Assembly (NCBI RefSeq): GCF_015278315.1
Contig: NZ_JADIJE010000011.1
Coordinates: forward strand, 62,001 to 126,000
DNA from: Microbacterium ureisolvens
GTDB taxonomy: Bacteria; Actinomycetota; Actinomycetes; Actinomycetales; Microbacteriaceae
Direction: 5' to 3'
DNA length: 64,000 nucleotides
The notes beneath the pieces are model-generated. The model was not told where the DNA came from and made no database searches. It saw only the letters and a program-made list of their open reading frames with translations. Each line of letters begins with the position of its first letter. The first letter of the stretch is position 1. A program made the position numbers and the translations under genes. Shown here in pieces: positions 1-64,000 of this stretch.

Positions 1-59
1 TCGACGGCCTGTCGTTCTTCACGGCGGCGATCGCCGCCGTGGTGGGCGCGGCCGCCTGA
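1..59 (+). CDS. C-terminal end of a membrane protein (partial)
   Basis: Only the last 18 codons are in the window, read from base 3 to a TGA at 57-59. The tail (DGLSFFTAAIAAVVGAAA) is hydrophobic and alanine-rich, which suggests the last transmembrane helix of an integral membrane protein such as a transporter. The family cannot be named from so little sequence. Confidence 0.45.
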   Translation, partial: DGLSFFTAAIAAVVGAAA

Positions 60-60
60 C

Positions 61-120
61 GCGTTTCGTCTCGCTTCGCTTGCTCAACGATCGCAACCCC
101 GGTCGCTGCGCCTGTCGAAG
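61..120. repeat. Remnants of two short interspersed repeats
   Basis: Bases 62-90 (CGTTTCGTCTCGCTTCGC, then TTGCTCAACGA) match the start of the long palindrome at 31153-31257. Bases 111-120 (CCTGTCGAAG) match the right arm of the palindrome inside kdpB at 20092-20104. Both sit between the convergent ends of the flanking genes, where they may also work as a transcription terminator. Confidence 0.6.
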
Positions 121-130
121 CGCGCGGGGC

Positions 131-562
131 TCAGACCGTGCCGGCAGGCGGCCAGACGCCGATGATGAGCGCCATCACCAGGATGGTGACGAGCTCGTGC
201 GCGATGTTCAGGACGGTCAGCGACGACGGGCGTCCCTCGAACGCGTCGTGCGTGATGAACCGCGCCGCGGTGAAGCCCGCCCACAGGATGAGCCCCGTCA
301 GCACCGCCGCCCACAGGTAGCTGCCGCCGTAGAAGTGCCATGCAATCGACGAGGCGCCGGCCAGCACCCACGCGGTCACGAAGCTCACGATGACGGTCAC
401 CACGATCGGCACGACGGCGCTGGCACCGGGCCGGTCCATGTCGACATTCGCGAGCTTCGCCCAGCGCGTGCCGAACACCTTCGGCGTGTACCAGATCGAG
501 CCGACGACCATGCTCGACGCGGTCGCGATCAGTACGGCCCAGTAGTTGATCTCGGGAACCAT
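131..562 (-). CDS. DUF1761 family membrane protein
   Basis: The protein has 143 residues and about four hydrophobic segments. It begins MVPEINYWAVL, followed by a GSIWYTPKVFGTRWAKL stretch that is typical of DUF1761 proteins (short membrane proteins of unknown function). The start at 562 was chosen because a purine-rich GGAGAGGCGGAG precedes this ATG and all family similarity begins here; the 40 upstream codons in the open frame are Arg-rich and unlikely to be translated. It converges with the partial gene at the left edge. No function is known. Confidence 0.8.
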   Translation of the reverse strand: MVPEINYWAVLIATASSMVVGSIWYTPKVFGTRWAKLANVDMDRPGASAVVPIVVTVIVSFVTAWVLAGASSIAWHFYGGSYLWAAVLTGLILWAGFTAARFITHDAFEGRPSSLTVLNIAHELVTILVMALIIGVWPPAGTV

Positions 563-690
563 CTCCGCCTCTCCGGCGCCGCCCGCGGTTGATCTCGTGC
601 TGCCTCCTCGGTGGGATGCCGATCGGGCCGCGGCGCCCGTTCGACGCGAGCGTAGCGCCGGGCGGCGGCCCCGGTCACGCACCCCGCCGG

Positions 691-696
691 TAGCGT
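691..696 (+). promoter_or_regulatory. -10 box of a leaderless promoter
   Basis: TAGCGT lies 7 nt before the GTG at 704, the spacing expected when transcription begins at the start codon. It favours 704 over the GTG at 695, which overlaps the box. Confidence 0.55.
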
Positions 697-703
697 GGAC
701 AGC

Positions 704-1636
704 GTGAGCAGTGGCATCCGGAATCTCGTCGTCAGCGTCCCCACCGAAGAACTCGCCGCGGATCTCGGAGAAGTCCCCGCCGGAGTGGAGCTGGTGGTGT
801 GGCCGATGGATGCCGCGGCCCCGCGTGATCGCTTCGACATCGTCGTGCCGCCCTACATGTCGATGGCGAAGGTGCTCGAGCGCCTCGAGGGCATCGAGGT
901 GGGCCTGGTGCAGGGCCAGTCAATCGGGTTCGACGGCGTCGCCGACATCCTGCCCGAGGGCCTCACGTTCGCCAACGCCGCCTCGGTGCACGAGACGTCG
1001 ACGGCCGAGCTCGCCGTCGGTCTCGCCATCGCCGCGCAGCGCCACCTCGACGACTTCGCACGCGACACCGCGGCCGGGCGCTGGGCGCCCGTCTTCGCGC
1101 AGAGCCTCGCGGACCGCCGCGTGCTGCTGCTCGGCTACGGCGGGGTGGGCAAGGCGGTGGCCGCCCGCCTGGCGCCGTTCGAGGTGGAGCTGACCCCGGT
1201 CGCCTCCCGGGCGCGCGAGGAGGACGGCATGGCGGTCCACGGCGTCGACGAGCTCCCCGACCTCCTCCCCCACGCCGAGATCGTGATCGTGACCCTCCCC
1301 GGCGGCGAATCCACCCAGGGCCTCGTCGACGACGCGTTCCTGTCGGCGCTGCCCGACGGCGCTCTGCTCGTCAACGTCGGCCGTGGCACGATCGTCGACA
1401 CCGACGCCCTCGTCGACCACGTGCGCCGCGGGCGCATCCGCGCGGCGCTGGACGTCACCGACCCCGAGCCGCTGCCCGAAGGGCACGAGCTCTGGGGCCT
1501 GCCCGGCGTCCTCATCGCGCCGCACGTCGGCGGGGCGTCCAGCGCGATGCGCCCGCGGGTGGCGAAGCTGGTGCGCACGCAGATCGAGCGGCTGGCGGCA
1601 GGCGAGCCTCCGCTCAACGTCGTGCTCGGCGGCTGA
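704..1636 (+). CDS. D-2-hydroxyacid dehydrogenase family protein
   Basis: This 310-aa cytosolic enzyme belongs to the NAD(P)-dependent D-isomer 2-hydroxyacid dehydrogenases, which interconvert 2-oxoacids and 2-hydroxyacids. The Rossmann motif GYGGVG is at residues 144-149. The family's catalytic triad is present: Arg227 in NVGRGTI, Glu255 in DPEPLPEGH and His274 in APHVGG. The length is typical. The GTG at 704 is preceded by a TAGCGT -10 box, so the mRNA is probably leaderless. The substrate (phosphoglycerate, glyoxylate, lactate or other) cannot be told from sequence, and no pathway partner lies next to it. Confidence 0.9.
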   Translation: MSSGIRNLVVSVPTEELAADLGEVPAGVELVVWPMDAAAPRDRFDIVVPPYMSMAKVLERLEGIEVGLVQGQSIGFDGVADILPEGLTFANAASVHETSTAELAVGLAIAAQRHLDDFARDTAAGRWAPVFAQSLADRRVLLLGYGGVGKAVAARLAPFEVELTPVASRAREEDGMAVHGVDELPDLLPHAEIVIVTLPGGESTQGLVDDAFLSALPDGALLVNVGRGTIVDTDALVDHVRRGRIRAALDVTDPEPLPEGHELWGLPGVLIAPHVGGASSAMRPRVAKLVRTQIERLAAGEPPLNVVLGG

Positions 1637-1746
1637 GCCCGATCAGCCGTCGGCCCCGATCAGCCGCCGGTCCGCCGCCGCGCCCGTCGCCCCCCTTCAG
1701 ATCTGCGCCGCTGTGGGGTAGACCCGAAGGGACGGAAGGTGGTGCG

Positions 1747-2331
1747 ATGAAGGACTCGCCGGCAGCGGACCGGACACCAGGAGTGGAGCGGCTCTCGACT
1801 TCGACGTGCTGGGAATACGTGCAGGAGGCCCAGCTCGGCCGCCTTGCGGTGATCAACGCCGACGGCGCGCCGGACATCTTTCCGGTGAACCACCTCGCTC
1901 ATGGGGGCGCGCTGTTCATCCGCACGGCGCGGGACCCGAAGCTGATGCACATCGCCCACCACCCGATGGTGGCGTTCGAGGTGGACGGCCGGCGCGACGA
2001 TTTCTACTGGAGCGTCGTGATCAGGGGCAACGCGGAGCGGGCGACCCGTGAGGACGAGCTCCGCGACAGCGGCGTTCGCAACCTGGCGTCGTGGAGCCCG
2101 ACCATGAAGCTCTTCGCGATCAAGATCATCGCGCACTCGGTCACGGGCCGGAGGTTCCCCGCCGACCTCGCCCACGCCGACCGGCTCATCGCGTTCGAGG
2201 GCGACGCCGCGCCGAGCGCGCCGCAGGAGCCTTCATCGCGCATCCGCGGCGAGCGGCCCGCTCCGATCCCGCACTTCGTGCCCCGCACGGGTGCGAATCC
2301 GGTGCTCCCCGACGCAGAGCCCGAGCGCTGA
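1747..2331 (+). CDS. Pyridoxamine 5'-phosphate oxidase (PPOX) family protein
   Basis: The 194-aa protein has the split-barrel flavin- or cofactor-binding fold suggested by an N-terminal LGRLAVINADGAPDIFPVN strand pair. This is the form seen in small PPOX/nitroimidazole-resistance-like proteins of actinobacteria. The last ~40 residues are Pro/Arg-rich and probably disordered. GGAAGG just before the ATG is a good ribosome binding site, and TAGACC at about 1719 may be the -10 box. It is monocistronic between the dehydrogenase and the convergent apt gene. It is unlikely to be true PdxH, since the family is broad. Confidence 0.82.
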   Translation: MKDSPAADRTPGVERLSTSTCWEYVQEAQLGRLAVINADGAPDIFPVNHLAHGGALFIRTARDPKLMHIAHHPMVAFEVDGRRDDFYWSVVIRGNAERATREDELRDSGVRNLASWSPTMKLFAIKIIAHSVTGRRFPADLAHADRLIAFEGDAAPSAPQEPSSRIRGERPAPIPHFVPRTGANPVLPDAEPER

Positions 2332-2357
2332 CCGGCGCCGGTGTCCACTCGGGCTGG

Positions 2358-2873
2358 TCAGGCGGTGAACACCGTGTGCACGTCGCCGACGATCTCGCCG
2401 CCGAGCGCGGTCAGTTCCATGAGCACGGCGGTTCCGACGACGACGCCGCCCAGCGAGGCGACGAGCTCGTGCGCGGCGACGAGCGTGCCGCCGGTCGCGA
2501 GCACGTCGTCGACCAGCAGCACCCGCGTCCCTTCGGCGATGTCGTCGTGCGCCTCGATCGTGGCGGTGCCGTACTCCAGCGCGTAGGTGACGGATGCCGC
2601 GGGCAGGGGCAGCTTGCCGGCCTTGCGGATCGGCACCAGGCCGACGCCGGCCTCCATCGCGACGGCGCCCGCGAGCAGGAACCCGCGTGCCTCGACCCCC
2701 GCGACGACGTCGAACGACCCCTCGAATGGGGCGATCATCGCGTGGATGACGGTGCGGAGGGCGCGCGCGTCTGCCAGCAGAGGCGTGATGTCGCGGAACA
2801 GGACCCCCGGCTCGGGGTAGTCGGGGATCGTCCGGATGAGCGATTCGGCGCGAGTGAGGGCTTCGGACAGCAC
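2358..2873 (-). CDS. apt: Adenine phosphoribosyltransferase
   Basis: Apt converts adenine and PRPP to AMP plus pyrophosphate (purine salvage, cytosol). The 171-aa protein has the type I PRTase PRPP-binding motif LLVDDVLATGGT and the Apt signatures IPDYPEPGVLFRDITPLL and VEARGFLLAGAVA. Length and order match the family. The GTG start at 2873 is preceded by TAGGGT (complement of 2880-2885) with a 6-nt spacer, so the mRNA is probably leaderless. It is transcribed divergently from the alpha-glucosidase gene. Confidence 0.96.
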   Translation of the reverse strand: MLSEALTRAESLIRTIPDYPEPGVLFRDITPLLADARALRTVIHAMIAPFEGSFDVVAGVEARGFLLAGAVAMEAGVGLVPIRKAGKLPLPAASVTYALEYGTATIEAHDDIAEGTRVLLVDDVLATGGTLVAAHELVASLGGVVVGTAVLMELTALGGEIVGDVHTVFTA

Positions 2874-2998
2874 CCGCCCACCCTACGCCGGTCCTCGAAT
2901 GAGGATGGTTGCCGAGATGGGGAGCGGATCCGCGCCCGCGCTCCGCAATCGGGCCCAGCTCCTCAGTTGAGGACGGGACGTCGTGGGTGCGCAACGAG

Positions 2999-3016
2999 AC
3001 TGTAAGCGCTTGCAGT
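2999..3016 (+). promoter_or_regulatory. LacI-type operator overlapping the alpha-glucosidase promoter
   Basis: ACTGTAAGCGCTTGCAGT is an almost perfect palindrome with the central CGCTTGCA/AAGCG core typical of LacI/GalR-family sites. It ends at the first base of a -10 box, TACACT (3016-3021), which lies 6 nt before the ATG at 3028. A bound repressor would block RNA polymerase. The LacI-family gene at 4844 is the likely ligand-sensing partner; that pairing is inference from proximity. Confidence 0.75.
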
Positions 3017-3027
3017 ACACTGACGGG

Positions 3028-4710
3028 ATGACTTCCGCAGACACCGTCGAGCGCACGGACGCGTTCCTTGCCTCCATCGGCGGCGAATGGTGGCGCACCG
3101 CCGTCATCTACCAGATCTACCCCCGTTCCTTCGCGGATGCCTCGGGCGACGGCATCGGCGACCTCCCCGGCATCACCGCGCACCTCGATGACCTCGAGAG
3201 CCTCGGCATCGACGCGATCTGGCTGAGCCCCTTCCAGCGCTCGCCCCAGAAGGACGCCGGCTACGACGTCAGCGACTACTGCGATGTCGACCCGCTCTTC
3301 GGCACCCTGGCCGACTTCGACACGATGCTGGCCGCGGCGCACGAGCGCGGCATCCGTGTGATCGTCGATCTCGTCCCGAACCACTCCTCCGACCAGCACG
3401 AGTGGTTCCAGCAGGCCCTCGCTTCCGCCCCCCACAGCGCGGAGCGCGCGCGGTACATGTTCCGCGACGGCAAGGGCGAGCACGGCGAGCTGCCGCCGAA
3501 CAACTGGGAGTCCGTCTTCGGCGGCCCGGCGTGGACGCGCGTGGTCGAGGCCGACGGCACCCTCGGGCAGTGGTACCTGCACCTCTTCGACTCGTCGCAG
3601 CCCGACTTCGACTGGTCGAACGAGGAGGTCCGCGAGGAGTTCCGCCGCGTGCTGCGCTTCTGGCTCGACCGCGGTGTGGACGGCTTCCGCGTCGACGTCG
3701 CCCACGGCCTCGTCAAGGCCGAGGGCCTTCCCGACTACATCCCCGACCCCGAGGCCGGCTCGATGGGCGGCGAAGAGGAGAACGTCCCCTACTGGGGCCA
3801 GGACGCCGTGCACGAGGTGTACCGCGACTGGCGCAAGATCATGGAGGAGTACCAGGGCGACCGCGCCCTGGCCGCCGAGGCGTGGCTGCCCACCGCTGAG
3901 CGCACCGCGCAGTGGGTGCGTGCCGACGAGATGCACCAGGCCTTCAACTTCCCGTACCTGTCGACCGAGTGGAACGCCGCCGACCTCCGCGAGGTCATCG
4001 ACGTGTCGCTGCGCGCGTTCCCGGGTGTCGGCGCCCCCAGCACGTGGGTGCTCTCGAACCACGACGTCGTGCGCCACGCCTCGCGCCTGGCGCTGACCGC
4101 CGAGAACCCGCAGGGGCACGGCATCGGGCCGGAGTCGCCCGGCCAGCCCATCCCCGAGGTCGGCCTCGCCCGCGCCCGTGCGGCCACGACGCTGATGCTC
4201 GCCCTCCCCGGCTCGGCCTACCTCTACCAGGGTGAGGAGCTCGGCCTTCCCGAGGTCATCGACATCCCCGGTGAGGCGCGGCAGGATCCCACCTGGTTCC
4301 GCACGAACGGCGAGCGCTACGGCCGCGACGGCTGCCGCGTTCCGATCCCGTGGACCGCCGATGCCCCCGCCTACGGCTTCAACAGCACCGGCGCCTCGTG
4401 GCTGCCCCAGCCCGCCGAGTGGGCGACGCTCGCCCGTGACGCGCAGGCGGGCGTGGAGGGCTCCACCCTCGAGCTCTATCGCACGCTCCTCGCCGAGCGT
4501 CGCGCCCGCGCCCTCGGCGCGGGGTCGCTGGAGTGGATCGCCGGCTTCGGCGACGACGTCGTGGCATTCCGCAACGGGGATGTCTCGGTCATCGCGAACA
4601 CCGGTTCCACGCCCGTGACGCTGCCGGACGGTATCGTGATCGCGTCGAGCGGTCCTCTCACCGGTGGGCGGGTGCCGGGCGACACGACGGTGTGGCTCGA
4701 GACCGCCTGA
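3028..4710 (+). CDS. GH13 alpha-glucosidase (oligo-1,6-glucosidase/maltase type)
   Basis: The 560-aa protein hydrolyses alpha-glucosidic bonds in short maltose- or isomaltose-type oligosaccharides. All four GH13 regions are present: DLVPNH (from residue 114), GFRVD with nucleophile Asp223, AAEAW with acid/base Glu284, and SNHD with Asp346. No signal peptide is seen, so the enzyme is probably cytosolic and acts on imported sugars. The ATG at 3028 follows a -10 box by 6 nt (leaderless), which overrides an upstream in-frame start at 2983 inside the promoter. A LacI operator overlaps the promoter, and a LacI regulator and an MFS transporter follow downstream. Confidence 0.93.
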   Translation: MTSADTVERTDAFLASIGGEWWRTAVIYQIYPRSFADASGDGIGDLPGITAHLDDLESLGIDAIWLSPFQRSPQKDAGYDVSDYCDVDPLFGTLADFDTMLAAAHERGIRVIVDLVPNHSSDQHEWFQQALASAPHSAERARYMFRDGKGEHGELPPNNWESVFGGPAWTRVVEADGTLGQWYLHLFDSSQPDFDWSNEEVREEFRRVLRFWLDRGVDGFRVDVAHGLVKAEGLPDYIPDPEAGSMGGEEENVPYWGQDAVHEVYRDWRKIMEEYQGDRALAAEAWLPTAERTAQWVRADEMHQAFNFPYLSTEWNAADLREVIDVSLRAFPGVGAPSTWVLSNHDVVRHASRLALTAENPQGHGIGPESPGQPIPEVGLARARAATTLMLALPGSAYLYQGEELGLPEVIDIPGEARQDPTWFRTNGERYGRDGCRVPIPWTADAPAYGFNSTGASWLPQPAEWATLARDAQAGVEGSTLELYRTLLAERRARALGAGSLEWIAGFGDDVVAFRNGDVSVIANTGSTPVTLPDGIVIASSGPLTGGRVPGDTTVWLETA

Positions 4711-4750
4711 GCTGCGGCATCCGTCCAGCCAATGGACCCCGCCCCTCTCC

Positions 4751-4811
4751 GTCGAGTCGGCGTACCTGCACGCGACACGCCACGCGTGTCGTACAGCTAC
4801 GCCGACTCGAC
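4751..4811. repeat. Palindromic intergenic element
   Basis: Arms GTCGAGTCGGCGTA (4751-4764) and TACGCCGACTCGAC (4798-4811) are perfect 14-bp inverted copies. A second nested pair, CGACACG and CGTGTCG, lies in the loop. It fills the gap between the glucosidase and lacI genes and could fold into a long hairpin. It may terminate transcription, but its length and nested arms resemble REP-type repeats. Confidence 0.8.
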
Positions 4812-4843
4812 TGCGGGGAACGAGAAGAAGGTACGGTGACGAC

Positions 4844-5863
4844 GTGGTCAGCATCGACGAGGTCGCCCGCGCGGCGGGCGTGTCGACGGCGACCGTCTCG
4901 CGAGCACTGAGCGGGCGCGGCCACGTCTCCGTCGCGGCCAAGGCCAAGGTCGAGGCCGCCGCGAAGAGCCTCGGCTACGTCGTCTCGGCGTCGGCGTCGA
5001 GCCTCGCGTCGGGGCGCACGCGCAACATCGGCGTGCTGGTGCCGTTCCTCGACCGCTGGTTCTTCTCGACGGTGCTGAGCGGCATCGCCTCGGCCCTGAT
5101 GCGGCGCGGCTACGACATCACGCTCTACAGCCTCACGGCCGACCGCGCCGAGCGCCACGACATCTTCGACACCTTCCTGCGGCGCCAGCGCGTGGACGGG
5201 GTCATCGCGATCTCGCTCGAGCTCGGCGAGGAGGAGACCGAGCGCCTCGTCGAGCTGGACCTGCCGGTGATCGCGATCGGCGGGCCGAACCCGCACCTGA
5301 CCACCCTGACGGTCGACGACGTCGCGGTGGCGCGCCTGGCGACCGAGCACCTGCTCGCGCTCGGCCACCGCGAGATCGCCCACATCGGCGCGAGTCCCGA
5401 GTTCGACATCGACTTCCACATCCCGACGCGCCGGCGGCAGGGATTCGAGCAGGCGCTGGCGGATGCCGGAATCCCGGTCCGTCCGTCGCTCTTCGAGCCG
5501 GCCGACTTCACGATCGAGGGCGGCTTCCGCGCGGCCAAGCAGCTGCTCGGCCAGCCGGGCGGGCGGCCCACGGCGATCTTCGCGGCATCCGACGAGATGG
5601 CGATCGGGGCGCTGCTGGCCGCGCGCGACCTGGGCTACCGCGTGCCCGAGGATCTCTCGGTGATCGGGATCGACGGGCACGAGCTCGGCGAGTTCTTCCG
5701 TCTGACGACGGTCGACCAGTTCCCGCTCGGTCAGGGCGAGCGCGCCGCCGATGCGATCCTCGAGGCGCTGGAGGCGCCCGACTCCGAGAGCCCGACGCAC
5801 CGCCCGGGCGAGCTGCCGTACGAGCTGATCGTCCGCGGGTCCACCGCCCGTCTGGCGCAGTGA
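4844..5863 (+). CDS. LacI-family transcriptional regulator
   Basis: The 339-aa protein starts with the LacI helix-turn-helix and hinge (residues 3-23, IDEVARAAGVSTATVSRALS), followed by a periplasmic-binding-protein-like effector domain (NIGVLVPFLDRWFFSTVLSG, then VIGIDGHELGEFFRLTTVDQ near the end). The GTG at 4844 was chosen because TACGGT (4832-4837) lies 6 nt upstream and the HTH begins at once. The longer open frame back to 4664 crosses the palindromic repeat. It probably represses the alpha-glucosidase gene through the operator at 2999-3016; the inducer is likely a sugar. Confidence 0.93.
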   Translation: MVSIDEVARAAGVSTATVSRALSGRGHVSVAAKAKVEAAAKSLGYVVSASASSLASGRTRNIGVLVPFLDRWFFSTVLSGIASALMRRGYDITLYSLTADRAERHDIFDTFLRRQRVDGVIAISLELGEEETERLVELDLPVIAIGGPNPHLTTLTVDDVAVARLATEHLLALGHREIAHIGASPEFDIDFHIPTRRRQGFEQALADAGIPVRPSLFEPADFTIEGGFRAAKQLLGQPGGRPTAIFAASDEMAIGALLAARDLGYRVPEDLSVIGIDGHELGEFFRLTTVDQFPLGQGERAADAILEALEAPDSESPTHRPGELPYELIVRGSTARLAQ

Positions 5864-5885
5864 TCAGGCGCCGGAGAATCCAGAG

Positions 5886-7088
5886 GTGACCGCCCCCGAT
5901 GCCCTTGCGCGTGCGACCGCTGCGCGCAACGGGGTGGCGGTCCTCTTCATCGCGAACGCGCTCGTGTTCGCCACGATCGTCACGCGCTACCCGGAGCTCA
6001 AGGACCGGTTCGGCCTCACGGAGCTGACCTTCGGCCTGATGGTCGCGTGCGGTCCAGTCGGGTCCGTGGTGGGCAGCGTGATCGCGGGCCGGCTGGTGGC
6101 CAGGCTCGGCGCGGTGCCGGTCGCCGTGACGTCTTCCGCGATCCTGGGCGGACTGCTGGTGACGGCCGGCTTCGCCGGCACGCCGATCCTCTTCGCCATG
6201 GTGCTGTTCGTCATCGGGTTCGCAGACGCCACCGGCGATGTCGGCAACAACGCACAGGGACTGGCCATCCAGCGGATGATGGGCCGATCGATCATCAACG
6301 GCCTGCACGGCGCGTGGAGCGCCGGGGCGATCGCCGGTGCGCTGCTCGGCGCGCTGGCGCTGCAGCTCGGGATGCCCATCTACGTCCACCTGCCCGTCAT
6401 GGGGTTCGTCATCATCGTCGGCAGTCTCGGTGCCTTGCCGTTCGTGCGACTGCGCACGACGCCGGCACCGCCCTCGGCCACGTCGAACGCCCATCGGCCC
6501 GGCCGCCTCAGCGCGCTTCTGGTCGCCGCGTGCGCCATCGCCGCGATCGGCGCCTTCCTCGAGGACGTCGGCTCGACCTGGGGCGGGGTGTACGTGGTCT
6601 CCGAGCTCGGCGCCGGTGTCGCCGAAGCGGCGATCCCGTTCGCCGCCCTGATGGGCGCGCTCACGCTGGGCAGATTCGCCTCCGATGCGCTCGTCGACCG
6701 GATCGGCGCCGTCGCCACGCTCCGCCTCGGCGCCGTGGCCGCCCTCGTCGGGCTGATCGCCGTCGTCGTCGCTCCGCAGACCTGGGTGGTCGCTTTCGGC
6801 CTGGGCCTGCTGGGGCTCGGCATCGCCCCGATGATCCCGCTCGCGATGGACGCCGCCGACCGCGCGCCCGGCCTCGAGCCGGGAACGGGCCTCGCCGCGG
6901 CGGCGACGGTGATGCGGGTGGGTCTGCTCGCCGCGCCGCTCGTGGTCGGCGCCGTCGCGGAGTGGACGGGGCTGCGGATCGCGATCGCCGCCTGTTTGCT
7001 GGTACCCGTGGCGGCATTCCTCCTCGCGGGGCGACTGCGCACTCGGGAACCACTCGTCGTCGCTGACATGGCCGACCTCGATCGCTGA
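5886..7088 (+). CDS. MFS transporter
   Basis: The 400-aa protein has about twelve hydrophobic helices and the MFS inter-helix motif around GRLVARLGAVPVAV. The first half carries GFADATGDVGNNAQG, a stretch resembling the YbjJ/FucP-like branch of the MFS. The start is a GTG only 22 nt after the lacI stop, so co-transcription with the regulator is likely. The substrate may be a sugar or oligosaccharide related to the glucosidase, but this rests on context only. Confidence 0.85.
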   Translation: MTAPDALARATAARNGVAVLFIANALVFATIVTRYPELKDRFGLTELTFGLMVACGPVGSVVGSVIAGRLVARLGAVPVAVTSSAILGGLLVTAGFAGTPILFAMVLFVIGFADATGDVGNNAQGLAIQRMMGRSIINGLHGAWSAGAIAGALLGALALQLGMPIYVHLPVMGFVIIVGSLGALPFVRLRTTPAPPSATSNAHRPGRLSALLVAACAIAAIGAFLEDVGSTWGGVYVVSELGAGVAEAAIPFAALMGALTLGRFASDALVDRIGAVATLRLGAVAALVGLIAVVVAPQTWVVAFGLGLLGLGIAPMIPLAMDAADRAPGLEPGTGLAAAATVMRVGLLAAPLVVGAVAEWTGLRIAIAACLLVPVAAFLLAGRLRTREPLVVADMADLDR

Positions 7089-7167
7089 TCCGAGGGGCCC
7101 CGGCTGAGCGGCGATCGCCCACGGCGCCACCGTCGACCGGCGGTGCGGAAGAAAGCCGCGGGGATAT

Positions 7168-7194
7168 TGTCGTATCCGAGCCTCGCCGTTCGTG
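7168..7194 (+). promoter_or_regulatory. Candidate ECF-type promoter for the YCII-sigma pair
   Basis: TGTCGT (7168-7173) is followed after 17 nt by CGTG (7191-7194), about 70 nt before the YCII start codon. ECF42 sigma factors are generally thought to act on promoters of their linked YCII (DGPF-type) genes with a TGTCG-like -35, so this could be an autoregulatory site. This is a visual match only. Confidence 0.3.
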
Positions 7195-7264
7195 GACTTG
7201 GTACGCGGCCCCGTCCGGGAGTCGCAGCGGAGGAGCCACGCTCGTCCGGATGAGAGGAGACGAC

Positions 7265-7648
7265 ATGCCGAACTATCTGATCGCATTCAACGACGAGTGG
7301 GTGCCGCTGCACACCGCCGAACAGCTGCGCAGCAAGAGTGAAGCCTCGCAGGCACTGCTGGAGGAGATGAAGGACGCCGGCGTCTTCCTCTTCGCCGAGG
7401 GCGGGATCGATGCCTCGACCGCGGTCTGCAGCGTCGTCAGCGAGAACGGCAAGCCCGTCTTCACCGATGGGCCGTACGTCGAGACGAAGGAGCACCTCGG
7501 CGGGTTCACCGTCGTGAACGTGGCCGACGACGACGCCGCCCGCTACTGGGCCGGACGGCTGGCCGTCGCCCTGGACTGGCCCCAGGAGGTGCATCGCTTC
7601 CCCTCGGACATGGCCGAGATCGAGGAGCGGCACGCGTCCGTGGGCTGA
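7265..7648 (+). CDS. YCII-domain (DGPF-type) protein
   Basis: This 127-aa cytosolic protein belongs to the YCII family. It includes the ...VFTDGPYVETKEHLGGF stretch, a variant (DGPY) of the DGPF motif found in proteins encoded beside ECF42 sigma factors. The ATG at 7265 has AGAGGAGA at the right distance and matches the usual family start; five upstream codons from 7250 are not expected to be used. The sigma factor gene follows at once. The biochemical role of the family is unknown. Confidence 0.88.
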   Translation: MPNYLIAFNDEWVPLHTAEQLRSKSEASQALLEEMKDAGVFLFAEGGIDASTAVCSVVSENGKPVFTDGPYVETKEHLGGFTVVNVADDDAARYWAGRLAVALDWPQEVHRFPSDMAEIEERHASVG

Positions 7649-7753
7649 GCGACATGGTCCTCCACCCGGTCCATGATCGACCCCGCGAAGGGGCCCCTGC
7701 GCATCGCACGCACCTCGCGGTGGACGCGGCTTCGATCGGGCGCTGCGGGAGTC

Positions 7754-8998
7754 GTGACCGGATCCGCCGCTGACGAGGCGATCGCCCGCGCCCACCGCGA
7801 AGAGTGGGCGCGGGTGGTCGCCGGCCTCGCCCGCCGCTTCGGCGACCTCGACCTCGCCGAGGACGCGGCTGCCGAGGCGTTCGTGGCCGCCGTGGAGCGG
7901 TGGCCGCAGGACGGGGTGCCCCCGAACCCCGGCGCGTGGCTGACCACGACCGCGGCGCGCAAGGCGATCGACCGGCTGCGGCGTGAGTCGCGTCGCGACG
8001 ACAAGCACAGGGCGGCGCAGATGCTGGTGGACGACACTCCCCCAAGGCCGACGGGACCGGTGGACGACGACCGGCTTCGGCTGGTCTTCACCTGCTGTCA
8101 TCCTGCACTGGCCATGGAGGCTCGGGTGGCACTCACCCTTCGGCTGCTGGGCGGACTCACGGTCGGCGAGATCGCCCATGCCTTCTTCGTGCCCGAGACC
8201 ACCATGGCTCGGCGGATCACCCGCGCGAAGGCCAAGATCGCGGCGACGCGCATCCCCTACCGGGTGCCCTCGGCAGCCGACATCCGCGATCGGATCGCCG
8301 GTGTGCTCGGGGTGGTCTACCTGATCTTCAACGAGGGCTATCTGGCGACCACCGGCGACGACCCGCTGCGGGTGGACCTGACCGACGAGGCGATCCGCCT
8401 CGGCCGGCTCCTGCGCACCCTCCTTCCCGACGAGGGCGAGGCGACGGGCCTGCTCGCACTGATGCTGCTGATCGACGCGCGGCGCAGTGCGCGCGTGTCG
8501 CACTCCGGCGAACTGGTCACGTTGGAGGAGCAGGACCGCGGCGCGTGGAACCGTGAGCTGATCGACGAGGGTCACACCCTGGTGCGGGAACGGATAGCCG
8601 CAGTCGCCGCCGGCGCGCAGCCACCGGGGCGGTACCAGCTGCTCGCCGCGATCAACGCCGTGCACACCGATGCTCCGTCCGCCCGCGACACCGACTGGTC
8701 GCAGATCGTGGCGCTCTACGACCGTCTGGTGGGCATCGATCCGTCGAGCATCGTGCGACTCAATCGCGCCATCGCGGTCGCCGAGCTGGATGGACCGGAC
8801 GTCGCCCTCGCGGAGATCGACCGACTCGGCGAGACGCTGGACGGCTACCACGCGTTCCATGCCGCGCGCGCCGACCTGCTCCGCCGGCTCGGCCGCAGCG
8901 ACGCGTCGCGGTCGGCGTACGACAGAGCCATCCAGCTCGCCGGCAACCCCGCCGAGCGGGCGTACCTCGTCAGGCGCCGCGACCAGCTGGTCTGGTGA
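7754..8998 (+). CDS. ECF42-type RNA polymerase sigma factor with TPR-like C-terminal domain
   Basis: The 414-aa protein has sigma-70 regions 2 and 4 in its first ~190 residues (FGDLDLAEDAAAEAFVAAVE, then LTVGEIAHAFFVPETTMARR). A long C-terminal helical domain with FTCCHPALAMEARVAL and repeat-like segments ending DRAIQLAGNPAERAYLVR follows. This layout and the neighbouring YCII gene define the ECF42 group, which lacks a classical anti-sigma factor. The C-terminal domain is thought to control activity. The start at 7754 (GTG, then TGSAADEAIARAHREEW) follows homologues; GGGAG lies just upstream but with short spacing. An in-frame start at 7673 is also possible. Confidence 0.88.
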   Translation: MTGSAADEAIARAHREEWARVVAGLARRFGDLDLAEDAAAEAFVAAVERWPQDGVPPNPGAWLTTTAARKAIDRLRRESRRDDKHRAAQMLVDDTPPRPTGPVDDDRLRLVFTCCHPALAMEARVALTLRLLGGLTVGEIAHAFFVPETTMARRITRAKAKIAATRIPYRVPSAADIRDRIAGVLGVVYLIFNEGYLATTGDDPLRVDLTDEAIRLGRLLRTLLPDEGEATGLLALMLLIDARRSARVSHSGELVTLEEQDRGAWNRELIDEGHTLVRERIAAVAAGAQPPGRYQLLAAINAVHTDAPSARDTDWSQIVALYDRLVGIDPSSIVRLNRAIAVAELDGPDVALAEIDRLGETLDGYHAFHAARADLLRRLGRSDASRSAYDRAIQLAGNPAERAYLVRRRDQLVW

Positions 8999-9089
8999 CC
9001 CGGCCTCCGCCGGAGCGCCGCAGTCCGTCCTGTCGCACGTCGACGAGGACGGACGGCGGCCGCCGGACCCCACGGATAGGCTCGACCCC

Positions 9090-10316
9090 ATGACCCTCGA
9101 CCTCGAAGCGATCTACGTCGATCTGCACCGGCATCCGGAGCTGTCCTTCCAGGAGACCCGGACGGCAGGGGTGATCGCGCAGCACCTGACAGCGCTCGGC
9201 ATCGAGTTCGAGGAGGGGATCGGCAAGACCGGCATCGCCGCGCGGATCTCCAACGGTGACGGGCCGGTCGTGTGGCTGCGCGCCGACATGGATGCGCTGC
9301 CGGTGCCCGAGCAGACCGGCCTCGAATACGCGAGCACCGCGCGCGGCACCGACCCCGCCGGCAACGACGTGCCGGTGATGCACGCGTGCGGCCACGACAT
9401 GCATGTCACCGCGCTGCTCGGCGCGCTCGAGCGTCTCGTCGCCGCCAAGGACGAATGGTCCGGCACGATCGTCGCCGTCTTCCAGCCCGCCGAGGAGTAC
9501 GGCGCGGGGTCGCAGGCGATGATCGCCGACGGCGTGCTCGACCGCTTCCCGAAGCCCGACATCGTGCTCGGCCAGCACGTCACCCCGCTGCCCGCGGGCA
9601 CCATCGGCGTGCGCAGCGGCACCCAGATGGCGGCATCCGACGGCCTGACCGTCACGCTGCTCGGCCGCGGCGGACACGGCTCGCGCCCGCAGGCGACGAT
9701 CGACCCCGTGGTGATGGCCGCCGCCACCGTCATGCGCCTCCAGACGATCGTCTCGCGCGAGGTCGACCCCCGCGACGTCGCCGTCGTCACCGTCGGCTCG
9801 ATCCACGCGGGTCTGAAGAACAACATCATCCCCGCCGAGGCCAGGCTCGAGCTCAGCCTGCGCTACCCCGACGACGAGGCCCGCAACCGCGTGCTCGAGA
9901 AGGTCGAGCGGATCGTGCGGGCCGAGGCCCAGGCATCCGGAGCCGAGCAGCCGCCCGTGATCGCCGTCGACCACTCGCTCCCTCCCACCATCAACGACGT
10001 CGACGCCACCGCGCGCCTGACCACCGCCTTCGACGCGGCCTTCGGCGAAGGCACCGTCATCGACCCCGGCATGTTCACCGGCAGCGAAGACGTGTCGTGG
10101 TTCGCCCGCGAGGCGGGCGCGCCGCTGGTGTTCTGGTTCTGGGGCGGCGTCGACCCGGCGAAGTTCGCCGAGGCGCTGGCCGCGGGAACCGTCGAGCGCG
10201 ACATCCCGACGAACCACTCGCCGTTCTTCGCGCCGGTCCTCCAGCCCACGCTCGGCCGCGGGGTCGACGCGCTCGTGGTCGCCGCACGCGAGTTCCTGGG
10301 CGCTCCCACGGCCTGA
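9090..10316 (+). CDS. M20 family amidohydrolase
   Basis: The 408-aa enzyme belongs to the M20D amidohydrolases (hippurate/N-acyl-amino-acid hydrolase type), which cleave an acyl group from an amino-acid-like substrate using two metal ions. Seen: DLHRHPELSFQE near the start, the metal-binding HACGHDMH (His98, Cys100, His102), the catalytic PAEEYGAGS with Glu135-Glu136, and a dimerization-domain stretch with RGGHGSRP. It is cytosolic, with no signal peptide. The ATG at 9090 follows a -10 box TAGGCT (9077-9082) by 7 nt, so the mRNA is probably leaderless. The natural substrate is unknown. Confidence 0.93.
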   Translation: MTLDLEAIYVDLHRHPELSFQETRTAGVIAQHLTALGIEFEEGIGKTGIAARISNGDGPVVWLRADMDALPVPEQTGLEYASTARGTDPAGNDVPVMHACGHDMHVTALLGALERLVAAKDEWSGTIVAVFQPAEEYGAGSQAMIADGVLDRFPKPDIVLGQHVTPLPAGTIGVRSGTQMAASDGLTVTLLGRGGHGSRPQATIDPVVMAAATVMRLQTIVSREVDPRDVAVVTVGSIHAGLKNNIIPAEARLELSLRYPDDEARNRVLEKVERIVRAEAQASGAEQPPVIAVDHSLPPTINDVDATARLTTAFDAAFGEGTVIDPGMFTGSEDVSWFAREAGAPLVFWFWGGVDPAKFAEALAAGTVERDIPTNHSPFFAPVLQPTLGRGVDALVVAAREFLGAPTA

Positions 10317-10332
10317 CAGGGGACGGATGCCG

Positions 10333-10422
10333 CGACCCGCGGCGCGCGGCCGACCCGCGGCGCGCGGCCGGCCCGCGGCGCGCGGCCGGCCCGCGGCTCG
10401 TAGCCGGCCCGCGGCTCGCAGC
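10333..10422. repeat. Tandem repeat, five copies of an 18-bp unit
   Basis: The unit CGACCCGCGGCGCGCGGC repeats head to tail at 10333, 10351, 10369, 10387 and 10405, drifting to CGGCCCGCGGCTCGCAGC, then degenerates to about 10440. It fills the gap between the convergent M20 and VanZ-RDD genes, just outside both stop codons. It is nearly pure G/C. The period is a multiple of three, but no gene reads through it. Confidence 0.9.
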
Positions 10423-10448
10423 CGGCCGCGGCCCCGGCCGCCGGAAGC

Positions 10449-11543
10449 CTAGGGCTCGGTCGGATGCCGCGAACACGCGGCATCCGGCTCCTCCCGTTCG
10501 CGGGCGTCCGCGTGGCGCTGGCCGGAGACGAGCCCCGGGAGCCCCCGGTGGCCGTCGGTCGTGAACACCAGCACGATCGAGACCACAGCGAACACGCCCG
10601 CTACGAAACCCCACGCACCGGGCATGGAGCTGAGTACGAGGTAGCCGCCGATGCCGCCGGCCCAGCGGAGGAAGCGGGCGAGGCCGGTCGGAAGGGGTCC
10701 GCCGGCGAAGCGCAGCTGCACCGCGTGGTCGCCGATCGTCGCGCCGGTGGCGAGCGTGACGGCGAGCCACACCACGACGGTCACCATCCCGCCGACCAGA
10801 CTCGCGGCCGAGCCGTCGCGCACCGCGGCGTCGGCGCCGAACAGGTACAGAAGGAGCTGCACTCCGACCACGACCGACATGGTGAGCACCCACGCGGCGA
10901 GCGCATCGCACAGCATGCCGAGGAGGCGGCGGCCGCGGGTGACCGGCTGCGGCAGATCGGCGTCGGGCAGCCGCGGCGATCCCCGGTGGCGGCGCGGTAC
11001 GAGCAGGCCCAGCAGCGAGCCGAGCACCGCGCCCAGCGTGTTGGTGAGCAGGTCGTCGACGTCGAACACCCGGTAGGCGCACGGGTAGAGGCCCCAGACG
11101 CCGGTGTACTGGGTGAGCTCGACGAAGCCCGACAGCACGACGCCGGCGACCACGGCGGTGATGATGCCGCGGCCGCCGAGCACGCGGAGGAATAAGCCGA
11201 GCGGCACGAACAGCAGCACGTTCAGCAGCAGCTGGAGCACCGCGGGGTCGGTCGCCGCCGCCGTCCCGCGGCGTGCGATCGCGCCGCGGATGTCGTCGGC
11301 GATCGCCGTGACGTCGAAGTTGACGCCGGCGCAGCGGATCGAGTCGGGGTCGGGCAGCGGCAGGAGCGTGTAGGTCCAGACCGCCATCACGTAGATCAGG
11401 GCGGCGCCCCACAGCACGAACCTGCCGAAGCCGAAACCGCCGCGCCGACGGTAGCTGAGGGCGACGAAGGGCACGAACAGCAGCACGCCGACGACCACGC
11501 CGAGGGTGATCGCGAGCACGCCGAGGATGATCTGCTCGTCCAC
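10449..11543 (-). CDS. VanZ-RDD fusion membrane protein
   Basis: The 364-aa membrane protein joins an N-terminal VanZ-like domain (about residues 1-190, with the conserved NVLLFVPLG and TQYTGVWG...DVDDLLTNTLGAVLG segments) to an RDD domain (about 205-350, TIGDHAVQLRFAGG). VanZ-like proteins in actinobacteria are linked loosely to envelope stress and glycopeptide tolerance; this copy has no vanHAX neighbours. The GTG at 11543 has GACACT 6 nt upstream, consistent with a leaderless start. An open frame continues 59 codons further upstream but crosses the promoter region of the divergent permease gene. Confidence 0.85.
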   Translation of the reverse strand: MDEQIILGVLAITLGVVVGVLLFVPFVALSYRRRGGFGFGRFVLWGAALIYVMAVWTYTLLPLPDPDSIRCAGVNFDVTAIADDIRGAIARRGTAAATDPAVLQLLLNVLLFVPLGLFLRVLGGRGIITAVVAGVVLSGFVELTQYTGVWGLYPCAYRVFDVDDLLTNTLGAVLGSLLGLLVPRRHRGSPRLPDADLPQPVTRGRRLLGMLCDALAAWVLTMSVVVGVQLLLYLFGADAAVRDGSAASLVGGMVTVVVWLAVTLATGATIGDHAVQLRFAGGPLPTGLARFLRWAGGIGGYLVLSSMPGAWGFVAGVFAVVSIVLVFTTDGHRGLPGLVSGQRHADAREREEPDAACSRHPTEP

Positions 11544-11576
11544 GCTTCGAGTGTCCCAGAGGAGGGCCGCATGGAT

Positions 11577-11623
11577 TTCGTGAGGATGCTCGTCCGGAGG
11601 GGTCCTCACGAACTCCTCACGAG
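11577..11623. promoter_or_regulatory. Inverted repeat overlapping the KimA-like gene promoter
   Basis: TTCGTGAGGA (11577-11586) is inverted as TCCTCACGAA (11603-11612), and TCCTCACGAG follows directly at 11614-11623, abutting the -10 box TAACCT (11624-11629). The sites cover the -35 region, which suggests an operator for an unknown repressor or an activator site. A 5' hairpin is the alternative, but the predicted start of transcription lies downstream of the repeat. Confidence 0.55.
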
Positions 11624-11637
11624 TAACCTGGCCCGCC

Positions 11638-13761
11638 GTGACGAACGAAACCCGGGAGCCGTCGGTCGACGAGGCGCCGATGGCCAAGCGCCTGATCCTC
11701 GGCGACCCCCTCGCGTCCACCGACTCCGAGGAGCACCTGCTGCCGAAGAAGCGGGCGCTGCCGATCTTCGCCTCCGACGCGCTGTCGTCGGTCGCCTACG
11801 CGCCGCAGGAGCTCCTGCTCATCCTGCTGACCGGAGGCCTCGCCTTCCTGGCATTCGCCCCGTGGGTCGCCGCGGCCGTCGTCGTGCTCCTCATCGTCGT
11901 CGTGGTCAGCTACCGGCAGCTCATCAAGGCGTACCCGTCGGGCGGCGGCGACTACGAGGTCGCGCGCAAGAACCTCGGCGAGGTCCCCGGCGTGATCGTC
12001 GCATCGGCGCTGCTCGTGGACTACGTCCTGACCGTCTCGGTGTCGGTCGCCTCAGGCGTCGACAACATCATCTCGGCGCTGCCGGGCCTCAACCCCTTCC
12101 GCGTCGAGCTCGCCGTCGGCTTCGTGATCCTCATCGTCGTCATCAACCTCCGCGGAGTGCGCGAGGCGTCGCGGGCGTTCGCCATTCCGACATACGTCTT
12201 CATCGGGTCGGTGGCCGTCATGATCGTCGTCGGGCTCTTCCAGACGTTCACCGGCAACACGCCCGTGGCCTCCAGCGCCCAGTACGCCGTCGAGGCGCAG
12301 AGCGTCACGCAGGCCGCCGTCATCCTGCTGATCCTGCGCGCGTTCTCGAGCGGCTGCTCCGCCCTCACCGGCGTCGAGGCGGTCTCGAACGGCGTGCAGG
12401 CGTTCCGGCAGCCGAAGGTGCGCAACGCGCAGACGACGCTCGCCCTGATGGGCGGCATCGCCATCCTGCTGTTCGCGGGCCTGACCGCGCTCGCTCTCGT
12501 GTCGGGCGTGCACTACGCCGAGAACCCGTGCGACCTCATCGGGTTCGACTGCGCGAACAACCCGCAGCCGAGCCTCATGGCGCAGGTGTCGTCGGCCGTC
12601 TTCGGCATGAACTCGATCCCGTTCTTCATCGTCCAGGCCGCCACCGCGGTGGTCCTGCTGCTGGCGGCCAACACCGCCTTCAACGGCTTCCCCCTGCTGG
12701 GCTCGGTGCTCGCCCGCGACGGGTACGCGCCGAAGGCCCTCAACACCCGCGGCGACCGGCTCGTGTACTCCAACGGCATGATCGTCCTCGGCCTCGTCGC
12801 CATCGGCGTGCTGATCGTCTACCAGGCGAACCTCACGAACCTCATCCAGCTCTACATCATCGGAGTGTTCACGTCCTTCACGCTCGGCCAGATCGGCATG
12901 ATCCGGCACTGGCGCCGGGGACTGCGCGAGCTCGGGGCACGGCCGGCCGACCAGAAGGGCGGCAAGGCCTTCCGCGACGAGCTCTTCAGCTATCGCAAGG
13001 GACTCGTCATCAACTCGCTCGGCGCCATGATGACGGCATCCGTCCTGATCATCGTCACGATCACGAAGTTCACGCACGGCGCCTGGCTCGTCTTCCTGGC
13101 GATCCCGGTGCTGTCGTTCCTCATGATCGGCGTGCACCGCTACTACCGCGACGTCGAGCACGAGATCGAGATGGACGACAAGACCCACTTCGGGTCGTCG
13201 GGGGACGTCGCCCTCATCCTCGTCAACAAGCTGCAGAAGCCGGTCGTCAAGGCGGTCGACTACGCGCTGGCGGCGAAGCACGACAAGACGTTCGCGGTGC
13301 ACGTCTCGGTGACGAAGGAGGACGCGGCCGCTCTCGAGCAGGAATGGCGCGAGCACCGGATGCCGATCCCGCTGAAGATCATCGAGTCGCCGTACCGCAC
13401 CTACGCGAGCCCGATCGCCGAGTTCGTCAAGAGGTACCGCGAGCAGCACGGGTCCTCCGTGGTCACCGTCTACCTGCCGCAGTACATCGTCGGCCACTGG
13501 TGGGAGTCGCTCCTGCACAACCGGCGCGCGCGTCGCATCGCGCAGCAGCTCATGCTCGTGCACGGGGTCTCGATCACGCTCGTGCCGTGGCTGCTGGACT
13601 CGTCCGAGCTGATCTACGGGCGACGGTCCCGTACCCTCCCCGGCGACGATCGCGCCGGCCGCGGCGCGGCGCCCGAGGTGCACCGCGTGGGCAGGCGTGC
13701 GATGCGGCCGGCGGGTCCGCCGGTGACCGAGGTCGCGGCATCCGAGTCCCCGAAGGCCTGA
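11638..13761 (+). CDS. KimA-like APC-superfamily potassium transporter
   Basis: The 707-aa protein has about twelve transmembrane helices followed by a ~230-residue cytosolic C-terminal domain. The stretch SYRQLIKAYPSGGGDYEVAR and the SDALSSVAYAPQELL helix resemble the K+ importer KimA (high-affinity K+ uptake, driven by protons). The family's C-terminal domain is soluble and, in Bacillus, regulated by c-di-AMP. The GTG at 11638 follows TAACCT by 8 nt, so the mRNA is probably leaderless. It lies 3 kb from a Kdp system. Generic amino-acid permease is the alternative, since APC permeases are often misnamed. Confidence 0.85.
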   Translation: MTNETREPSVDEAPMAKRLILGDPLASTDSEEHLLPKKRALPIFASDALSSVAYAPQELLLILLTGGLAFLAFAPWVAAAVVVLLIVVVVSYRQLIKAYPSGGGDYEVARKNLGEVPGVIVASALLVDYVLTVSVSVASGVDNIISALPGLNPFRVELAVGFVILIVVINLRGVREASRAFAIPTYVFIGSVAVMIVVGLFQTFTGNTPVASSAQYAVEAQSVTQAAVILLILRAFSSGCSALTGVEAVSNGVQAFRQPKVRNAQTTLALMGGIAILLFAGLTALALVSGVHYAENPCDLIGFDCANNPQPSLMAQVSSAVFGMNSIPFFIVQAATAVVLLLAANTAFNGFPLLGSVLARDGYAPKALNTRGDRLVYSNGMIVLGLVAIGVLIVYQANLTNLIQLYIIGVFTSFTLGQIGMIRHWRRGLRELGARPADQKGGKAFRDELFSYRKGLVINSLGAMMTASVLIIVTITKFTHGAWLVFLAIPVLSFLMIGVHRYYRDVEHEIEMDDKTHFGSSGDVALILVNKLQKPVVKAVDYALAAKHDKTFAVHVSVTKEDAAALEQEWREHRMPIPLKIIESPYRTYASPIAEFVKRYREQHGSSVVTVYLPQYIVGHWWESLLHNRRARRIAQQLMLVHGVSITLVPWLLDSSELIYGRRSRTLPGDDRAGRGAAPEVHRVGRRAMRPAGPPVTEVAASESPKA

Positions 13762-13810
13762 TCGCCGCCGCCTGATCGCCGCCGCCTGATCGCCTGGTCA
13801 CCGCTCCGCT

Positions 13811-13863
13811 GAAGTGTCACGACACGCGGCGACCCGCCCCGCGATCCCGCAGTTCGTGACACC
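13811..13863. repeat. Palindromic repeat, copy 1
   Basis: A 53-bp unit bounded by GTGTCACGA and TCGTGACAC (perfect 9-bp inverted ends). It is repeated with a single base change at 13884-13936. The pair lies between the KimA-like gene and sufS, upstream of the sufS -10 box. Confidence 0.88.
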
Positions 13864-13883
13864 CGAGGGCGGCCGCTGCGGGA

Positions 13884-13936
13884 GAAGTGTCACGACGCGC
13901 GGCGACCCGCCCCGCGATCCCGCAGTTCGTGACACC
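13884..13936. repeat. Palindromic repeat, copy 2
   Basis: Second copy of the 53-bp unit at 13811-13863, in the same orientation and separated from it by 20 bp. It differs at one position (GACGCG in place of GACACG), which points to recent duplication or two insertions of one element. Confidence 0.88.
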
Positions 13937-14000
13937 GGAGAGGGCGCCGCCGCCGTGCAGGCATCCAGGCCCCGGGCGGCGGCATCCCGCATACCCTTGA

Positions 14001-15814
<1,814 letters not shown>

Positions 15815-15955
15815 GACCGCGCCGGATCTCTTGATCCGACCCACAAGTGGTGAGGCGACCCGAGGACCTGGCGGCGCCCGCGCCCTGGTGCAAGACTTCG
15901 CACACCACCTGTGCGCCAGCACGCCCGGGGCGGTGGCTTGGACGGGAGGAAGTCC

Positions 15956-16405
15956 ATGCGCAGGCAACTCATCATGGGAGCAGTGGCGGGCCTCGTCGCG
16001 GCGCTCGCGTTCGCGGGCGTGGCACAGGCCGACGACGGGGGCAGGCCGTTCACGGTCACCCTGACGGGTGCGGCCGAGGTGCCCGGTCCCGGCGATCCGG
16101 ATGCGAGCGGCACGGCGTCGCTGCGGCTGAATCCGGGGCAGGGCGAGATCTGCCTCGACATCGAATGGGCGGACATCGACGGAATGGTGACGGCCGGTCA
16201 CATCCACGCGGGTGAGGCCACGGTCGCAGGGCCCGTCGTGGTGCCCCTGTTCGCGGGCGGGCTCGACGGAACCGACAGCGTCAGCGGCTGCGTTGCCGCC
16301 GACCGCGGGCTCATCCTCGACATCATCCGCGACCCGGACGGCTACTACGTCAACGTCCACAGCTCGGTGTTCCCCGCCGGCGCGATCCGGGGGCAGCTGG
16401 GCTAG
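15956..16405 (+). CDS. Secreted CHRD-domain protein
   Basis: The 149-aa protein starts with a Sec signal peptide (MRRQLIMGAVAGLVAALAFA, cleavage near VAQA-DDGG). The rest is one CHRD domain: TVTLTGAAEVPGPGDPDASG near the start, GHIHAGEATVAGPVVVPLF in the middle and FPAGAIRGQLG at the end. The domain was named after chordin; its bacterial role is unknown. The start ATG at 15956 has a strong GGGAGGA site upstream and opens the signal peptide directly. It is probably exported and not anchored. Confidence 0.9.
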   Translation: MRRQLIMGAVAGLVAALAFAGVAQADDGGRPFTVTLTGAAEVPGPGDPDASGTASLRLNPGQGEICLDIEWADIDGMVTAGHIHAGEATVAGPVVVPLFAGGLDGTDSVSGCVAADRGLILDIIRDPDGYYVNVHSSVFPAGAIRGQLG

Positions 16406-16694
16406 CGACTCTCCCTCAGGCAGCTGGGCTCGCGTCGACGAGCTCAGAGTTCTCGTGTGCCCGCGAGCAGGCACCGGAGCGAGGTCGTCTCCCGCGCGAA
16501 GCGAGACGCCGCGCGCGAGCCCTGCGCGCGAGCCTGCGCGCGTCAGGGCCGCGTGAGGGTGAGCACGGCGGGCGTTCGGATTCCGTGAGGACCGCACTGG
16601 CGGGATCGGCCTCCCGGTTGCATCGGATGCACGCCCGCGACTCGCGGGCGGACGCACGGCGCGTGTCGTGCGGCAGCACCCACCGGGAGTTCCT
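16406..16694 (+). other. Leader region of the kdp operon
   Basis: 289 bp without a gene of normal length. A perfect hairpin, CGCCCGCG and CGCGGGCG around a 3-nt loop (16632-16650), lies about 45 nt before the first small ORF. No clear -10 box or known riboswitch was recognised. The KdpE binding site should be here if the operon is controlled in the usual way. Confidence 0.45.
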
Positions 16695-16835
16695 GTGCTC
16701 GATGTCATCTACCTCGCCACGACGATCGCGCTGTTCGCGCTCGTCGGTCTGATCGCGAAGGGAGCGGGAAGACTCGTCGCGAACGCCACCGGTCCCGCGA
16801 ACCGCGGCGCGCAGCGCGGGGAGGATCGGTCATGA
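16695..16835 (+). CDS. Small membrane protein preceding KdpF
   Basis: A 46-residue frame starts at GTG 16695 with GGGAG (16685-16689) at good spacing. Its N-terminus is one hydrophobic helix ([18 protein letters not shown]), followed by a Lys/Arg-rich polar tail. Its stop overlaps the kdpF ATG as ATGA, so it sits in the operon as its first gene. It could be an accessory subunit of the K+ pump, like KdpF, or a leader peptide. It is too short to find by ordinary gene calling. Confidence 0.65.
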
Positions 16836-16921
16836 TCTTCTTCTCGCTCCTGGCCGCGGCGCTCGGGATCGCCGCGATCGCGTACCTCGTCGTCGCCCTC
16901 GTCAAGCCCGAGCGCTTCTGA
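16832..16921 (+). CDS. kdpF: Potassium-transporting ATPase subunit KdpF
   Basis: The 29-residue peptide is a single hydrophobic helix ending in the conserved LVKPERF. KdpF stabilises the KdpFABC complex in the membrane. It starts within the stop codon of the preceding small gene (ATGA) and its own TGA overlaps the kdpA ATG by one base. Because of its length it is easily missed. Confidence 0.92.
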
Positions 16922-18621
16922 TGGACGCCTCGACAGGCTCCGCGAGCGGGGTGGTGTGGACCGGCATCCTGCAGATCGCCACCGTCCTGCTCATCCTCGG
17001 ACTGCTCTACCGCCCGCTCGGCGACTGGATCGCCCGCACCTACACCGCCGGCAAGGACTGGCGCATCGAGCGGGGGATGTACCGCCTGGTCCGCGTCGAT
17101 CCCGCGTCCGAGCAGACCTGGCAGGCGTACGCGCGCGGCGTGCTCGCGTTCTCGCTCGTCGGCGTGCTGTTCGTCTACGCGCTGCAGCGCCTCCAGGCCG
17201 TGCTGCCGTATTCGCTCGGCCTGCCGGCCGTGCCGGAGGGGCTGGCGTTCAACACGGCGGTGTCGTTCGTCACGAATACGAACTGGCAGTCGTACTCGCC
17301 CGAACTCACGTTGGGCTACACCGTGCAGCTCGCCGGGCTCGCGGTGCAGAACTTCGTCTCGGCCGCCGTCGGAATCGCCGTGGCCATCGCCCTCGTCCGC
17401 GGGTTCGCGCGGCGCGGTGCGGCGACGATCGGCAACTTCTGGGTCGACCTGACGCGCGGGATCACGAGGCTGCTGCTGCCGCTCGCGCTGGTCTCGGCGC
17501 TGGCGCTCGTCGCCGCCGGTGTGGTGCAGAACTTCGCCGGGTTCGTCGACGTCGGCACCGTCGCCGGGGGCACCCAGTCGCTCCCCGGCGGGCCGGTCGC
17601 GTCGCAGGAGGCCATCAAGCTCCTCGGCACCAACGGCGGCGGGTTCTTCAACGCGAACTCCGCCCACCCGTTCGAGAACCCCACACCGTGGTCGAACGTG
17701 CTCGAGATCCTGCTGCTGCTGGCCATACCGGTCGCCATGCCGCGTGCGTTCGGCCGGATGGTCGGAGACGATCGCCAGGGGCTCGCGATCCTCAGCGTGA
17801 TGGCGGGGATCGCGATCGTCTCGATCGCCGCGGTGACGTGGCTCGAGTCGCTCGGCCTCGGCACCGCACCGCAGCTGGCCGGCGGCGCGATGGAGGGCAA
17901 GGAGGTCCGCTACGGCATCTGGGGCTCGACCCTGTTCGCCGGCGCGACCACCCTCACCTCCACGGGCGCCGTCAACTCGATGCACGACTCCTACACCGCC
18001 CTGGGCGGCATGATCCCGATGATCAACATGATGCTCGGCGAGATCGCCCCCGGCGGGGTCGGCTCAGGGCTCTACGGCATGCTCGTGCTCGCCATCATCG
18101 CGGTGTTCGTCGGCGGCCTGCTGGTCGGGCGCACCCCGGAGTATCTCGGCAAGAAGATCGGCCCGGCCCAGATCAAGCTCGCGAGCCTCTACATCCTCGT
18201 GACGCCGGCACTCGTGCTCACGGGCACCGCGCTGAGCTTCGGCATCCCGGCCGTCCGTGCCGACCTCGAGGCCACGTCGATCTGGAACCCGGGCGTGCAC
18301 GGCCTCGGCGAAGTGCTCTACGCCTTCACCTCGGCTGCGAACAACAACGGCTCGGCCTTCGCGGGACTCACCGCGAACACCCCGTGGCTCAACACGGCGC
18401 TCGGCGTCGCGATGCTGCTCGGCCGCTTCGTGCCGATGGTGCTCGTACTGGCCCTGGCCGGGTCGCTCGCGGCACAGCGCACGGTGCCCTCCACCACGGG
18501 CACGCTGCCCACGCACCGGCCGCAGTTCGTCGGCCTGCTCGGCGTCGTCGCGGTCGTGATCACCGCACTCACCTACTTCCCCGTTCTCACGCTGGGTCCC
18601 CTGGCTGAAGGGCTCGTCTGA
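16921..18621 (+). CDS. kdpA: Potassium-transporting ATPase subunit KdpA
   Basis: KdpA (566 aa) is the K+-selective channel-like subunit of the ATP-driven high-affinity K+ pump. It has about ten transmembrane helices and the family's filter-region sequences [45 protein letters not shown] and [14 protein letters not shown]. It directly overlaps kdpF and precedes kdpB by 3 nt. The first nine residues (MDASTGSAS) are not conserved, and the DNA there loosely resembles the CGACAGGCTC repeat word. Confidence 0.97.
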
Positions 18622-18624
18622 CAC

Positions 18625-20844
18625 ATGTCCACCTCCACGCTCGTTCCCGAGCCCACCCACCGCCCCGTCTCCGGCTCGAAGACTGCCGGCTCCCCCAAGG
18701 CGCCCGCGCGCGCGTTCAGCGGGGCGCAGCTCCTCCAGGCCCTCCCCGGTGCGCTGCGCAAGCTGAATCCCGCGGCGCTGTGGCGCAACCCCGTCATGTT
18801 CCTCGTCTGGGTGGGCGCCGCCCTCACCACCGTGATCGCGATCGCCGAGCCCTTCCTCGGCGGCGCCGAGGAGTCGGGCGGAACCGTCGTCCCGTCCGGC
18901 TTCACGTGGGGCATCGCCCTCTGGCTGTGGCTGACCGTGCTCTTCGCCAACCTCGCCGAGTCGGTCGCCGAGGGGCGCGGCAAGGCTCAGGCCGCGACGC
19001 TCCGCCAGACCCGCACGTCGACGATGGCGCGCCGCGTCGCCTCCTACGGTGCGGGGACGGATGCCGCGGCCCTCGACGCCGAGACGGTCGAGGTCGCATC
19101 GTCCGACCTCGCGCTCGGCGATGTCGTGATCGTGGCCGCCGGCGAGCTGATCCCCGGCGACGGCGACATCGTCCAGGGCATCGCGACGGTCGACGAGTCC
19201 GCCATCACGGGCGAGTCGGCCCCCGTCGTGCGCGAATCGGGCGGTGACCGCTCCGCGGTCACCGGCGGCACCCGGGTCCTCTCGGACCGGATCGTCGTGC
19301 GCATCACCTCCAAGCCCGGTGAGACCTTCGTCGACCGCATGATCGCGCTCGTCGAAGGGGCGAGCCGTCAGAAGACGCCCAACGAGATCGCGCTGGGCAT
19401 CCTGCTGGCAAGCCTCTCGATCGTCTTCGTGATCGTCGTGCTGACGCTCAACCCCATCGCCTCGTACGCCGCGGCGCCGGTGAGCATCCCCGTGCTGATC
19501 GCACTGCTGGTGTGCCTCATCCCGACCACGATCGGCGCTCTGCTGTCGGCGATCGGCATCGCCGGCATGGACCGGCTCGTTCAGCGCAACGTGCTGGCGA
19601 TGTCGGGCCGCGCGGTCGAGGCGGCGGGCGACGTGACGACGCTGCTGCTGGACAAGACCGGCACGATCACCTACGGCAACCGCCGCGCCGCGGACTTCGT
19701 CGCGCTGCCCGGGGTCGGGGAGGACGAGCTCGCGCGCGCGGCCGCCCTCTCGTCGCTGGCCGACCCGACTCCCGAGGGCGTCTCCGTCGTCGAGCTCGCC
19801 GCGCTCCGCGGCATCCGGGTCACCGAGCCCGCGGGCTCGGTGGTGGTGCCCTTCACAGCGCAGACCCGCATGAGCGGCGTCGACCTCGCCGACGGCACCC
19901 AGGTGCGCAAGGGCGCCGGCTCGGCGGTGCTCGCGTGGCTCGAGGCATCCGCCTTCGCCGTGCCGGCATCGCTGCGCGCTCAGCTCGCGAGCGAGACGGA
20001 TGCGATCGCGCAGTCCGGCGGCACGCCGCTCGTGGTCGCGACCCTTCGACAGGCTCAGGGACCGGATGAGGTCGGCGAGGCACAGGTCGCCGAGCCTGTC
20101 GAAGCGCGGCTGCTCGGCGTCGTCCACCTCAAGGACATCGTCAAGGACGGCCTGCGCGAGCGGTTCGAGGAGCTGCGCGCCATGGGCATCCGCACCGTCA
20201 TGATCACCGGCGACAACCCCCTCACCGCCGCGGCGATCGCGAAGGAGGCCGGCGTCGACGACTACCTCGCCGAGGCCACGCCCGAAGACAAGCTCGCGCT
20301 CATCCGGCGCGAGCAGCAGGGCGGTGCGCTCGTCGCGATGACCGGCGACGGCACCAACGACGCGCCCGCGCTCGCGCAGGCCGACGTCGGCGTCGCGATG
20401 AACACCGGCACCTCGGCCGCGAAGGAGGCCGGCAACATGGTCGACCTCGACAGCGACCCGACGAAGCTCATCGACATCGTGCGCATCGGCAAGCAGCTGC
20501 TGATCACGCGCGGGGCGCTGACCACGTTCTCGCTGGCCAACGACATCGCGAAGTACTTCGCGATCATCCCCGCGATGTTCATGGGCGTCTTCCCCGGGCT
20601 CGCCGCGCTGAACGTCATGCAGCTGAGCTCGCCGGCCTCGGCGGTGACGAGCGCGATCATCTTCAACGCCGTGGTCATCGTGTTCCTCATCCCCCTCGCA
20701 TTGCGCGGCGTGACCTACCGCCCGGCGAGCGCGTCGCAGATCCTCAGCCGCAACCTGCTCGTCTACGGCTTGGGCGGCGTGATCGCCCCCTTCATCGGCA
20801 TCAAGCTCATCGACCTCGTCGTGAGCCTCATCCCGGGCTTCTGA
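18625..20844 (+). CDS. kdpB: Potassium-transporting ATPase subunit KdpB
   Basis: KdpB (739 aa) is the P-type ATPase subunit that hydrolyses ATP. The phosphorylated Asp343 is in DKTGTIT, the actuator motif TGESAPV follows ATVDESAI, and the hinge has [18 protein letters not shown]. An insert of about 22 residues, LRQAQGP...VAEPVEA (residues 474-494), separates the TPLVVA strand from [11 protein letters not shown], which are adjacent in ordinary KdpB. It is encoded by a 61-bp palindromic repeat (20044-20104). The frame is kept and all catalytic motifs remain, so the protein is probably active. Confidence 0.97.
20044..20104. repeat. Palindromic repeat inserted in frame in kdpB
   Basis: Arms CTTCGACAGGCTC (20044-20056) and GAGCCTGTCGAAG (20092-20104) are perfect 13-bp inverted copies. 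The left arm continues AGGGACCGG, as in sufS at 15050. The element adds about 22 codons and leaves the reading frame intact on both sides. Confidence 0.9.
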
Positions 20845-20866
20845 GCCCGCTCGTCAGGAGACGCAC

Positions 20867-21478
20867 GTGTCCACTTCCACCCGCACCACCGTCCGCACCG
20901 CCGGCGTCGCCGTCCGCGCGATGCTCGTGCTCACCCTCGTGCTCGGCGTCGGCTACACCGCCCTGGTCACCGTCATCGGCCAGCTCGCCCTTCCCTGGCA
21001 GGCGAACGGGTCCGTCGTCCACGACGCCGCCGGCGAGACCGTCGGGTCGTCCCTCATCGGGCAGTCCTTCACGGATGCCTCGGGCGCGGCGTTGCCGGAG
21101 TACTTCCAGTCGCGGCCCTCTGCCGCCGGCGACGGGTACGACGCCGGCGCGTCGAGCGGATCCAACCTCGGCCCGGAGAACGCCGACCTCGTCACCGCGA
21201 TCGAGCAGCGCCTTGCGGCGATGGCAGAGCTCGAGGGCGTCGCCCCGTCGGAGATCCCCGCCGATGCGGTGACCGCGTCGGGGTCCGGCCTCGATCCGCA
21301 CATCAGCCCCGCGTACGCGCTGCTGCAGGTGCCGCGCGTCGCCGAAGCCCGCGGACTCGATGAGGCGGCGGTCCAGGCACTGGTCGAGACGCACGTCCAG
21401 CAGCGCGACCTCGGCTACCTCGGGGAGCCCCGGGTGAACGTGGTCGAGCTCAACCTCGCGCTCGATGCGCTGAGGTGA
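20867..21478 (+). CDS. kdpC: Potassium-transporting ATPase subunit KdpC
   Basis: The 203-aa KdpC subunit has one N-terminal transmembrane helix (AVRAMLVLTLVLGVGYTALV) and an extracytoplasmic part with SSLIGQSFTD, YFQSRPSAAGDGYD, GSNLGPENADL and ASGSGLDPHISP, all typical of KdpC. It helps catalyse ATP use by KdpB. The GTG start follows AGGAG (about 20857) and lies 22 nt after kdpB. Confidence 0.97.
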   Translation: MSTSTRTTVRTAGVAVRAMLVLTLVLGVGYTALVTVIGQLALPWQANGSVVHDAAGETVGSSLIGQSFTDASGAALPEYFQSRPSAAGDGYDAGASSGSNLGPENADLVTAIEQRLAAMAELEGVAPSEIPADAVTASGSGLDPHISPAYALLQVPRVAEARGLDEAAVQALVETHVQQRDLGYLGEPRVNVVELNLALDALR

Positions 21479-21605
21479 TGATCGTGCGCGGGGTCGCAGC
21501 ATCCGTCCGCCCTTCCCGGTTCGGGGCGCACGCCGAACGCCCGGGGCGCACGCGACGCGCCCGGAGCGTTCGCACCGCCCCCGGAACCGGCGCGCACGGA
21601 AGAAA

Positions 21606-21611
21606 TAGGGT
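21606..21611 (+). promoter_or_regulatory. -10 box of a separate kdpDE promoter
   Basis: TAGGGT lies 6 nt before the kdpD GTG at 21618, in a 139-bp gap after kdpC. This points to independent, leaderless transcription of the sensor-regulator pair, which would keep KdpDE present when the pump operon is off. Confidence 0.55.
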
Positions 21612-21617
21612 GAGCAC

Positions 21618-24140
21618 GTGAAGCGCGGCAAGCTGCGGGTGCTGCTCGGTGCGGCGCCCGGCGTCGGCAAGACGTACGAGATGCTCGAAGAGGGCCGCCG
21701 CCTCGCCGACGACGGGCGAGACGTCGTCGTCGCGGTCGTCGAGACGCACGGGCGCGCCGCGACGGCGGCACTCACCGAGGGCATGACCGTCCTGCCGCGC
21801 ACCGTGGTGTCGCACCGCGGGGTCGAGCTCACCGAGATGGACCTCGAGGGCGTGCTCGAGAGGCATCCCGAGATCGCGCTCGTCGACGAACTCGCACACA
21901 CCAATGCCCCGGGCCTTCGCCACGCGAAGCGGTGGCAGGACGTCGACGACCTCCTCGACGCCGGCATCGACGTCATCACGACGGTCAACGTGCAGCACAT
22001 CGAGTCGCTCGGCGACGTGGTCGAGCAGATCACGGGCGTCGCGCAGCGCGAGACGGTTCCGGATGCCGTCGTCCGAGGCGCCGACCAGGTCGAGGTGATC
22101 GACCTCTCGCCCCAGTCGCTGCGCGACCGGCTCTCGGCCGGCCAGGTCTACCCGGCGGAGCGCATCGATGCCGCGCTGTCGAACTACTTCCGGCTCGGCA
22201 ACCTGACGGCGCTGCGCGAACTGGCGCTGCTGTGGCTGGCCGACGAGGTCGACAGCGCGCTGAAGAGCTATCGCGCCGAGCACGGCATCGAGGGCACCTG
22301 GCAGGCCCGCGAGCGCGTCGTCGTCGCCCTCACCGGCGGCCCGGAGGGCGAGACGCTGGTGCGACGGGGCGCACGGATCGCGGCCCGGTCGGCCGGCGGC
22401 GAGCTGCTCGCCGTCCACGTGTCGGGTCAGGACGGTCTGCGCGCGGGGGATCCCGGCGCATTGGCGGCTCAGCGGGCGCTGGTCGAGTCGCTCGGCGGCA
22501 CCTACCACCAGATCGTCGGCGACGACATCCCGCGGGCGCTGGTCGAATTCGCCCGCTCCGCGAACGCGACCCAGCTCGTGATCGGCGCGAGCCGCCGCGG
22601 CAGGTTCGCCGCCGCGCTCACCGGCCCGGGCATCGGCGCGACCGTCGTGCGCGAGTCCGGTGACATCGACGTGCACATCGTGACCCATGCGGCCGCGGGC
22701 GGGCGCTTCGCGCTCCCTCGTGTCAGCGGCGGCGCGCTGAGCGTGAAGCGACGGCTTCTCGGCTTCGCGCTGGCCCTGGTCGGCGGCCCGCTCCTGACCT
22801 GGTTCCTGGTCGCGATCCGCAACGAGGACACGATCACGAGCGATGTGCTGGCCTACCAGCTGCTCGTCGTGCTGGTCGCCCTCGTCGGCGGCATCTGGCC
22901 CGCCGTGTTCGCGGCGGTCATGTCGGGCTTCACCCTGAACTACTTCTTCGTCGCGCCGTACTACACGGTCTCGGTCGCCGACCCGCGGAACGTCTGGGCG
23001 CTCATCCTCTACGTCGTGATCGCGGTGCTGGTGAGCTTCATCGTCGACCGCGCGGCCCGTGCCGCGCGCGCCGCCCGGCGCTCCGAGGCCGAGGCGGAGC
23101 TGCTGGCGAACGTCGCGGGCAGCGTGCTGCGCGGCGAGTCCGCGGTGCCGGCGCTCGTCAGCCGCACGCGCGAGTCGCTCGGGCTCGCCGGCGTGCGGCT
23201 CGTCGACGCCGACGGCACGATCCTCGCCACCGACGGCGAGCCGGTGCGCGACGGCCGCTTCGACGCGGTGACCGTGAGCCGCCGCAACGGCGGGCCGCCG
23301 GCGATGCTCGAGCTGCACGGGCACGGGCTGGATGCGTCGGAGCGGCGTCTCGTCGACGCCGTGGCGGCCCAGCTCGCCGCGGCCCTGGAGCACACCGATC
23401 TCACCGAGACGGCGCGAGAGGCGGGCGTGCTCGCCGAGACGGATCAGGTGCGCAGCGCGCTGCTGTCCGCGGTCAGCCACGACCTTCGCCGCCCGCTCGC
23501 GGCCGCGGTCGCCGCGATCGGCGGCATCCGCGCCGCCGGATCCCACCTGTCGGCCGAGGACCGCGCCGAGCTGCTGGCCACGGCCGACGAGTCACTTGCG
23601 ACGCTGTCGGCGCTCGTCACCGACCTGCTCGACGTCAGCCGCGTCGAGGCGGGAGTGCTGGCGGTGTCGCTGCAGCCCGTCGACAGCGCCGGCGTCGTGC
23701 TCGCCGCACTGGAGGAGCTCGGCGGCGGACCCGACCGGTTCGAGCTCGCGCTCGATCCCGACCTTCCCCTCGTGCGCGCCGACGCGGTGCTGCTGCAGCG
23801 GGTGCTCGTGAACGTGCTCGCGAACGCCTCGCGTCACTCCCCGGCCGATGCGCAGGTGCGGGTGTCGACGAGCCGCCTCGCCGGGACCGCCGAGATCCGC
23901 GTGGTCGACCACGGCGCCGGCGTCGCGTCCGAACGCCTCGACGACATGTTCACGCCCTTCCAGCGCCTCGGCGACACCGACAACACCACCGGCCTCGGCC
24001 TGGGGCTCGCGCTGTCGAAGGGATTCACCGAGGGAATGGGCGGTACGCTCACCCCCGAGCACACTCCCGGAGGAGGCCTCACCATGGTCATCGCGCTGCC
24101 CGTCGTGGATGCCGACGACGAGGCGGTGGTCCCGCGGTGA
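21618..24140 (+). CDS. kdpD: Sensor histidine kinase KdpD
   Basis: KdpD (840 aa) senses K+ limitation or turgor and phosphorylates KdpE. Order: KdpD N-terminal domain with GAAPGVGKTYEML (near residue 11) and the Walker B-like EIALVDELAHTNAPG; a Usp-like domain (about 230-360); four closely spaced transmembrane helices (about 380-480); a GAF-like segment; and a HisKA-HATPase core with His621 in SHDLRRPLA, NVLANASRHSP and GLGLGLALSKGF. The usual SHDLRTPL is changed to SHDLRRPL. The start is leaderless (TAGGGT 6 nt upstream) and the stop overlaps kdpE by GTGA. Confidence 0.97.
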   Translation: MKRGKLRVLLGAAPGVGKTYEMLEEGRRLADDGRDVVVAVVETHGRAATAALTEGMTVLPRTVVSHRGVELTEMDLEGVLERHPEIALVDELAHTNAPGLRHAKRWQDVDDLLDAGIDVITTVNVQHIESLGDVVEQITGVAQRETVPDAVVRGADQVEVIDLSPQSLRDRLSAGQVYPAERIDAALSNYFRLGNLTALRELALLWLADEVDSALKSYRAEHGIEGTWQARERVVVALTGGPEGETLVRRGARIAARSAGGELLAVHVSGQDGLRAGDPGALAAQRALVESLGGTYHQIVGDDIPRALVEFARSANATQLVIGASRRGRFAAALTGPGIGATVVRESGDIDVHIVTHAAAGGRFALPRVSGGALSVKRRLLGFALALVGGPLLTWFLVAIRNEDTITSDVLAYQLLVVLVALVGGIWPAVFAAVMSGFTLNYFFVAPYYTVSVADPRNVWALILYVVIAVLVSFIVDRAARAARAARRSEAEAELLANVAGSVLRGESAVPALVSRTRESLGLAGVRLVDADGTILATDGEPVRDGRFDAVTVSRRNGGPPAMLELHGHGLDASERRLVDAVAAQLAAALEHTDLTETAREAGVLAETDQVRSALLSAVSHDLRRPLAAAVAAIGGIRAAGSHLSAEDRAELLATADESLATLSALVTDLLDVSRVEAGVLAVSLQPVDSAGVVLAALEELGGGPDRFELALDPDLPLVRADAVLLQRVLVNVLANASRHSPADAQVRVSTSRLAGTAEIRVVDHGAGVASERLDDMFTPFQRLGDTDNTTGLGLGLALSKGFTEGMGGTLTPEHTPGGGLTMVIALPVVDADDEAVVPR

Positions 24141-24820
24141 AGGTGCTCATCGCCGACGACGACCCCCAGCTCGTCCGCGCCCTGCGGATCACGCTGGCCG
24201 CTCACGGCTACGAGGTGGTCGCCGCGCCCGACGGTGCCGCCGCCATCGCCCTCGCGGCGAAGGAGCACCCCGACGTCGTCATGCTGGACCTCGGGATGCC
24301 GCGCCTGGACGGCGTCCAGGTCATCCAGGCGCTGCGCGGCTGGACCACCGTGCCGATCATCGTGGTGTCCGGCCGGACGGGCTCCGGCGACAAGGTGGAG
24401 GCGCTGGATGCCGGAGCCGACGACTACGTCACCAAGCCGTTCCAGATCGACGAGCTGCTGGCGCGGCTGCGCGCGCTGTCGCGGCGTGCGGTCGCGGCAT
24501 CCGGCGCACCCGTCGTCTCTTTCGGCGACGTCGTCGTCGACCTCTCGACCAAGACGGTGACGCGCGCCGGTGAGCGCGTGCACCTGACGCCGACGGAGTG
24601 GCGCATCCTCGAGTTCCTGGCGCGCAATCCGGGTTCGCTCGTGACGCGCCAGGCGCTGCTCAAGGACATCTGGGGCACCGAGCAGGTCGCCGACACCGGC
24701 TACCTGCGGCTGTACATGTCGCAGCTGCGCAAGAAGCTCGAGGCCGACCCGGGGCACCCCGCGCACCTCCTCACCGAGTCCGGCATGGGATATCGGCTCA
24801 TCGCCGACACCGCGGGCTGA
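24137..24820 (+). CDS. kdpE: Response regulator KdpE
   Basis: KdpE (227 aa) is an OmpR-type regulator that activates the kdp operon. The receiver domain has the acidic DDD near the start, the phosphorylated Asp51 in DVVMLDLGMP and the conserved Lys in YVTKPFQ. The winged-helix domain contains LTPTEWRILEFLARNPG and ends TESGMGYRLI. It overlaps kdpD by 4 bp (GTGA), so kinase and regulator are made together. Confidence 0.97.
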   Translation: MKVLIADDDPQLVRALRITLAAHGYEVVAAPDGAAAIALAAKEHPDVVMLDLGMPRLDGVQVIQALRGWTTVPIIVVSGRTGSGDKVEALDAGADDYVTKPFQIDELLARLRALSRRAVAASGAPVVSFGDVVVDLSTKTVTRAGERVHLTPTEWRILEFLARNPGSLVTRQALLKDIWGTEQVADTGYLRLYMSQLRKKLEADPGHPAHLLTESGMGYRLIADTAG

Positions 24821-24856
24821 CGCGGCGCGCTGCGCTGTCAACCCGGCGCGGCAACC

Positions 24857-24914
24857 GCTGCACGTTCCTGCGACCGCTGCGTCGATTCGCGCAGCGCCTG
24901 CAGGAGAGTGCAGC
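24857..24914. repeat. GCTGCA...TGCAGC palindromic element, copy A
   Basis: Arms GCTGCACGTTCCTGC (24857-24871) and GCAGGAGAGTGCAGC (24900-24914) pair at 13 of 15 positions. The centre includes GCTGCGTCGATTCGCGCAGC, another small hairpin. Confidence 0.8.
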
Positions 24915-25017
24915 ACTCGCGACTCCACGCGGGACCGTCCCGGTGGTCGCGCCGGCCATGCCGTCGAAGGCTGGCCGGTGCCCGCCGCCTGTCGGCGCCG
25001 GACCGCAGGACACCACC

Positions 25018-25075
25018 GCTGCAGCTTCCTGCGACGGCTGCGTCGATCTGAACAGCAGTCGCAGGAGAGTGCAGC
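25018..25075. repeat. GCTGCA...TGCAGC palindromic element, copy B
   Basis: Arms GCTGCAGCTTCCTGCGAC (25018-25035) and GTCGCAGGAGAGTGCAGC (25058-25075). It is in the same orientation as copy A and shares CTGCGTCGAT in the centre. Confidence 0.8.
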
Positions 25076-25172
25076 GTTCGCGCCTCCTCCCCAACCCGGC
25101 GCCGTCCAGGAGATCTCCACGGAGGTGGCAGGTGCCCCCGCACGACGCCCGCGAACAAGCCATCGTCGAGAC

Positions 25173-26135
25173 ATGTGGATGCACGCGCCACCCCTCACCA
25201 CGGTGTTCCGGCGTCGAGAGAACGACGGCGAGCCGGTCAACGACCGCCGGCTGAGCGCGCGCGTCGCGCACGGCGACATCGTTCGCATCGCGCCGGGATC
25301 GTTCGTGCCCCGAAGCGACTGGGACGGTCTCACCCCGATGGCGAAGCACGCCCAGCGTGTGTGGGAGGCGTCCGCGCGTGCCCGGTCGCGGTTGATCGTC
25401 TCTCATCACGCGGCGGCGGCATTGCACGGCATCGACCGCATCGGCGAGTGGCCGACCGAGGTCGACGTGAGTACCGAGCCCGCGTCGGGCGGCCGCTCCA
25501 GCGGCTCGATCCGACGTCACGGCCGACGCCTCGACGGCGTGGAGACCCTGCCGTGGCTGGGGCATCTCGTCACGACACCTCTCCAGACCGCCATCGACCT
25601 GACCGCGTCGACGCGATTCCTCGAACGCGTCGTGGCCGCCGATCAGGCGCTGTGGGCTCGGCGGCCCGGCGGACCGCTGGTCGAGGCATCCGCTCTCATC
25701 GACGGTGCGCACAGCGTCGTGGGGCGAGGATCGGCGCGCGCGGCGCGTGCGGCCGACTTCGCGACGAGCCTGGCCGACAGCGTGCGTGAATCGCAGAGCC
25801 GGGTGCTGATGTCGGTGATGGGCTTCCCTCCTCCGACGCTTCAGGCGCGGTTCACCCTCTCTGACGGCAGCGATGCCTTCACGGACTTCTTCTGGCGCGA
25901 ACATCGCCACATCGGAGAGTTCGACGGCGCAGGCAAGTATCGCGATCCCGCCCTGCTGCGCGCTCGCACGCCCGAGCAGGTCCTGCTCTTGGAGAAGGAC
26001 AGAGAGGACGACCTGCGTCGCCAGGTCGCCGCCTTCTCACGTTGGCGGATGCCGGCGCTGCGGTCACCGCGCTCGCTCTACGACATCCTGCTCGGGGCGG
26101 GCCTGCCCACCTCCCGACCACGCCCCGCTCGCTGA
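25173..26135 (+). CDS. AbiEi-like antitoxin-domain protein with DUF559/Vsr-like C-terminus
   Basis: The 320-aa protein resembles the many actinobacterial proteins annotated as type IV AbiEi-like. Its N-terminus looks like a winged-helix stretch (DRRLSARVAHGDIVRIAPG), its middle has SHHAAAALHGIDRIGEWP and its C-terminus has an endonuclease-like segment, DFFWREHRHIGEFDGAGKY, as in Vsr/DUF559 folds. No AbiEii toxin gene lies beside it, so it is an orphan and its role is uncertain. The ATG at 25173 has CATCGT 6 nt upstream; ATG 25179 is an alternative. Copies A and B of a palindromic element lie before it and copy C lies after it. Confidence 0.7.
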   Translation: MWMHAPPLTTVFRRRENDGEPVNDRRLSARVAHGDIVRIAPGSFVPRSDWDGLTPMAKHAQRVWEASARARSRLIVSHHAAAALHGIDRIGEWPTEVDVSTEPASGGRSSGSIRRHGRRLDGVETLPWLGHLVTTPLQTAIDLTASTRFLERVVAADQALWARRPGGPLVEASALIDGAHSVVGRGSARAARAADFATSLADSVRESQSRVLMSVMGFPPPTLQARFTLSDGSDAFTDFFWREHRHIGEFDGAGKYRDPALLRARTPEQVLLLEKDREDDLRRQVAAFSRWRMPALRSPRSLYDILLGAGLPTSRPRPAR

Positions 26136-26162
26136 CCTCCGGCCGTCCGCGGCCTGCCGCCC

Positions 26163-26220
26163 GCTGCAGTTCCCTGCGACCGCGGCGCCGATCGGCACAG
26201 CGGTCGCAGGAAAGTGCAGC
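26163..26220. repeat. GCTGCA...TGCAGC palindromic element, copy C
   Basis: Arm GCTGCAGTTCCCTGCGACCG starts at 26163 and the inverted arm ends GGAAAGTGCAGC at 26220; 19 of 21 positions pair. It lies downstream of the AbiEi-like gene and before the convergent hydrolase gene. Confidence 0.85.
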
Positions 26221-26268
26221 ACTCGTCGCCAACGCCTCAGACCGTCGCGGCCCCGGCGCGTGCGTCGA

Positions 26269-27147
26269 TCAGCCGAGGACCTCCCGGAGGCGGGCGGCGA
26301 AGCCCGCGGGGTCCCCCGGGTATCCCGGCTGGTCCATGAACCCACCGTGGTGGCTGGGGAACTCCGTGACCGGCCGGCCGACCGCGGCGGCGACCGTGCG
26401 GGCTCCGCGGGCGGCGAGGGAGCCGCCCGATTCGACGCCCACCGCGATCACGAGGCGGTCGCCCGGCTCCCGCAGCGCCGCGACGTCGATCTCGTAGGTG
26501 TTGAGCGCCGGCATGTTGCGCAGCAGCGGGTTCGTCCGCGAGCCGTCGTCGTCGCCCGACATCCCGAACATGGCCGGGTCGGGGGCGGGCCGCTCGAGGT
26601 AGTCGTCGGGGACGGGCCCGTCGAGCGTGACGAGCGCGATGAACTTGGCCATCGCTGCGCCGTCGCCCTGTGCGGCATAGGTGCGTTTCAGATCGGCGAG
26701 CACGTCGAGGACGGTGTCCCGATCAGGCAGCCCCGGAGCGAGGGGCGGTTCGTGCGCGACCGCTGTCCGCACGTCCTCGGGGTGAGCCGCCAGGAGCCGC
26801 AGCAGGGTCACGGCGCCGCCGCTCGTTCCGAAGGCGTCCACGGGGCCGACGCCGAGCGCCGAGATCACCCGGTGCAGATCCTCCGCGTGCTGCTCGACGC
26901 TGAGATCATCCGTGCCCACGGGGTTGCGCCCCGCGCCACGGGGGTCGTACGTGATCACGGGCCGGTCGGCCAGCTCACCGGCGAGCTGCAGGAAGCCGCT
27001 CGCATCCATCGGCGCACCGAAGACGAACAGGGCGGGCCGGTCATCCGTCGCCTCGTCGAGGCTCCCGTGCACGTCGTACGTGATCGCGTCCTCACCGTCG
27101 CCCACGACGTGGGTGGCGATGGCGCGTTCCGCGGTGTTCTCGCTCAT
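26269..27147 (-). CDS. Alpha/beta hydrolase
   Basis: The 292-aa cytosolic protein has the alpha/beta hydrolase layout: PVITYDPRGAGRNP, nucleophile Ser in FGTSGGAV and a late HHGGFMDQPGYP that supplies the catalytic histidine. The start at 27147 was chosen because GGAGG precedes this ATG; the frame continues six codons upstream. It is the last gene of an operon with an ArsR regulator and a two-domain SRPBCC protein, starting 22 nt after the latter. The substrate is unknown. Confidence 0.87.
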   Translation of the reverse strand: MSENTAERAIATHVVGDGEDAITYDVHGSLDEATDDRPALFVFGAPMDASGFLQLAGELADRPVITYDPRGAGRNPVGTDDLSVEQHAEDLHRVISALGVGPVDAFGTSGGAVTLLRLLAAHPEDVRTAVAHEPPLAPGLPDRDTVLDVLADLKRTYAAQGDGAAMAKFIALVTLDGPVPDDYLERPAPDPAMFGMSGDDDGSRTNPLLRNMPALNTYEIDVAALREPGDRLVIAVGVESGGSLAARGARTVAAAVGRPVTEFPSHHGGFMDQPGYPGDPAGFAARLREVLG

Positions 27148-27169
27148 CTCGTCCTCCGCTCCCACCGGA

Positions 27170-28150
27170 TCAGACCCCGGCGAGCACGCCCTCCAGTCGC
27201 GCGTAGCTCGCCTCCATGCCGTCGGTCATGCCGGTGGCCAGGACGATGTCGCGCGTCTGCATGTCGGGGTACTCGATGAGGAGCGTGATCAGCGTGGCGC
27301 CGTCCTCCTCCTCGAGGTTCAGGTCGTTGAGCGTGGACGGGTAGTCGGTGCCGGTCATGTGCTCGGTGGTGACGGCGCGGCGGGGCGCCTCCGAGAGCAC
27401 GGTCTCACCGTCGAAACCGAACTTCTCGCCCTCGGTGCCGTCGGTCGGCTCCCACTCGTAGCGGTACCTGCCGCCGACGGACGGGTCGACCTCGCACACC
27501 GACATCCGCCAGCCGTCGGGGCCGAGCATCCACTTCTCGAGCAGCTCGGGCTCCTGGTGGGCGCGCCACACCAGATCGCGCGGCCCCTCGATGAGGCGCG
27601 TGATCCGCACGTGCGTGTCGTCCAGGATCTCGGTCTGCGTGCCCTTGCCCTGCGCGTACTCGCGCAGGCCCGCGAGCACACGATCGAGCTGGTTGATCGC
27701 CATGGTCGAGCCCTCGACGGCGCCGAACGCGACGACCTGCTCGAGCGCCTCGGCCGAGGCGAAGTGCGAGACGTTGACCATGCGCGAGCCGGTCTCGGTC
27801 GGCTCGAACGTGAACACGACGCGCATCGTGGGCATGCCCTCGAGCGGGGCACCGTCCTCGTTGGCGAAGTTGTCGAGCACGGTGAAGCCGCGCGGTGCGT
27901 CGATCTCGAGGAACTCCCACGAGCCGTACGACTTCTCGCCCTGCGGGCTGGTCATGAAGTACACGGCTCGGCCGCCGACGGCGAAATCGAACGTCGGGAA
28001 CGACGCGGGCCAGCCGGGAGGGCCCCAGAAGCGCTCCAGCTGGCTCGGGTCGGTGAAGGCCTGCCACAAGCGCTCGACGGGCGCCGCGAACTCGGCCTCG
28101 AGCGTCATCGTGAGCGCTTCGGCATCGGTGGTGACATCGGTGACGGGCAT
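27170..28150 (-). CDS. SRPBCC (AHSA1-like) protein with two domains
   Basis: The 326-aa protein contains two AHSA1/SRPBCC domains: the first from about residue 12 (MTLEAEFAAPVERLWQAFTD, then FWGPPGWPASF) and the second from about 175 (VRITRLIEGPRDLVWRAHQE, then GTDYPSTLNDL). These small-ligand-binding folds usually bind hydrophobic compounds. The ATG at 28150 has AAGGAG at about 7 nt; the ATG at 28156 overlaps the arsR stop as ATGA but has the ribosome site too close. It is co-transcribed with the ArsR regulator upstream, a common pairing. Confidence 0.87.
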   Translation of the reverse strand: MPVTDVTTDAEALTMTLEAEFAAPVERLWQAFTDPSQLERFWGPPGWPASFPTFDFAVGGRAVYFMTSPQGEKSYGSWEFLEIDAPRGFTVLDNFANEDGAPLEGMPTMRVVFTFEPTETGSRMVNVSHFASAEALEQVVAFGAVEGSTMAINQLDRVLAGLREYAQGKGTQTEILDDTHVRITRLIEGPRDLVWRAHQEPELLEKWMLGPDGWRMSVCEVDPSVGGRYRYEWEPTDGTEGEKFGFDGETVLSEAPRRAVTTEHMTGTDYPSTLNDLNLEEEDGATLITLLIEYPDMQTRDIVLATGMTDGMEASYARLEGVLAGV

Positions 28151-28152
28151 CG

Positions 28153-28599
28153 TCATTCTCCTTGCGTGTCGGTCCTGCGTGGGTCGTTCCTACGTGTGTC
28201 GGTCGTGCGTGCGTCGGTGCTGCCGGGAGCGGGTCGCTCGGTCGGATCGACGGATGCCGCGCCCTCCGGCACCGCCAGCAGCGCGTCGAGGCGGTCGATC
28301 CGAGCCCTCCACAGCTCCTCGTAGCGCGCGAGCAGCGCGCGGGCCCGGGCGATCATGGCCGGATCCGCTCGGACGAGCCGCTCACGGCCCTCTGCGCGCT
28401 TGACGATGAGGCCGGCCTCCTCGAGGACGGCGACGTGCTTCTGCACCGCGGCGAACGACATGTCGTATTCGCGAGCGAGGGCCGACACCGAGTGCTCGTC
28501 CTCGATCGCCCGGCGCAGGATGTCGCGCCGGGTCGCGGCCGCGAGCGCATGGAACACGCGGTCGATCTGTTCATCACTGAGATCCGTTCGTACAACCAT
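28153..28599 (-). CDS. ArsR-family transcriptional regulator
   Basis: The 148-aa repressor has a winged helix-turn-helix (FHALAAATRRDILRRAI...HSVSALAREYDMSFAAVQKH) and lacks the CxC metal site of arsenic sensors, so it belongs to the SRPBCC-associated subgroup. The last 30 residues are Thr/Arg/Asp-rich and look disordered. The ATG at 28599 lies inside a palindrome that probably serves as its own operator. An open frame runs 130 codons further upstream through the purL promoter but shows no conservation. Confidence 0.92.
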   Translation of the reverse strand: MVVRTDLSDEQIDRVFHALAAATRRDILRRAIEDEHSVSALAREYDMSFAAVQKHVAVLEEAGLIVKRAEGRERLVRADPAMIARARALLARYEELWRARIDRLDALLAVPEGAASVDPTERPAPGSTDARTTDTRRNDPRRTDTQGE

Positions 28600-28608
28600 T
28601 TGATTGTA
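28591..28608. promoter_or_regulatory. ArsR autoregulatory operator
   Basis: TACAACCATTTGATTGTA is an imperfect palindrome (TACAA...TTGTA, core CAACCA/TGATTG) that covers the arsR start codon and the -10 region (TACAAT or TAACCT on the minus strand). Such CAACCA-TTTG-type sites are expected for ArsR proteins paired with AHSA1 genes. Confidence 0.65.
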
Positions 28609-28770
28609 GGTTAGGCCCGGGTCGTGGCATCCGTCAACCCCTTCTTCTCGATCCGCTGCGACGAGACCGGGGGATCCGCCCGAAACCGAGGACGAGGCGC
28701 TCGGGTCCGCCGGGGAATCCCCGGTCTCGTCGCGGGCGACGCACGAGACGAGCGGATGCCGCGGCCGAAC

Positions 28771-28776
28771 TAGACT
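28771..28776 (+). promoter_or_regulatory. -10 box for purL
   Basis: TAGACT lies about 41 nt before the purL GTG, giving a short 5' leader that carries a GGAG ribosome site (about 28804). No riboswitch was recognised in this leader. Confidence 0.45.
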
Positions 28777-28816
28777 GGACCGGTCCGGCATCCCCGAATT
28801 TCTGGAGCTGAGCCGC

Positions 28817-31150
28817 GTGACCACCCCCTCCCAGACCGCCGTCGCCGACACCGTCGAGAACGCCGCCGCCACGCCCGAGAAGGAGCAGCCGTACGCGGCG
28901 CTCGGCCTCAAGCCCGACGAGTACGACCGGATCCGCGAGATCCTCGGCCGCCGGCCCACGTCGGGCGAGCTGGCGATGTACTCCGTCATGTGGTCGGAGC
29001 ACTGCTCCTACAAGTCCTCGAAGATCTACCTCCGCAAGTTCGGCGAGAAGGTCTCGGACGAGATGAAGGAACGGCTCATGGTCGGCATGGGCCAGAACGC
29101 CGGCGTCGTCGACATCGGCGAGGGCTGGGCCGTCACCTTCAAGGTCGAGTCGCACAACCACCCGAGCTACATCGAGCCGTTCCAGGGCGCCGCGACCGGT
29201 GTCGGCGGCATCGTGCGCGACATCATCTCGATGGGCGCGCGTCCGGTCGCCGTCATGGACCAGCTGCGCTTCGGCGCCATCGACAACCCCGACACGGCGC
29301 GCGTCGTGCACGGCGTGGTCAGCGGCATCTCGTTCTACGGCAACTGCCTGGGCCTTCCGAACATCGGCGGCGAGACCGTGTTCGACGCGGTGTACCAGGG
29401 CAACCCCCTCGTCAACGCCCTCGCGGTGGGCGTCCTCCGCCACGAGGACCTCAAGCTCGCCAACGCCACCGGCGCCGGCAACAAGGTCGTGCTGTTCGGC
29501 GCCCGCACCGGCGGCGACGGCATCGGCGGGGCATCCATCCTCGCCTCCGACACGTTCGCCGACGGCGGCCCGACCAAGCGCCCCGCGGTGCAGGTCGGCG
29601 ACCCGTTCGCCGAGAAGGTTCTCATCGAGTGCTGCCTGGAGCTGTACCGCGGCGAGCTCGTCGAGGCCATCCAGGACCTCGGCGCCGCCGGCATCTCGTG
29701 CGCGACGAGCGAGCTCGCCGCCAACGGCGGATCGGGCATGCGCGTCGACCTCGAGAAGGTGCTGCTGCGCGATCCCACGCTCACGCCGGAGGAGATCCTC
29801 ATGAGCGAGAGCCAGGAGCGCATGATGGCGATCGTCGCGCCCGAGAAGCTCGACGCGTTCCTCGAGGTCGTCGGCAAGTGGGATGTCGAGACCTCCGTGC
29901 TCGGCGAGGTGACCGGCGACGGGCGCCTGCAGATCTTCTGGCACGGCGAGCAGATCGTCGACGTCGACCCCTCGACCGTCGCGGTCGACGGCCCCGTCTA
30001 CGAGCGGCCGGTGGCCTACCCCACCTGGATCGACGCGCTGCGCGAGGACTCGGCATCCGCCCTCCCCCGCCCGACCGACGCCGAGACGCTGCGCGAGCAG
30101 TTCACCCGGCTTGTGGCGAGCCCGAACCTCGCCGACACGTCGTGGATCACGAACCAGTACGACTACTACGTCATGGGCAACACGGCACTGTCGTTCCCCG
30201 ACGACGCCGGCATGATCCGCGTCGACGAGCACTCGGGTCTCGGGTTCGCGATCGCCACCGACTGCAACGGCCGCTACTGCCAGCTCGACCCGTACCAGGG
30301 CGCGAAGCTGGCCCTCGCCGAGGCGTACCGCAACGTCGCCGTCACGGGCGCCGAACCGACGGCTGTCACCGACTGCCTCAACTTCGGCTCGCCCGAGAAC
30401 CCCGAGGTGATGTGGCAGTTCTCGCAGACCGTCGACGGCCTGTCGGACGCCTGCCTGGAGCTCGGCGTGCCCGTCACCGGCGGCAACGTCTCGTTCTACA
30501 ACCAGACCGGCGACCAGCCGATCTTCCCGACGCCGGTCGTCGGCGTGCTCGGCATCATCGACGACGTCGCGCGCCGCATCCCGTCGGGCTGGCAGGACGC
30601 AGGCGAGAACATCTACCTCCTCGGCGTCACCTCCACGGAGCTGTCGGGTTCGCAGTGGGCGGGCACGATCCACGACCACCTCGGCGGACGCCCGCCGGCG
30701 GTCGACCTCGCGCAGGAGAAGAAGCTCGCCGAGCTGATCCACGCCGCCTCGCAGCAGTCGCTCGTCTCGTCGGCGCACGACCTGTCGTCGGGCGGTCTCG
30801 CCCAGGCGCTCGCAGAGGCGGTCATGCGCTTCGGCGTCGGCGCGCGCGTGTGGCTCAACGAGATCCAGGAGCGGGACGGGGTGGATGCCGCCACCGCCCT
30901 CTTCTCGGAGTCCACGGGCCGTGTCATCGTCACGGTGCCGCGCGAGGACGACGTCAAGTTCCGCGGGCTGTGCGAGGGCCGGGGGTACCCGGTGCTGCGC
31001 ATCGGCGTGACGGATTCGGCTGCCGACGGCGACGAGCCGGCGCTCGAGGTGCAGAGCCTGTTCACGGTGCCCCTCGCCGAGCTGCGCGGCCTGTCGACGT
31101 CGACCCTCCCCGACGCCTTCGGCCCGATTATCACCGAGCACGCCGCCTGA
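28817..31150 (+). CDS. purL: Phosphoribosylformylglycinamidine synthase subunit PurL
   Basis: PurL (777 aa) catalyses the ATP-dependent amination of FGAR to FGAM in purine synthesis. It works with the small PurS and glutaminase PurQ subunits. The protein has [49 protein letters not shown] and [14 protein letters not shown], all PurL signatures. Length and motif order match the Gram-positive-type large subunit, without the PurQ domain. The GTG start has GGAG nine nt upstream. purQ and purS are not in this window. Confidence 0.97.
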
Positions 31151-31152
31151 CG

Positions 31153-31257
31153 CGCTTCGTCTCGCTTCGCTCGCTCGACGACCGGAGGCCCGGTCGTCGA
31201 GCGGGGAACGAGCGAGGCTCGGTCGTTGAGCGAGCGAGTAACGAGCGAGACGAAACG
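31153..31257. repeat. Long composite palindrome downstream of purL
   Basis: GCTCGACGACCG (31173-31184) is inverted as CGGTCGTCGAGC (31191-31202). The outer CGCTTCGTCTCGCTTCGCTC stretch is inverted as GAGCGAGCG...GAGCGAGACGAAACG up to 31257. The start of the element recurs at 62-90 and, less well, at 59080 and 60780. It may terminate purL transcription. Confidence 0.85.
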
Positions 31258-31267
31258 GCGCGGACCC

Positions 31268-31273
31268 TAGACT
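31268..31273 (+). promoter_or_regulatory. -10 box of a leaderless promoter
   Basis: TAGACT lies 6 nt before the ATG of the 45-codon gene at 31280, immediately after the palindromic repeat. Confidence 0.55.
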
Positions 31274-31279
31274 GGTCGC

Positions 31280-31417
31280 ATGGCGGCGGACGACGACGAG
31301 TACAGCGGTTTCAACGACACCCGGCAGCGCCGCGTCAAGATCATCGCGTGGGTGACGATCGTCGCCCTGATCCTCGTCGGCGGCGGCGCGACCGTCTTCG
31401 CGCTGCTGTTCGGCTGA
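31280..31417 (+). CDS. Small single-pass membrane protein
   Basis: The 45-residue protein starts MAADDDEYSGFNDTRQRRVK, followed by one hydrophobic helix (IIAWVTIVALILVGGGATVF) and a short tail ALLFG. The acidic then basic N-terminus before the helix predicts a cytoplasmic N-terminus. A TAGACT -10 box lies 6 nt upstream of the ATG (leaderless). It is not in an overlap with any other gene. Function unknown. Confidence 0.65.
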   Translation: MAADDDEYSGFNDTRQRRVKIIAWVTIVALILVGGGATVFALLFG

Positions 31418-31495
31418 CGCCCACGGCGGGCGCGAGGTGAGGGTGTCAGCAGACTCCCGGCGACAACCGCGCTATATCGCGATTACCATGGCACC

Positions 31496-32302
31496 GTGGA
31501 GCCGATCCTCCTGATCGTGTCGAGCTGGTGGTGGATCGCTCCGGCCGCCGCGGGCGCCGGAGCGGCGACCTATGCCGGCCTGACGACGCGCAGCCGCCGC
31601 GCACGGCGGCTCGAACTCGACGCCGCTCGCGCCGAGGAGTCCCGCGCGTACCGCGAGCTGGTCGCGGCCAAGGCGCGCGTGCGCACGGCGCACGCCGACA
31701 TGCTCGCGACGAAGTCGCGCACGACGGCGCCGCCCAGCCAGGCGGCGGCCGCACGCCGCGAGCTCCAGGAGGCGAAGCAGCTCGAGAAGACCGCGTCGCT
31801 CGAGCTGCGTGCCAGCCGTTCGCGCGTGAAGGCCGGCTACGAGCAGTACCGTGCGGCGACCGCGCAGGACCCGCTGCCGATCGACCGCCTCTGCGCCGCG
31901 CACGACGCCGTCAACACCCGCTGGCTCGCGTACGAGACCGACGTCGACAAGGCGCTGGCGTATCCGCAGATGACCGACCCGCGGCATCCGGCCACCATCG
32001 TCTTCCTGCGCGCGCAGCGCGAGGCGCTCGCGATGCGGCCGACGCTCCGCGACCGCGTGACGCCGCAGCAGTTCCTCGAGTACCGGATCGCCGTCCGTCA
32101 TCTCGAGGCGACGTTCGCCGAGGCCGAGCGGCAGGCAGGCGTCCCCGGCGCCGCGCGCCCGACGTCGGCCGGCGCCACGGCCGCTGCGGGGCTGACGGCG
32201 GCCGCCGCGGTGCTCGCCGAGATCGCCGACCGGCTGCCGGCGCTGATCGCGCGGATCCCCCCGCCTCGGACGGGCGAACCACCCGCTGGCAGGGTGCCCT
32301 GA
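31496..32302 (+). CDS. Unknown membrane-anchored coiled-coil protein, paralogue 1
   Basis: The 268-aa protein has one N-terminal helix (about residues 4-29, ILLIVSSWWWIAPAAAGAG), a long Ala/Arg/Glu helical region (about 35-125) likely to form a coiled coil, and a domain with AAHDAVNTRWLAYETDVDKA and TPQQFLEYRIAVRHLEATFA. The same domain occurs in the next gene, so the two are paralogues. The GTG at 31496 follows TACCAT (31484-31489) by 6 nt. I do not recognise a named family. Confidence 0.75.
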   Translation: MEPILLIVSSWWWIAPAAAGAGAATYAGLTTRSRRARRLELDAARAEESRAYRELVAAKARVRTAHADMLATKSRTTAPPSQAAAARRELQEAKQLEKTASLELRASRSRVKAGYEQYRAATAQDPLPIDRLCAAHDAVNTRWLAYETDVDKALAYPQMTDPRHPATIVFLRAQREALAMRPTLRDRVTPQQFLEYRIAVRHLEATFAEAERQAGVPGAARPTSAGATAAAGLTAAAAVLAEIADRLPALIARIPPPRTGEPPAGRVP

Positions 32303-32341
32303 GCCCGACACAGCGGTGCGGGCGGCCGTTAGCATGACAGA

Positions 32342-33328
32342 GTGGAACAGTTCTGGGAGTTCGCGCGCGACTTCTGGTGGCTCGTCTTCCCTTTGATGGG
32401 CGTGCTCGGCATGGTCGGCAACGCCTGGGAACGAGGAGTGCGCCTGCGCCATAAGCGGCGCCTGGAAGTCATGCACGCGAAGGCGGAGCTGAAGGCCGCG
32501 CAGGCCGCTGCGCGGGGCAAGGCCGTGGCGGCGGCATCCCTCCCTCCGATCACCGCGCCGACGGCGACCGCTCCCGCGCAGGCCGGATCGGGATCGCGCG
32601 AGACGCAGGTGACGCAGCTCGAGCGCCTCTTCGCGACCCACGACGCGGTGACGGCGCGCTGGCTCGAGTACGAGCTCGACGTCGCGAAGATCATCGCCTT
32701 CCCTGCCATGAGCGACGGGCGCCAGCCGCTCACCGCGGCGTTCCTGCGCGCCAAGCGCATCGCCGACGGACTCCGCCCCGCGTCGGCGAAGGCCCGCCTG
32801 TCGAAGGAGCAGCTCGCCGAGTACCGCAACGCCGTCGCCGACTTCGAGGTCGCCTTCGACGTGGCCGAGCGCGACGCGCGGCGGCTGCGCGACTCGAGCT
32901 TCACCGAGGTCGAGCGCAAGCGCCTCGAGACGGCGAAGAAGCTGCTGACTGTGGCCATCGACGAGGCGGCGACGCCCGCCGAGCGCCAGCTCGCCTACCG
33001 TCGCGTCCGCGAGGAGCTCGACGGGCTCATCTCGATCTCGGACGAAGCCATCGAGGTGCTCGAGAAGAAGGTGATGCTCGAGCTCGGGCCGGTCGCCTCT
33101 GCGACGACGGCGACGGATGCCGCGACCCCGCCTCGTGCGGAGGCTCCCGCCGCGTCGGGTGCGGCGCCGGCCGCCGCGCCCATGGCACCCGAGCCGGAGC
33201 CGCTGCCCGCGCCCACGCCCACGCCGAAGCGCCCCAGCACCTCGCCGCCGACGGCGACGTGGCCGGTGCCGTCCCGGGGCAACCCGGATTCCCCCGGTAG
33301 GGTGACCCACCCGAAGCCTCACCGCTGA
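32342..33328 (+). CDS. Unknown membrane-anchored coiled-coil protein, paralogue 2
   Basis: The 328-aa protein has a hydrophobic N-terminal segment (WLVFPLMGVLGMVGNAWE) and an Ala/Arg helical part, then the shared domain ATHDAVTARWLEYELDVAK ... LSKEQLAEYRNAVADFEVAF. It continues with a second helical block (ERKRLETAKKLLTVAIDEA) and a long Pro/Ala-rich tail (about 255-328). The tail looks disordered. The GTG at 32342 lies 6 nt after TAGCAT (32330-32335), so each paralogue has its own leaderless promoter. Function unknown. Confidence 0.75.
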   Translation: MEQFWEFARDFWWLVFPLMGVLGMVGNAWERGVRLRHKRRLEVMHAKAELKAAQAAARGKAVAAASLPPITAPTATAPAQAGSGSRETQVTQLERLFATHDAVTARWLEYELDVAKIIAFPAMSDGRQPLTAAFLRAKRIADGLRPASAKARLSKEQLAEYRNAVADFEVAFDVAERDARRLRDSSFTEVERKRLETAKKLLTVAIDEAATPAERQLAYRRVREELDGLISISDEAIEVLEKKVMLELGPVASATTATDAATPPRAEAPAASGAAPAAAPMAPEPEPLPAPTPTPKRPSTSPPTATWPVPSRGNPDSPGRVTHPKPHR

Positions 33329-33369
33329 CCACAGCCGGGCCCCCGGTTCGGGTTCGGGTTCGCTCCTCG

Positions 33370-34479
33370 CTACTCGATCGGCGAGGTCTCCCGAGCCGAC
33401 CGTCTGGTCACCGGGCGGTCGAGCGCGGCATGGGCGTCGATCCACGCGTCGATGCGGGCGAACCAGTCGAAGAGCCACGCGGCGCGGCCGTCGAGATCGT
33501 TCGGGATCTCGGAGCGCGGCACCCGCCACGCGCGCATCGTGAGCTCCTTGTCCATCGGCAGCTCGCGCCACACGTCGCGCAGCGTGGCGAGGCGGTCGAG
33601 GCCGGTGTGGGCGATGAAGACGACGTCGGCGTCGGGCGCGGCCTCCAGCGCGGCGTGCATGCCGCCGGGCTGGGGGGCCATCACGTGCGTCATCGCCTCG
33701 GCACGTTCGGCCATCTCCTCCCTGCCGGCGTCGCGCAGCCGCTTGATGCGGGCGCGACGACGCGACGGGCTGACCTGGCCGCCCTCGGGGAAGATCACGA
33801 ACGCGTCATCGGCATCGAGCCCGACGGCGAGGTCGGCGAGCGCCTCCTCCACGCGGGCGCCGCCCCCGGCGCGGCCCTTCCCGAAGCCGGACGGCACGAT
33901 GAAACGCGCCGGGATCCGGTGGAGCAGGATGTCGATCGCGGGATCCCACTGCAGCGTGTACTTGAGCACGATGCGCGGCTCGCGGCCGACCTCATTGAGG
34001 AGCGTGTCGATGAGGATGAACGAGTCGCCGGGCCCTCCGTGGCGGCTCGCGACCACGAGCGGCGTGCCGGGGGCGAACAGGGCCTCGAACGCCTCGCGGC
34101 CGAACGCCCGGTTGTCGTCGTCCGACCCGGTGGTCGTGATCGTGATCCGCAGCACGCCGCCGAGCACCCAGAAGAGCAGCCCCAGCGCCCAGGCGCCCAG
34201 GCGGTAATGCGCCGCGACGAAGCTCGGGCGGCGTAGGGCGTATCCGAACCCCGACCCGATCCACATCCCGAACAGCGCGATCACGAGCATCGCGTCCCAC
34301 AGCAGGTAGACCGTCACCAGCCACAGCAGGCGGGGCAACCGGAATCGGCCCGGCACGAGCGAGGTCAGGGCGAGGGCGACCAGCAGCCATACCGGCGTCA
34401 GCTCCAGCATGACCAGCGCCGCCACGATCACCAGCGGGGCGAGCACGATGCGGCGCAGCCAGGTGGGCGGCATCCACAT
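33370..34479 (-). CDS. Membrane acyltransferase (PlsC-like)
   Basis: The 369-aa protein has about three transmembrane helices in its first 120 residues and then an acyltransferase domain. The HX4D motif is in SRHGGPGDSF (His near residue 147), and FPEGGQVSPSRRRARI is the FPEG motif that binds glycerol phosphate. It probably transfers an acyl chain in phospholipid or glycolipid synthesis. The ATG at 34479 overlaps the patatin stop by one base (TGATG), so the two lipid genes form an operon. Confidence 0.88.
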   Translation of the reverse strand: MWMPPTWLRRIVLAPLVIVAALVMLELTPVWLLVALALTSLVPGRFRLPRLLWLVTVYLLWDAMLVIALFGMWIGSGFGYALRRPSFVAAHYRLGAWALGLLFWVLGGVLRITITTTGSDDDNRAFGREAFEALFAPGTPLVVASRHGGPGDSFILIDTLLNEVGREPRIVLKYTLQWDPAIDILLHRIPARFIVPSGFGKGRAGGGARVEEALADLAVGLDADDAFVIFPEGGQVSPSRRRARIKRLRDAGREEMAERAEAMTHVMAPQPGGMHAALEAAPDADVVFIAHTGLDRLATLRDVWRELPMDKELTMRAWRVPRSEIPNDLDGRAAWLFDWFARIDAWIDAHAALDRPVTRRSARETSPIE

Positions 34480-35372
34480 CAGGGTTGCTCGCCGTCCCGG
34501 CGCGCGTCGTCGCTGTCGCTGCCTGTCCGCTCGACGAGCGCGCCCGTGGCCAGCCCGCGCTCGGCGAGGAACGCGGTGGTCGCCTCGTACGCCTGGTCGA
34601 TGCGCCGCCGCACGGTGCTCATCCGGCGGTACGACATGAGGGAGTCGTCGCCCTCGAGCCCGCCCCCGCTCGGCAGCACGTGCAGGGCGACGCCCTCGGG
34701 GAGCGTCGCGACGTCGCGCGCATACCGGTGACGCCGGGCGATCTCGAACGCGACTCGGGCGGTGTCCACGGCCGAACGCGGGGCGACGAGCGGGGTCTCG
34801 ACGCGGCCCACCTGCAGCACGAACACCGTCGTGGCCCCGGCCTCGACGGCCTGCTCGATGGGGATGGAGTTGACGATCCCGCCGTCGATGAAGTGCTCGT
34901 CGCCGATCCGGGTAGGCGGAAGCAGGCCCGGCACCGAGGCTGACGCGAGGATCGCATCGATCAGCGGCCCCGACTCGAACACGTGCTCGGCGGCGCGCTC
35001 GATGCTCGCGGCCACGACGCGCAGGCGCACCGGCAGGTCTTCGAACCGGGTGTCGGCGCCGAGCGCGCGCTCGAGCAGGTGCCGCAGCGGCAGGGGCGAG
35101 TTGAGGTGCGTCTTCGTCTTGACGAGCCGTGTGAACTGGGTGAACAGCGAGTCGCCGTACACGGCGTTCGCCTCGGGCGATGTCCACGCCTTCAGAAGCG
35201 CATCGATCACCGACGGCGTCGGGTCGCTCGCCACCAGCGCGCCGTTGATCGCGCCGATCGACGTGCCGACGACGAGATCGGGACGGATGCCGGACTCCAG
35301 CAGCGCCTGGAGCATGCCGATCTCGACCGCCCCGCGCACGCCACCACCGCCCAGGACGAATGCGACCGTCAT
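34479..35372 (-). CDS. Patatin-like phospholipase
   Basis: The 297-aa protein has the patatin catalytic elements: oxyanion hole GGGGVRG (residues 8-14), nucleophile Ser38 in GTSIG and the Asp of the dyad in IDGGIV. It is an acyl hydrolase of the RssA/bacterial patatin group and no signal peptide is seen. The ATG at 35372 has TAGGGT (complement of 35379-35384) 6 nt upstream, so it is leaderless. A two-codon upstream start is not needed. It lies in an operon with the acyltransferase gene. Confidence 0.92.
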   Translation of the reverse strand: MTVAFVLGGGGVRGAVEIGMLQALLESGIRPDLVVGTSIGAINGALVASDPTPSVIDALLKAWTSPEANAVYGDSLFTQFTRLVKTKTHLNSPLPLRHLLERALGADTRFEDLPVRLRVVAASIERAAEHVFESGPLIDAILASASVPGLLPPTRIGDEHFIDGGIVNSIPIEQAVEAGATTVFVLQVGRVETPLVAPRSAVDTARVAFEIARRHRYARDVATLPEGVALHVLPSGGGLEGDDSLMSYRRMSTVRRRIDQAYEATTAFLAERGLATGALVERTGSDSDDARRDGEQP

Positions 35373-35460
35373 GCCCACACCCTATTGCCGGACCGACCCG
35401 GACGGCGGGGCGTATCCGCCCGCCGCCGTCCGGCGGTGGCTGCGCATCCACCCTCCCCGA

Positions 35461-35521
35461 CCCGCGAGTCCGGACAACACAGCATCCCCGCCCCCGAGCC
35501 CGCGAAGTCCGGACATCGCAG
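35461..35521. repeat. Direct repeat around TCCGGA
   Basis: CCCGCGAGTCCGGACAACAC (35461) and CCCGCGAAGTCCGGACATCG (35499) are 38 bp apart in the same orientation. They lie in the 181-bp gap between the patatin and ProX genes and may be remains of another interspersed repeat. Confidence 0.55.
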
Positions 35522-35553
35522 GGACAGAGCCCGGGTCAGCGCAGGCCGCGGAC

Positions 35554-36441
35554 TCAGCGGGTGAGGGTGTCGACCCAGTCGCGGTTCTCCTCGATCCAGT
35601 CCGCGACCACGGGTGCGTAGTCGTCGCCGTCGTAGGCGCCGAACATCGCGTCCTCGAGCGAGTACAGCAGCTCGTTGTCCATGCGGAACGCCTCGAGCCA
35701 CTCCGCCACCTCCGGGAAGTCCTCCGCGAAAGCGGTCGACGTCACGGTGTGGATGCCCTCGGCCTCCCCGAGCAGACCCTGCGGGTCCTCGAGGTCCTTC
35801 AGCGGGAACGCGTTGTAGGCCCAGTGCGGGCGCCAGAGGGTGACGGCGACGTCGCGTCCGGCATCCGTCGCCGCCTGCAGCTCGGTGAGCATCGCGGGCG
35901 TCGACGAGGTGAGGAACTCCATGCCCTCGAGGCCGTAGCCGGGGATGACGGCCTCCTGCGTCACCGTCACGAGGCCCGACCCCGCCTCGATGCCGACGAG
36001 CCGGTTGCCGAACACGTCGGCGTTCGCGGCGAGCTCGTCGAGCGAGTCGATGGGCGCGTCCTCGTTCACGGCGATCGTGAGCTTGGCCTCGTCGTTCCAG
36101 GCGCCGAGGTCGACGAGGTCGTCGCCGTACGTCTCCATGTAGTCGGCGTGCGTGAGCGGCAGCCAGGTGTCGAGCGTCAGGTCGTAGTCGCCGTTCGCGA
36201 TGCCGGTGTACGCCGCCGCGGGGTCGGCATAGGCCAGCTCGACGGTGTACCCCTCGTCCTCGAGCACGGCCTTCCACAGCTCCGACGCGGCGATGCCCTC
36301 GTCCCAGCCGTTGAAGACCGCGATCCGCAGGTGGCCTTTGTCGTCGCCGCCGACGCCGCCCTGCACGAGAGCACCGTTCACGAGCAGCGCGGCGGTTCCG
36401 GCGAGCGCCAGCCCGCCGGCGATGATGCGTGCCTTGGTCAT
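35554..36441 (-). CDS. Glycine betaine/proline-type ABC transporter substrate-binding protein
   Basis: The 295-aa protein belongs to the OpuAC/ProX family that binds quaternary ammonium osmolytes. Typical segments are HLRIAVFNGWDEGIAASELWK, LTLDTWLPLTHADYME and VTLWRPHWAYNAFPLKDL. The N-terminus has a hydrophobic helix (RIIAGGLALAGTAALLVNGA) but no lipobox cysteine, although Gram-positive ABC binding proteins usually need one to stay on the cell. The ATG at 36441 lies 20 nt after the permease stop, so it is the last gene of the operon. Confidence 0.9.
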   Translation of the reverse strand: MTKARIIAGGLALAGTAALLVNGALVQGGVGGDDKGHLRIAVFNGWDEGIAASELWKAVLEDEGYTVELAYADPAAAYTGIANGDYDLTLDTWLPLTHADYMETYGDDLVDLGAWNDEAKLTIAVNEDAPIDSLDELAANADVFGNRLVGIEAGSGLVTVTQEAVIPGYGLEGMEFLTSSTPAMLTELQAATDAGRDVAVTLWRPHWAYNAFPLKDLEDPQGLLGEAEGIHTVTSTAFAEDFPEVAEWLEAFRMDNELLYSLEDAMFGAYDGDDYAPVVADWIEENRDWVDTLTR

Positions 36442-36461
36442 GTCGGATCCTCTCCGGTCGT

Positions 36462-37448
36462 TCAGGCGTGGACGGGCTCGGGCCGCTCGGCCGGGGCGTC
36501 GGGAGCGGATGCCGCGCCCTCGGCGTCGGCCGACGCGCGGGGCGCCGCAGGCTCCGGGGTCGCCGCGGGGGTCGCGGCATCCGTCTCCCCGCTCTTCGGC
36601 GAAGGCCGCGCGGTGCGCGTGCGCGGCTGCGAGAAGCCCGAGGTGATGCGGTCGAGGATCATCGCGAGGATGACGACCGACAGGCCCGCCTCGACGCCGA
36701 GGCCGATGTCGATGCGGCTGAGGCTCTGCACGACGGCGCCACCGAGGCCGCCGGCGCCGACCATGCCGGCGATGACGACCATAGACAGGCTCAGCATGAT
36801 GACCTGGTTGACACCGGCCATGATGCTGGGGAGCGCCAGCGGAAGCTGGATCTGGCGCAGGATGCGGGCGGGCGAGGCGCCGAAGGCGTGCCCGGCCTCG
36901 ACGATCTCGGGATCGACGCCGCGGATGCCGAGCTCGGTGAGGCGCACGCCCGGGGCGAGCGCGAACGCGATCGTCGCGACCATGCCGGGCACCGGACCCA
37001 CGCCGAAGATCAGCATCGCCGGGATCAGGTAGACGAAGGCGGGCATCGTCTGCAGGAAGTCGAGCACCGGCCGCAGCACCGCCGAGACGCGGTCGCTGCG
37101 CGCGGCCCAGATGCCCAATGGCACGGCGATCGCGATCGCCACGACCGCGGCGAGGATCACCAGGGCCAGCGAGTCCATGGCGTTGGACCATTGGCCGACC
37201 GCGACGATCACCAGGAGGCCCGCGGCGCTGCCGAGGGCGAGCACCAGCCCCTTCGACCAGTATGCGAACGCGGCGATCACGAGGATGACCGCCCAGAACG
37301 GCGGGGTGGACAGCGACGCGTCCAGCCAGTCGTAGAGGCCGCGGAAGATCACCGACACGACGTCGAAGAAGGCGCCGAACACATCGATCACCCAGCGGAC
37401 CGCGGTCTCGACGACGTCGCCGAGCGGGAGGCGGAAGAGGTCGTTCAT
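36462..37448 (-). CDS. Glycine betaine/proline-type ABC transporter permease
   Basis: The 328-aa protein has the ProW/OpuAB-type permease domain with about six helices and the EAA-like loop EAGHAFGASPARILRQIQLP. The periplasmic start helix follows the WVIDVFGAFFDVVSVIFRGL segment found in ProW-like proteins. The last ~60 residues are Ala/Pro/Glu-rich and disordered. The ATG at 37448 overlaps the stop of the ATPase gene upstream as ATGA. It imports osmoprotectants together with the flanking genes. Confidence 0.9.
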   Translation of the reverse strand: MNDLFRLPLGDVVETAVRWVIDVFGAFFDVVSVIFRGLYDWLDASLSTPPFWAVILVIAAFAYWSKGLVLALGSAAGLLVIVAVGQWSNAMDSLALVILAAVVAIAIAVPLGIWAARSDRVSAVLRPVLDFLQTMPAFVYLIPAMLIFGVGPVPGMVATIAFALAPGVRLTELGIRGVDPEIVEAGHAFGASPARILRQIQLPLALPSIMAGVNQVIMLSLSMVVIAGMVGAGGLGGAVVQSLSRIDIGLGVEAGLSVVILAMILDRITSGFSQPRTRTARPSPKSGETDAATPAATPEPAAPRASADAEGAASAPDAPAERPEPVHA

Positions 37449-38803
37449 CGGGAGGCTCCTTCCATCGCGCGCGGTCCCTCGGGGGCGAGGCGGCTGGGCG
37501 GCGCCGCGCGGCCGGCCGGCCCGGTGGCCGCACCCGGCTCCTCGACGACGGCGAGCGTCTGCGCGATCTCGCTCGCCGGCACCGAGGCCGGCAGGTCGAT
37601 GACGGGGTTCTCGCGGGTGACCGGCGGCACGTCGCCGAGCGCCGCGAGCAGCGTCACGCGCGGGATCGTGCCGACCAGGCGCCCCGCGTCGTCCACGACG
37701 GCGACCGGCAGCGGGCTCTCGACCGCGCGCTCGACCACGCCGGTGAGCGGGTCGTCGACGTGCACCGCGGGCCGGCCGGACCGCACCAGAGACCGCAGGT
37801 CGGTGCGGCTGTCCTTGACCGCGCGGATGACGGCGCGATCGGTGACCGTCCCGAGGAAGCGGCGGTTCTCGATGACCGACACCGCGCCCACCTGGAGGTC
37901 GCGCATCACGCGGAGGGCGCCGCGCACGCCGGCGCTCACCGGCGTCGTGGCGGCGGGCGGAGCCATCACCGAGCCGGCGGTGAGCACGCGCGCGCGGTCG
38001 ACGTCCTGCACGAACTGCGCCACGTAGTCGTTGGCGGGGTCGGTGAGGATCTCCTCCGGTGTGCCGTTCTGCACGATCCGGCCGTCGCGCATCACCGCGA
38101 TGCGGTCGCCGAGGAACATGGCCTCGTTGAGGTCGTGCGTGATGAACACGATGGTGCGGCCGAGCTCGCGCTGCAGCTCGACCAGCTGCTCCTGCATCTC
38201 GCGACGGATGAGCGGGTCGAGGGCCGAGAACGCCTCGTCCATCAGCAGGATGTCGGTGCCCGCGGTCAGCGCGCGGGCCAGGCCGACGCGCTGGCGCATG
38301 CCGCCGGACAGCTCGTCGGGCATGGCGTCGGCGCGGTCGCCGAGACCCACCCGGTCGAGGATCTCGCGGGCGCGCGCACGGCGCTCGTCGCGACCGACGC
38401 CCTGGATCTCCAGCGCGTAGGCGGCGTTGTCGAGCACCGACAGGTGCGGCAGCAGCGCGAAGTGCTGGAACACCATCGAGATGGAGCGCTGACGGATGCC
38501 GCGCAGCTCCTTCGCGGACGCCTTGACGACGCTCGTGCCCTGAACGAGCACGTCGCCCGCCGTGGGCGGGAGCAGTCCGTTGAGCATGCGGATGACGGTG
38601 GACTTGCCCGAGCCCGAGAGACCCATGATGACGAAGATCTCGCCGGGCTGGACCGTGAAGCTCGCGTCGATGACGGCGGCAGAGCCCGCGTCGGCGACCT
38701 CGGCGCGCGTCGCGCCGGCGCGGAGGCGCCGCATCGCGTCGCGGGGATGGCGTCCGTAGACCTTGAAGAGGTTCTTCGCCTCGATGGCGGGAGGAAGCGT
38801 CAC
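37445..38803 (-). CDS. Glycine betaine/proline-type ABC transporter ATP-binding protein with CBS domains
   Basis: The 452-aa protein is ProV/OpuAA-like. Walker A is MGLSGSGKSTVIRMLNG, the signature LSGGMRQRVGLARAL and Walker B LLMDEAFSALDP. Two CBS domains follow (about 280-400; for instance RFLGTVTDRAVIRAVK). In this family they sense ionic strength and gate transport. The GTG at 38803 has GAGG 6 nt upstream. It is the first gene of the operon proV-proW-proX. Confidence 0.92.
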   Translation of the reverse strand: MTLPPAIEAKNLFKVYGRHPRDAMRRLRAGATRAEVADAGSAAVIDASFTVQPGEIFVIMGLSGSGKSTVIRMLNGLLPPTAGDVLVQGTSVVKASAKELRGIRQRSISMVFQHFALLPHLSVLDNAAYALEIQGVGRDERRARAREILDRVGLGDRADAMPDELSGGMRQRVGLARALTAGTDILLMDEAFSALDPLIRREMQEQLVELQRELGRTIVFITHDLNEAMFLGDRIAVMRDGRIVQNGTPEEILTDPANDYVAQFVQDVDRARVLTAGSVMAPPAATTPVSAGVRGALRVMRDLQVGAVSVIENRRFLGTVTDRAVIRAVKDSRTDLRSLVRSGRPAVHVDDPLTGVVERAVESPLPVAVVDDAGRLVGTIPRVTLLAALGDVPPVTRENPVIDLPASVPASEIAQTLAVVEEPGAATGPAGRAAPPSRLAPEGPRAMEGASR

Positions 38804-39166
38804 TGTGCACCTCGGCAGCGTCCGTGCAGGAGCTGCAGCGGTTGCGCCCGGGTCGCGGCCGCACCCGCAGCGGATGTCCGATCCGCGCCGCGGCCGCCGA
38901 CCGTACGCTCGCCGGTCTGACGCCCCAGGGACGACACCCGCGACCGCGGACTGGTCGGGATGGCCCCCTCGAGGGCCTGATCCACCGTTTCACGGGGCAG
39001 CGGACCGGGCAAATTCGACAGCCACGGGTCACTTCGGTAGGTCGCGCACGCGTGATAACACGGCTCGGCGCGCCGAGGGCCGTCACGAGACCGGCCGGCA
39101 ATAACGGGGGTTGACGTCGACGAAGTTCCATGGTTACTTAGTCAAGTAACTAACCAATACACGGGG
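38804..39166. other. Divergent intergenic region
   Basis: 363 bp between the osmolyte transporter operon and the GntR operon. The right end carries a -35-like TTGACG (39111-39116) and, 17-18 nt later, a -10 element inside the GntR operator. No gene or repeat was recognised in the rest. Confidence 0.5.
39133..39150. promoter_or_regulatory. GntR (YtrA-type) operator
   Basis: GTTACTTAGTCAAGTAAC is a perfect 7-bp inverted repeat around a 4-bp spacer. It lies 17 nt before the gntR start and overlaps the expected -10 region. The GntR protein encoded immediately downstream very likely binds here to control its own operon. Confidence 0.75.
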
Positions 39167-39562
39167 GTGGCTGTGATCGAAGAAGGCAGGGCGCTGTTCC
39201 TCCAGATCGCCGAGAGCGTGGAGGACGCGATCATCGACGGCTCCTTGGCCGAGGAGTCTCAGGCTCCATCGACGAACGAGCTCGCCGCCTTCTACCGGAT
39301 CAACCCCGCCACCGCTGCGAAGGGAGTCGCGATGCTCACCGACAAGGGCGTGCTGTACAAGCGCCGTGGCATCGGGATGTTCGTGGCGCCCGGCGCGCGC
39401 GAGCGCCTCATGAGCGAGCGCCGCACCGCCTTCGCCGACCGCTTCGTCGAGCCGCTGCTCGCCGAGGCCCGCAAGCTCGGGCTCGGGCCCGATGACCTGG
39501 CAGTGCTCATCCGCGACCGCGCCACGGCGCAGGCCGCCACCACAGAAGGGAACGCACGATGA
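39167..39562 (+). CDS. GntR-family regulator, YtrA subfamily
   Basis: The 131-aa repressor has the short YtrA form: a winged helix-turn-helix (IDGSLAEESQAPSTNELAAF, then YRINPATAAKGVAMLTDKG) and a brief helical dimerization tail. YtrA regulators control adjacent ABC transporters, often in response to envelope stress or antibiotics. GTG 39167 or GTG 39173 may be the start; the latter has GGGGG at better spacing. The operator upstream and the ABC genes downstream fit this role. Confidence 0.92.
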   Translation: MAVIEEGRALFLQIAESVEDAIIDGSLAEESQAPSTNELAAFYRINPATAAKGVAMLTDKGVLYKRRGIGMFVAPGARERLMSERRTAFADRFVEPLLAEARKLGLGPDDLAVLIRDRATAQAATTEGNAR

Positions 39563-40506
39563 CGACCGGGACGCACGTCATCGAGGTGGAGAACCTCACC
39601 AAGCGCTACCGCGACGTCGTCGCGGTGGACGACGTGAGCTTCACGATCGAGAAGGACACCATCTACGGCCTGCTCGGCCGCAACGGAGCCGGCAAGACGA
39701 CCGTCATGTCGATCCTCACCGCACAGAACTTCGCCACCAGCGGCGACGTGCGCGTGTACGGCATGCATCCGTACGAGAACGCCAAGGTGCTCTCACGCAT
39801 GTGCTTCGTGCGCGAGAGCCAGAAATACCCCGACGACGCGCTGCCCAAGCACGCGTTCGGCACGGCGAAGCTGTTCTTCCCGAACTGGGACGACGAGCTG
39901 GCCACCCAGCTCATCGAGGACTTCCAGCTGCCGATGAAGACGCGCATCAAGAAGCTGTCGCGCGGTCAGCTGTCGGCGGTCGGCGTGATCATCGGCATCG
40001 CCTCGCGCGCCGAGATCACGTTCTTCGACGAGCCGTACCTGGGCCTGGACGCCGTCGCACGCCAGATCTTCTACGACCGGCTGCTCGAGGACTACGTCGC
40101 CCACCCGCGCACGATCATCCTCTCGAGCCATCTGATCGACGAGGTGTCGAACCTGATCGAGCGGGTGCTCGTCATCGACCGCGGGCGCATCCTGATCGAC
40201 GAGACCACGGACGCCCTCCGCGACCGGGCGGCCAACATCGTGGGCGATGTGGCGGCGGTCGACGCATTCGTCGCCGGCCGCGAGGTGATCCATCGCGAAT
40301 CGCTCGGGCGGGTCGCATCCGTCACCGTACTGGGCAGCCTCACGTCGGCCGACCGCGCACGGCTCGCCGAGGCGGGCCTGGATGTCGCCCCGGTCTCGCT
40401 GCAGCAGCTGATCGTCCGCACGACGCAGCACGCGGCATCCGATTCCCCCTCCTCGGGCGCCGCCGTCCGGGAGTCCGCCGCCTCCGAGGAAGGAGCACTG
40501 CGATGA
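39559..40506 (+). CDS. ABC transporter ATP-binding protein
   Basis: The 315-aa ATPase has Walker A LGRNGAGKTTVMSIL, a variant signature LSRGQLSAVGVIIG, Walker B ITFFDEPYLGLD and the switch His in LSSHLIDEV. A C-terminal ~80-residue extension follows the NBD. It overlaps gntR (ATGA) and precedes the permease with another ATGA. The transported compound is unknown; YtrA-type operons in Gram-positive bacteria are often linked to stress from cell-wall-active peptides. Confidence 0.92.
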   Translation: MTTGTHVIEVENLTKRYRDVVAVDDVSFTIEKDTIYGLLGRNGAGKTTVMSILTAQNFATSGDVRVYGMHPYENAKVLSRMCFVRESQKYPDDALPKHAFGTAKLFFPNWDDELATQLIEDFQLPMKTRIKKLSRGQLSAVGVIIGIASRAEITFFDEPYLGLDAVARQIFYDRLLEDYVAHPRTIILSSHLIDEVSNLIERVLVIDRGRILIDETTDALRDRAANIVGDVAAVDAFVAGREVIHRESLGRVASVTVLGSLTSADRARLAEAGLDVAPVSLQQLIVRTTQHAASDSPSSGAAVRESAASEEGALR

Positions 40507-41198
40507 ACCGCACCGTCAACGTCGTGCGCATGCAGCTGATCAACAAGCAGACGTTCGTCTGGGTGCCGCTGATCGTGCTCGGCGCCTCGTTCGCGATGTC
40601 GATCGCGATCTATGCCATCCTCAAGAGCTCCGGGCTCGAGGGTCCGTTCTACGGCGGCGGCTCCCAGGCCCCGCTGTGGGTGCTGCTGTTCGTCGGCATC
40701 TCGTCGCTGACGCTCACCTTCCCGTTCTCCCAGGCGATGAGCGTCACGCGCCGGGAGTTCTTCCTCGGCACGATGCTCGCCGCGGCCATGTGCGCCGTGC
40801 TGCTGGCCGCGGTCTTCGCCATCGGGGGCATGATCGAGGACTGGACGAACGGCTGGGGCATCAACGGGTACTTCTTCGCGCTGGACTGGGTCGTCCAGGA
40901 CGGGGCGCTGGGCGCCGCCTTCTTCTACTTCGTGATGGCGATGCTCATCTTCATGCTCGGGTTCTGGTCGGCGACGGTCTACAAGCGGTTCGGAGCCGTG
41001 CTGCTGACGAGCATCTGGATCGGCGTCGGCGTGCTGCTGCTCGTCGCCATCTGGGCGATCACCCGCTTCGAGTGGTGGCCCGAGGTGGTCACGGCGCTGG
41101 TCGACCTCGGCGCCGTGGGTCTTGCGGCGTGGGGCCTGGTGCTGACCCTCGTGCTCGGCGTGATCTCGTACCTCACGCTCCGGAGGGCGGTGCCCTGA
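40503..41198 (+). CDS. ABC transporter permease
   Basis: The 231-aa protein has about six hydrophobic segments (for instance FVWVPLIVLGASFAMSIAIY and LLLVAIWAITRF) and no ATPase motif. It is the membrane subunit for the ATPase encoded upstream, which it overlaps as ATGA. It resembles short ABC-2 type permeases. The operon gntR-ATPase-permease is complete, and a hairpin terminator follows at 41236. Confidence 0.85.
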   Translation: MNRTVNVVRMQLINKQTFVWVPLIVLGASFAMSIAIYAILKSSGLEGPFYGGGSQAPLWVLLFVGISSLTLTFPFSQAMSVTRREFFLGTMLAAAMCAVLLAAVFAIGGMIEDWTNGWGINGYFFALDWVVQDGALGAAFFYFVMAMLIFMLGFWSATVYKRFGAVLLTSIWIGVGVLLLVAIWAITRFEWWPEVVTALVDLGAVGLAAWGLVLTLVLGVISYLTLRRAVP

Positions 41199-41235
41199 CC
41201 GAAGGTCCCGGGGTCAGGCTTCGGCTCCGGAAGAG

Positions 41236-41277
41236 CGGATGCCTCGACCCGGCGATCGCGCCGGGCCGAGGCATCCG
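41236..41277. terminator. Hairpin terminator after the GntR-ABC operon
   Basis: CGGATGCCTCG (41236-41246) and CGAGGCATCCG (41267-41277) form an 11-bp stem with an inner CCCGGCG/CGCCGGG pair. No long T-run follows. It sits between convergent genes and could serve both strands. Confidence 0.75.
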
Positions 41278-41296
41278 TGTGTCTATGGCCTCAGGG

Positions 41297-41605
41297 TCAG
41301 CGTTCTGAGGCCCCGTTGCTCTCGCGCAGCACCTCGTGGTGGCGGATGACCTCGGCGACGACGAAGTTGAACCACTTCTCGGCGAACGCGGGGTCGAGGT
41401 CGGCCTGCTCGGCGAGGCTGCGCAGGCGCGCGACCTGCTGCTCCTCGCGGGCGGGGTCGGAGGGCGGCATGCCGTGCTCGGCCTTGAGGTGACCGACCTG
41501 CTTCGTCGCCTTGAAGCGCTCGGCGAGCAGGTACATCAGCGCGGCGTCGATGTTGTCGATGCTGCTGCGCAGCCGCGTCAGCGTCGTCGTGGGGTCTTCG
41601 GTCAT
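41297..41605 (-). CDS. Chorismate mutase (AroQ type)
   Basis: The 102-aa helical protein matches the small AroQ fold that converts chorismate to prephenate (Phe/Tyr synthesis). It has LRSSIDNIDAALMYLLAERF, KATKQVGHLKAE and DPAREEQQVARLRSLAE, with the Arg, Lys and Arg residues of the active site. The ATG at 41605 follows AGGAGG. It is monocistronic. The short length argues against a fused DAHP synthase or prephenate dehydratase domain. Confidence 0.92.
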   Translation of the reverse strand: MTEDPTTTLTRLRSSIDNIDAALMYLLAERFKATKQVGHLKAEHGMPPSDPAREEQQVARLRSLAEQADLDPAFAEKWFNFVVAEVIRHHEVLRESNGASER

Positions 41606-41747
41606 GGCTCCTCCTCGCCCCTCGACGATACCCGAGCAGCCCCGGGCCCCCGGCGGCTGTGACGCCCCGCCCGCCCGCCGGTGCCCGCGTCCTCCGGCCG
41701 CAGCGCGCGGGCCACCACACCTCTGGGCCCGCCCCCGGCGCCGGCCC

Positions 41748-41753
41748 TAGAGT
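41748..41753 (+). promoter_or_regulatory. -10 box of a leaderless promoter
   Basis: TAGAGT lies 7 nt before the ATG at 41761 of the AI-2E family transporter gene. Confidence 0.5.
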
Positions 41754-41760
41754 GTGACCC

Positions 41761-43014
41761 ATGACCGACACCTCGCCCTCGCTCGGCGCCACCGCAGCCG
41801 AGACGGCCGAACCCCTCTCCGCGCCCGCGACGGCCGGCACCGACAGTCAGCCGGTGGCCCGCGACGCCGACGCCTCGAGCGGACCCGCGGCGAGCGCGGC
41901 GACGCCGGTGAGCGGGGCGGAGGCGGCACCCGTGTTCACGGGCGAGGCGCCCGCGGGCAAGACGTTCTGGGCGAACCTCAACAGCCCGTTCCGGCTGGGG
42001 CTGGTGCTGACGCTCGGCGGTCTCGCGGCGATCGCGCTGGGCTTGGCGTTCTGGAACCTGTCGACCATCATCATCTACGTCGTCTTCGCGCTGTTCGCCG
42101 CCCTCGGGCTCGACCCGGTGGTGCGGTGGTTCGGACGCCACAGCGTCTCGCGGCCGTGGGCGATCGTGATCGTGTACACCGCGTTCGCCCTGGTCTTCAC
42201 GGGTGTCATGCTGCTGGTGGTGCCGGTCCTCGTGAAGCAGATCACCGCCTTCTTCAGCGACCTGCCGACCACCGTCGACGAGTTCCAGTCCTCCGACTTC
42301 TACGCGTGGCTCAGCTCGACCTTCGGCAGCCAGGTCGGCGCCATCACCGACCAGGTCGAGAAGTTCCTGACCAACCCGGCGAACATCGCGGCCATCGGGG
42401 GCGGCGTCGTGAACTTCGCGATCAACGTCGGCACCACGATCTCGGGCCTGATCATCGTGCTCGTGCTGAGCCTGTACTTCCTGGCGGGGCTGCCCGCGAT
42501 GAAGGTCGCCTTCAACCGCTTCGTCGCCGCGCGCAACCGCAAGAAGGCCGCCGCGATGACCGACCAGATCACGGACTCCATCGGCGCGTACCTCATGGGC
42601 ATGGTGGTGCTCGCGTTCTGCAACTCCGTCGTCGCCTTCCTGCTGCACCTCTTCTTGGGGCTGCCGTTCCCGGCGCTCATGGGCGTGCTGGCGTTCCTCA
42701 TCACGCTGATCCCGCTCATCGGATCGGTGCTCTACTGGCTCACCGCGACGACGCTCGCCCTCTTCACCGGCTGGGTGCCCGCGCTGATCTTCGCGGTGAT
42801 CTACCTGATCTACATGCAGCTCGAGGCGTACGTGCTGACGCCGAAGGTGATGAACAAGGCCATCTCGGTGCCGGGCGCCCTCGTCGTGATCGGCGCGATG
42901 GTCGGCGGCACGCTGCTGGGGCTCCTCGGCGCCCTGGTGGCGATCCCGGTCACCGCGTCGATCCTGCTGATCATCAAGCAGGTCTTCATCCCCAAGCAGG
43001 ATGCCAAGATCTGA
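41761..43014 (+). CDS. AI-2E family transporter
   Basis: The 417-aa protein has a low-complexity Ala/Thr/Ser-rich N-terminus (about 1-65) followed by the eight-helix AI-2E exporter/TqsA domain (PF01594-like) with FFSDLPTTVDEFQSSDFYAW and PLIGSVLYWLTATTLALFTG. The domain is found in transporters of varied substrates, so transport of autoinducer-2 should not be assumed. A -10 box TAGAGT is 7 nt before the ATG. Confidence 0.9.
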   Translation: MTDTSPSLGATAAETAEPLSAPATAGTDSQPVARDADASSGPAASAATPVSGAEAAPVFTGEAPAGKTFWANLNSPFRLGLVLTLGGLAAIALGLAFWNLSTIIIYVVFALFAALGLDPVVRWFGRHSVSRPWAIVIVYTAFALVFTGVMLLVVPVLVKQITAFFSDLPTTVDEFQSSDFYAWLSSTFGSQVGAITDQVEKFLTNPANIAAIGGGVVNFAINVGTTISGLIIVLVLSLYFLAGLPAMKVAFNRFVAARNRKKAAAMTDQITDSIGAYLMGMVVLAFCNSVVAFLLHLFLGLPFPALMGVLAFLITLIPLIGSVLYWLTATTLALFTGWVPALIFAVIYLIYMQLEAYVLTPKVMNKAISVPGALVVIGAMVGGTLLGLLGALVAIPVTASILLIIKQVFIPKQDAKI

Positions 43015-43042
43015 CGGGCCTCGCGGCGAGGTGACGGAGGGA

Positions 43043-43073
43043 AGACGGATGCCTCGGGGCGAGGCATCCGTCT
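43043..43073. terminator. Hairpin terminator between convergent genes
   Basis: AGACGGATGCCTCG (43043-43056) and CGAGGCATCCGTCT (43060-43073) form a perfect 14-bp stem with a 3-nt loop. It lies 29 nt after the AI-2E transporter stop and just before the end of the minus-strand HhH gene (43078), so it may end both transcripts. Confidence 0.85.
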
Positions 43074-43077
43074 GCGC

Positions 43078-43932
43078 TCAGTAGTCGACGCGGCGGCCGA
43101 AGCGCCGCTCGCCCCGCGGCCGCGGGGAGCAGATGGCGACCGGGCGCAGCCGCACGATCTCGTGGGGCTGGAGGCCGACGGTCTCGCCGAAGTCCTCGAC
43201 CGAGGTGAAGCCGCCCTGCGCGTCGCGCTCCTTGACGGCGCGGCGGGCGCGCGAGCGCGTCATGCCCGGCAGCTTCTCGAGCTCGGCGGCGGGGGCGGTG
43301 TTGACGTCGATCGGCTCGGTCGCCGCCTCGGCCGCGACGAGGTCGTCGCTGGACGCGCCGACCGCATCCGCGAGCGCGTCGGCATTCGCGGACGCGGCGG
43401 CACCGGCAGCCTTAGCCTTCGCCGCTTCGTCGGCGGCCGATGCGCGCTGGGCAGCCGCCGCGGCGGCGGCTGCGTTGCGCTGCCGGCGGGATCGGCGTGC
43501 GGGCTTCTTCGCCGGGGCGGCTTCGCCGGTGCCTGAGGCTTTCGCACCGGATGCCCGGTGCCACGTCGCCTCGCGTGTGCGGGAGGCCGCCGACGCCTGA
43601 CCGGTGCGCTCGAGACGGCGCTGCCACATCGTCCGCAGCCACCCCGGGTTCACGGCGAGCGCGACGACCATGCCGGCGAGATACACGATCGCGCGCACCA
43701 GCGGCTGCCACTGCCCCCACAGCTCGAAGCTCGCCAGGAGCGCGGCGGCACCCCACACCACCCCGAGGATGATGAGCCGGCGGCTGCGCGAGGCGACGCC
43801 GATGATCGCGAACCCGAGCCACGTGAGGATCGGCCCGGGGATGACGGTGAGCAGCATCCACGAGCTCATCCCGAGGAGCCACCCGATGCTCGGGGCGTCG
43901 GTCGCGGCGGCGGCCCGTGCGGAGCTCGTCAT
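43078..43932 (-). CDS. Membrane protein with C-terminal helix-hairpin-helix domain
   Basis: The 284-aa protein has three or four transmembrane helices (about residues 15-110), an Ala/Lys-rich stretch (about 140-200), and then a helix-hairpin-helix domain (about 220-275; IDVNTAPAAELEKLPGMTRS, followed by ARRAVKERDAQGGFTSVEDF). HhH domains usually bind DNA or mediate protein contacts, which is unusual for a membrane protein. It ends FGRRVDY, like the ATPase of this operon (GGRTVDY). Its start overlaps the DUF1257 gene stop by ATGA. It is the last gene of the seven-gene operon. Function unknown. Confidence 0.85.
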   Translation of the reverse strand: MTSSARAAAATDAPSIGWLLGMSSWMLLTVIPGPILTWLGFAIIGVASRSRRLIILGVVWGAAALLASFELWGQWQPLVRAIVYLAGMVVALAVNPGWLRTMWQRRLERTGQASAASRTREATWHRASGAKASGTGEAAPAKKPARRSRRQRNAAAAAAAAQRASAADEAAKAKAAGAAASANADALADAVGASSDDLVAAEAATEPIDVNTAPAAELEKLPGMTRSRARRAVKERDAQGGFTSVEDFGETVGLQPHEIVRLRPVAICSPRPRGERRFGRRVDY

Positions 43933-44453
43933 GCGTAGTCCTTCACATCGAGCACCATCGTGACGGTGTCCTGGTCGTCGCGCGTCTCCGAGACGAGCTC
44001 GAAGCCGGCGGATGCCGCGCGCTCGCGGATCCGCGCCGCCACGGTCTGCTGCACGCGCAGCGCGTAAGCCGCGTCGAGGCGCTCGACGAGGGCTGCGGCA
44101 TCTGTCTCGGCCAGTTCCCGCCCGTCGGCCCGGCGGAAGTGCGCCGCCCACACGCCCTCGTCGGAGCGCGCCATCTCGAGCTCGACGCCGTCGATCACCG
44201 CGGTGAGCCGGTCGCCGCCGAGCGCGACCTCGCTCGCGCCGATGTCGCGGAGCGCGTCGCCGAGGAGGTCGGGATCCTTCATGCGGGTGCGCACCGAGAT
44301 CGGGCGCGCACCTCCGTCGTCGACGGCGCCGGTCTCGGCGCGGTCGTCCTCGCTCGCGCCGCCGAGCTGCGTGAGGGCGCCGATGCCGCCCGCCGCCGAG
44401 ATCGCGGTGACGGCGGCCAGCGCCGCGGGGATCAGGATCAGCGACACGCTCAT
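43929..44453 (-). CDS. DUF1257 (Ycf35-like) protein with membrane anchor
   Basis: The 174-aa protein begins with a hydrophobic helix (about residues 3-27, VSLILIPAALAAVTAISAAG) that is absent from the typical DUF1257 family. The family domain follows (about 50-170): VRTRMKDPDLLGDALRDIG, YALRVQQTVAARIRERA and GFELVSETRD. Ycf35 proteins are conserved in cyanobacteria and plastids but their role is unknown. It overlaps the radical SAM gene upstream and the HhH gene downstream by 4 bp each. Confidence 0.8.
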   Translation of the reverse strand: MSVSLILIPAALAAVTAISAAGGIGALTQLGGASEDDRAETGAVDDGGARPISVRTRMKDPDLLGDALRDIGASEVALGGDRLTAVIDGVELEMARSDEGVWAAHFRRADGRELAETDAAALVERLDAAYALRVQQTVAARIRERAASAGFELVSETRDDQDTVTMVLDVKDYA

Positions 44454-45217
44454 CGCGCGGCCTCCGCTCTCGTTCGTGCGTCCGCGGCCACCTGTGCGGG
44501 GCTGTCGGCACGCGGGCCCAGGTCGTCCAGCAGGGCGGCGATCGCGGCATCCGTCGCCCATCCGTTCACCGCGACGACGCCATCGCGGTCGATCCGCACC
44601 TCGAGCCGGTCGCCTGCGCCCCGCGCGGCGATGTCGCGCACCTCCGCCGCGTACCGCCCGCTCAGCGCGCGGATGCCCTGGTTGCGCGAGCCCACCCACG
44701 GGCGGCGCGCGTCGGGGAGGTGGCGCAGGTACGGCCCGTCGCACAGCAGGTCGGTGGCCTCCAGCAGCGCCGCGATGTCGTCGCGGCCGGCGGCGGCCCA
44801 GGCTAGGAGCCGATCGAGCGGGTACCCGGTGAACGTCATGACGCCCAGGCCCGCCTCGCGGAAGACGCGGGCGACGGATGCCGCGGCCCCGGCCTGATCG
44901 AACGGCTCGCCGCCGAGCAGCGTGAGGCCCTCGGCCCCCGCCGCCGTCGCCTGCTCGAGCCACTCGGCCGCCGTCGCGGTCACCTCGGTGAGGCGCCCGC
45001 CCCGCTCCGCCCACAGCTGCGGGTTGAAGCACTCGGGGCAGCGCACCGCGCACCCCTGCAGCCACACGGCCGCCCTCCTGCCCGGGCCTTCGGCCTCGGT
45101 CGCCGGGAGGAACCGCGACCAGCGCACGTCAGCGGCATCCGGGCGCGCGGGCGCCACGGTGCCGAGGAGCGAGTCCCCGCCCCCGCGCCCCGGCGCCTGC
45201 GCGACGACGACCGTCAC
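44450..45217 (-). CDS. 4Fe-4S/radical SAM domain protein
   Basis: The 255-aa protein has a radical-SAM-type cluster motif, C-x3-C-x2-C in LQGCAVRCPECFNPQLW, followed by LTLLGGEPFDQAGA (a GGE motif for SAM binding). It resembles activating enzymes such as NrdG and the 4Fe-4S single-cluster family. The start GTG at 45217 overlaps the DUF2997 gene stop as GTGA, and its stop overlaps the DUF1257 start as ATGA. No nrdD-type partner is seen, so its substrate is probably a protein of this operon or a small molecule. Confidence 0.85.
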   Translation of the reverse strand: MTVVVAQAPGRGGGDSLLGTVAPARPDAADVRWSRFLPATEAEGPGRRAAVWLQGCAVRCPECFNPQLWAERGGRLTEVTATAAEWLEQATAAGAEGLTLLGGEPFDQAGAAASVARVFREAGLGVMTFTGYPLDRLLAWAAAGRDDIAALLEATDLLCDGPYLRHLPDARRPWVGSRNQGIRALSGRYAAEVRDIAARGAGDRLEVRIDRDGVVAVNGWATDAAIAALLDDLGPRADSPAQVAADARTRAEAAR

Positions 45218-45429
45218 CGCAGGCCGTCCGACTGCTCGGTCTCGATCGCCGTCGTGCTCTGCACGGACGCGGTGGTGTAGTCCTCGGTGAAGCGCGACGA
45301 GACCGTCTCGGCGTCCAGGAGGGCCTCCAGCGCCTCGATGTGGTCGAGGCACTCCGGTCCGTGCATGCCGATGGTCTCGGCGTCGACGGTGCCGTCGGCG
45401 CGAAGCCTCACCACGAGCTGCTTGGCCAT
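45214..45429 (-). CDS. DUF2997 family small protein
   Basis: The 71-aa protein has the DUF2997 pattern: KQLVVRLRADGTVDAETIGM, ECLDHIEALEALL and FTEDYTT. The last ~20 residues are Thr/Ser/Glu-rich and probably unstructured. In cyanobacteria DUF2997 genes lie beside ycf35 and ferredoxin genes. The ATG at 45429 has GGAAGG upstream and lies 37 nt after the ATPase stop. Its length and context support a small partner or carrier for the ATPase, DUF1257 and radical SAM proteins. Confidence 0.82.
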   Translation of the reverse strand: MAKQLVVRLRADGTVDAETIGMHGPECLDHIEALEALLDAETVSSRFTEDYTTASVQSTTAIETEQSDGLR

Positions 45430-45466
45430 GATCCGCCCTTCCTTCCGTCCCGTTCCGCACCGGCGC

Positions 45467-47089
<1,623 letters not shown>

Positions 47090-47117
47090 GTCAGCTCCTT
47101 CTCGAACGGATGCCGCG

Positions 47118-47915
47118 TCATTGCGTCGGCGTGGGGGTCGGGGTGGTCGTCGGGGCGGGGTCGCCCGCGGGCGTGTCGAGGGTGATGGTCCACGTGCCGT
47201 CGCCGGTGGCGTCGACCTGGAAGACGACGCGGTCGGTCGGCTCCCACGACGCGCGCACGTCGACCTCGTCGAACTCGTTGACCAGCGAGTCCCATCCGCC
47301 GACCGTGACGGCGGCGACGAGGAACAGCCCGGAGCCGGTGTGCTGGAACCGGCCGCTGAGCGCGTCGCCCTCGTACATCAGCACCGCGTTGCCCTGGCCC
47401 GAAGCGGTCTCGCCCATGGGCACGACCTCCGGCTTCGTGACGGTGGCGGTCCAGTCGGTCAGCGACTCTCCGAACCAGACCAGGCCGTCCTCAGCGGCAG
47501 GGAGCACGAGCACGTCGCCGTCCGGGTAGAGCGAGCCGAGGTACCCCGGGGGCTCCCATTCGTCGGACTCGACGTCGAACTCGACCCCGGTCTGCTGGTA
47601 CACCGACACCCAGTCGGCCTCGGCGCTCTCGGGGTTGGTGAACATGAGCATGTCGGAGTTCGCGTCCAGGCGCAGGAAGCCGCCCTCGGGGGTGCCGCGC
47701 AGCTCGCCGTCGACGACCTCGTACTCCTGCGGATCGTCGGCGAGCCACGGATAGTCACCGTCTGCAGGGGCGGCGTCGTCCACGTAGACGTCGCCGGTCA
47801 GCGGGTTCACGGCGACCTGGGGCAGCACGAAGAACGCGATGACCGAGACGACGATCGTCCCGAGGATCCACGTCGCGACCGAGAACCGCCGGATGCGCTC
47901 GGCACCCCCGGTCAC
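47118..47915 (-). CDS. Membrane-anchored extracytoplasmic protein, paralogue A
   Basis: The 265-aa protein has one N-terminal transmembrane helix (about 12-34, VATWILGTIVVSVIAFFVLP) and a long extracytoplasmic part ending in a Thr/Pro-rich tail (PAPTTTPTPTPTQ). A C-terminal beta-rich stretch (EPTDRVVFQVDATGDGTWTI) resembles the end of the next protein upstream in the operon. The GTG at 47915 overlaps the stop of that gene (GTGA). The family is not recognised. The upstream protein and this one may form a surface partner of the ATPase. Confidence 0.75.
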   Translation of the reverse strand: MTGGAERIRRFSVATWILGTIVVSVIAFFVLPQVAVNPLTGDVYVDDAAPADGDYPWLADDPQEYEVVDGELRGTPEGGFLRLDANSDMLMFTNPESAEADWVSVYQQTGVEFDVESDEWEPPGYLGSLYPDGDVLVLPAAEDGLVWFGESLTDWTATVTKPEVVPMGETASGQGNAVLMYEGDALSGRFQHTGSGLFLVAAVTVGGWDSLVNEFDEVDVRASWEPTDRVVFQVDATGDGTWTITLDTPAGDPAPTTTPTPTPTQ

Positions 47916-48745
47916 GGACCGGCCTCCGTCTGCGTCGGCGTCGGCTCGCCGGGCGTCGGGGTCGGGGCGCTCGGGGTCGGAGCGGTCGTCGGGGCCACCG
48001 GCTCTGTGAAGGTGATCGTCCAGCCGGCCTCGTCCCACGCGTCGATGGCGAACAGCACGAGGTCGCCGTCCTCCCACGCGATCGAGCGGTCGGTCGGGTC
48101 GTACTCGCTGAAGATCTCGGTGACGCCGGCGGTGGTGACCGTCTCGATGGTCACGCGGCCCTCGCCGCGGCTGCTCACGCGTGCCGTGGTGGCGCCGCCC
48201 TCGACCAGGAACGCCGTGGAGCCGAAGCCGCTGACGGTGCCGGAGCGGGTCTCGACGGGCGGCGTCGTGATCTGCAGCCGCCACCGCTCGTCGCGGAAGC
48301 CGTCGATCCACAGCTCGACGTCGGGCTGCGGCACGAGCACCCACAGTCCTTCGGTGGCCGCGTACGTCTCGAATTCGGCGGGATCGCCGTACGGGCCCTC
48401 GACGAGGGTCTCACCGCCGGGTCCCGTGACCGCGACCCGCCCGACATACGTGTCGTCGAGCTCGGTGATGAGCAGCGGCTGGGCGGGATCGAGTCCCTCG
48501 AGCCGGATCATGGCGCCGTCGACACCGCTGTACACGCGGTCGCCCTCGTCTTCGGCGACGGGCGGGTCGGGGTTCTGCCACGGCTCCAGGGCGTAGTCGT
48601 CGTTCGAGGTCGCCTCGTCTCCCGCCTCCGCGAGAGTGGCGCCGCCGATCAGGGCGACCATGACGAGCCCGATGGTCCACACGAAGGCGTTGAAGGTGAG
48701 CAGCCGGCTGCGCGCGGCGCCGCTCAGCGTCGTGTTCGAACTCAT
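47912..48745 (-). CDS. Membrane-anchored extracytoplasmic protein, paralogue B
   Basis: The 277-aa protein starts with a hydrophobic helix (about residues 12-38, TFNAFVWTIGLVMVALIGGA) and continues with a beta-rich extracytoplasmic domain and a Thr/Pro-rich tail (PTPTPGEPTPTQTEAGP). DPTDRSIAWEDGDLVLFAID and AGWTITFTEP correspond to the C-terminal domain of paralogue A. The ATG at 48745 is preceded by GGAAAGGCGG, and TAGCCT or TATAGC (about 48766-48775 on this strand) may be the -10 box of the whole operon. Confidence 0.75.
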   Translation of the reverse strand: MSSNTTLSGAARSRLLTFNAFVWTIGLVMVALIGGATLAEAGDEATSNDDYALEPWQNPDPPVAEDEGDRVYSGVDGAMIRLEGLDPAQPLLITELDDTYVGRVAVTGPGGETLVEGPYGDPAEFETYAATEGLWVLVPQPDVELWIDGFRDERWRLQITTPPVETRSGTVSGFGSTAFLVEGGATTARVSSRGEGRVTIETVTTAGVTEIFSEYDPTDRSIAWEDGDLVLFAIDAWDEAGWTITFTEPVAPTTAPTPSAPTPTPGEPTPTQTEAGP

Positions 48746-48815
48746 TGCCGCCTTTCCGACCCCGACCAGGCTATACAACCGGGCAGGGACGCCCGGACGT
48801 TGCGCGCATGCGCGG

Positions 48816-50027
48816 CTAGCGCACGGGCAGGAGGCAGGTGGGGGCCGGCGCGGCGGTGCGATGGCGCACCCGGCCGGGCACGCCGGTGCGCACGTCCAGC
48901 GTCAGCGAGGCGACCTCGTCGGAGCGCTGGCCGGCGACCAGCAGGATGTCGCGGACCACCACGTGGTGGCGCGGCCAGTCCACGCCCGCATCGACGAGGG
49001 CGACCGGCGCGACGGACTCGCCCGCGCCGCGCACCCGCAGGGTCGCGATCGTGTTGCTGCCGCGCACGCCCGCGTAGAGGAACTCCCCGTCGCGCGAGGC
49101 GGCGAGCTCCGCGGCGCTGTCGCCGGGCAGCGTTCCGGCGCCGAGCGGGGTGCCGCCGACGAGCCGCCAGACCTCGGCGCCCGAGCCGCTCGCGGGTGCC
49201 GAGGGCGCCAGCACGAACAGCTCGCACGACAGCTCGGTCACGACGTAGAGGTGGCCGCTCGGGTGCCACACCATGTGGCGCGGACCGCTGCCCTTGGGCA
49301 GCGCCACCTCCTGCACGAGTCGCAGCCCCCGGCCGCCGTCGCGCCAGAACCGCACCAGATCGAGGCCGAGATCGGTCGTCGCGATGAGCCCGCCCGGCAG
49401 GAACACCGCCTGATGCGCGCGGGACGGGCGCGCCTCCTCCTCGGCACTGTCGGTCGGCGCCGGAGCGTCCTGATCGTGGTCGGGCACCAGGTGGGCGAAC
49501 TCCGTGCCGGCCGCCTCTCGGAGCGCGCGCGCAGCTGCCGCGAGGTCCAGGTCGCCGGCGGCGGATGCGGATGCGGCCGCCTCGGGGCCATAGGGATCGG
49601 CCGCCGCGGCGGCGATGGCAGGCGATGAAGGCCGGCCCGCGGCATCCAGGTCCATCCGCACCACCCGGCCGTCGCCCCAGCAGCCGGCCACGAGGAAGCG
49701 GCCGTCGGGCGAGACGGCGACGTGGCAGACCGCCTCACCGGCGGGCACCGGGTCGCCGAGCGGGGCGAACGCCGCCTCGCCGGTGCGCCGGAACGCCTGC
49801 ACCTGCTGCCGCGCCTCGAGCGCCGCGTACACGACGTCGCCCTTCGACAGGCTCGCCGATCCGGGATGCGCCGCGAGCCACGACGGCGAATCGGTCGCCG
49901 CGACGTCGCCCGCGAACGCCAGTGCGCCGCCCGCCGAGCCGTCGTCGGCGGCGCCCGCGAGCAGCATCCCGAGTCCGGTCGCGCTGCCGTCCATGTCGGC
50001 GGTGTATCCGCCCAGCCAGAACCTCAT
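48816..50027 (-). CDS. Lactonase/6-phosphogluconolactonase-like beta-propeller
   Basis: The 403-aa protein matches the cytosolic lactonase family (PF10282, seven-bladed beta-propeller), in which ring-shaped 6-phosphogluconolactonase homologues are found. Typical segments: VCHVAVSPDGRFLVAGCWGDG, AHQAVFLPGGLIATTDLG, GPRHMVWHPSGHLYVVTELS and FLYAGVRGSNTIATL. A GSASLSKGD insert after LAAHP comes from the CTTCGACAGGCTC repeat word (49841-49854). The ATG at 50027 follows GGAAGG. The substrate is not known; the family has many non-lactonase members. Confidence 0.85.
   Translation of the reverse strand: MRFWLGGYTADMDGSATGLGMLLAGAADDGSAGGALAFAGDVAATDSPSWLAAHPGSASLSKGDVVYAALEARQQVQAFRRTGEAAFAPLGDPVPAGEAVCHVAVSPDGRFLVAGCWGDGRVVRMDLDAAGRPSSPAIAAAAADPYGPEAAASASAAGDLDLAAAARALREAAGTEFAHLVPDHDQDAPAPTDSAEEEARPSRAHQAVFLPGGLIATTDLGLDLVRFWRDGGRGLRLVQEVALPKGSGPRHMVWHPSGHLYVVTELSCELFVLAPSAPASGSGAEVWRLVGGTPLGAGTLPGDSAAELAASRDGEFLYAGVRGSNTIATLRVRGAGESVAPVALVDAGVDWPRHHVVVRDILLVAGQRSDEVASLTLDVRTGVPGRVRHRTAAPAPTCLLPVR
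49841..49854 (-). repeat. CCTTCGACAGGCTC repeat word inside the lactonase gene
   Basis: CCTTCGACAGGCTC matches the left arm of the kdpB palindrome. On the gene strand it encodes SLSKG within a GSASLSKGD stretch. The frame is not disturbed. Confidence 0.65.
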
Positions 50028-50092
50028 CGTCCGGTTCCTTCCGGACAGTGGGATTCGCGGTTCCTGCGCTTGCCGAACGACCCCACGTCAGA

Positions 50093-50107
50093 CTTCGACA
50101 CGCTCAG
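50093..50107 (-). repeat. CTTCGACACGCTCAG repeat word at the purA 3' end
   Basis: CTTCGACACGCTCAG differs at one base from the CTTCGACAGGCTCAG word of kdpB. It overlaps the purA stop codon (50104-50106), so the last codon context was supplied by the repeat, or the repeat lies just beyond it. Confidence 0.55.
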
Positions 50108-51390
50108 TCGACGAGGTCGTGGCGCACGATGACGGCGTCGCGCGCGGCGCCGACGCCGATGACCGAGATGCGCGTGCCGCTCATCGCCTCGAGGGCGAGC
50201 ACGTACTCCTGGGCCTCCAGCGGGAGGTCCTCGAAGGTGCGGGCCGTCGAGATGTCCTGCTTCCAGCCCGGGAAGTACTCGAGGATCGGCTTCGCGTGGT
50301 GGAAGTCCGACTGGTTGACCGGGATCTCGTCGAAGCGCTCCCCGTCGACCTCGTACGCGACGCACACCGGGATCTGGTCGAGGCCGGTGAGGATGTCGAG
50401 CTTGGTCAGCACGAGGTCGGTGATGCCGTTGATGCGCGTCGCGTAGCGGGTGATGGGCGCGTCGTACCAGCCGACGCGGCGGGGGCGGCCGGTCGTGGTG
50501 CCGAACTCGAAGCCGCGCGAGCGGAGGAAGTCGCCGTTCTCATCGAACAGCTCGGTGGGGAACGGGCCCGAGCCGACGCGGGTCGTGTACGCCTTCACGA
50601 TGCCGACGATGCGGTCGAGGCGGTTGGGGCCGACGCCCGAGCCGGTCGCCGCGCCGCCCGCCGTCGCCGACGACGACGTCACGAAGGGGTAGGTGCCGTG
50701 GTCGACATCGAGCATCGTGGCCTGACCGCCCTCGAAGACGACCACGTCGCCCGCGTCGAGCGCGTCGTTTAGAAGGAGCGAGGTGTCGGCGACCATCGGG
50801 CGCAGGCGCTCGGCGTACGACAGCAGGTCGTCGACGATCTCGTCGGCGGTGATGGCGCGGCGGTTGAAGATCTTGACCAGGAGGTGGTTCTTCTGGTCGA
50901 GGGCGCCCTCGACCTTCTGACGCAGGATGTTCTCGTCGAAGAGGTCCTGCACCCGGATGCCGACGCGGTTGATCTTGTCGGCGTAGGCAGGGCCGATGCC
51001 GCGACCGGTGGTGCCGATCTGGCGCTTGCCGAGGAAGCGCTCGGTGACCTTGTCGAGCGTGCGGTGGTACTGCGTGATGATGTGCGCGCTGGCGCTCACC
51101 CGCAGGCGCGAGGTGTCGAGGCCGCGTGCGTGCAGTGCCTCGAGCTCGGCGAAGAGCACTTCGAGGTCGATGACGACGCCGTTGCCGATGACCGCGTTCA
51201 CGCCGGGAGACAGAATGCCGGAGGGCAGCAGGTGCAGCGCGTACTTCTCGTCGCCGATCACGACCGTGTGGCCGGCGTTGTTCCCGCCGTTGAACTTGAC
51301 CACCCAGTCGGTGCGCTCACCCAGGAGATCGGTGGCCTTGCCCTTGCCCTCGTCTCCCCACTGGACTCCGACGATCACGATGCCTGGCAT
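50104..51390 (-). CDS. purA: Adenylosuccinate synthetase
   Basis: PurA (428 aa) catalyses GTP-dependent synthesis of adenylosuccinate from IMP and aspartate in AMP synthesis. It opens with the GTP-binding [15 protein letters not shown] and [11 protein letters not shown], includes [16 protein letters not shown] and ends with [13 protein letters not shown]...[16 protein letters not shown], all PurA signatures. The ATG is preceded by GGGGGAG. TAGGAT (complement of 51425-51430) may be the -10 box. It is monocistronic here, 29 kb from purL. Confidence 0.98.
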
Positions 51391-51557
51391 GGGCTACTCC
51401 CCCGTTATCTGACGGTTACACCCCATCCTATCGGGATGCTTCGTTACGCCTTCTGGCGCCGTGAGTCCTCCCGTGTCATCAGAGGTTGGACGGGCTCGCG
51501 AGCGCCGGGGGATGGTGAGGTCCGGATCGCCGCACGTGCGGCAGAAGGAGAACCACC

Positions 51558-52781
51558 GTGACCGAACAGGTGCACCTCGCCCTGGCCCTCGAACGGGCCG
51601 GCTGGCACCCCGCCGCGTGGCGCGAGGCCTCGGCCCGGCCGCGTGACCTGACGTCGCCGCGCTACTGGCGCGACCTGCTGCGCACGGCCGACGACGCCGG
51701 CCTCGCGCTGGCCACGATCGAAGACGCGCTGTCGCTCACCGACCGGTTCGAGCCGGTCGAGGGTCTGCGGCGCGACCGCGTGCGCGGGCGCCTGGACGCC
51801 GTGCTCATCGCGTCCTTCGTCGCGCCGCTGACTCGCCGGATCGGGCTCGTGCCGACGGTGACGACGACACACCCCGAGCCGTTCCACGTGGCCACCGGCA
51901 TCCAGACGCTCGACTACGCAAGCCGGGGCAGGGCGGGTGTCCGCCTGGTCGCGGGCGCCTCGGCGGCCGAGCGCGCCAACTTCGGGCGGCGCACCGCGGG
52001 CGTCGACGCCCTTCCGGCATCGGGCCGCGTCGAGGATGCGCCGGGGATCGTCGCGGCCTTCCGCGAAGCGGGCGAGTTCGCCGACGTGCTCTCGCGCCTG
52101 TGGGACTCGTGGCAGGACGACGCCATCATCCGGGATGCCGGGACCGGCCGCTTCCTCGACGCCGACCGCGTGCACGACATCGAGTTCGAAGGCGAGTTCT
52201 TCTCGATCCACGGCGCCTCGATCGTGCCGCGATCGCCGCAGGGCCGGCCGCTGCTCACGGTGCTCGCGCACCAGACCGTGCCGTACCGCTTGGCCGCCGA
52301 GCACGCCGACCTCGTCTTCGTCACGCCGCACGGAGAGGGTGGGCGCCCGGGCTTCGACCTGGCCGGCATCCGCGCGGAACTGGATGCCGCAGCCGACGAG
52401 CTGCGCACCGGCGGCGAGCGCCTGCGGGTCTACGCGGACCTGGTGGTGCTCATCGAAGACACCGCAGCCGCGGCGCGCAGCGCCCTGGTGCGCCTGGACG
52501 ACTGGGACGGCGCTCCTCTCGCCTCCGACGCGCGCATCGTCGTCGGCACGCCCGGCGATGTCGCCGCCGCGGTGCGCGAGCTCGCCGCGGCGGGGGTCGA
52601 CGGCGTGCGCCTGCGGCCCGCCCGCCAGCCCGCCGACGTGGTCGCGATCGCCGAGAAGGTGGTGCCGCTGCTGCGGTCCACGGGCACGCTGCGACAGGAC
52701 GACGGCGCCGGCACCCTGCGGACGCGCCTCGACCTCGCCCGCCCCGAGAGCCGCTACGTCCGAGAGAAGGTCGCGCTGTGA
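51558..52781 (+). CDS. LLM-class flavin-dependent oxidoreductase 1
   Basis: The 407-aa protein has the bacterial luciferase-like (LLM) TIM-barrel sequence pattern: GLALATIEDALSLTDRFEP, RIGLVPTVTTTHPEPFHVAT and LDYASRGRAGVRLVAGASA. It is a flavin-dependent monooxygenase or F420-type oxidoreductase. AAGGAG precedes the GTG at 51558. The stop overlaps the next LLM gene by GTGA. It starts the oxidation cluster, which continues with a second LLM protein, an FAD/NAD(P)-binding protein and an ABC importer. The substrate is unknown. Confidence 0.88.
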   Translation: MTEQVHLALALERAGWHPAAWREASARPRDLTSPRYWRDLLRTADDAGLALATIEDALSLTDRFEPVEGLRRDRVRGRLDAVLIASFVAPLTRRIGLVPTVTTTHPEPFHVATGIQTLDYASRGRAGVRLVAGASAAERANFGRRTAGVDALPASGRVEDAPGIVAAFREAGEFADVLSRLWDSWQDDAIIRDAGTGRFLDADRVHDIEFEGEFFSIHGASIVPRSPQGRPLLTVLAHQTVPYRLAAEHADLVFVTPHGEGGRPGFDLAGIRAELDAAADELRTGGERLRVYADLVVLIEDTAAAARSALVRLDDWDGAPLASDARIVVGTPGDVAAAVRELAAAGVDGVRLRPARQPADVVAIAEKVVPLLRSTGTLRQDDGAGTLRTRLDLARPESRYVREKVAL

Positions 52782-54142
52782 GCCGCAGCATCCGTCAGAT
52801 CCACCTCGCCGCCCACTTCCCGGGCGTCAACAGCACCACCGTCTGGACCGACCCGGCCGCGGGCAGCCAGATCGATTTCTCATCGTTCGAGCACTTCGCC
52901 GCGACCGCCGAGCGCGGGCTGTTCGACTACGTGTTCCTGGCCGAGGGTCTGCGCCTGCGCGAGCACAAGGGCCGCGTCCACGAGCTCGATGTGCTCGGCC
53001 GCCCGAACACGCTGTCGATCCTGGCCGCCGTGGCCGCGATCACCGAGCACATCGGCGTCGTCGGCACGCTCAACACGACGTTCAACGAGCCGTACGAGCT
53101 GGCGCGCGAGCTCGCGACCCTCGACCACCTGTCCGGCGGACGCGCCGGGTGGAACGCCGTGACGAGCTCGGACGCGTTCCACGGCGCGAACTTCCGGCGC
53201 GGCGGCTTCCTCGATCACGCCGACCGGTACGAGCGGGCCCGCGAGTTCGCGGCGCTCGCGAAGGAGCTGTGGGACTCGTGGCCCGAGGACGGAGTGCGGG
53301 CGGATGCCGCCACCGGCGTCTTCCTCGACGACGGGGTGCCCGCGCAGGTGCGCCACACCGGCCCGCAGTTCGACGTCGACGCCCTCTTCGACGTGCCGCG
53401 GTCGCCGCAGGGTCGGCCGGTGATCGTGCAGGCCGGCGACTCCGCGGACGGCCGCACATTCGCAGCCGAGCACGCGGAGGTCATCTTCTCGCTCCACACC
53501 GGGTTCGAGGACGCGCGGGCGTTCTACGACGACGTCAAGGGCCGGCTCGCGGCGAACGGGCGCGAGGAGGACTCGCTCAAGATCCTCCCCGCGGCGACGT
53601 TCGCGATCGGCGACACCGACGCCGAGGCGCGCGAGCGCTCGCGCGAGATCGCGCTGCAACAGGTGCGCCCCGAGGTCGCCCTCACCTACGTCGAGCAGGT
53701 GTGGGGGCGCGACCTCTCCGGCTACGACCCCGACGGGCCCCTTCCCGACGTCGACCCCGACACCGGGTCCGAGACCGCGCGGGGCTGGGCGAACCGGCAC
53801 GCGGCGGTGCGGTCCCGCATCGCGAAGCTCCGGGAGCTGTCGGAGACCGAAGGACTCAGCATCCGTGAGACCGTCATCCGCCTGACCGCGAACCACACGT
53901 TCGTCGGCAGCCCGGCGACCATCGCGGCCGAGATCGACCGGTACGTGCAGGAGCGCGCCACCGACGGCTTCACGATCGTCGGCCACCTGACGCCCCACGG
54001 CCTGGACGAGTTCGCCGAGCGCGTCGTGCCGCTGCTGCAGGAGCGGGGGTCGTACCGCTCGTCGTATGAGGAAGGCGCGACCCTTCGCGATCTGCTCGGG
54101 CTGCCGGCCCCGGTCTTCGCCCCGGCGCTCGCGACGCGATGA
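52778..54142 (+). CDS. NtaA/DmoA-type FMN-dependent monooxygenase (LLM class 2)
   Basis: The 454-aa protein resembles the NtaA/SnaA/DszA group of FMNH2-dependent monooxygenases. Their usual segments are HLAAHFPGVNSTTVW near the start, FAATAERGLFDYVFLAEG, TLDHLSGGRAGWNAVTS and DVPRSPQGRPVIVQAGDS. Such enzymes oxidise nitrilotriacetate, sulfones or other organosulfur or aminopolycarboxylate compounds with reduced FMN from a separate reductase. It overlaps both neighbours (GTGA at its start; ATGA at its end). Confidence 0.92.
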   Translation: MSRSIRQIHLAAHFPGVNSTTVWTDPAAGSQIDFSSFEHFAATAERGLFDYVFLAEGLRLREHKGRVHELDVLGRPNTLSILAAVAAITEHIGVVGTLNTTFNEPYELARELATLDHLSGGRAGWNAVTSSDAFHGANFRRGGFLDHADRYERAREFAALAKELWDSWPEDGVRADAATGVFLDDGVPAQVRHTGPQFDVDALFDVPRSPQGRPVIVQAGDSADGRTFAAEHAEVIFSLHTGFEDARAFYDDVKGRLAANGREEDSLKILPAATFAIGDTDAEARERSREIALQQVRPEVALTYVEQVWGRDLSGYDPDGPLPDVDPDTGSETARGWANRHAAVRSRIAKLRELSETEGLSIRETVIRLTANHTFVGSPATIAAEIDRYVQERATDGFTIVGHLTPHGLDEFAERVVPLLQERGSYRSSYEEGATLRDLLGLPAPVFAPALATR

Positions 54143-56022
54143 CCGGCCGCGCGCGCCTGGTGCTCGTCGGGGCCGGCCCCCGTGCCGTCATGCTCCTCGA
54201 GCGGCTGCTGGCGCGCACCGACGAGCACACGCTGCTCGACATCGACCTCGTCGACCCGCATCCGCCGGGGGCGGGCCGCATCTGGCGTCACGCGCAGTCG
54301 CCGCTGCTCAAGCTCAACTCGATGACCCGCGACGTGACGGTCTTCACCGACGACAGCTGCACGATCGACGGACCGGTGCGAACGGGGCCCTCGCTCCACG
54401 AATGGCTCGAGCTCTGGCGGGCCGGCGACCTGCCCGACGTCGAGCTCGACGAGCTGTCGGCCGCCGAGGCGCGCGTGCTGGGCGGCGACGGCTTTCCGAC
54501 CCGGCGGCTGCACAGCCACTACCTCGACTGGTTCTTCCGCCGCACCGGGGCGAGCGCCCCCGACGGCGTCACGGTCCGGCTCCACGCCGACACAGTGACG
54601 TCGGTGCGGCCATCGTCGTCGGGGCGGCACGTGGTCTCTCTCGCCGGCGGTCTCGAGATCGTGACGGATGCCGTCGCCTACTGCCTCGGCCACACCGAGC
54701 GCGAGCCCGACCCCGCGACGGCGGCTCTGGCCGCCGGCGCGGCGCGTGAGGGGCTCGTGTACGTGCCGCCGGCCTTCACCGCCGACGCCGATCTCTCGGG
54801 ACTGGCCGCAGGCGCTGACGTGATCGTGCGCGGCATGGGGCTCGCGGCGATCGACCTCGTGGTGCTTCTCACGCAGGGCCGCGGCGGCCGGTTCGACCGC
54901 GATGCGGACGGCGCGCTGCGCTACCAGGCGTCGGGCCGCGAGCCCCGACTGCATCTCGGCTCGCGGCGCGGGGTGCCGTACCGCTCGAAGGTGACCTCGA
55001 CACTGCACGGCGCATCGCCCGAGCGAGAGGTGCTCACGACCGCCGTCGTGACCGCACTCGCCGAGGGAAGCGCGCCCATCGACTTCGAGCGCGACGTCTG
55101 GCCGCTCATCGCGGGCGAGCTGCTGCACGGCCACTACCGCGAGCTGTTCACCGGGCACCCCGATCGAGTCTCGATCACGTGGGACGAGTTCCGCCCGGTG
55201 CTGCAGCGCCACGCGTGGGACGACCCGGTGCTCCGCACGGCGATCGCGGCCGTCGTGCCCGACCCGCTCGATCGCTTCGACGTCGCGTCGTTCGACCGGC
55301 CGTTCGCCGACGCCGAATTCGCCGACGAAGACGACGTGCAGCGTCGCGTGCGGGCGCACATCGCCGAGGACCTCCAGCTGCGCACGACCGCGCGGCACAG
55401 CCCCGCACAGGGTGTCTTCCTGGCCGCGCTGCTGTCGTTCATGGCGCTGGCCGAGATCCCGAAGGAGCGCTGGAACGCCCGCTCCCGGGCGCACACGCTC
55501 CCGGTGCGCTGGCACACGTTCTTCAGCTACCTCGCGAGCGGGCCGCCGCCGCATCGGCTCGAAGAGCTGCTCGCCCTCGCCGACGCCGGCGTCGTCAGCT
55601 TCCTCGGCCCGGATGTAGAGGTTGCTGTCGGGCCGCGCGGGTTCGCGGCATCCCGTTCCCGCGTCCCCGGCGAGACGGTCGCCCAGGCGCTCGTCGACGC
55701 CTGGCTCCCCGCCGCCGACGCGGAGCTCAGCACGAATGCCGCACTGCGGGAGCTCGCGACCGTGCACGGCAGCGTGCTGCGCGTGGCGGATGCCGAGTAC
55801 TCGGGATCGCTCGGACGCGTGCGCGTCGGCGACGACGGTCACGTGCTGCGCCCCGACGGCACCCCGCACGACGCGCTGTTCGCGATCGGCCCGTTCACGT
55901 CGCTGACGGAGTCCGGCGCCTTCACCCGGCCGGCGGCGAACTCGCTGTCGCTGCGCCAGACCGACGTCGTCGCCGGCGCCATCGCCGCCCGCCTCGGCGT
56001 CGCGGTCCCCGTCGCACCCTGA
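54139..56022 (+). CDS. FAD/NAD(P)-binding protein
   Basis: The 627-aa protein begins with a dinucleotide-binding motif, VLVGAGPRAVMLLERLLA, followed by DPHPPGAGRIWRHAQSPLL, as in the FAD-NAD(P)-binding (NAD_binding_9) proteins. A long C-terminal region of no certain family ends ALFAIGPFTSLTESGAFTRP, with DVVAGAIAARLG in a final helix. It is probably a flavoprotein that acts with the two LLM enzymes encoded directly upstream, which it overlaps by ATGA. It may accept an oxidised intermediate or supply flavin; that is inference. Confidence 0.8.
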   Translation: MTGRARLVLVGAGPRAVMLLERLLARTDEHTLLDIDLVDPHPPGAGRIWRHAQSPLLKLNSMTRDVTVFTDDSCTIDGPVRTGPSLHEWLELWRAGDLPDVELDELSAAEARVLGGDGFPTRRLHSHYLDWFFRRTGASAPDGVTVRLHADTVTSVRPSSSGRHVVSLAGGLEIVTDAVAYCLGHTEREPDPATAALAAGAAREGLVYVPPAFTADADLSGLAAGADVIVRGMGLAAIDLVVLLTQGRGGRFDRDADGALRYQASGREPRLHLGSRRGVPYRSKVTSTLHGASPEREVLTTAVVTALAEGSAPIDFERDVWPLIAGELLHGHYRELFTGHPDRVSITWDEFRPVLQRHAWDDPVLRTAIAAVVPDPLDRFDVASFDRPFADAEFADEDDVQRRVRAHIAEDLQLRTTARHSPAQGVFLAALLSFMALAEIPKERWNARSRAHTLPVRWHTFFSYLASGPPPHRLEELLALADAGVVSFLGPDVEVAVGPRGFAASRSRVPGETVAQALVDAWLPAADAELSTNAALRELATVHGSVLRVADAEYSGSLGRVRVGDDGHVLRPDGTPHDALFAIGPFTSLTESGAFTRPAANSLSLRQTDVVAGAIAARLGVAVPVAP

Positions 56023-56064
56023 TCGAGCTGCGTCGAGCCGGCGCCCTTCCCGGCGTCGGACGTT

Positions 56065-56143
56065 CGAAAACCTGGTCCGTCATCGCGACGCGCCGTGCGC
56101 GGCATCCGTTCCCCGGCGTGTCTGTGCGCCGACCAGGTTTTCG
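56065..56143. repeat. Palindromic intergenic element
   Basis: CGAAAACCTGGTC (56065-56077) is inverted as GACCAGGTTTTCG (56131-56143). The loop contains CGTGCGCGGCATCCGTTCCC. It lies between the flavoprotein gene and the ABC importer operon, 173 bp before the next start codon. It may be a terminator or another REP-like element. Confidence 0.75.
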
Positions 56144-56315
56144 GCACGTGCAACCGCTGTGATCATGACGCCGGATGACGGCGTGTGACCGCGCGCAACC
56201 GTCATTCACGCCGCGTGACATGCGCGGTCGGGGCCCGCCGGACCTCTCCGCGACGCTGAGGGCACGAACCCGGCATGCCGCCGCGGCTCGTCCGCCACAG
56301 CTTCTGGAGATCCCG

Positions 56316-57932
56316 ATGTCATCCACCCGACCCCGCACCGCCGCACTCGCGGCGATCGGCGTCGTCGCCCTCGCGCTCACCGCGTGCGCGACCGGCGCCG
56401 GCGACGCCGCACCCACCGCTTCCGCCGAGGCCGAGCCCACGACCGGCGGCGACCTCACCTTCGCGATCTCGGTCGACAGCCAGTGCATCGACCCGCAGCA
56501 GGTGGGCAACAACGATGCGATCGCCATCGCGCGGCAGACCGTCGCCTCGCTGACGATCCAAGACCCCGAGACGGGCGAGATCCTGCCCTGGCTCGCCACC
56601 GACTACGAGGTGAACGACGACGCCACGAGCTTCACGTTCACGCTGCAGGAGGGTCCCACCTACGCCGACGGCGAGCCCATCGACGCGGCATCCGTCAAGA
56701 CCAACTTCGAGGCGATCCAGGCGCTCGGCGCGAAGGCGAGCCTCGGCTCGTCGTACCTCGCCGACCTCGAGAGCATCGACGTGCCCGACGAGCAGACCGT
56801 CGTCGTCAACTTCTCCGAGCCCAGCGCCCAGTTCCTGCAGGCGACCTCGACGTTCTCGCTCGGCCTGCTGTCGCCGGCCACGGCGGCGGTGAGTCAGGCC
56901 GATCGCTGCCTCGGCGACTACATCGGCTCGGGACCGTTCTCGGTCGAGAGCTACACCCCCAACGAGGGCGCCGTGCTCGTGCGTCGCGACGGCTACGAGT
57001 GGGGGCCGTCGATCGCCGGCCACACCGGCGAGGCCTACCTCGACTCGATCACCTACAAGGTGATCCCCGAGTCGGGCAACCGCACCGGCAGCCTGCAGTC
57101 CGGCCAGATCGACGCGACCGCCGGCATCGCCACCGCCGACGCCGTGCTGTTCGAGAGCGAGGACTTCTGGTCGCTGAACCGCGCCAACCCCGGCTCGGTC
57201 TACAACCTCTACGCCAACCAGTCGACCGAGAAGCTGGCCGATGAGAACGTGCGCCTGGCGATCCAGAAGGGCATCGATCGCGAGCAGATCACCGCGACCC
57301 TGCTCGGCCCCGAGGACCTGCCGGCCGTCTCGCCGCTCGCCTCGTCGACCCCCTACTTCACCGACCTGAGCGACGTGCTCGAGTACGACCCCGAGGCCGC
57401 GGCAGACCTGCTCGAGGAGTCGGGCTGGACCGAGGGCGCGGACGGCGTCCGCGAGAAGGACGGCGAGAAGCTGAGCTTCCACGTCACCTACTGGCAGTCG
57501 CCCAAGGAGGTGCTCGAGCTCGTGCAGCAGCAGCTGCGTCAGATCGGCGTCGACCTCCAGCTGACGTTCGCGAGCATCGCCGACACCACGGCCGCGAACG
57601 CCGACGGCACCTACGACTTCTCGTACGGCAACCTGACACGGGCCGATCCCGACGTGCTGCGCACGGTGTTCTCGGTGAGCGGCACCAACAACGCCACCAA
57701 GCGCACGGAGCCTGCCGAGATCGACGAGCTGCTCGACGAGCAGGCCGCGATCATCGACCCCGCCGAGCGCCAGAAGATCGTCGACGCGGCGGCGGAGCTG
57801 CTGGTCACCGGCGGCTACTCGATCCCGATCTACCAGCTGTCGACCACGATCACGGCCGCGTCGAAGGTGCAGGGGCTGACGTTCGAGGCGTCCAGCCGCC
57901 TGGACTTCTACGACGCCTGGATCGCCGAGTAA
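56316..57932 (+). CDS. ABC transporter substrate-binding lipoprotein (peptide/opine type)
   Basis: The 538-aa protein belongs to the SBP family 5 (OppA/DppA/NikA-like). A signal peptide ends in the lipobox LTAC near residue 24, so it is a membrane-anchored lipoprotein. Typical segments: ETGEILPWLATDYEVNDD, GDYIGSGPFSVESYTPNEG and LLEESGWTEGADGVRE. The ATG at 56316 has TGGAGA upstream. It is the first gene of the importer, about 300 bp after the LLM-flavoprotein genes. The ligand is unknown. Confidence 0.93.
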   Translation: MSSTRPRTAALAAIGVVALALTACATGAGDAAPTASAEAEPTTGGDLTFAISVDSQCIDPQQVGNNDAIAIARQTVASLTIQDPETGEILPWLATDYEVNDDATSFTFTLQEGPTYADGEPIDAASVKTNFEAIQALGAKASLGSSYLADLESIDVPDEQTVVVNFSEPSAQFLQATSTFSLGLLSPATAAVSQADRCLGDYIGSGPFSVESYTPNEGAVLVRRDGYEWGPSIAGHTGEAYLDSITYKVIPESGNRTGSLQSGQIDATAGIATADAVLFESEDFWSLNRANPGSVYNLYANQSTEKLADENVRLAIQKGIDREQITATLLGPEDLPAVSPLASSTPYFTDLSDVLEYDPEAAADLLEESGWTEGADGVREKDGEKLSFHVTYWQSPKEVLELVQQQLRQIGVDLQLTFASIADTTAANADGTYDFSYGNLTRADPDVLRTVFSVSGTNNATKRTEPAEIDELLDEQAAIIDPAERQKIVDAAAELLVTGGYSIPIYQLSTTITAASKVQGLTFEASSRLDFYDAWIAE

Positions 57933-57977
57933 GCCGCGCGGGCACACCGAGCAACGGAACGGATGAGGAGCGAGATC

Positions 57978-58934
57978 ATGTGGGGTGGATACATCGCCCG
58001 GAGGATCGGGCAGGGCCTGGTGGTCCTGTGGGCCGCGTACACGATCTCGTTCCTCATCCTGTACCTCCTCCCCGGCGACGCCGCGACGCTGTTCGCGGGC
58101 GGCGGCGACCAGGAGGCCATCGATCCCGAGCTCGTCGCGCGGCTGCGCAGCGAGCTCGGGCTCGACCGCCCGCTGTGGGAGCAGTACCTCGTCGCCCTGG
58201 GCAAGGCGCTGACGGGCGACTTCGGCGCGTCGACGCAGACCGGGCGGCCGGCATCCGATCTGCTTCTCGAATCCCTGCCCCCGACGCTCGCGCTGACCGC
58301 CTTCGCATTCGTGCTGTCGGTCGTGTTCGGCATCGTCCTGGCACTGTCGGCGTCGCTGGCGCGCGCGCAGTGGCTGCGCAACCTGCTGTCGTCACTTCCG
58401 CCGCTGGGAGTCTCGATCCCGGTGTTCTGGATCGGCCTTCTGCTGCTGCAGGCGTTCTCGTTCCGCCTGCGCCTGTTCCCCTCGATGGGCAATGAGGGCT
58501 TCGAGAGCCTCGTGCTGCCGGCGATCACGATCGCGATCCCCTCCGGAGCGTTCATCGCGCAGCTGCTGTCGCGGAGCCTGCGGTCGACCCTCGCCCAGCC
58601 CTACGTCGAGATCGTGCGGGCGAAGGGTGCGAGCGAGCGCCGCGTGCAGCTCGGCCATGCGTTCCGGAACGCCGCGATCCCGTCGCTCACGATGGTCGGC
58701 GTGCTCATCGGCGGCCTGCTCTCGGGCGCTGTCGTGACCGAGACCGTCTTCTCGCGCCTCGGCATCGGCCGCCTCGTCGTCACCGCCGTCAACAACCGCG
58801 ACGTGCCCGTCGTGCAGACCGTGGTGGTCTTCGCCGCGCTCGTGTTCGTGATCGCGAACCTCGCCGTCGATCTCGTCTACCCCCTCATCGACCGCCGCAT
58901 CACGCTCGCCCGCACGGCGTTCGTCGCCGCCTGA
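57978..58934 (+). CDS. ABC transporter permease (DppB/OppB type)
   Basis: The 318-aa permease has about six helices, the N-terminal IARRIGQGLVVLWAAYTISF segment and the EAA loop VEIVRAKGASERRVQLGHAF, which are hallmarks of DppB/OppB proteins. The ATG at 57978 has GAGGAG five nt upstream; a start at 57963 lacks a good site. It pairs with the second permease at 58947. Confidence 0.92.
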   Translation: MWGGYIARRIGQGLVVLWAAYTISFLILYLLPGDAATLFAGGGDQEAIDPELVARLRSELGLDRPLWEQYLVALGKALTGDFGASTQTGRPASDLLLESLPPTLALTAFAFVLSVVFGIVLALSASLARAQWLRNLLSSLPPLGVSIPVFWIGLLLLQAFSFRLRLFPSMGNEGFESLVLPAITIAIPSGAFIAQLLSRSLRSTLAQPYVEIVRAKGASERRVQLGHAFRNAAIPSLTMVGVLIGGLLSGAVVTETVFSRLGIGRLVVTAVNNRDVPVVQTVVVFAALVFVIANLAVDLVYPLIDRRITLARTAFVAA

Positions 58935-58946
58935 TCGGAGCCCGTC

Positions 58947-59954
58947 ATGACCGTCGAGGACGTCCTCTCCCCTCCCGCCCGCACGCTCGAGCCGCACGAC
59001 CCGTTCATCGAATCGATCGTCGACCCCGACGCCGATCCTGCGGGCGGGCCGCACGCGGCCGGCCTCGAGGAAGAGCGAGCGGATGCTTCGTCTCGTGCCT
59101 CGCTCAGCACGAGTGCCGCGGCCCGCGGCGCTGCGCTGCGCCCGGTCGTCGCGGTCCTGAAGCAGCCGACGCTCGTCGCGTCGATCCTCGTGCTCGCGCT
59201 CGTGACGCTGTGGGCGTTGGTGCCCTCGTGGTTCACGGCGTGGGACCCGATCGTCGGCGTCCCGCAGGACCGCCTGCTGCCGCCCAGCCCGGAGCACCTC
59301 TTCGGCACCGACAACCTCGGCCGCGACCTCTACGCCCGTGTCGTGTACGGCTCGGCGACGTCGCTCGCCGCGACCTCGGTGGCGGTCGTCGTCGGACTCG
59401 CGGTCGGATCGCTGTTCGGCCTGCTCGCCGGCTTCCTCCGGGGCATCGTCGACGACGCCATCATGCGCTTCATGGACGTGCTGCTCGCGATCCCGAGCCT
59501 GCTGCTCTCGCTCGCCCTCATCACGGCGCTGGGCTTCGGCACGCTCAACGTCGCGATCGCGGTCGGACTCGCGAGCATCGCATCCTTCTCCCGCGTGATG
59601 CGCGCCGAGGTGCTGCAGATCGCCACCGCCGTCTACGTCGAGGCCGCGCACGTGTCCGGTGTGCGCTGGCACACCGTGCTGCGCCGGCACGTGCTGCCGA
59701 ACGCGTCCGGACCCGTCGTGGCGCTGGCCGCCCTCGAGTTCGGCGTCATGGTGCTCGCGATCTCGTCGCTGTCGTTCCTCGGCTTCGGCGCCCCGCCGCC
59801 CACCCCGGAGTGGGGCTCGCTCGTCGCGGGCGGGCGCGACTACCTGGCCGTCGCGTGGTGGCTCACGACCTTCCCCGGCCTCGTGATCGTGGCCGTCGTG
59901 CTGTCGGCCAACCGCATCTCGCGTGCCCTCGAGCGCAATGGAGGAGTCCGATGA
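58947..59954 (+). CDS. ABC transporter permease (DppC/OppC type)
   Basis: The 335-aa permease has an unusual, Asp/Glu-rich ~65-residue N-terminal extension before the DppC-like domain (LFGTDNLGRDLYARVVYGSA, then YVEAAHVSGVRWHTVLRRHV). The extension carries DASSRASLSTSAAAR (about residues 46-60). It is encoded by a repeat also found in the following ATPase gene. GGAG precedes the ATG. Its stop overlaps the ATPase gene start by ATGA. Confidence 0.92.
   Translation: MTVEDVLSPPARTLEPHDPFIESIVDPDADPAGGPHAAGLEEERADASSRASLSTSAAARGAALRPVVAVLKQPTLVASILVLALVTLWALVPSWFTAWDPIVGVPQDRLLPPSPEHLFGTDNLGRDLYARVVYGSATSLAATSVAVVVGLAVGSLFGLLAGFLRGIVDDAIMRFMDVLLAIPSLLLSLALITALGFGTLNVAIAVGLASIASFSRVMRAEVLQIATAVYVEAAHVSGVRWHTVLRRHVLPNASGPVVALAALEFGVMVLAISSLSFLGFGAPPPTPEWGSLVAGGRDYLAVAWWLTTFPGLVIVAVVLSANRISRALERNGGVR
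59080..59119 (+). repeat. 40-bp repeat in the DppC-type permease gene
   Basis: CGGATGCTTCGTCTCGTGCC at 59080 recurs at 60780, with one mismatch in the first 31 bp and four in the last 9. The GCTTCGTCTCG core recalls the start of the palindrome at 31153. It is in frame. Confidence 0.75.
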
Positions 59955-61606
59955 CCGCGCTGCTGCAGGTGTCGAACCTGTCCGTCTCGTACTCGCTGGG
60001 CGGCCGGTCGCGCCCGGCCGTCCGCGACGTGAGCTTCACCGTCGACCGCGGCGAGGTCGTCGCGATCGTGGGCGAGTCGGGCTCGGGCAAGAGCACGACC
60101 GCGCACGCCGTGATCCATCTCCTCTCCGCCAACGCCTCGGTGGACGCCGGGTCGATCGTCTTCGACGGCACCGACCTCACCGGGCTGTCGCGCCGCGCGT
60201 GGCGCGAGGTGCGCGGGCGGGCGATCGGCCTCATTCCGCAGGACCCGACGACGAGCCTCAACCCCGTGAAGCGGGTCGGGCGTCAGGTCGGCGAGCCGCT
60301 CGTCATCCACGGGCTGGCCACCCGCCGCGGCGCCGACGCACGGGCCGTGGAACTGCTGCGGCTGGCCGGCATCGGCGAGCCCGAGGCCCGCGCGAAGCAG
60401 TTCCCGCACCAGTTCTCCGGCGGCATGAAGCAGCGCGCCCTCATCGCGACGGCGTTGGCCGCCGAGCCGCAGCTCGTGATCGCCGACGAGCCCACGAGCG
60501 CCCTCGACGTCACGGTGCAGAAGCAGATCCTCGACCACATCGACACCCTCGCCACGACGCTCGGCACCGCGGTGCTGCTCATCACGCACGACCTCGGCGT
60601 CGCGGCCGACCGCGCCGACCGCATCATCGTGATGCAGGACGGCGGGATCGTCGAGACGGGGGCGGCACGGCAGGTCCTCGAGGATCCGCAGCACCCCTAT
60701 ACCCGTGCCCTCATCGCGGCGGCGCCCGGGCTGCGGGGCACGGCGGCGCGCGTCTCCGGGCGACGGTCGCCCACGGAGCCGGATGCTTCGTCTCGTGCCT
60801 CGGTCAGCACAGATGCCGCATCCCCGCCTCTCCTCGAGGTCACAGATCTCCGCAAGGAGTTCCCGCTGCCCGGCCACGACAAGCTCGTCGCGGTCGACGA
60901 CGTGTCGTTCCGGATCGACCGCGGCGAGACGCTCGCGATCGTCGGCGAGTCCGGGTCGGGCAAGAGCACCACGGCGCGACTGGCTCTGCGGCTCGAGAAG
61001 CCGACGGCAGGCGGCATCCGCTTCGACGGAAACGATCTCGTGACCGCGAGCCGTGAAGAGCTCCGCGCGCTGCGCCGGCGCTTCCAGCTCGTGTATCAGA
61101 GCCCGTTCGCCTCGCTGGATCCGCGGTTCACCATCGCGGAGGTGATCGACGAGCCGCTGCGCGCGTTCGGCGTCGACAAGGCCGAGCGCGCACTCCGAGT
61201 GCGAGAGCTGATCGACCAGGTGGCGCTGCCGGCGGGCATCGCGTCGCGGCGGCCGGCCGAGCTCTCGGGCGGCCAGCGGCAGCGGGTGGCGATCGCTCGC
61301 GCGCTCGCGCTGCGCCCCGATCTCGTCGTGCTCGACGAGGCGGTGTCGGCGCTCGACGTATCGGTGCAGGCGCAGATCCTCGAACTGCTCGCCGCCGTGC
61401 AGCGGGACGTCGGGGTGTCGTATCTCTTCATCAGCCACGACCTCGCGGTGGTCCGCGAGATCTCGGACCGCGTCGCCGTGATGCAGCGCGGCCGGATCGT
61501 CGAGCAGGGCGCGACCGCGCAAGTGCTCGGCGACCCGCGCGAGGAGTACACGCGCCGGCTCATCGACGCGATCCCGGGGTCCACGCTCGCTGCGCGGGCG
61601 GCCTGA
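59951..61606 (+). CDS. Fused double ATP-binding protein (DppD-DppF type)
   Basis: The 551-aa protein contains two ABC ATPase domains. Each has a Walker A (IVGESGSGKSTT near residues 38 and 330), an LSGG-type signature (FSGGMKQRALIATAL and LSGGQRQRVAIARAL) and a Walker B (LVIADEPTSALD, LVVLDEAVSALD). It energises the importer encoded upstream. The linker between the domains carries DASSRASVSTDAASP (about 278-290), from the repeat described at 60780. The ATG overlaps the permease stop (ATGA). Confidence 0.95.
   Translation: MTALLQVSNLSVSYSLGGRSRPAVRDVSFTVDRGEVVAIVGESGSGKSTTAHAVIHLLSANASVDAGSIVFDGTDLTGLSRRAWREVRGRAIGLIPQDPTTSLNPVKRVGRQVGEPLVIHGLATRRGADARAVELLRLAGIGEPEARAKQFPHQFSGGMKQRALIATALAAEPQLVIADEPTSALDVTVQKQILDHIDTLATTLGTAVLLITHDLGVAADRADRIIVMQDGGIVETGAARQVLEDPQHPYTRALIAAAPGLRGTAARVSGRRSPTEPDASSRASVSTDAASPPLLEVTDLRKEFPLPGHDKLVAVDDVSFRIDRGETLAIVGESGSGKSTTARLALRLEKPTAGGIRFDGNDLVTASREELRALRRRFQLVYQSPFASLDPRFTIAEVIDEPLRAFGVDKAERALRVRELIDQVALPAGIASRRPAELSGGQRQRVAIARALALRPDLVVLDEAVSALDVSVQAQILELLAAVQRDVGVSYLFISHDLAVVREISDRVAVMQRGRIVEQGATAQVLGDPREEYTRRLIDAIPGSTLAARAA
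60780..60819 (+). repeat. 40-bp repeat in the double ATPase gene
   Basis: Copy of the element at 59080-59119, 1.7 kb away in the same operon and orientation. It falls in the linker between the two ATPase domains. Confidence 0.75.
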
Positions 61607-61682
61607 CCTTCCGGCGACCCACGGCGCAGCATCCGTCGTCCCCCGTACCGACCCTCCCGGCCATCTCGAAAAGAGGAGCACC

Positions 61683-62555
61683 ATGACCACCACCCTCAAC
61701 TCCGACGTCGATCGCGCCCGGTTCGGGCGCGAGTGGGAGGACTGGCACCGCGCACACGAGACGCGCCGCGCCGATCCCCTCGGCTTCTTCGCCATCACCG
61801 GCCTGCACTGGCTCGGCGGCGACGCGATCACGCTGGCCGGTGCGCCCGGCACGTGGCATCTCGGCACTGACGGCGTGGTCGTCGAGCTCGCCGAGGGCGA
61901 GAGTCTGACACTCGACGGGGCGACGATCGTCGGCACGTACGCGTTCGGCGAGATCGCCGAGCGGGGCAGCGTCACCCCGACGTTCACCGACGGAGGCGTC
62001 GCCGGCGCGGTCGAGATCGCCATCCGCGGCGGTCATACGATCCTGCGTCCGCGCCGGGCCGACCACCCGTTCCTCGCCGAGTACGCAGGCACCCCGACCT
62101 ACGTGCCGAACCCGCGCTGGCGGGTCGCGGCGCAGTTCCGTCCGTTCGACGCACCGGTTCCGACCGAGGTCGGCGCCGCCGTCGACGGGCTCACCCACGT
62201 CTACGACGCCCCCGGCGTGCTCGAGTTCTCGTGGCGCGGCGAGGAGTTCGCGCTCACCGCGTTCGAGGGCAAGGCTCCCGGCGACCTGCTCGTGCTGTTC
62301 ACCGACGCGACGAGCGGCATCACGACGTACGCCGCAAACCGTTCCGTGGGCATCGACGCGCCGGACGCCGACGGCTGGACCACCATCGACTTCAACCGCG
62401 CCGTGAACCTCCCGTGCGCCTACACGGACTTCGCGACGTGCCCGCTGCCGCCGGAGGGCAACCGCCTGCCGATCGGCATCGAGGCCGGCGAGAAGACGCC
62501 GCTGTCGCGCGTGCGCGCCGACGGCGCGCTCGTCGCACCGGGGGTGGTCGCGTGA
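61683..62555 (+). CDS. DUF1684 family protein
   Basis: The 290-aa cytosolic protein belongs to DUF1684. Signature stretches: REWEDWHRAHETRRADPLG, FFAITGLHWLGGDA, VYDAPGVLEFSWRGEEF and INRAVN-like DFNRAVNLPCAYTDFATCPL. Proteins of this family are often encoded near peptide ABC transporters and LLM monooxygenases but have no known activity. AAGAGGAG precedes the ATG. The stop overlaps the following LLM gene by GTGA. Confidence 0.88.
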   Translation: MTTTLNSDVDRARFGREWEDWHRAHETRRADPLGFFAITGLHWLGGDAITLAGAPGTWHLGTDGVVVELAEGESLTLDGATIVGTYAFGEIAERGSVTPTFTDGGVAGAVEIAIRGGHTILRPRRADHPFLAEYAGTPTYVPNPRWRVAAQFRPFDAPVPTEVGAAVDGLTHVYDAPGVLEFSWRGEEFALTAFEGKAPGDLLVLFTDATSGITTYAANRSVGIDAPDADGWTTIDFNRAVNLPCAYTDFATCPLPPEGNRLPIGIEAGEKTPLSRVRADGALVAPGVVA

Positions 62556-63637
62556 AGTTCCAGCTGCTCGACATCGTCCCCTATCGCGCCGATCCGATCA
62601 CGGGCCGCCAGGTCTCTCCCGCTGAGCGCTTCGCCGAGACGCTCGAGCAGGCGATCCGCGCGGAAGAGCTGGGATTGGATGCCGTCGCCATCGGCGAGCG
62701 CCACGCCGGCAGCTTCATCTCCTCGTCGCCGACGGTGCTGCTGGGCGCGATCGCCGCCCGGACCGACAGCATCCGTCTCAATTCCGGCGTCACCGTGCTC
62801 TCCGTGCTGGATCCGGTGCGCGTCGCGGAGGATTACGCGACCATCGACCAGCTCTCGGGCGGACGCCTGGACATCACGATCGGCAAGGGCAACGAAGTCG
62901 CCCAGTTCCCGTTGTTCGGACTCGACATCGACGACCAGTGGGAGCTGCTCGCCGAGAAGTACGAGCTGCTGCGGACGCTGTGGCGCGAGGAGGACGTCAC
63001 GTGGCCCGGCACCGAGTTCACCCGGCCGCTCGCCGGCGTGACGACGCTGCCGCGGCCGTTCGCCGGCGCTCCGCGGGTGTGGCACGGCTCGGCGACGACG
63101 CTGTTCTCGGCCGGGCTCGCCGCGCGCTTCGGCGACCCGCTGTTCAGCGCGAACGCGATCCAGCCGCTCGAGAACTACGGCGTGCTCGTCGACCACTACC
63201 GCTCCGAGTACGCGCGCCACGGCCACGACCCGGCGAGCGCGTTCGTGGCCGCCGGCTCGGGTGCGCTCTTCATCGCCGACACCACGCAGGAGGCGATCGC
63301 CCAGTACGGCCCCGTCTACAACGCGATCGTGGCCGCGACGAACGTGCCCGGGAACAACACCCCGTTCCGTGACATCGAGCACGCCGTCGCCGAGGGTCCG
63401 GCTCTCGTCGGCACGCCGCAACAGGTGATCGACAAGATCGCGCGGTTCCACGGCCGGCTCGGCCACGACCTGCAATCCATCAGCCTGCCGACTACGGTGC
63501 CGATCGCGCAGCAGCTCGAGATCCTCGAGCGGTTCGCGCTCGAGGTGGCCCCGGTGCTCCGCCGGGAGCTCCCGACGACGCTGTGGACGGATGCCGACCC
63601 CCTGGGTCAGCGGACGCCCGAGCTGGCGGCGGTGTGA
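62552..63637 (+). CDS. LLM-class flavin-dependent oxidoreductase 3
   Basis: The 361-aa protein has the LLM TIM-barrel pattern: IGERHAGSFISSSPTVLLGA, VLDPVRVAEDYATIDQLSGG and RLDITIGKGNEVAQFPLFGL. It is a different branch from the two enzymes at 51558 and 52778, since length and motif spacing differ. The GTG at 62552 overlaps the DUF1684 stop by GTGA, so these two are translationally coupled. It may catalyse another oxidation of the same imported compound. Confidence 0.88.
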   Translation: MKFQLLDIVPYRADPITGRQVSPAERFAETLEQAIRAEELGLDAVAIGERHAGSFISSSPTVLLGAIAARTDSIRLNSGVTVLSVLDPVRVAEDYATIDQLSGGRLDITIGKGNEVAQFPLFGLDIDDQWELLAEKYELLRTLWREEDVTWPGTEFTRPLAGVTTLPRPFAGAPRVWHGSATTLFSAGLAARFGDPLFSANAIQPLENYGVLVDHYRSEYARHGHDPASAFVAAGSGALFIADTTQEAIAQYGPVYNAIVAATNVPGNNTPFRDIEHAVAEGPALVGTPQQVIDKIARFHGRLGHDLQSISLPTTVPIAQQLEILERFALEVAPVLRRELPTTLWTDADPLGQRTPELAAV

Positions 63638-63655
63638 GCAGAGGGATGTCTCGGC

Positions 63656-63862
63656 TCAGTCCGGCACGTACTTGAAGGAGAGCTGGAGCCGGGTGCGGAA
63701 CAGCAGCGTCCCGTCGTCGCCGACGACCACGTCCTGTTTCGTCACCTCGGCGATGCGCAGATCGTGCACCGATCCCGCGGCGGTGGTGATGGCTTCTCGA
63801 GCCGCCTCCTCCCACGACGAGGCACTCGTGCCGATGACGTCGATCACTCGGTAAACGCTCAT
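63656..63862 (-). CDS. Dodecin family protein
   Basis: The 68-aa protein matches dodecin, a small flavin-binding dodecamer that stores or buffers FMN or riboflavin. The pattern is SVYRVIDVIGTSASSWEEAA and VHDLRIAEVTKQDVVV, ending RTRLQLSFKYV. GAGGGG precedes the ATG at 63862. It is convergent with the last LLM gene. A flavin-binding protein next to flavin monooxygenases may be meaningful, but dodecins occur in many contexts. Confidence 0.92.
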   Translation of the reverse strand: MSVYRVIDVIGTSASSWEEAAREAITTAAGSVHDLRIAEVTKQDVVVGDDGTLLFRTRLQLSFKYVPD

Positions 63863-63992
63863 GTCGAACCCCTCACGCCTCGATACCGACATCTCCATGG
63901 TGATCGCCCGGTCGCCCCGGCGGAAGGGGCCTGCCTGCGCGGGTCCGACCGGCCACTCGGCGAGTTCCCAGGCAACGCCCGGCGCGGCCGAT

Positions 63993-63998
63993 TAGTCT
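63993..63998 (+). promoter_or_regulatory. Possible -10 box at the window edge
   Basis: TAGTCT resembles the leaderless -10 boxes of this genome. A gene start is expected about 6-8 nt later, just outside the window. Confidence 0.35.
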
Positions 63999-64000
63999 TC

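What the first reader, a model, noticed from the sequence alone, without database searches (positions are those of the whole stretch)
43078..48745. Ycf46-Ycf35-DUF2997-radical SAM locus in an actinobacterium
Seven minus-strand genes, mostly overlapping by 4 bp, encode two membrane-anchored surface proteins, a Ycf46-like AAA+ ATPase, DUF2997, a radical-SAM 4Fe-4S protein, DUF1257 (Ycf35-like) with an added transmembrane helix and a membrane protein with an HhH domain. The ATPase, DUF2997 and DUF1257 set recalls the cyanobacterial ycf46/ycf35 neighbourhood, which also contains ferredoxin genes. The radical SAM protein may replace the ferredoxin. The system looks membrane-tethered, and I know of no function assigned to it.
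Basis: partly seen in the sequence, partly recalled or inferred. Interest (0 to 1): 0.85.

Follow-up and report, generated by a model that had tools for sequence, protein, structure and literature searches.

The report
Tag-sharing p97-like ATPase membrane module
A five-gene bacterial module pairs a p97/Cdc48-like protein-remodelling ATPase with a membrane protein, and both end in the same short peptide tag that looks like a private address label, next to two small proteins and an iron-sulphur radical enzyme whose job is still unknown.

Summary
The seven genes are real and at the stated coordinates, in a Microbacterium-type genome. Five of them (AAA+ ATPase 'A', DUF2997 'd', radical SAM 'R', DUF1257-like 'Y', membrane-HhH 'H') form a conserved module in Actinomycetota, Bacillota, Gastranaerophilales, Planctomycetota and a betaproteobacterium, in many gene orders. 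The two surface proteins were found only in actinobacterial loci. New here: A and H, which share no domain, end in the same tag R-x-[ILVMF]-[DE]-hydrophobic-COOH (71 of 82 A, 87 of 91 H, 3 of 971 other called genes; two genes in the own genome). The tag's Arg and Asp are the two most conserved columns of H. The predicted ATPase matches p97/Cdc48 D1-D2 over its length, with a first AAA domain lacking Walker A. In seven A+H-only systems (two origins) H keeps the tag and A has lost it; but four A with Y, d and/or R nearby also lack it. I infer that H's tag recruits the ATPase to the membrane, that A's own copy competes, and that Y/d/R gate this. The reading step is not shown.

The parts
47912..48745 (-). 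g1, one N-terminal hydrophobic helix (by eye) then a ~200-residue predicted outside domain and a T/P-rich end (277 aa); lineage-specific addition
   Evidence: homologues in 10 of 81 loci, all actinobacterial; no match above a family cut-off
47118..47915 (-). g2, paralogue of g1 (265 aa)
45467..47089 (-). A: tandem AAA+ ATPase of the Ycf46 kind (540 aa)
   Evidence: PF00004 3.3e-30; in all 81 loci (the loci were found with it); AF2 model pLDDT 86.7; matches p97 D1-D2, Z 27.2, 463 residues, rmsd 5.3
46415..47089 (-). A residues 1-225: first AAA domain without a Walker A motif (dead D1-like)
   Evidence: fold match over residues 1-506; Walker A pattern there in 0 of 81 family rows, once the unrelated AAA at L030:1846-3456 is left out
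45560..46414 (-). A residues 226-510: second, active-looking AAA domain; Walker A at 46229-46252
   Evidence: Walker A and GRFDE each in 81 of 82 rows, the exception being L030:1846-3456; invariant columns
45470..45484 (-). C-terminal tag of A (R-T-V-D-Y)
45214..45429 (-). d: DUF2997 protein (71 aa); invariant Gly24 and Cys27
   Evidence: PF11211 7.3e-12; Cys in 71 of 71 module rows and in 35 of 35 further rows, 30 of them cyanobacterial and 5 from plasmids
44450..45217 (-). R: radical SAM protein of the NrdG/PFL-activase type (255 aa); CX3CX2C at 45029-45052
   Evidence: PF13353 2.8e-28; NrdG model 79.3 bits, below its cut-off 126.1; CX3CX2C in 74 of 74 rows
43929..44453 (-). Y: distant DUF1257/Ycf35 relative (174 aa) with a hydrophobic N-terminal stretch
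   Evidence: N-terminal stretch by eye, AF2 pLDDT under 50 at residues 8-28
43078..43932 (-). H: multi-span membrane protein, basic/Ala-rich linker, one HhH domain, C-terminal tag (284 aa)
   Evidence: PF12836 1e-13; hydropathy
43081..43095 (-). C-terminal tag of H (R-R-V-D-Y)
   Evidence: Arg 91 of 92 and Asp 89 of 92 family rows, the two most conserved columns

Best explanation
The locus encodes a membrane-recruited p97/Cdc48-like ATPase, probably an unfoldase. Shown by sequence: a conserved five-gene module (A, Y, d, R, H) and a C-terminal tag R-x-hydrophobic-Asp/Glu-hydrophobic-COOH carried by both A and H. Inferred: the tag of H, held on the cytoplasmic side by its membrane helices, docks on the ATPase, perhaps near the end of its second AAA domain (window ATPase residues about 491-509), and brings the ring to the membrane, where it pulls on or remodels membrane or HhH-bound clients. 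The ATPase's own copy of the tag would occupy the same site as a built-in competitor. Y (DUF1257-like), d (DUF2997 with an invariant Cys) and R (radical SAM) would be the unit that controls or matures this state, perhaps through d's cysteine or an iron-sulphur signal. The client and the chemistry of R are not known.
For: Module: over 81 gene-called loci A is in 81 (by design), Y in 73, R in 72, H in 71, d in 69, with no other neighbour family shared so widely (next 12 loci) and many gene orders. Tag: A 71 of 82, H 87 of 91, all other called genes 3 of 971, two of them unclassified genes near H genes. In the own genome only A and H end in it; in genome G002 only A and its seven H ORFs. The tag also ends H-type proteins without HhH (L022, L079 by Pfam; L025 by eye) and a GYF_2+HhH protein (L038), so it is a portable label. 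A+H-only systems: seven, in two places on a quick tree. H keeps the tag in 7 of 7; A lacks the acidic residue or the whole tag in 7 of 7. These ATPases keep Q491 and R505-A506-V507 (6 of 6 aligned plus L079 and L030), which differ in the cyanobacterial groups without H. In the AF2 model the tail block 531-540 is better defined (76) than the block before it (55), with Arg536 in a bridge. p97 itself has a C-terminal tail read by PUB/PUL adapters on its D2 face (PMC10641518, passages).
Against: The A+H-only systems are only two independent cases. Several systems with Y, d and/or R have an ATPase without the tag: L015, L021, L189 (all five genes, ATPase ends G-E-L-N while its H ends R-V-L-D-Y and R-A-V reads H-A-V), and L049, whose short tail lies at a contig end. 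One ATPase with no other core gene nearby keeps the tag (L020), as does a split one (L190). A Comamonas ATPase has R-A-V with neither H nor tag. The tagged ATPases form one group on the tree (support 94), so shared residues may reflect descent. Nothing shows unfolding activity or a client.
Confidence: 0.37

Rival explanations
1. Y (DUF1257-like), not A, reads the tag: both A and H dock on Y, which joins them into one membrane complex.
For: A loses its tag where Y, d and R are missing. Cyanobacterial ATPases that sit next to a DUF1257-like gene (12 of 12 loci, weak profile hits of E 2e-5 to 4e-4) end in Y-[QK]-R-[ML]-E-F in 10 of 12, while 14 ATPases without that neighbour in the stretch read do not. 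The Y model resembles the SNF1/AMPK regulatory domain (Z 9.3), beta2-adaptin appendage (8.7) and Chk1 KA1 (8.4) folds (marginal; that appendages bind short peptides is recalled).
Against: H keeps its tag in 7 of 7 systems with no Y in the stretch read. Three plasmid systems have annotated DUF1257 and DUF2997 but no tag and no H hit (L116, L118, L120). L189 has Y but an untagged ATPase.
Confidence: 0.2
2. The tag is the substrate of the radical SAM enzyme R, which modifies the C-termini of A and H.
For: R is in 72 of 81 loci beside A and H. NrdG/PFL-activase kin act on short C-terminal stretches of partner proteins (recalled). The ATPase tail carries a conserved R-G-G-R.
Against: H's tag persists in A+H-only systems, two of whose genomes (G210, G211) have no DUF2997 anywhere, and none of which has R within the stretch read. 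Glycine before the Arg is replaced by Glu in 28 of 91 H tails. Paenibacillus plasmid L118 has R but no tag and no H hit. R was not searched genome-wide.
Confidence: 0.2
3. The module is an accessory defence or conflict system.
For: Patchy: the ATPase is in 8 of 59 genomes of the genus including the own (E <= 1e-100). On plasmids of Paenarthrobacter and Rhodococcus. IetA and viperin models give matches (84 bits; 16 bits).
Against: The IetA match covers only residues 266-480 (the AAA domain) and no IetS match was found among the seven proteins. No defence gene family recurs beside it in the clustering, though unclustered neighbours were not annotated. It is frequent in gut Gastranaerophilales-type loci (order HRAYd, 22 loci). 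No match to the window's DUF2997 protein in phage records (tblastn, E <= 0.01).
Confidence: 0.12
4. The tag is a degron or a protease recognition end, and the system turns over H.
For: C-terminal, short, on a membrane protein and on an AAA+ protein.
Against: It is also on the ATPase itself; no protease family recurs in the module; in the own genome only A and H end in it.
Confidence: 0.06

Closest known systems
Cyanobacterial/plastid Ycf46, Ycf35 (DUF1257), DUF2997 and Fed7 gene set
   Same: Homologous ATPase (match in 18 of 18 searched genomes of that phylum), DUF2997 and a DUF1257 relative side by side (30 of 30 loci; PMC4284462 passage).
   Different: The module here adds H and radical SAM and carries the R-x-x-D-x tag. 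The two main cyanobacterial ATPase groups show no H hit in the ~1.5 kb on each side that was read, and have either a variant tail (10 of 12 Y-[QK]-R-[ML]-E-F) or none (14).
p97/VCP, Cdc48
   Same: Tandem AAA fold over the whole length (Z 27.2) and a conserved C-terminal tail.
   Different: No N-domain, first AAA domain without a Walker A, tail not of the HbYX form (Tyr is last, not last but one).
IetAS anti-phage system
   Same: AAA domain similarity to IetA (84 bits).
   Different: Match confined to the AAA domain; no IetS match among the seven proteins.
NrdG / pyruvate formate-lyase activases
   Same: Radical SAM core, CX3CX2C in 74 of 74.
   Different: Below the NrdG cut-off (79.3 against 126.1 bits); found beside this ATPase; C-terminal stretch with a conserved N-G (71 and 72 of 74).
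ComEA / T2SS-K helix-hairpin-helix proteins
   Same: HHH_3 and T2SSK matches (1e-13, 6.6e-7).
   Different: Multi-span N-terminus, linker predicted cytoplasmic by charge, and C-terminal tag.

Membership tests
Ycf46-type ATPase | Full-length sequence similarity to cyanobacterial Ycf46-type ATPases | tested here: met
   18 of 18 searched genomes match at E <= 1e-40, best hit per genome 39-50% identity; three or more of the 18 are Gastranaerophilales-type genomes with the tagged module; which cyanobacterial paralogue is slr0374/Ycf46 was not determined
DUF2997 (PF11211) | Score above Pfam's gathering cut-off | tested here: met
   45.4 bits against 24.1
DUF1257 (PF06868) | Window protein above Pfam's gathering cut-off | tested here: not met
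   no match
DUF1257 (PF06868) | Homology of the protein's family to DUF1257 proteins by profile comparison | tested here: met
   hhalign 93.4%, E 2.4e-7 over 110 columns; 5 of 62 members match PF06868 at E <= 0.01
p97/Cdc48 | Tandem AAA (D1-D2) fold | tested here: met
   Z 27.2, 463 residues, rmsd 5.3
p97/Cdc48 | N-terminal adapter-binding domain before D1 | tested here: not met
   model residue 1 aligns at p97 residue 210, and the protein has no sequence before it
p97/Cdc48 | Walker A in both AAA domains (recalled for p97) | tested here: not met
   first 225 residues: pattern in 0 of 81 rows without the unrelated L030:1846-3456; second domain 81 of 81
p97/Cdc48 | HbYX C-terminal motif | tested here: not met
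   ends V-D-Y; definition of HbYX from PMC10641518 passage
NrdG anaerobic ribonucleotide reductase activase | NCBIfam NrdG cut-off | tested here: not met
   79.3 against 126.1 bits
Radical SAM superfamily | CX3CX2C cluster motif | tested here: met
   74 of 74 family rows
IetAS | IetS protease partner | tested here: not met
   no IetS match among the seven proteins
Unfoldase | ATP-driven unfolding of a client | not testable with these tools
   needs an experiment

The most novel reading that the evidence does not exclude
A short C-terminal address code (R-x-hydrophobic-Asp-hydrophobic-COOH) defines a private client set for a bacterial p97-like ATPase with a dead first ring. The membrane proteins that carry it (one to seven per locus, with or without HhH or GYF parts) recruit the ring; the ring's own copy is an auto-inhibitory mimic; and a radical SAM / DUF2997-cysteine / DUF1257 switch sets which copy wins. 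The cyanobacterial and plastid ycf46-ycf35 genes would be a tag-poor branch of the same machine.
Probability: 0.28. Interest if true: 0.85.

Novelty: new variant of a known kind. Interest (0 to 1): 0.7.

Why it matters
Ycf46, Ycf35 and DUF2997 are long-standing conserved unknowns of cyanobacteria and algal plastids. A compact, accessory version in culturable Actinomycetota and Bacillota, with a five-residue tag that can be cut or swapped, makes their function directly testable. It also points to a bacterial p97-like machine with a labelled set of membrane partners.

Tried and rejected
Tag as radical SAM product only: weakened by A+H-only systems that keep the H tag. Tag as chance or composition: rejected by 3 of 971 other called genes and by reading the frames at every genome-wide pattern hit; the bare pattern alone is not rarer than its reversed control in the own genome (2 hits against 7 in the first search, 2 against 3 in the second), so the weight lies on real gene ends. 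Tag as part of the HhH domain: rejected, since proteins without HhH carry it. Ubiquitin-like 'RGG' processing: rejected by sight, because the H tails lack the double glycine. Defence reading: kept only as a weak rival.

The fold of Y gave no confident Foldseek match (best E 0.026), and the second look was marginal (Z 9.3). Profile searches of Y and d against solved-structure sequences gave nothing convincing (best E 0.014; none). Paper searches on the module and the motif wording led nowhere. No paper about the module was found in these searches: 15 papers hold DUF1257, DUF2997, Fer4_12 or '4Fe-4S single cluster domain'; I saw listings, and passages of one, PMC4284462; 32 papers hold ycf46; listings, and passages of two, PMC5940233 and PMC7496141; for ycf35/fed7 also passages of PMC8875361. 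Most subscription journals are not held.

Rows dropped before counts: ORFs cut by a contig end were left out of the tag counts. In the tree L030:1846 and L174 (the same locus as L079) were dropped, and rows over 700 residues were cut to the last 560. In the table the L030:1846 AAA was dropped. Counts that still contain false members: A 82 includes the unrelated AAA at L030:1846; H 91 includes two likely false matches (L006:1929-3110, L008:132-1025). Alignment A1 used 69 of 82 ATPase rows, A3 62 of 75 Y rows.
Full report
What is there. The window lies in contig 3 of a 4.49-Mb genome; its nearest ATPase relative among the loci is Microbacterium helvum (91% identity). Four of six junctions overlap by 4 bases. 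I call the core genes A (AAA+ ATPase, 47089-45467), d (DUF2997, 45429-45214), R (radical SAM, 45217-44450), Y (44453-43929) and H (43932-43078). g1 and g2 are paralogous surface proteins with homologues in 10 of 81 loci, all actinobacterial.

Identity of the parts. d passes the PF11211 cut-off; Gly24 and Cys27 are kept in 71 of 71 module rows and in 35 of 35 further rows, 30 cyanobacterial and 5 from plasmids. R has the radical SAM motif in 74 of 74 rows and is nearest to NrdG and PFL activases, but below their cut-offs. H has hydrophobic spans at its N-terminus, a basic Ala-rich linker and an HhH domain; by the positive-inside rule (recalled) linker, HhH and C-terminus are cytoplasmic. A was folded from 69 sequences (best of five models pLDDT 86.7, the others 75.8-80.0), and the model aligns from residue 1 to 506 with p97/Cdc48 D1 and D2 (Z 27.2, 463 residues, rmsd 5.3; the leading rows are p97, Cdc48 and Drg1, near-tied). 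The first domain has no Walker A in 81 of 81 rows once the unrelated L030:1846 AAA is left out.

The module. A genome scan with A gave 80 loci (the best 80 of at least 583). With profiles grown from the window's genes, and after gene calling, A is in 81 of 81 loci (window included), Y in 73, R in 72, H in 71, d in 69; the next most widespread neighbour family is in 12. Some loci are short contigs, so absences are upper bounds. Gene orders differ (HRAYd 22, AYdHR 15, dHRAY 7, SSAdRYH 5, AdYHR 4 and others), and of 298 adjacent core pairs 265 lie within 50 bases. Repeated reshuffling with the genes staying together argues for one function. The system is accessory: 8 of 59 genomes of the genus, own included, and it also sits on plasmids of Paenarthrobacter and Rhodococcus.

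The tag. A and H share no domain, yet both end in R-x-[ILVMF]-[DE]-[FYLIVMW]-COOH: RTVDY and RRVDY in the window. In called genes with an intact end: A 71 of 82, H 87 of 91, other genes 3 of 971. The stricter form with G or E before the Arg: 71 of 82, 80 of 91 and 2 of 971. Five of the eleven A misses have the tag plus two residues (L056, L064, L069, L076, L078); the other six are L015, L021, L030 (twice, once an unrelated AAA), L049 at a contig end, and L079. Two of the three other carriers are unclassified genes beside H genes (L055, L073); the third is a DUF2997 protein (L077). Genome-wide pattern searches: in the own genome two hits for each of two patterns; only A and H are real gene ends, the other two are a 27-codon frame and a site without a stop. 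In genome G002 the patterns end A and seven H ORFs, and seven further hits lie in frames of 40 codons or fewer. The reversed pattern gives 7 and 3 hits (own, G002) in the first search and 3 and 4 in the second, so bare pattern counts are not the evidence; gene ends are. In H the tag's Arg (91 of 92) and Asp (89 of 92) are the two most conserved columns of the protein. H-type proteins without HhH keep it (L022, L079 by Pfam; L025 by eye), and so does a GYF_2+HhH protein (L038).

A natural experiment. Seven systems have only A and H in the stretch read: six in one clade from the family of Sanguibacter (8 of 121 genomes there have a match) and one betaproteobacterial MAG. On a quick tree they arose twice. 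H keeps the tag in 7 of 7. A ends in VVF, VVF, VAY, VAY, LTF or has no tag (two), so the acidic residue is gone in 7 of 7. DUF2997 is absent from the whole genomes G210, G211 and G212; for the other five A+H-only genomes I looked only at 7.5-8 kb around A, and R and Y were not sought genome-wide in any. The same family search also gave a locus with A, Y, d and H before the contig ends, whose A keeps the tag (L188, R-M-V-D-F); a split A without other core genes in 8 kb that ends R-R-V-D-F (L190); and, against my reading, a full five-gene locus whose A has no tag (L189) while its H ends R-V-L-D-Y. So H's tag matters without Y, d and R, and A's tag tends to go with them but is not required. The simplest reading is that A reads H's tag. 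The A+H-only ATPases still have Q491 and R505-A506-V507, where the cyanobacterial groups have A or M, and R, instead; a Comamonas ATPase without H has R-A-V too, and L189 has H-A-V. In the model the tail is better defined than the linker before it, and Arg536 forms a bridge; by elimination its partner may be residues 507-508 (inference from the DSSP string).

Cyanobacteria. 87 of 146 sampled genomes of the phylum have DUF2997. In 30 of 30 loci read, a DUF1257-type gene lies beside it (15 checked with Pfam). Two ATPase groups occur: 12 of 12 in one group sit beside a DUF1257-like gene (weak hits) and 10 of 12 end in Y-[QK]-R-[ML]-E-F; 14 in the other have no such neighbour in the stretch and no such end. 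Plasmid systems L116 and L120 (cyanobacteria) and L118 (Paenibacillus) have annotated DUF1257 and DUF2997 without an H hit, and no tag.

Known literature. PMC4284462 (passage) lists DUF2997-ycf35-fed7 as a cluster. PMC8875361 (passages) puts fed7 and ycf35 under SigD in standard conditions. PMC7496141 (passages) says that slr0374 (Ycf46) lies in a stress operon and that its loss lowers EcaB activity. PMC5940233 (passages) found ycf35 and ycf46 presence to differ between marine and freshwater red algal plastids. PMC10641518 (passages) describes the p97 C-terminal tail as an adapter site on the D2 face. None of the texts seen describes the five-gene module or the tag; the searches are named under Tried and rejected.

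Conclusion. The best-supported account is a membrane-recruited, p97-like ATPase with a shared C-terminal address tag and a radical SAM/DUF2997/DUF1257 control unit. Module and tag are shown by sequence; docking, competition and gating are inferred; client and chemistry are open.

Noticed in passing
L115 (Treponema succinifaciens plasmid pTRESU01) 9354-11509: A related ATPase (42% identity, ending V-R-K-L-E-M) with a radical SAM gene lies among contractile-injection-system genes (VgrG/Pvc8, baseplate assembly protein V).
   Followed up: partly
L085-L114, DUF2997 genes: DUF2997 proteins of 29 of 30 cyanobacterial loci end in Trp, often S/T-D/E-W; possibly a tail of their own.
   Followed up: no
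L077:10885-11091: A DUF2997 protein itself ends in R-R-I-D-F, the tag of A and H; several related ones end in I-R-L-D or similar.
   Followed up: no
L070:2296-7335: Seven H-type ORFs in a row (one only 90 codons), all ending in the tag, upstream of radical SAM and ATPase.
   Followed up: partly
L116 (Geminocystis plasmid) 8168-8553: The DUF1257 gene appears split over two frames: the annotated gene ends at 8476, and a stretch like its usual C-terminus lies in another frame.
   Followed up: no
window 47118-48745: Paralogous surface proteins g1 and g2 (hydrophobic helix, outside domain, T/P-rich end) match no family above a cut-off and were found only beside actinobacterial copies of the module.
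   Followed up: partly
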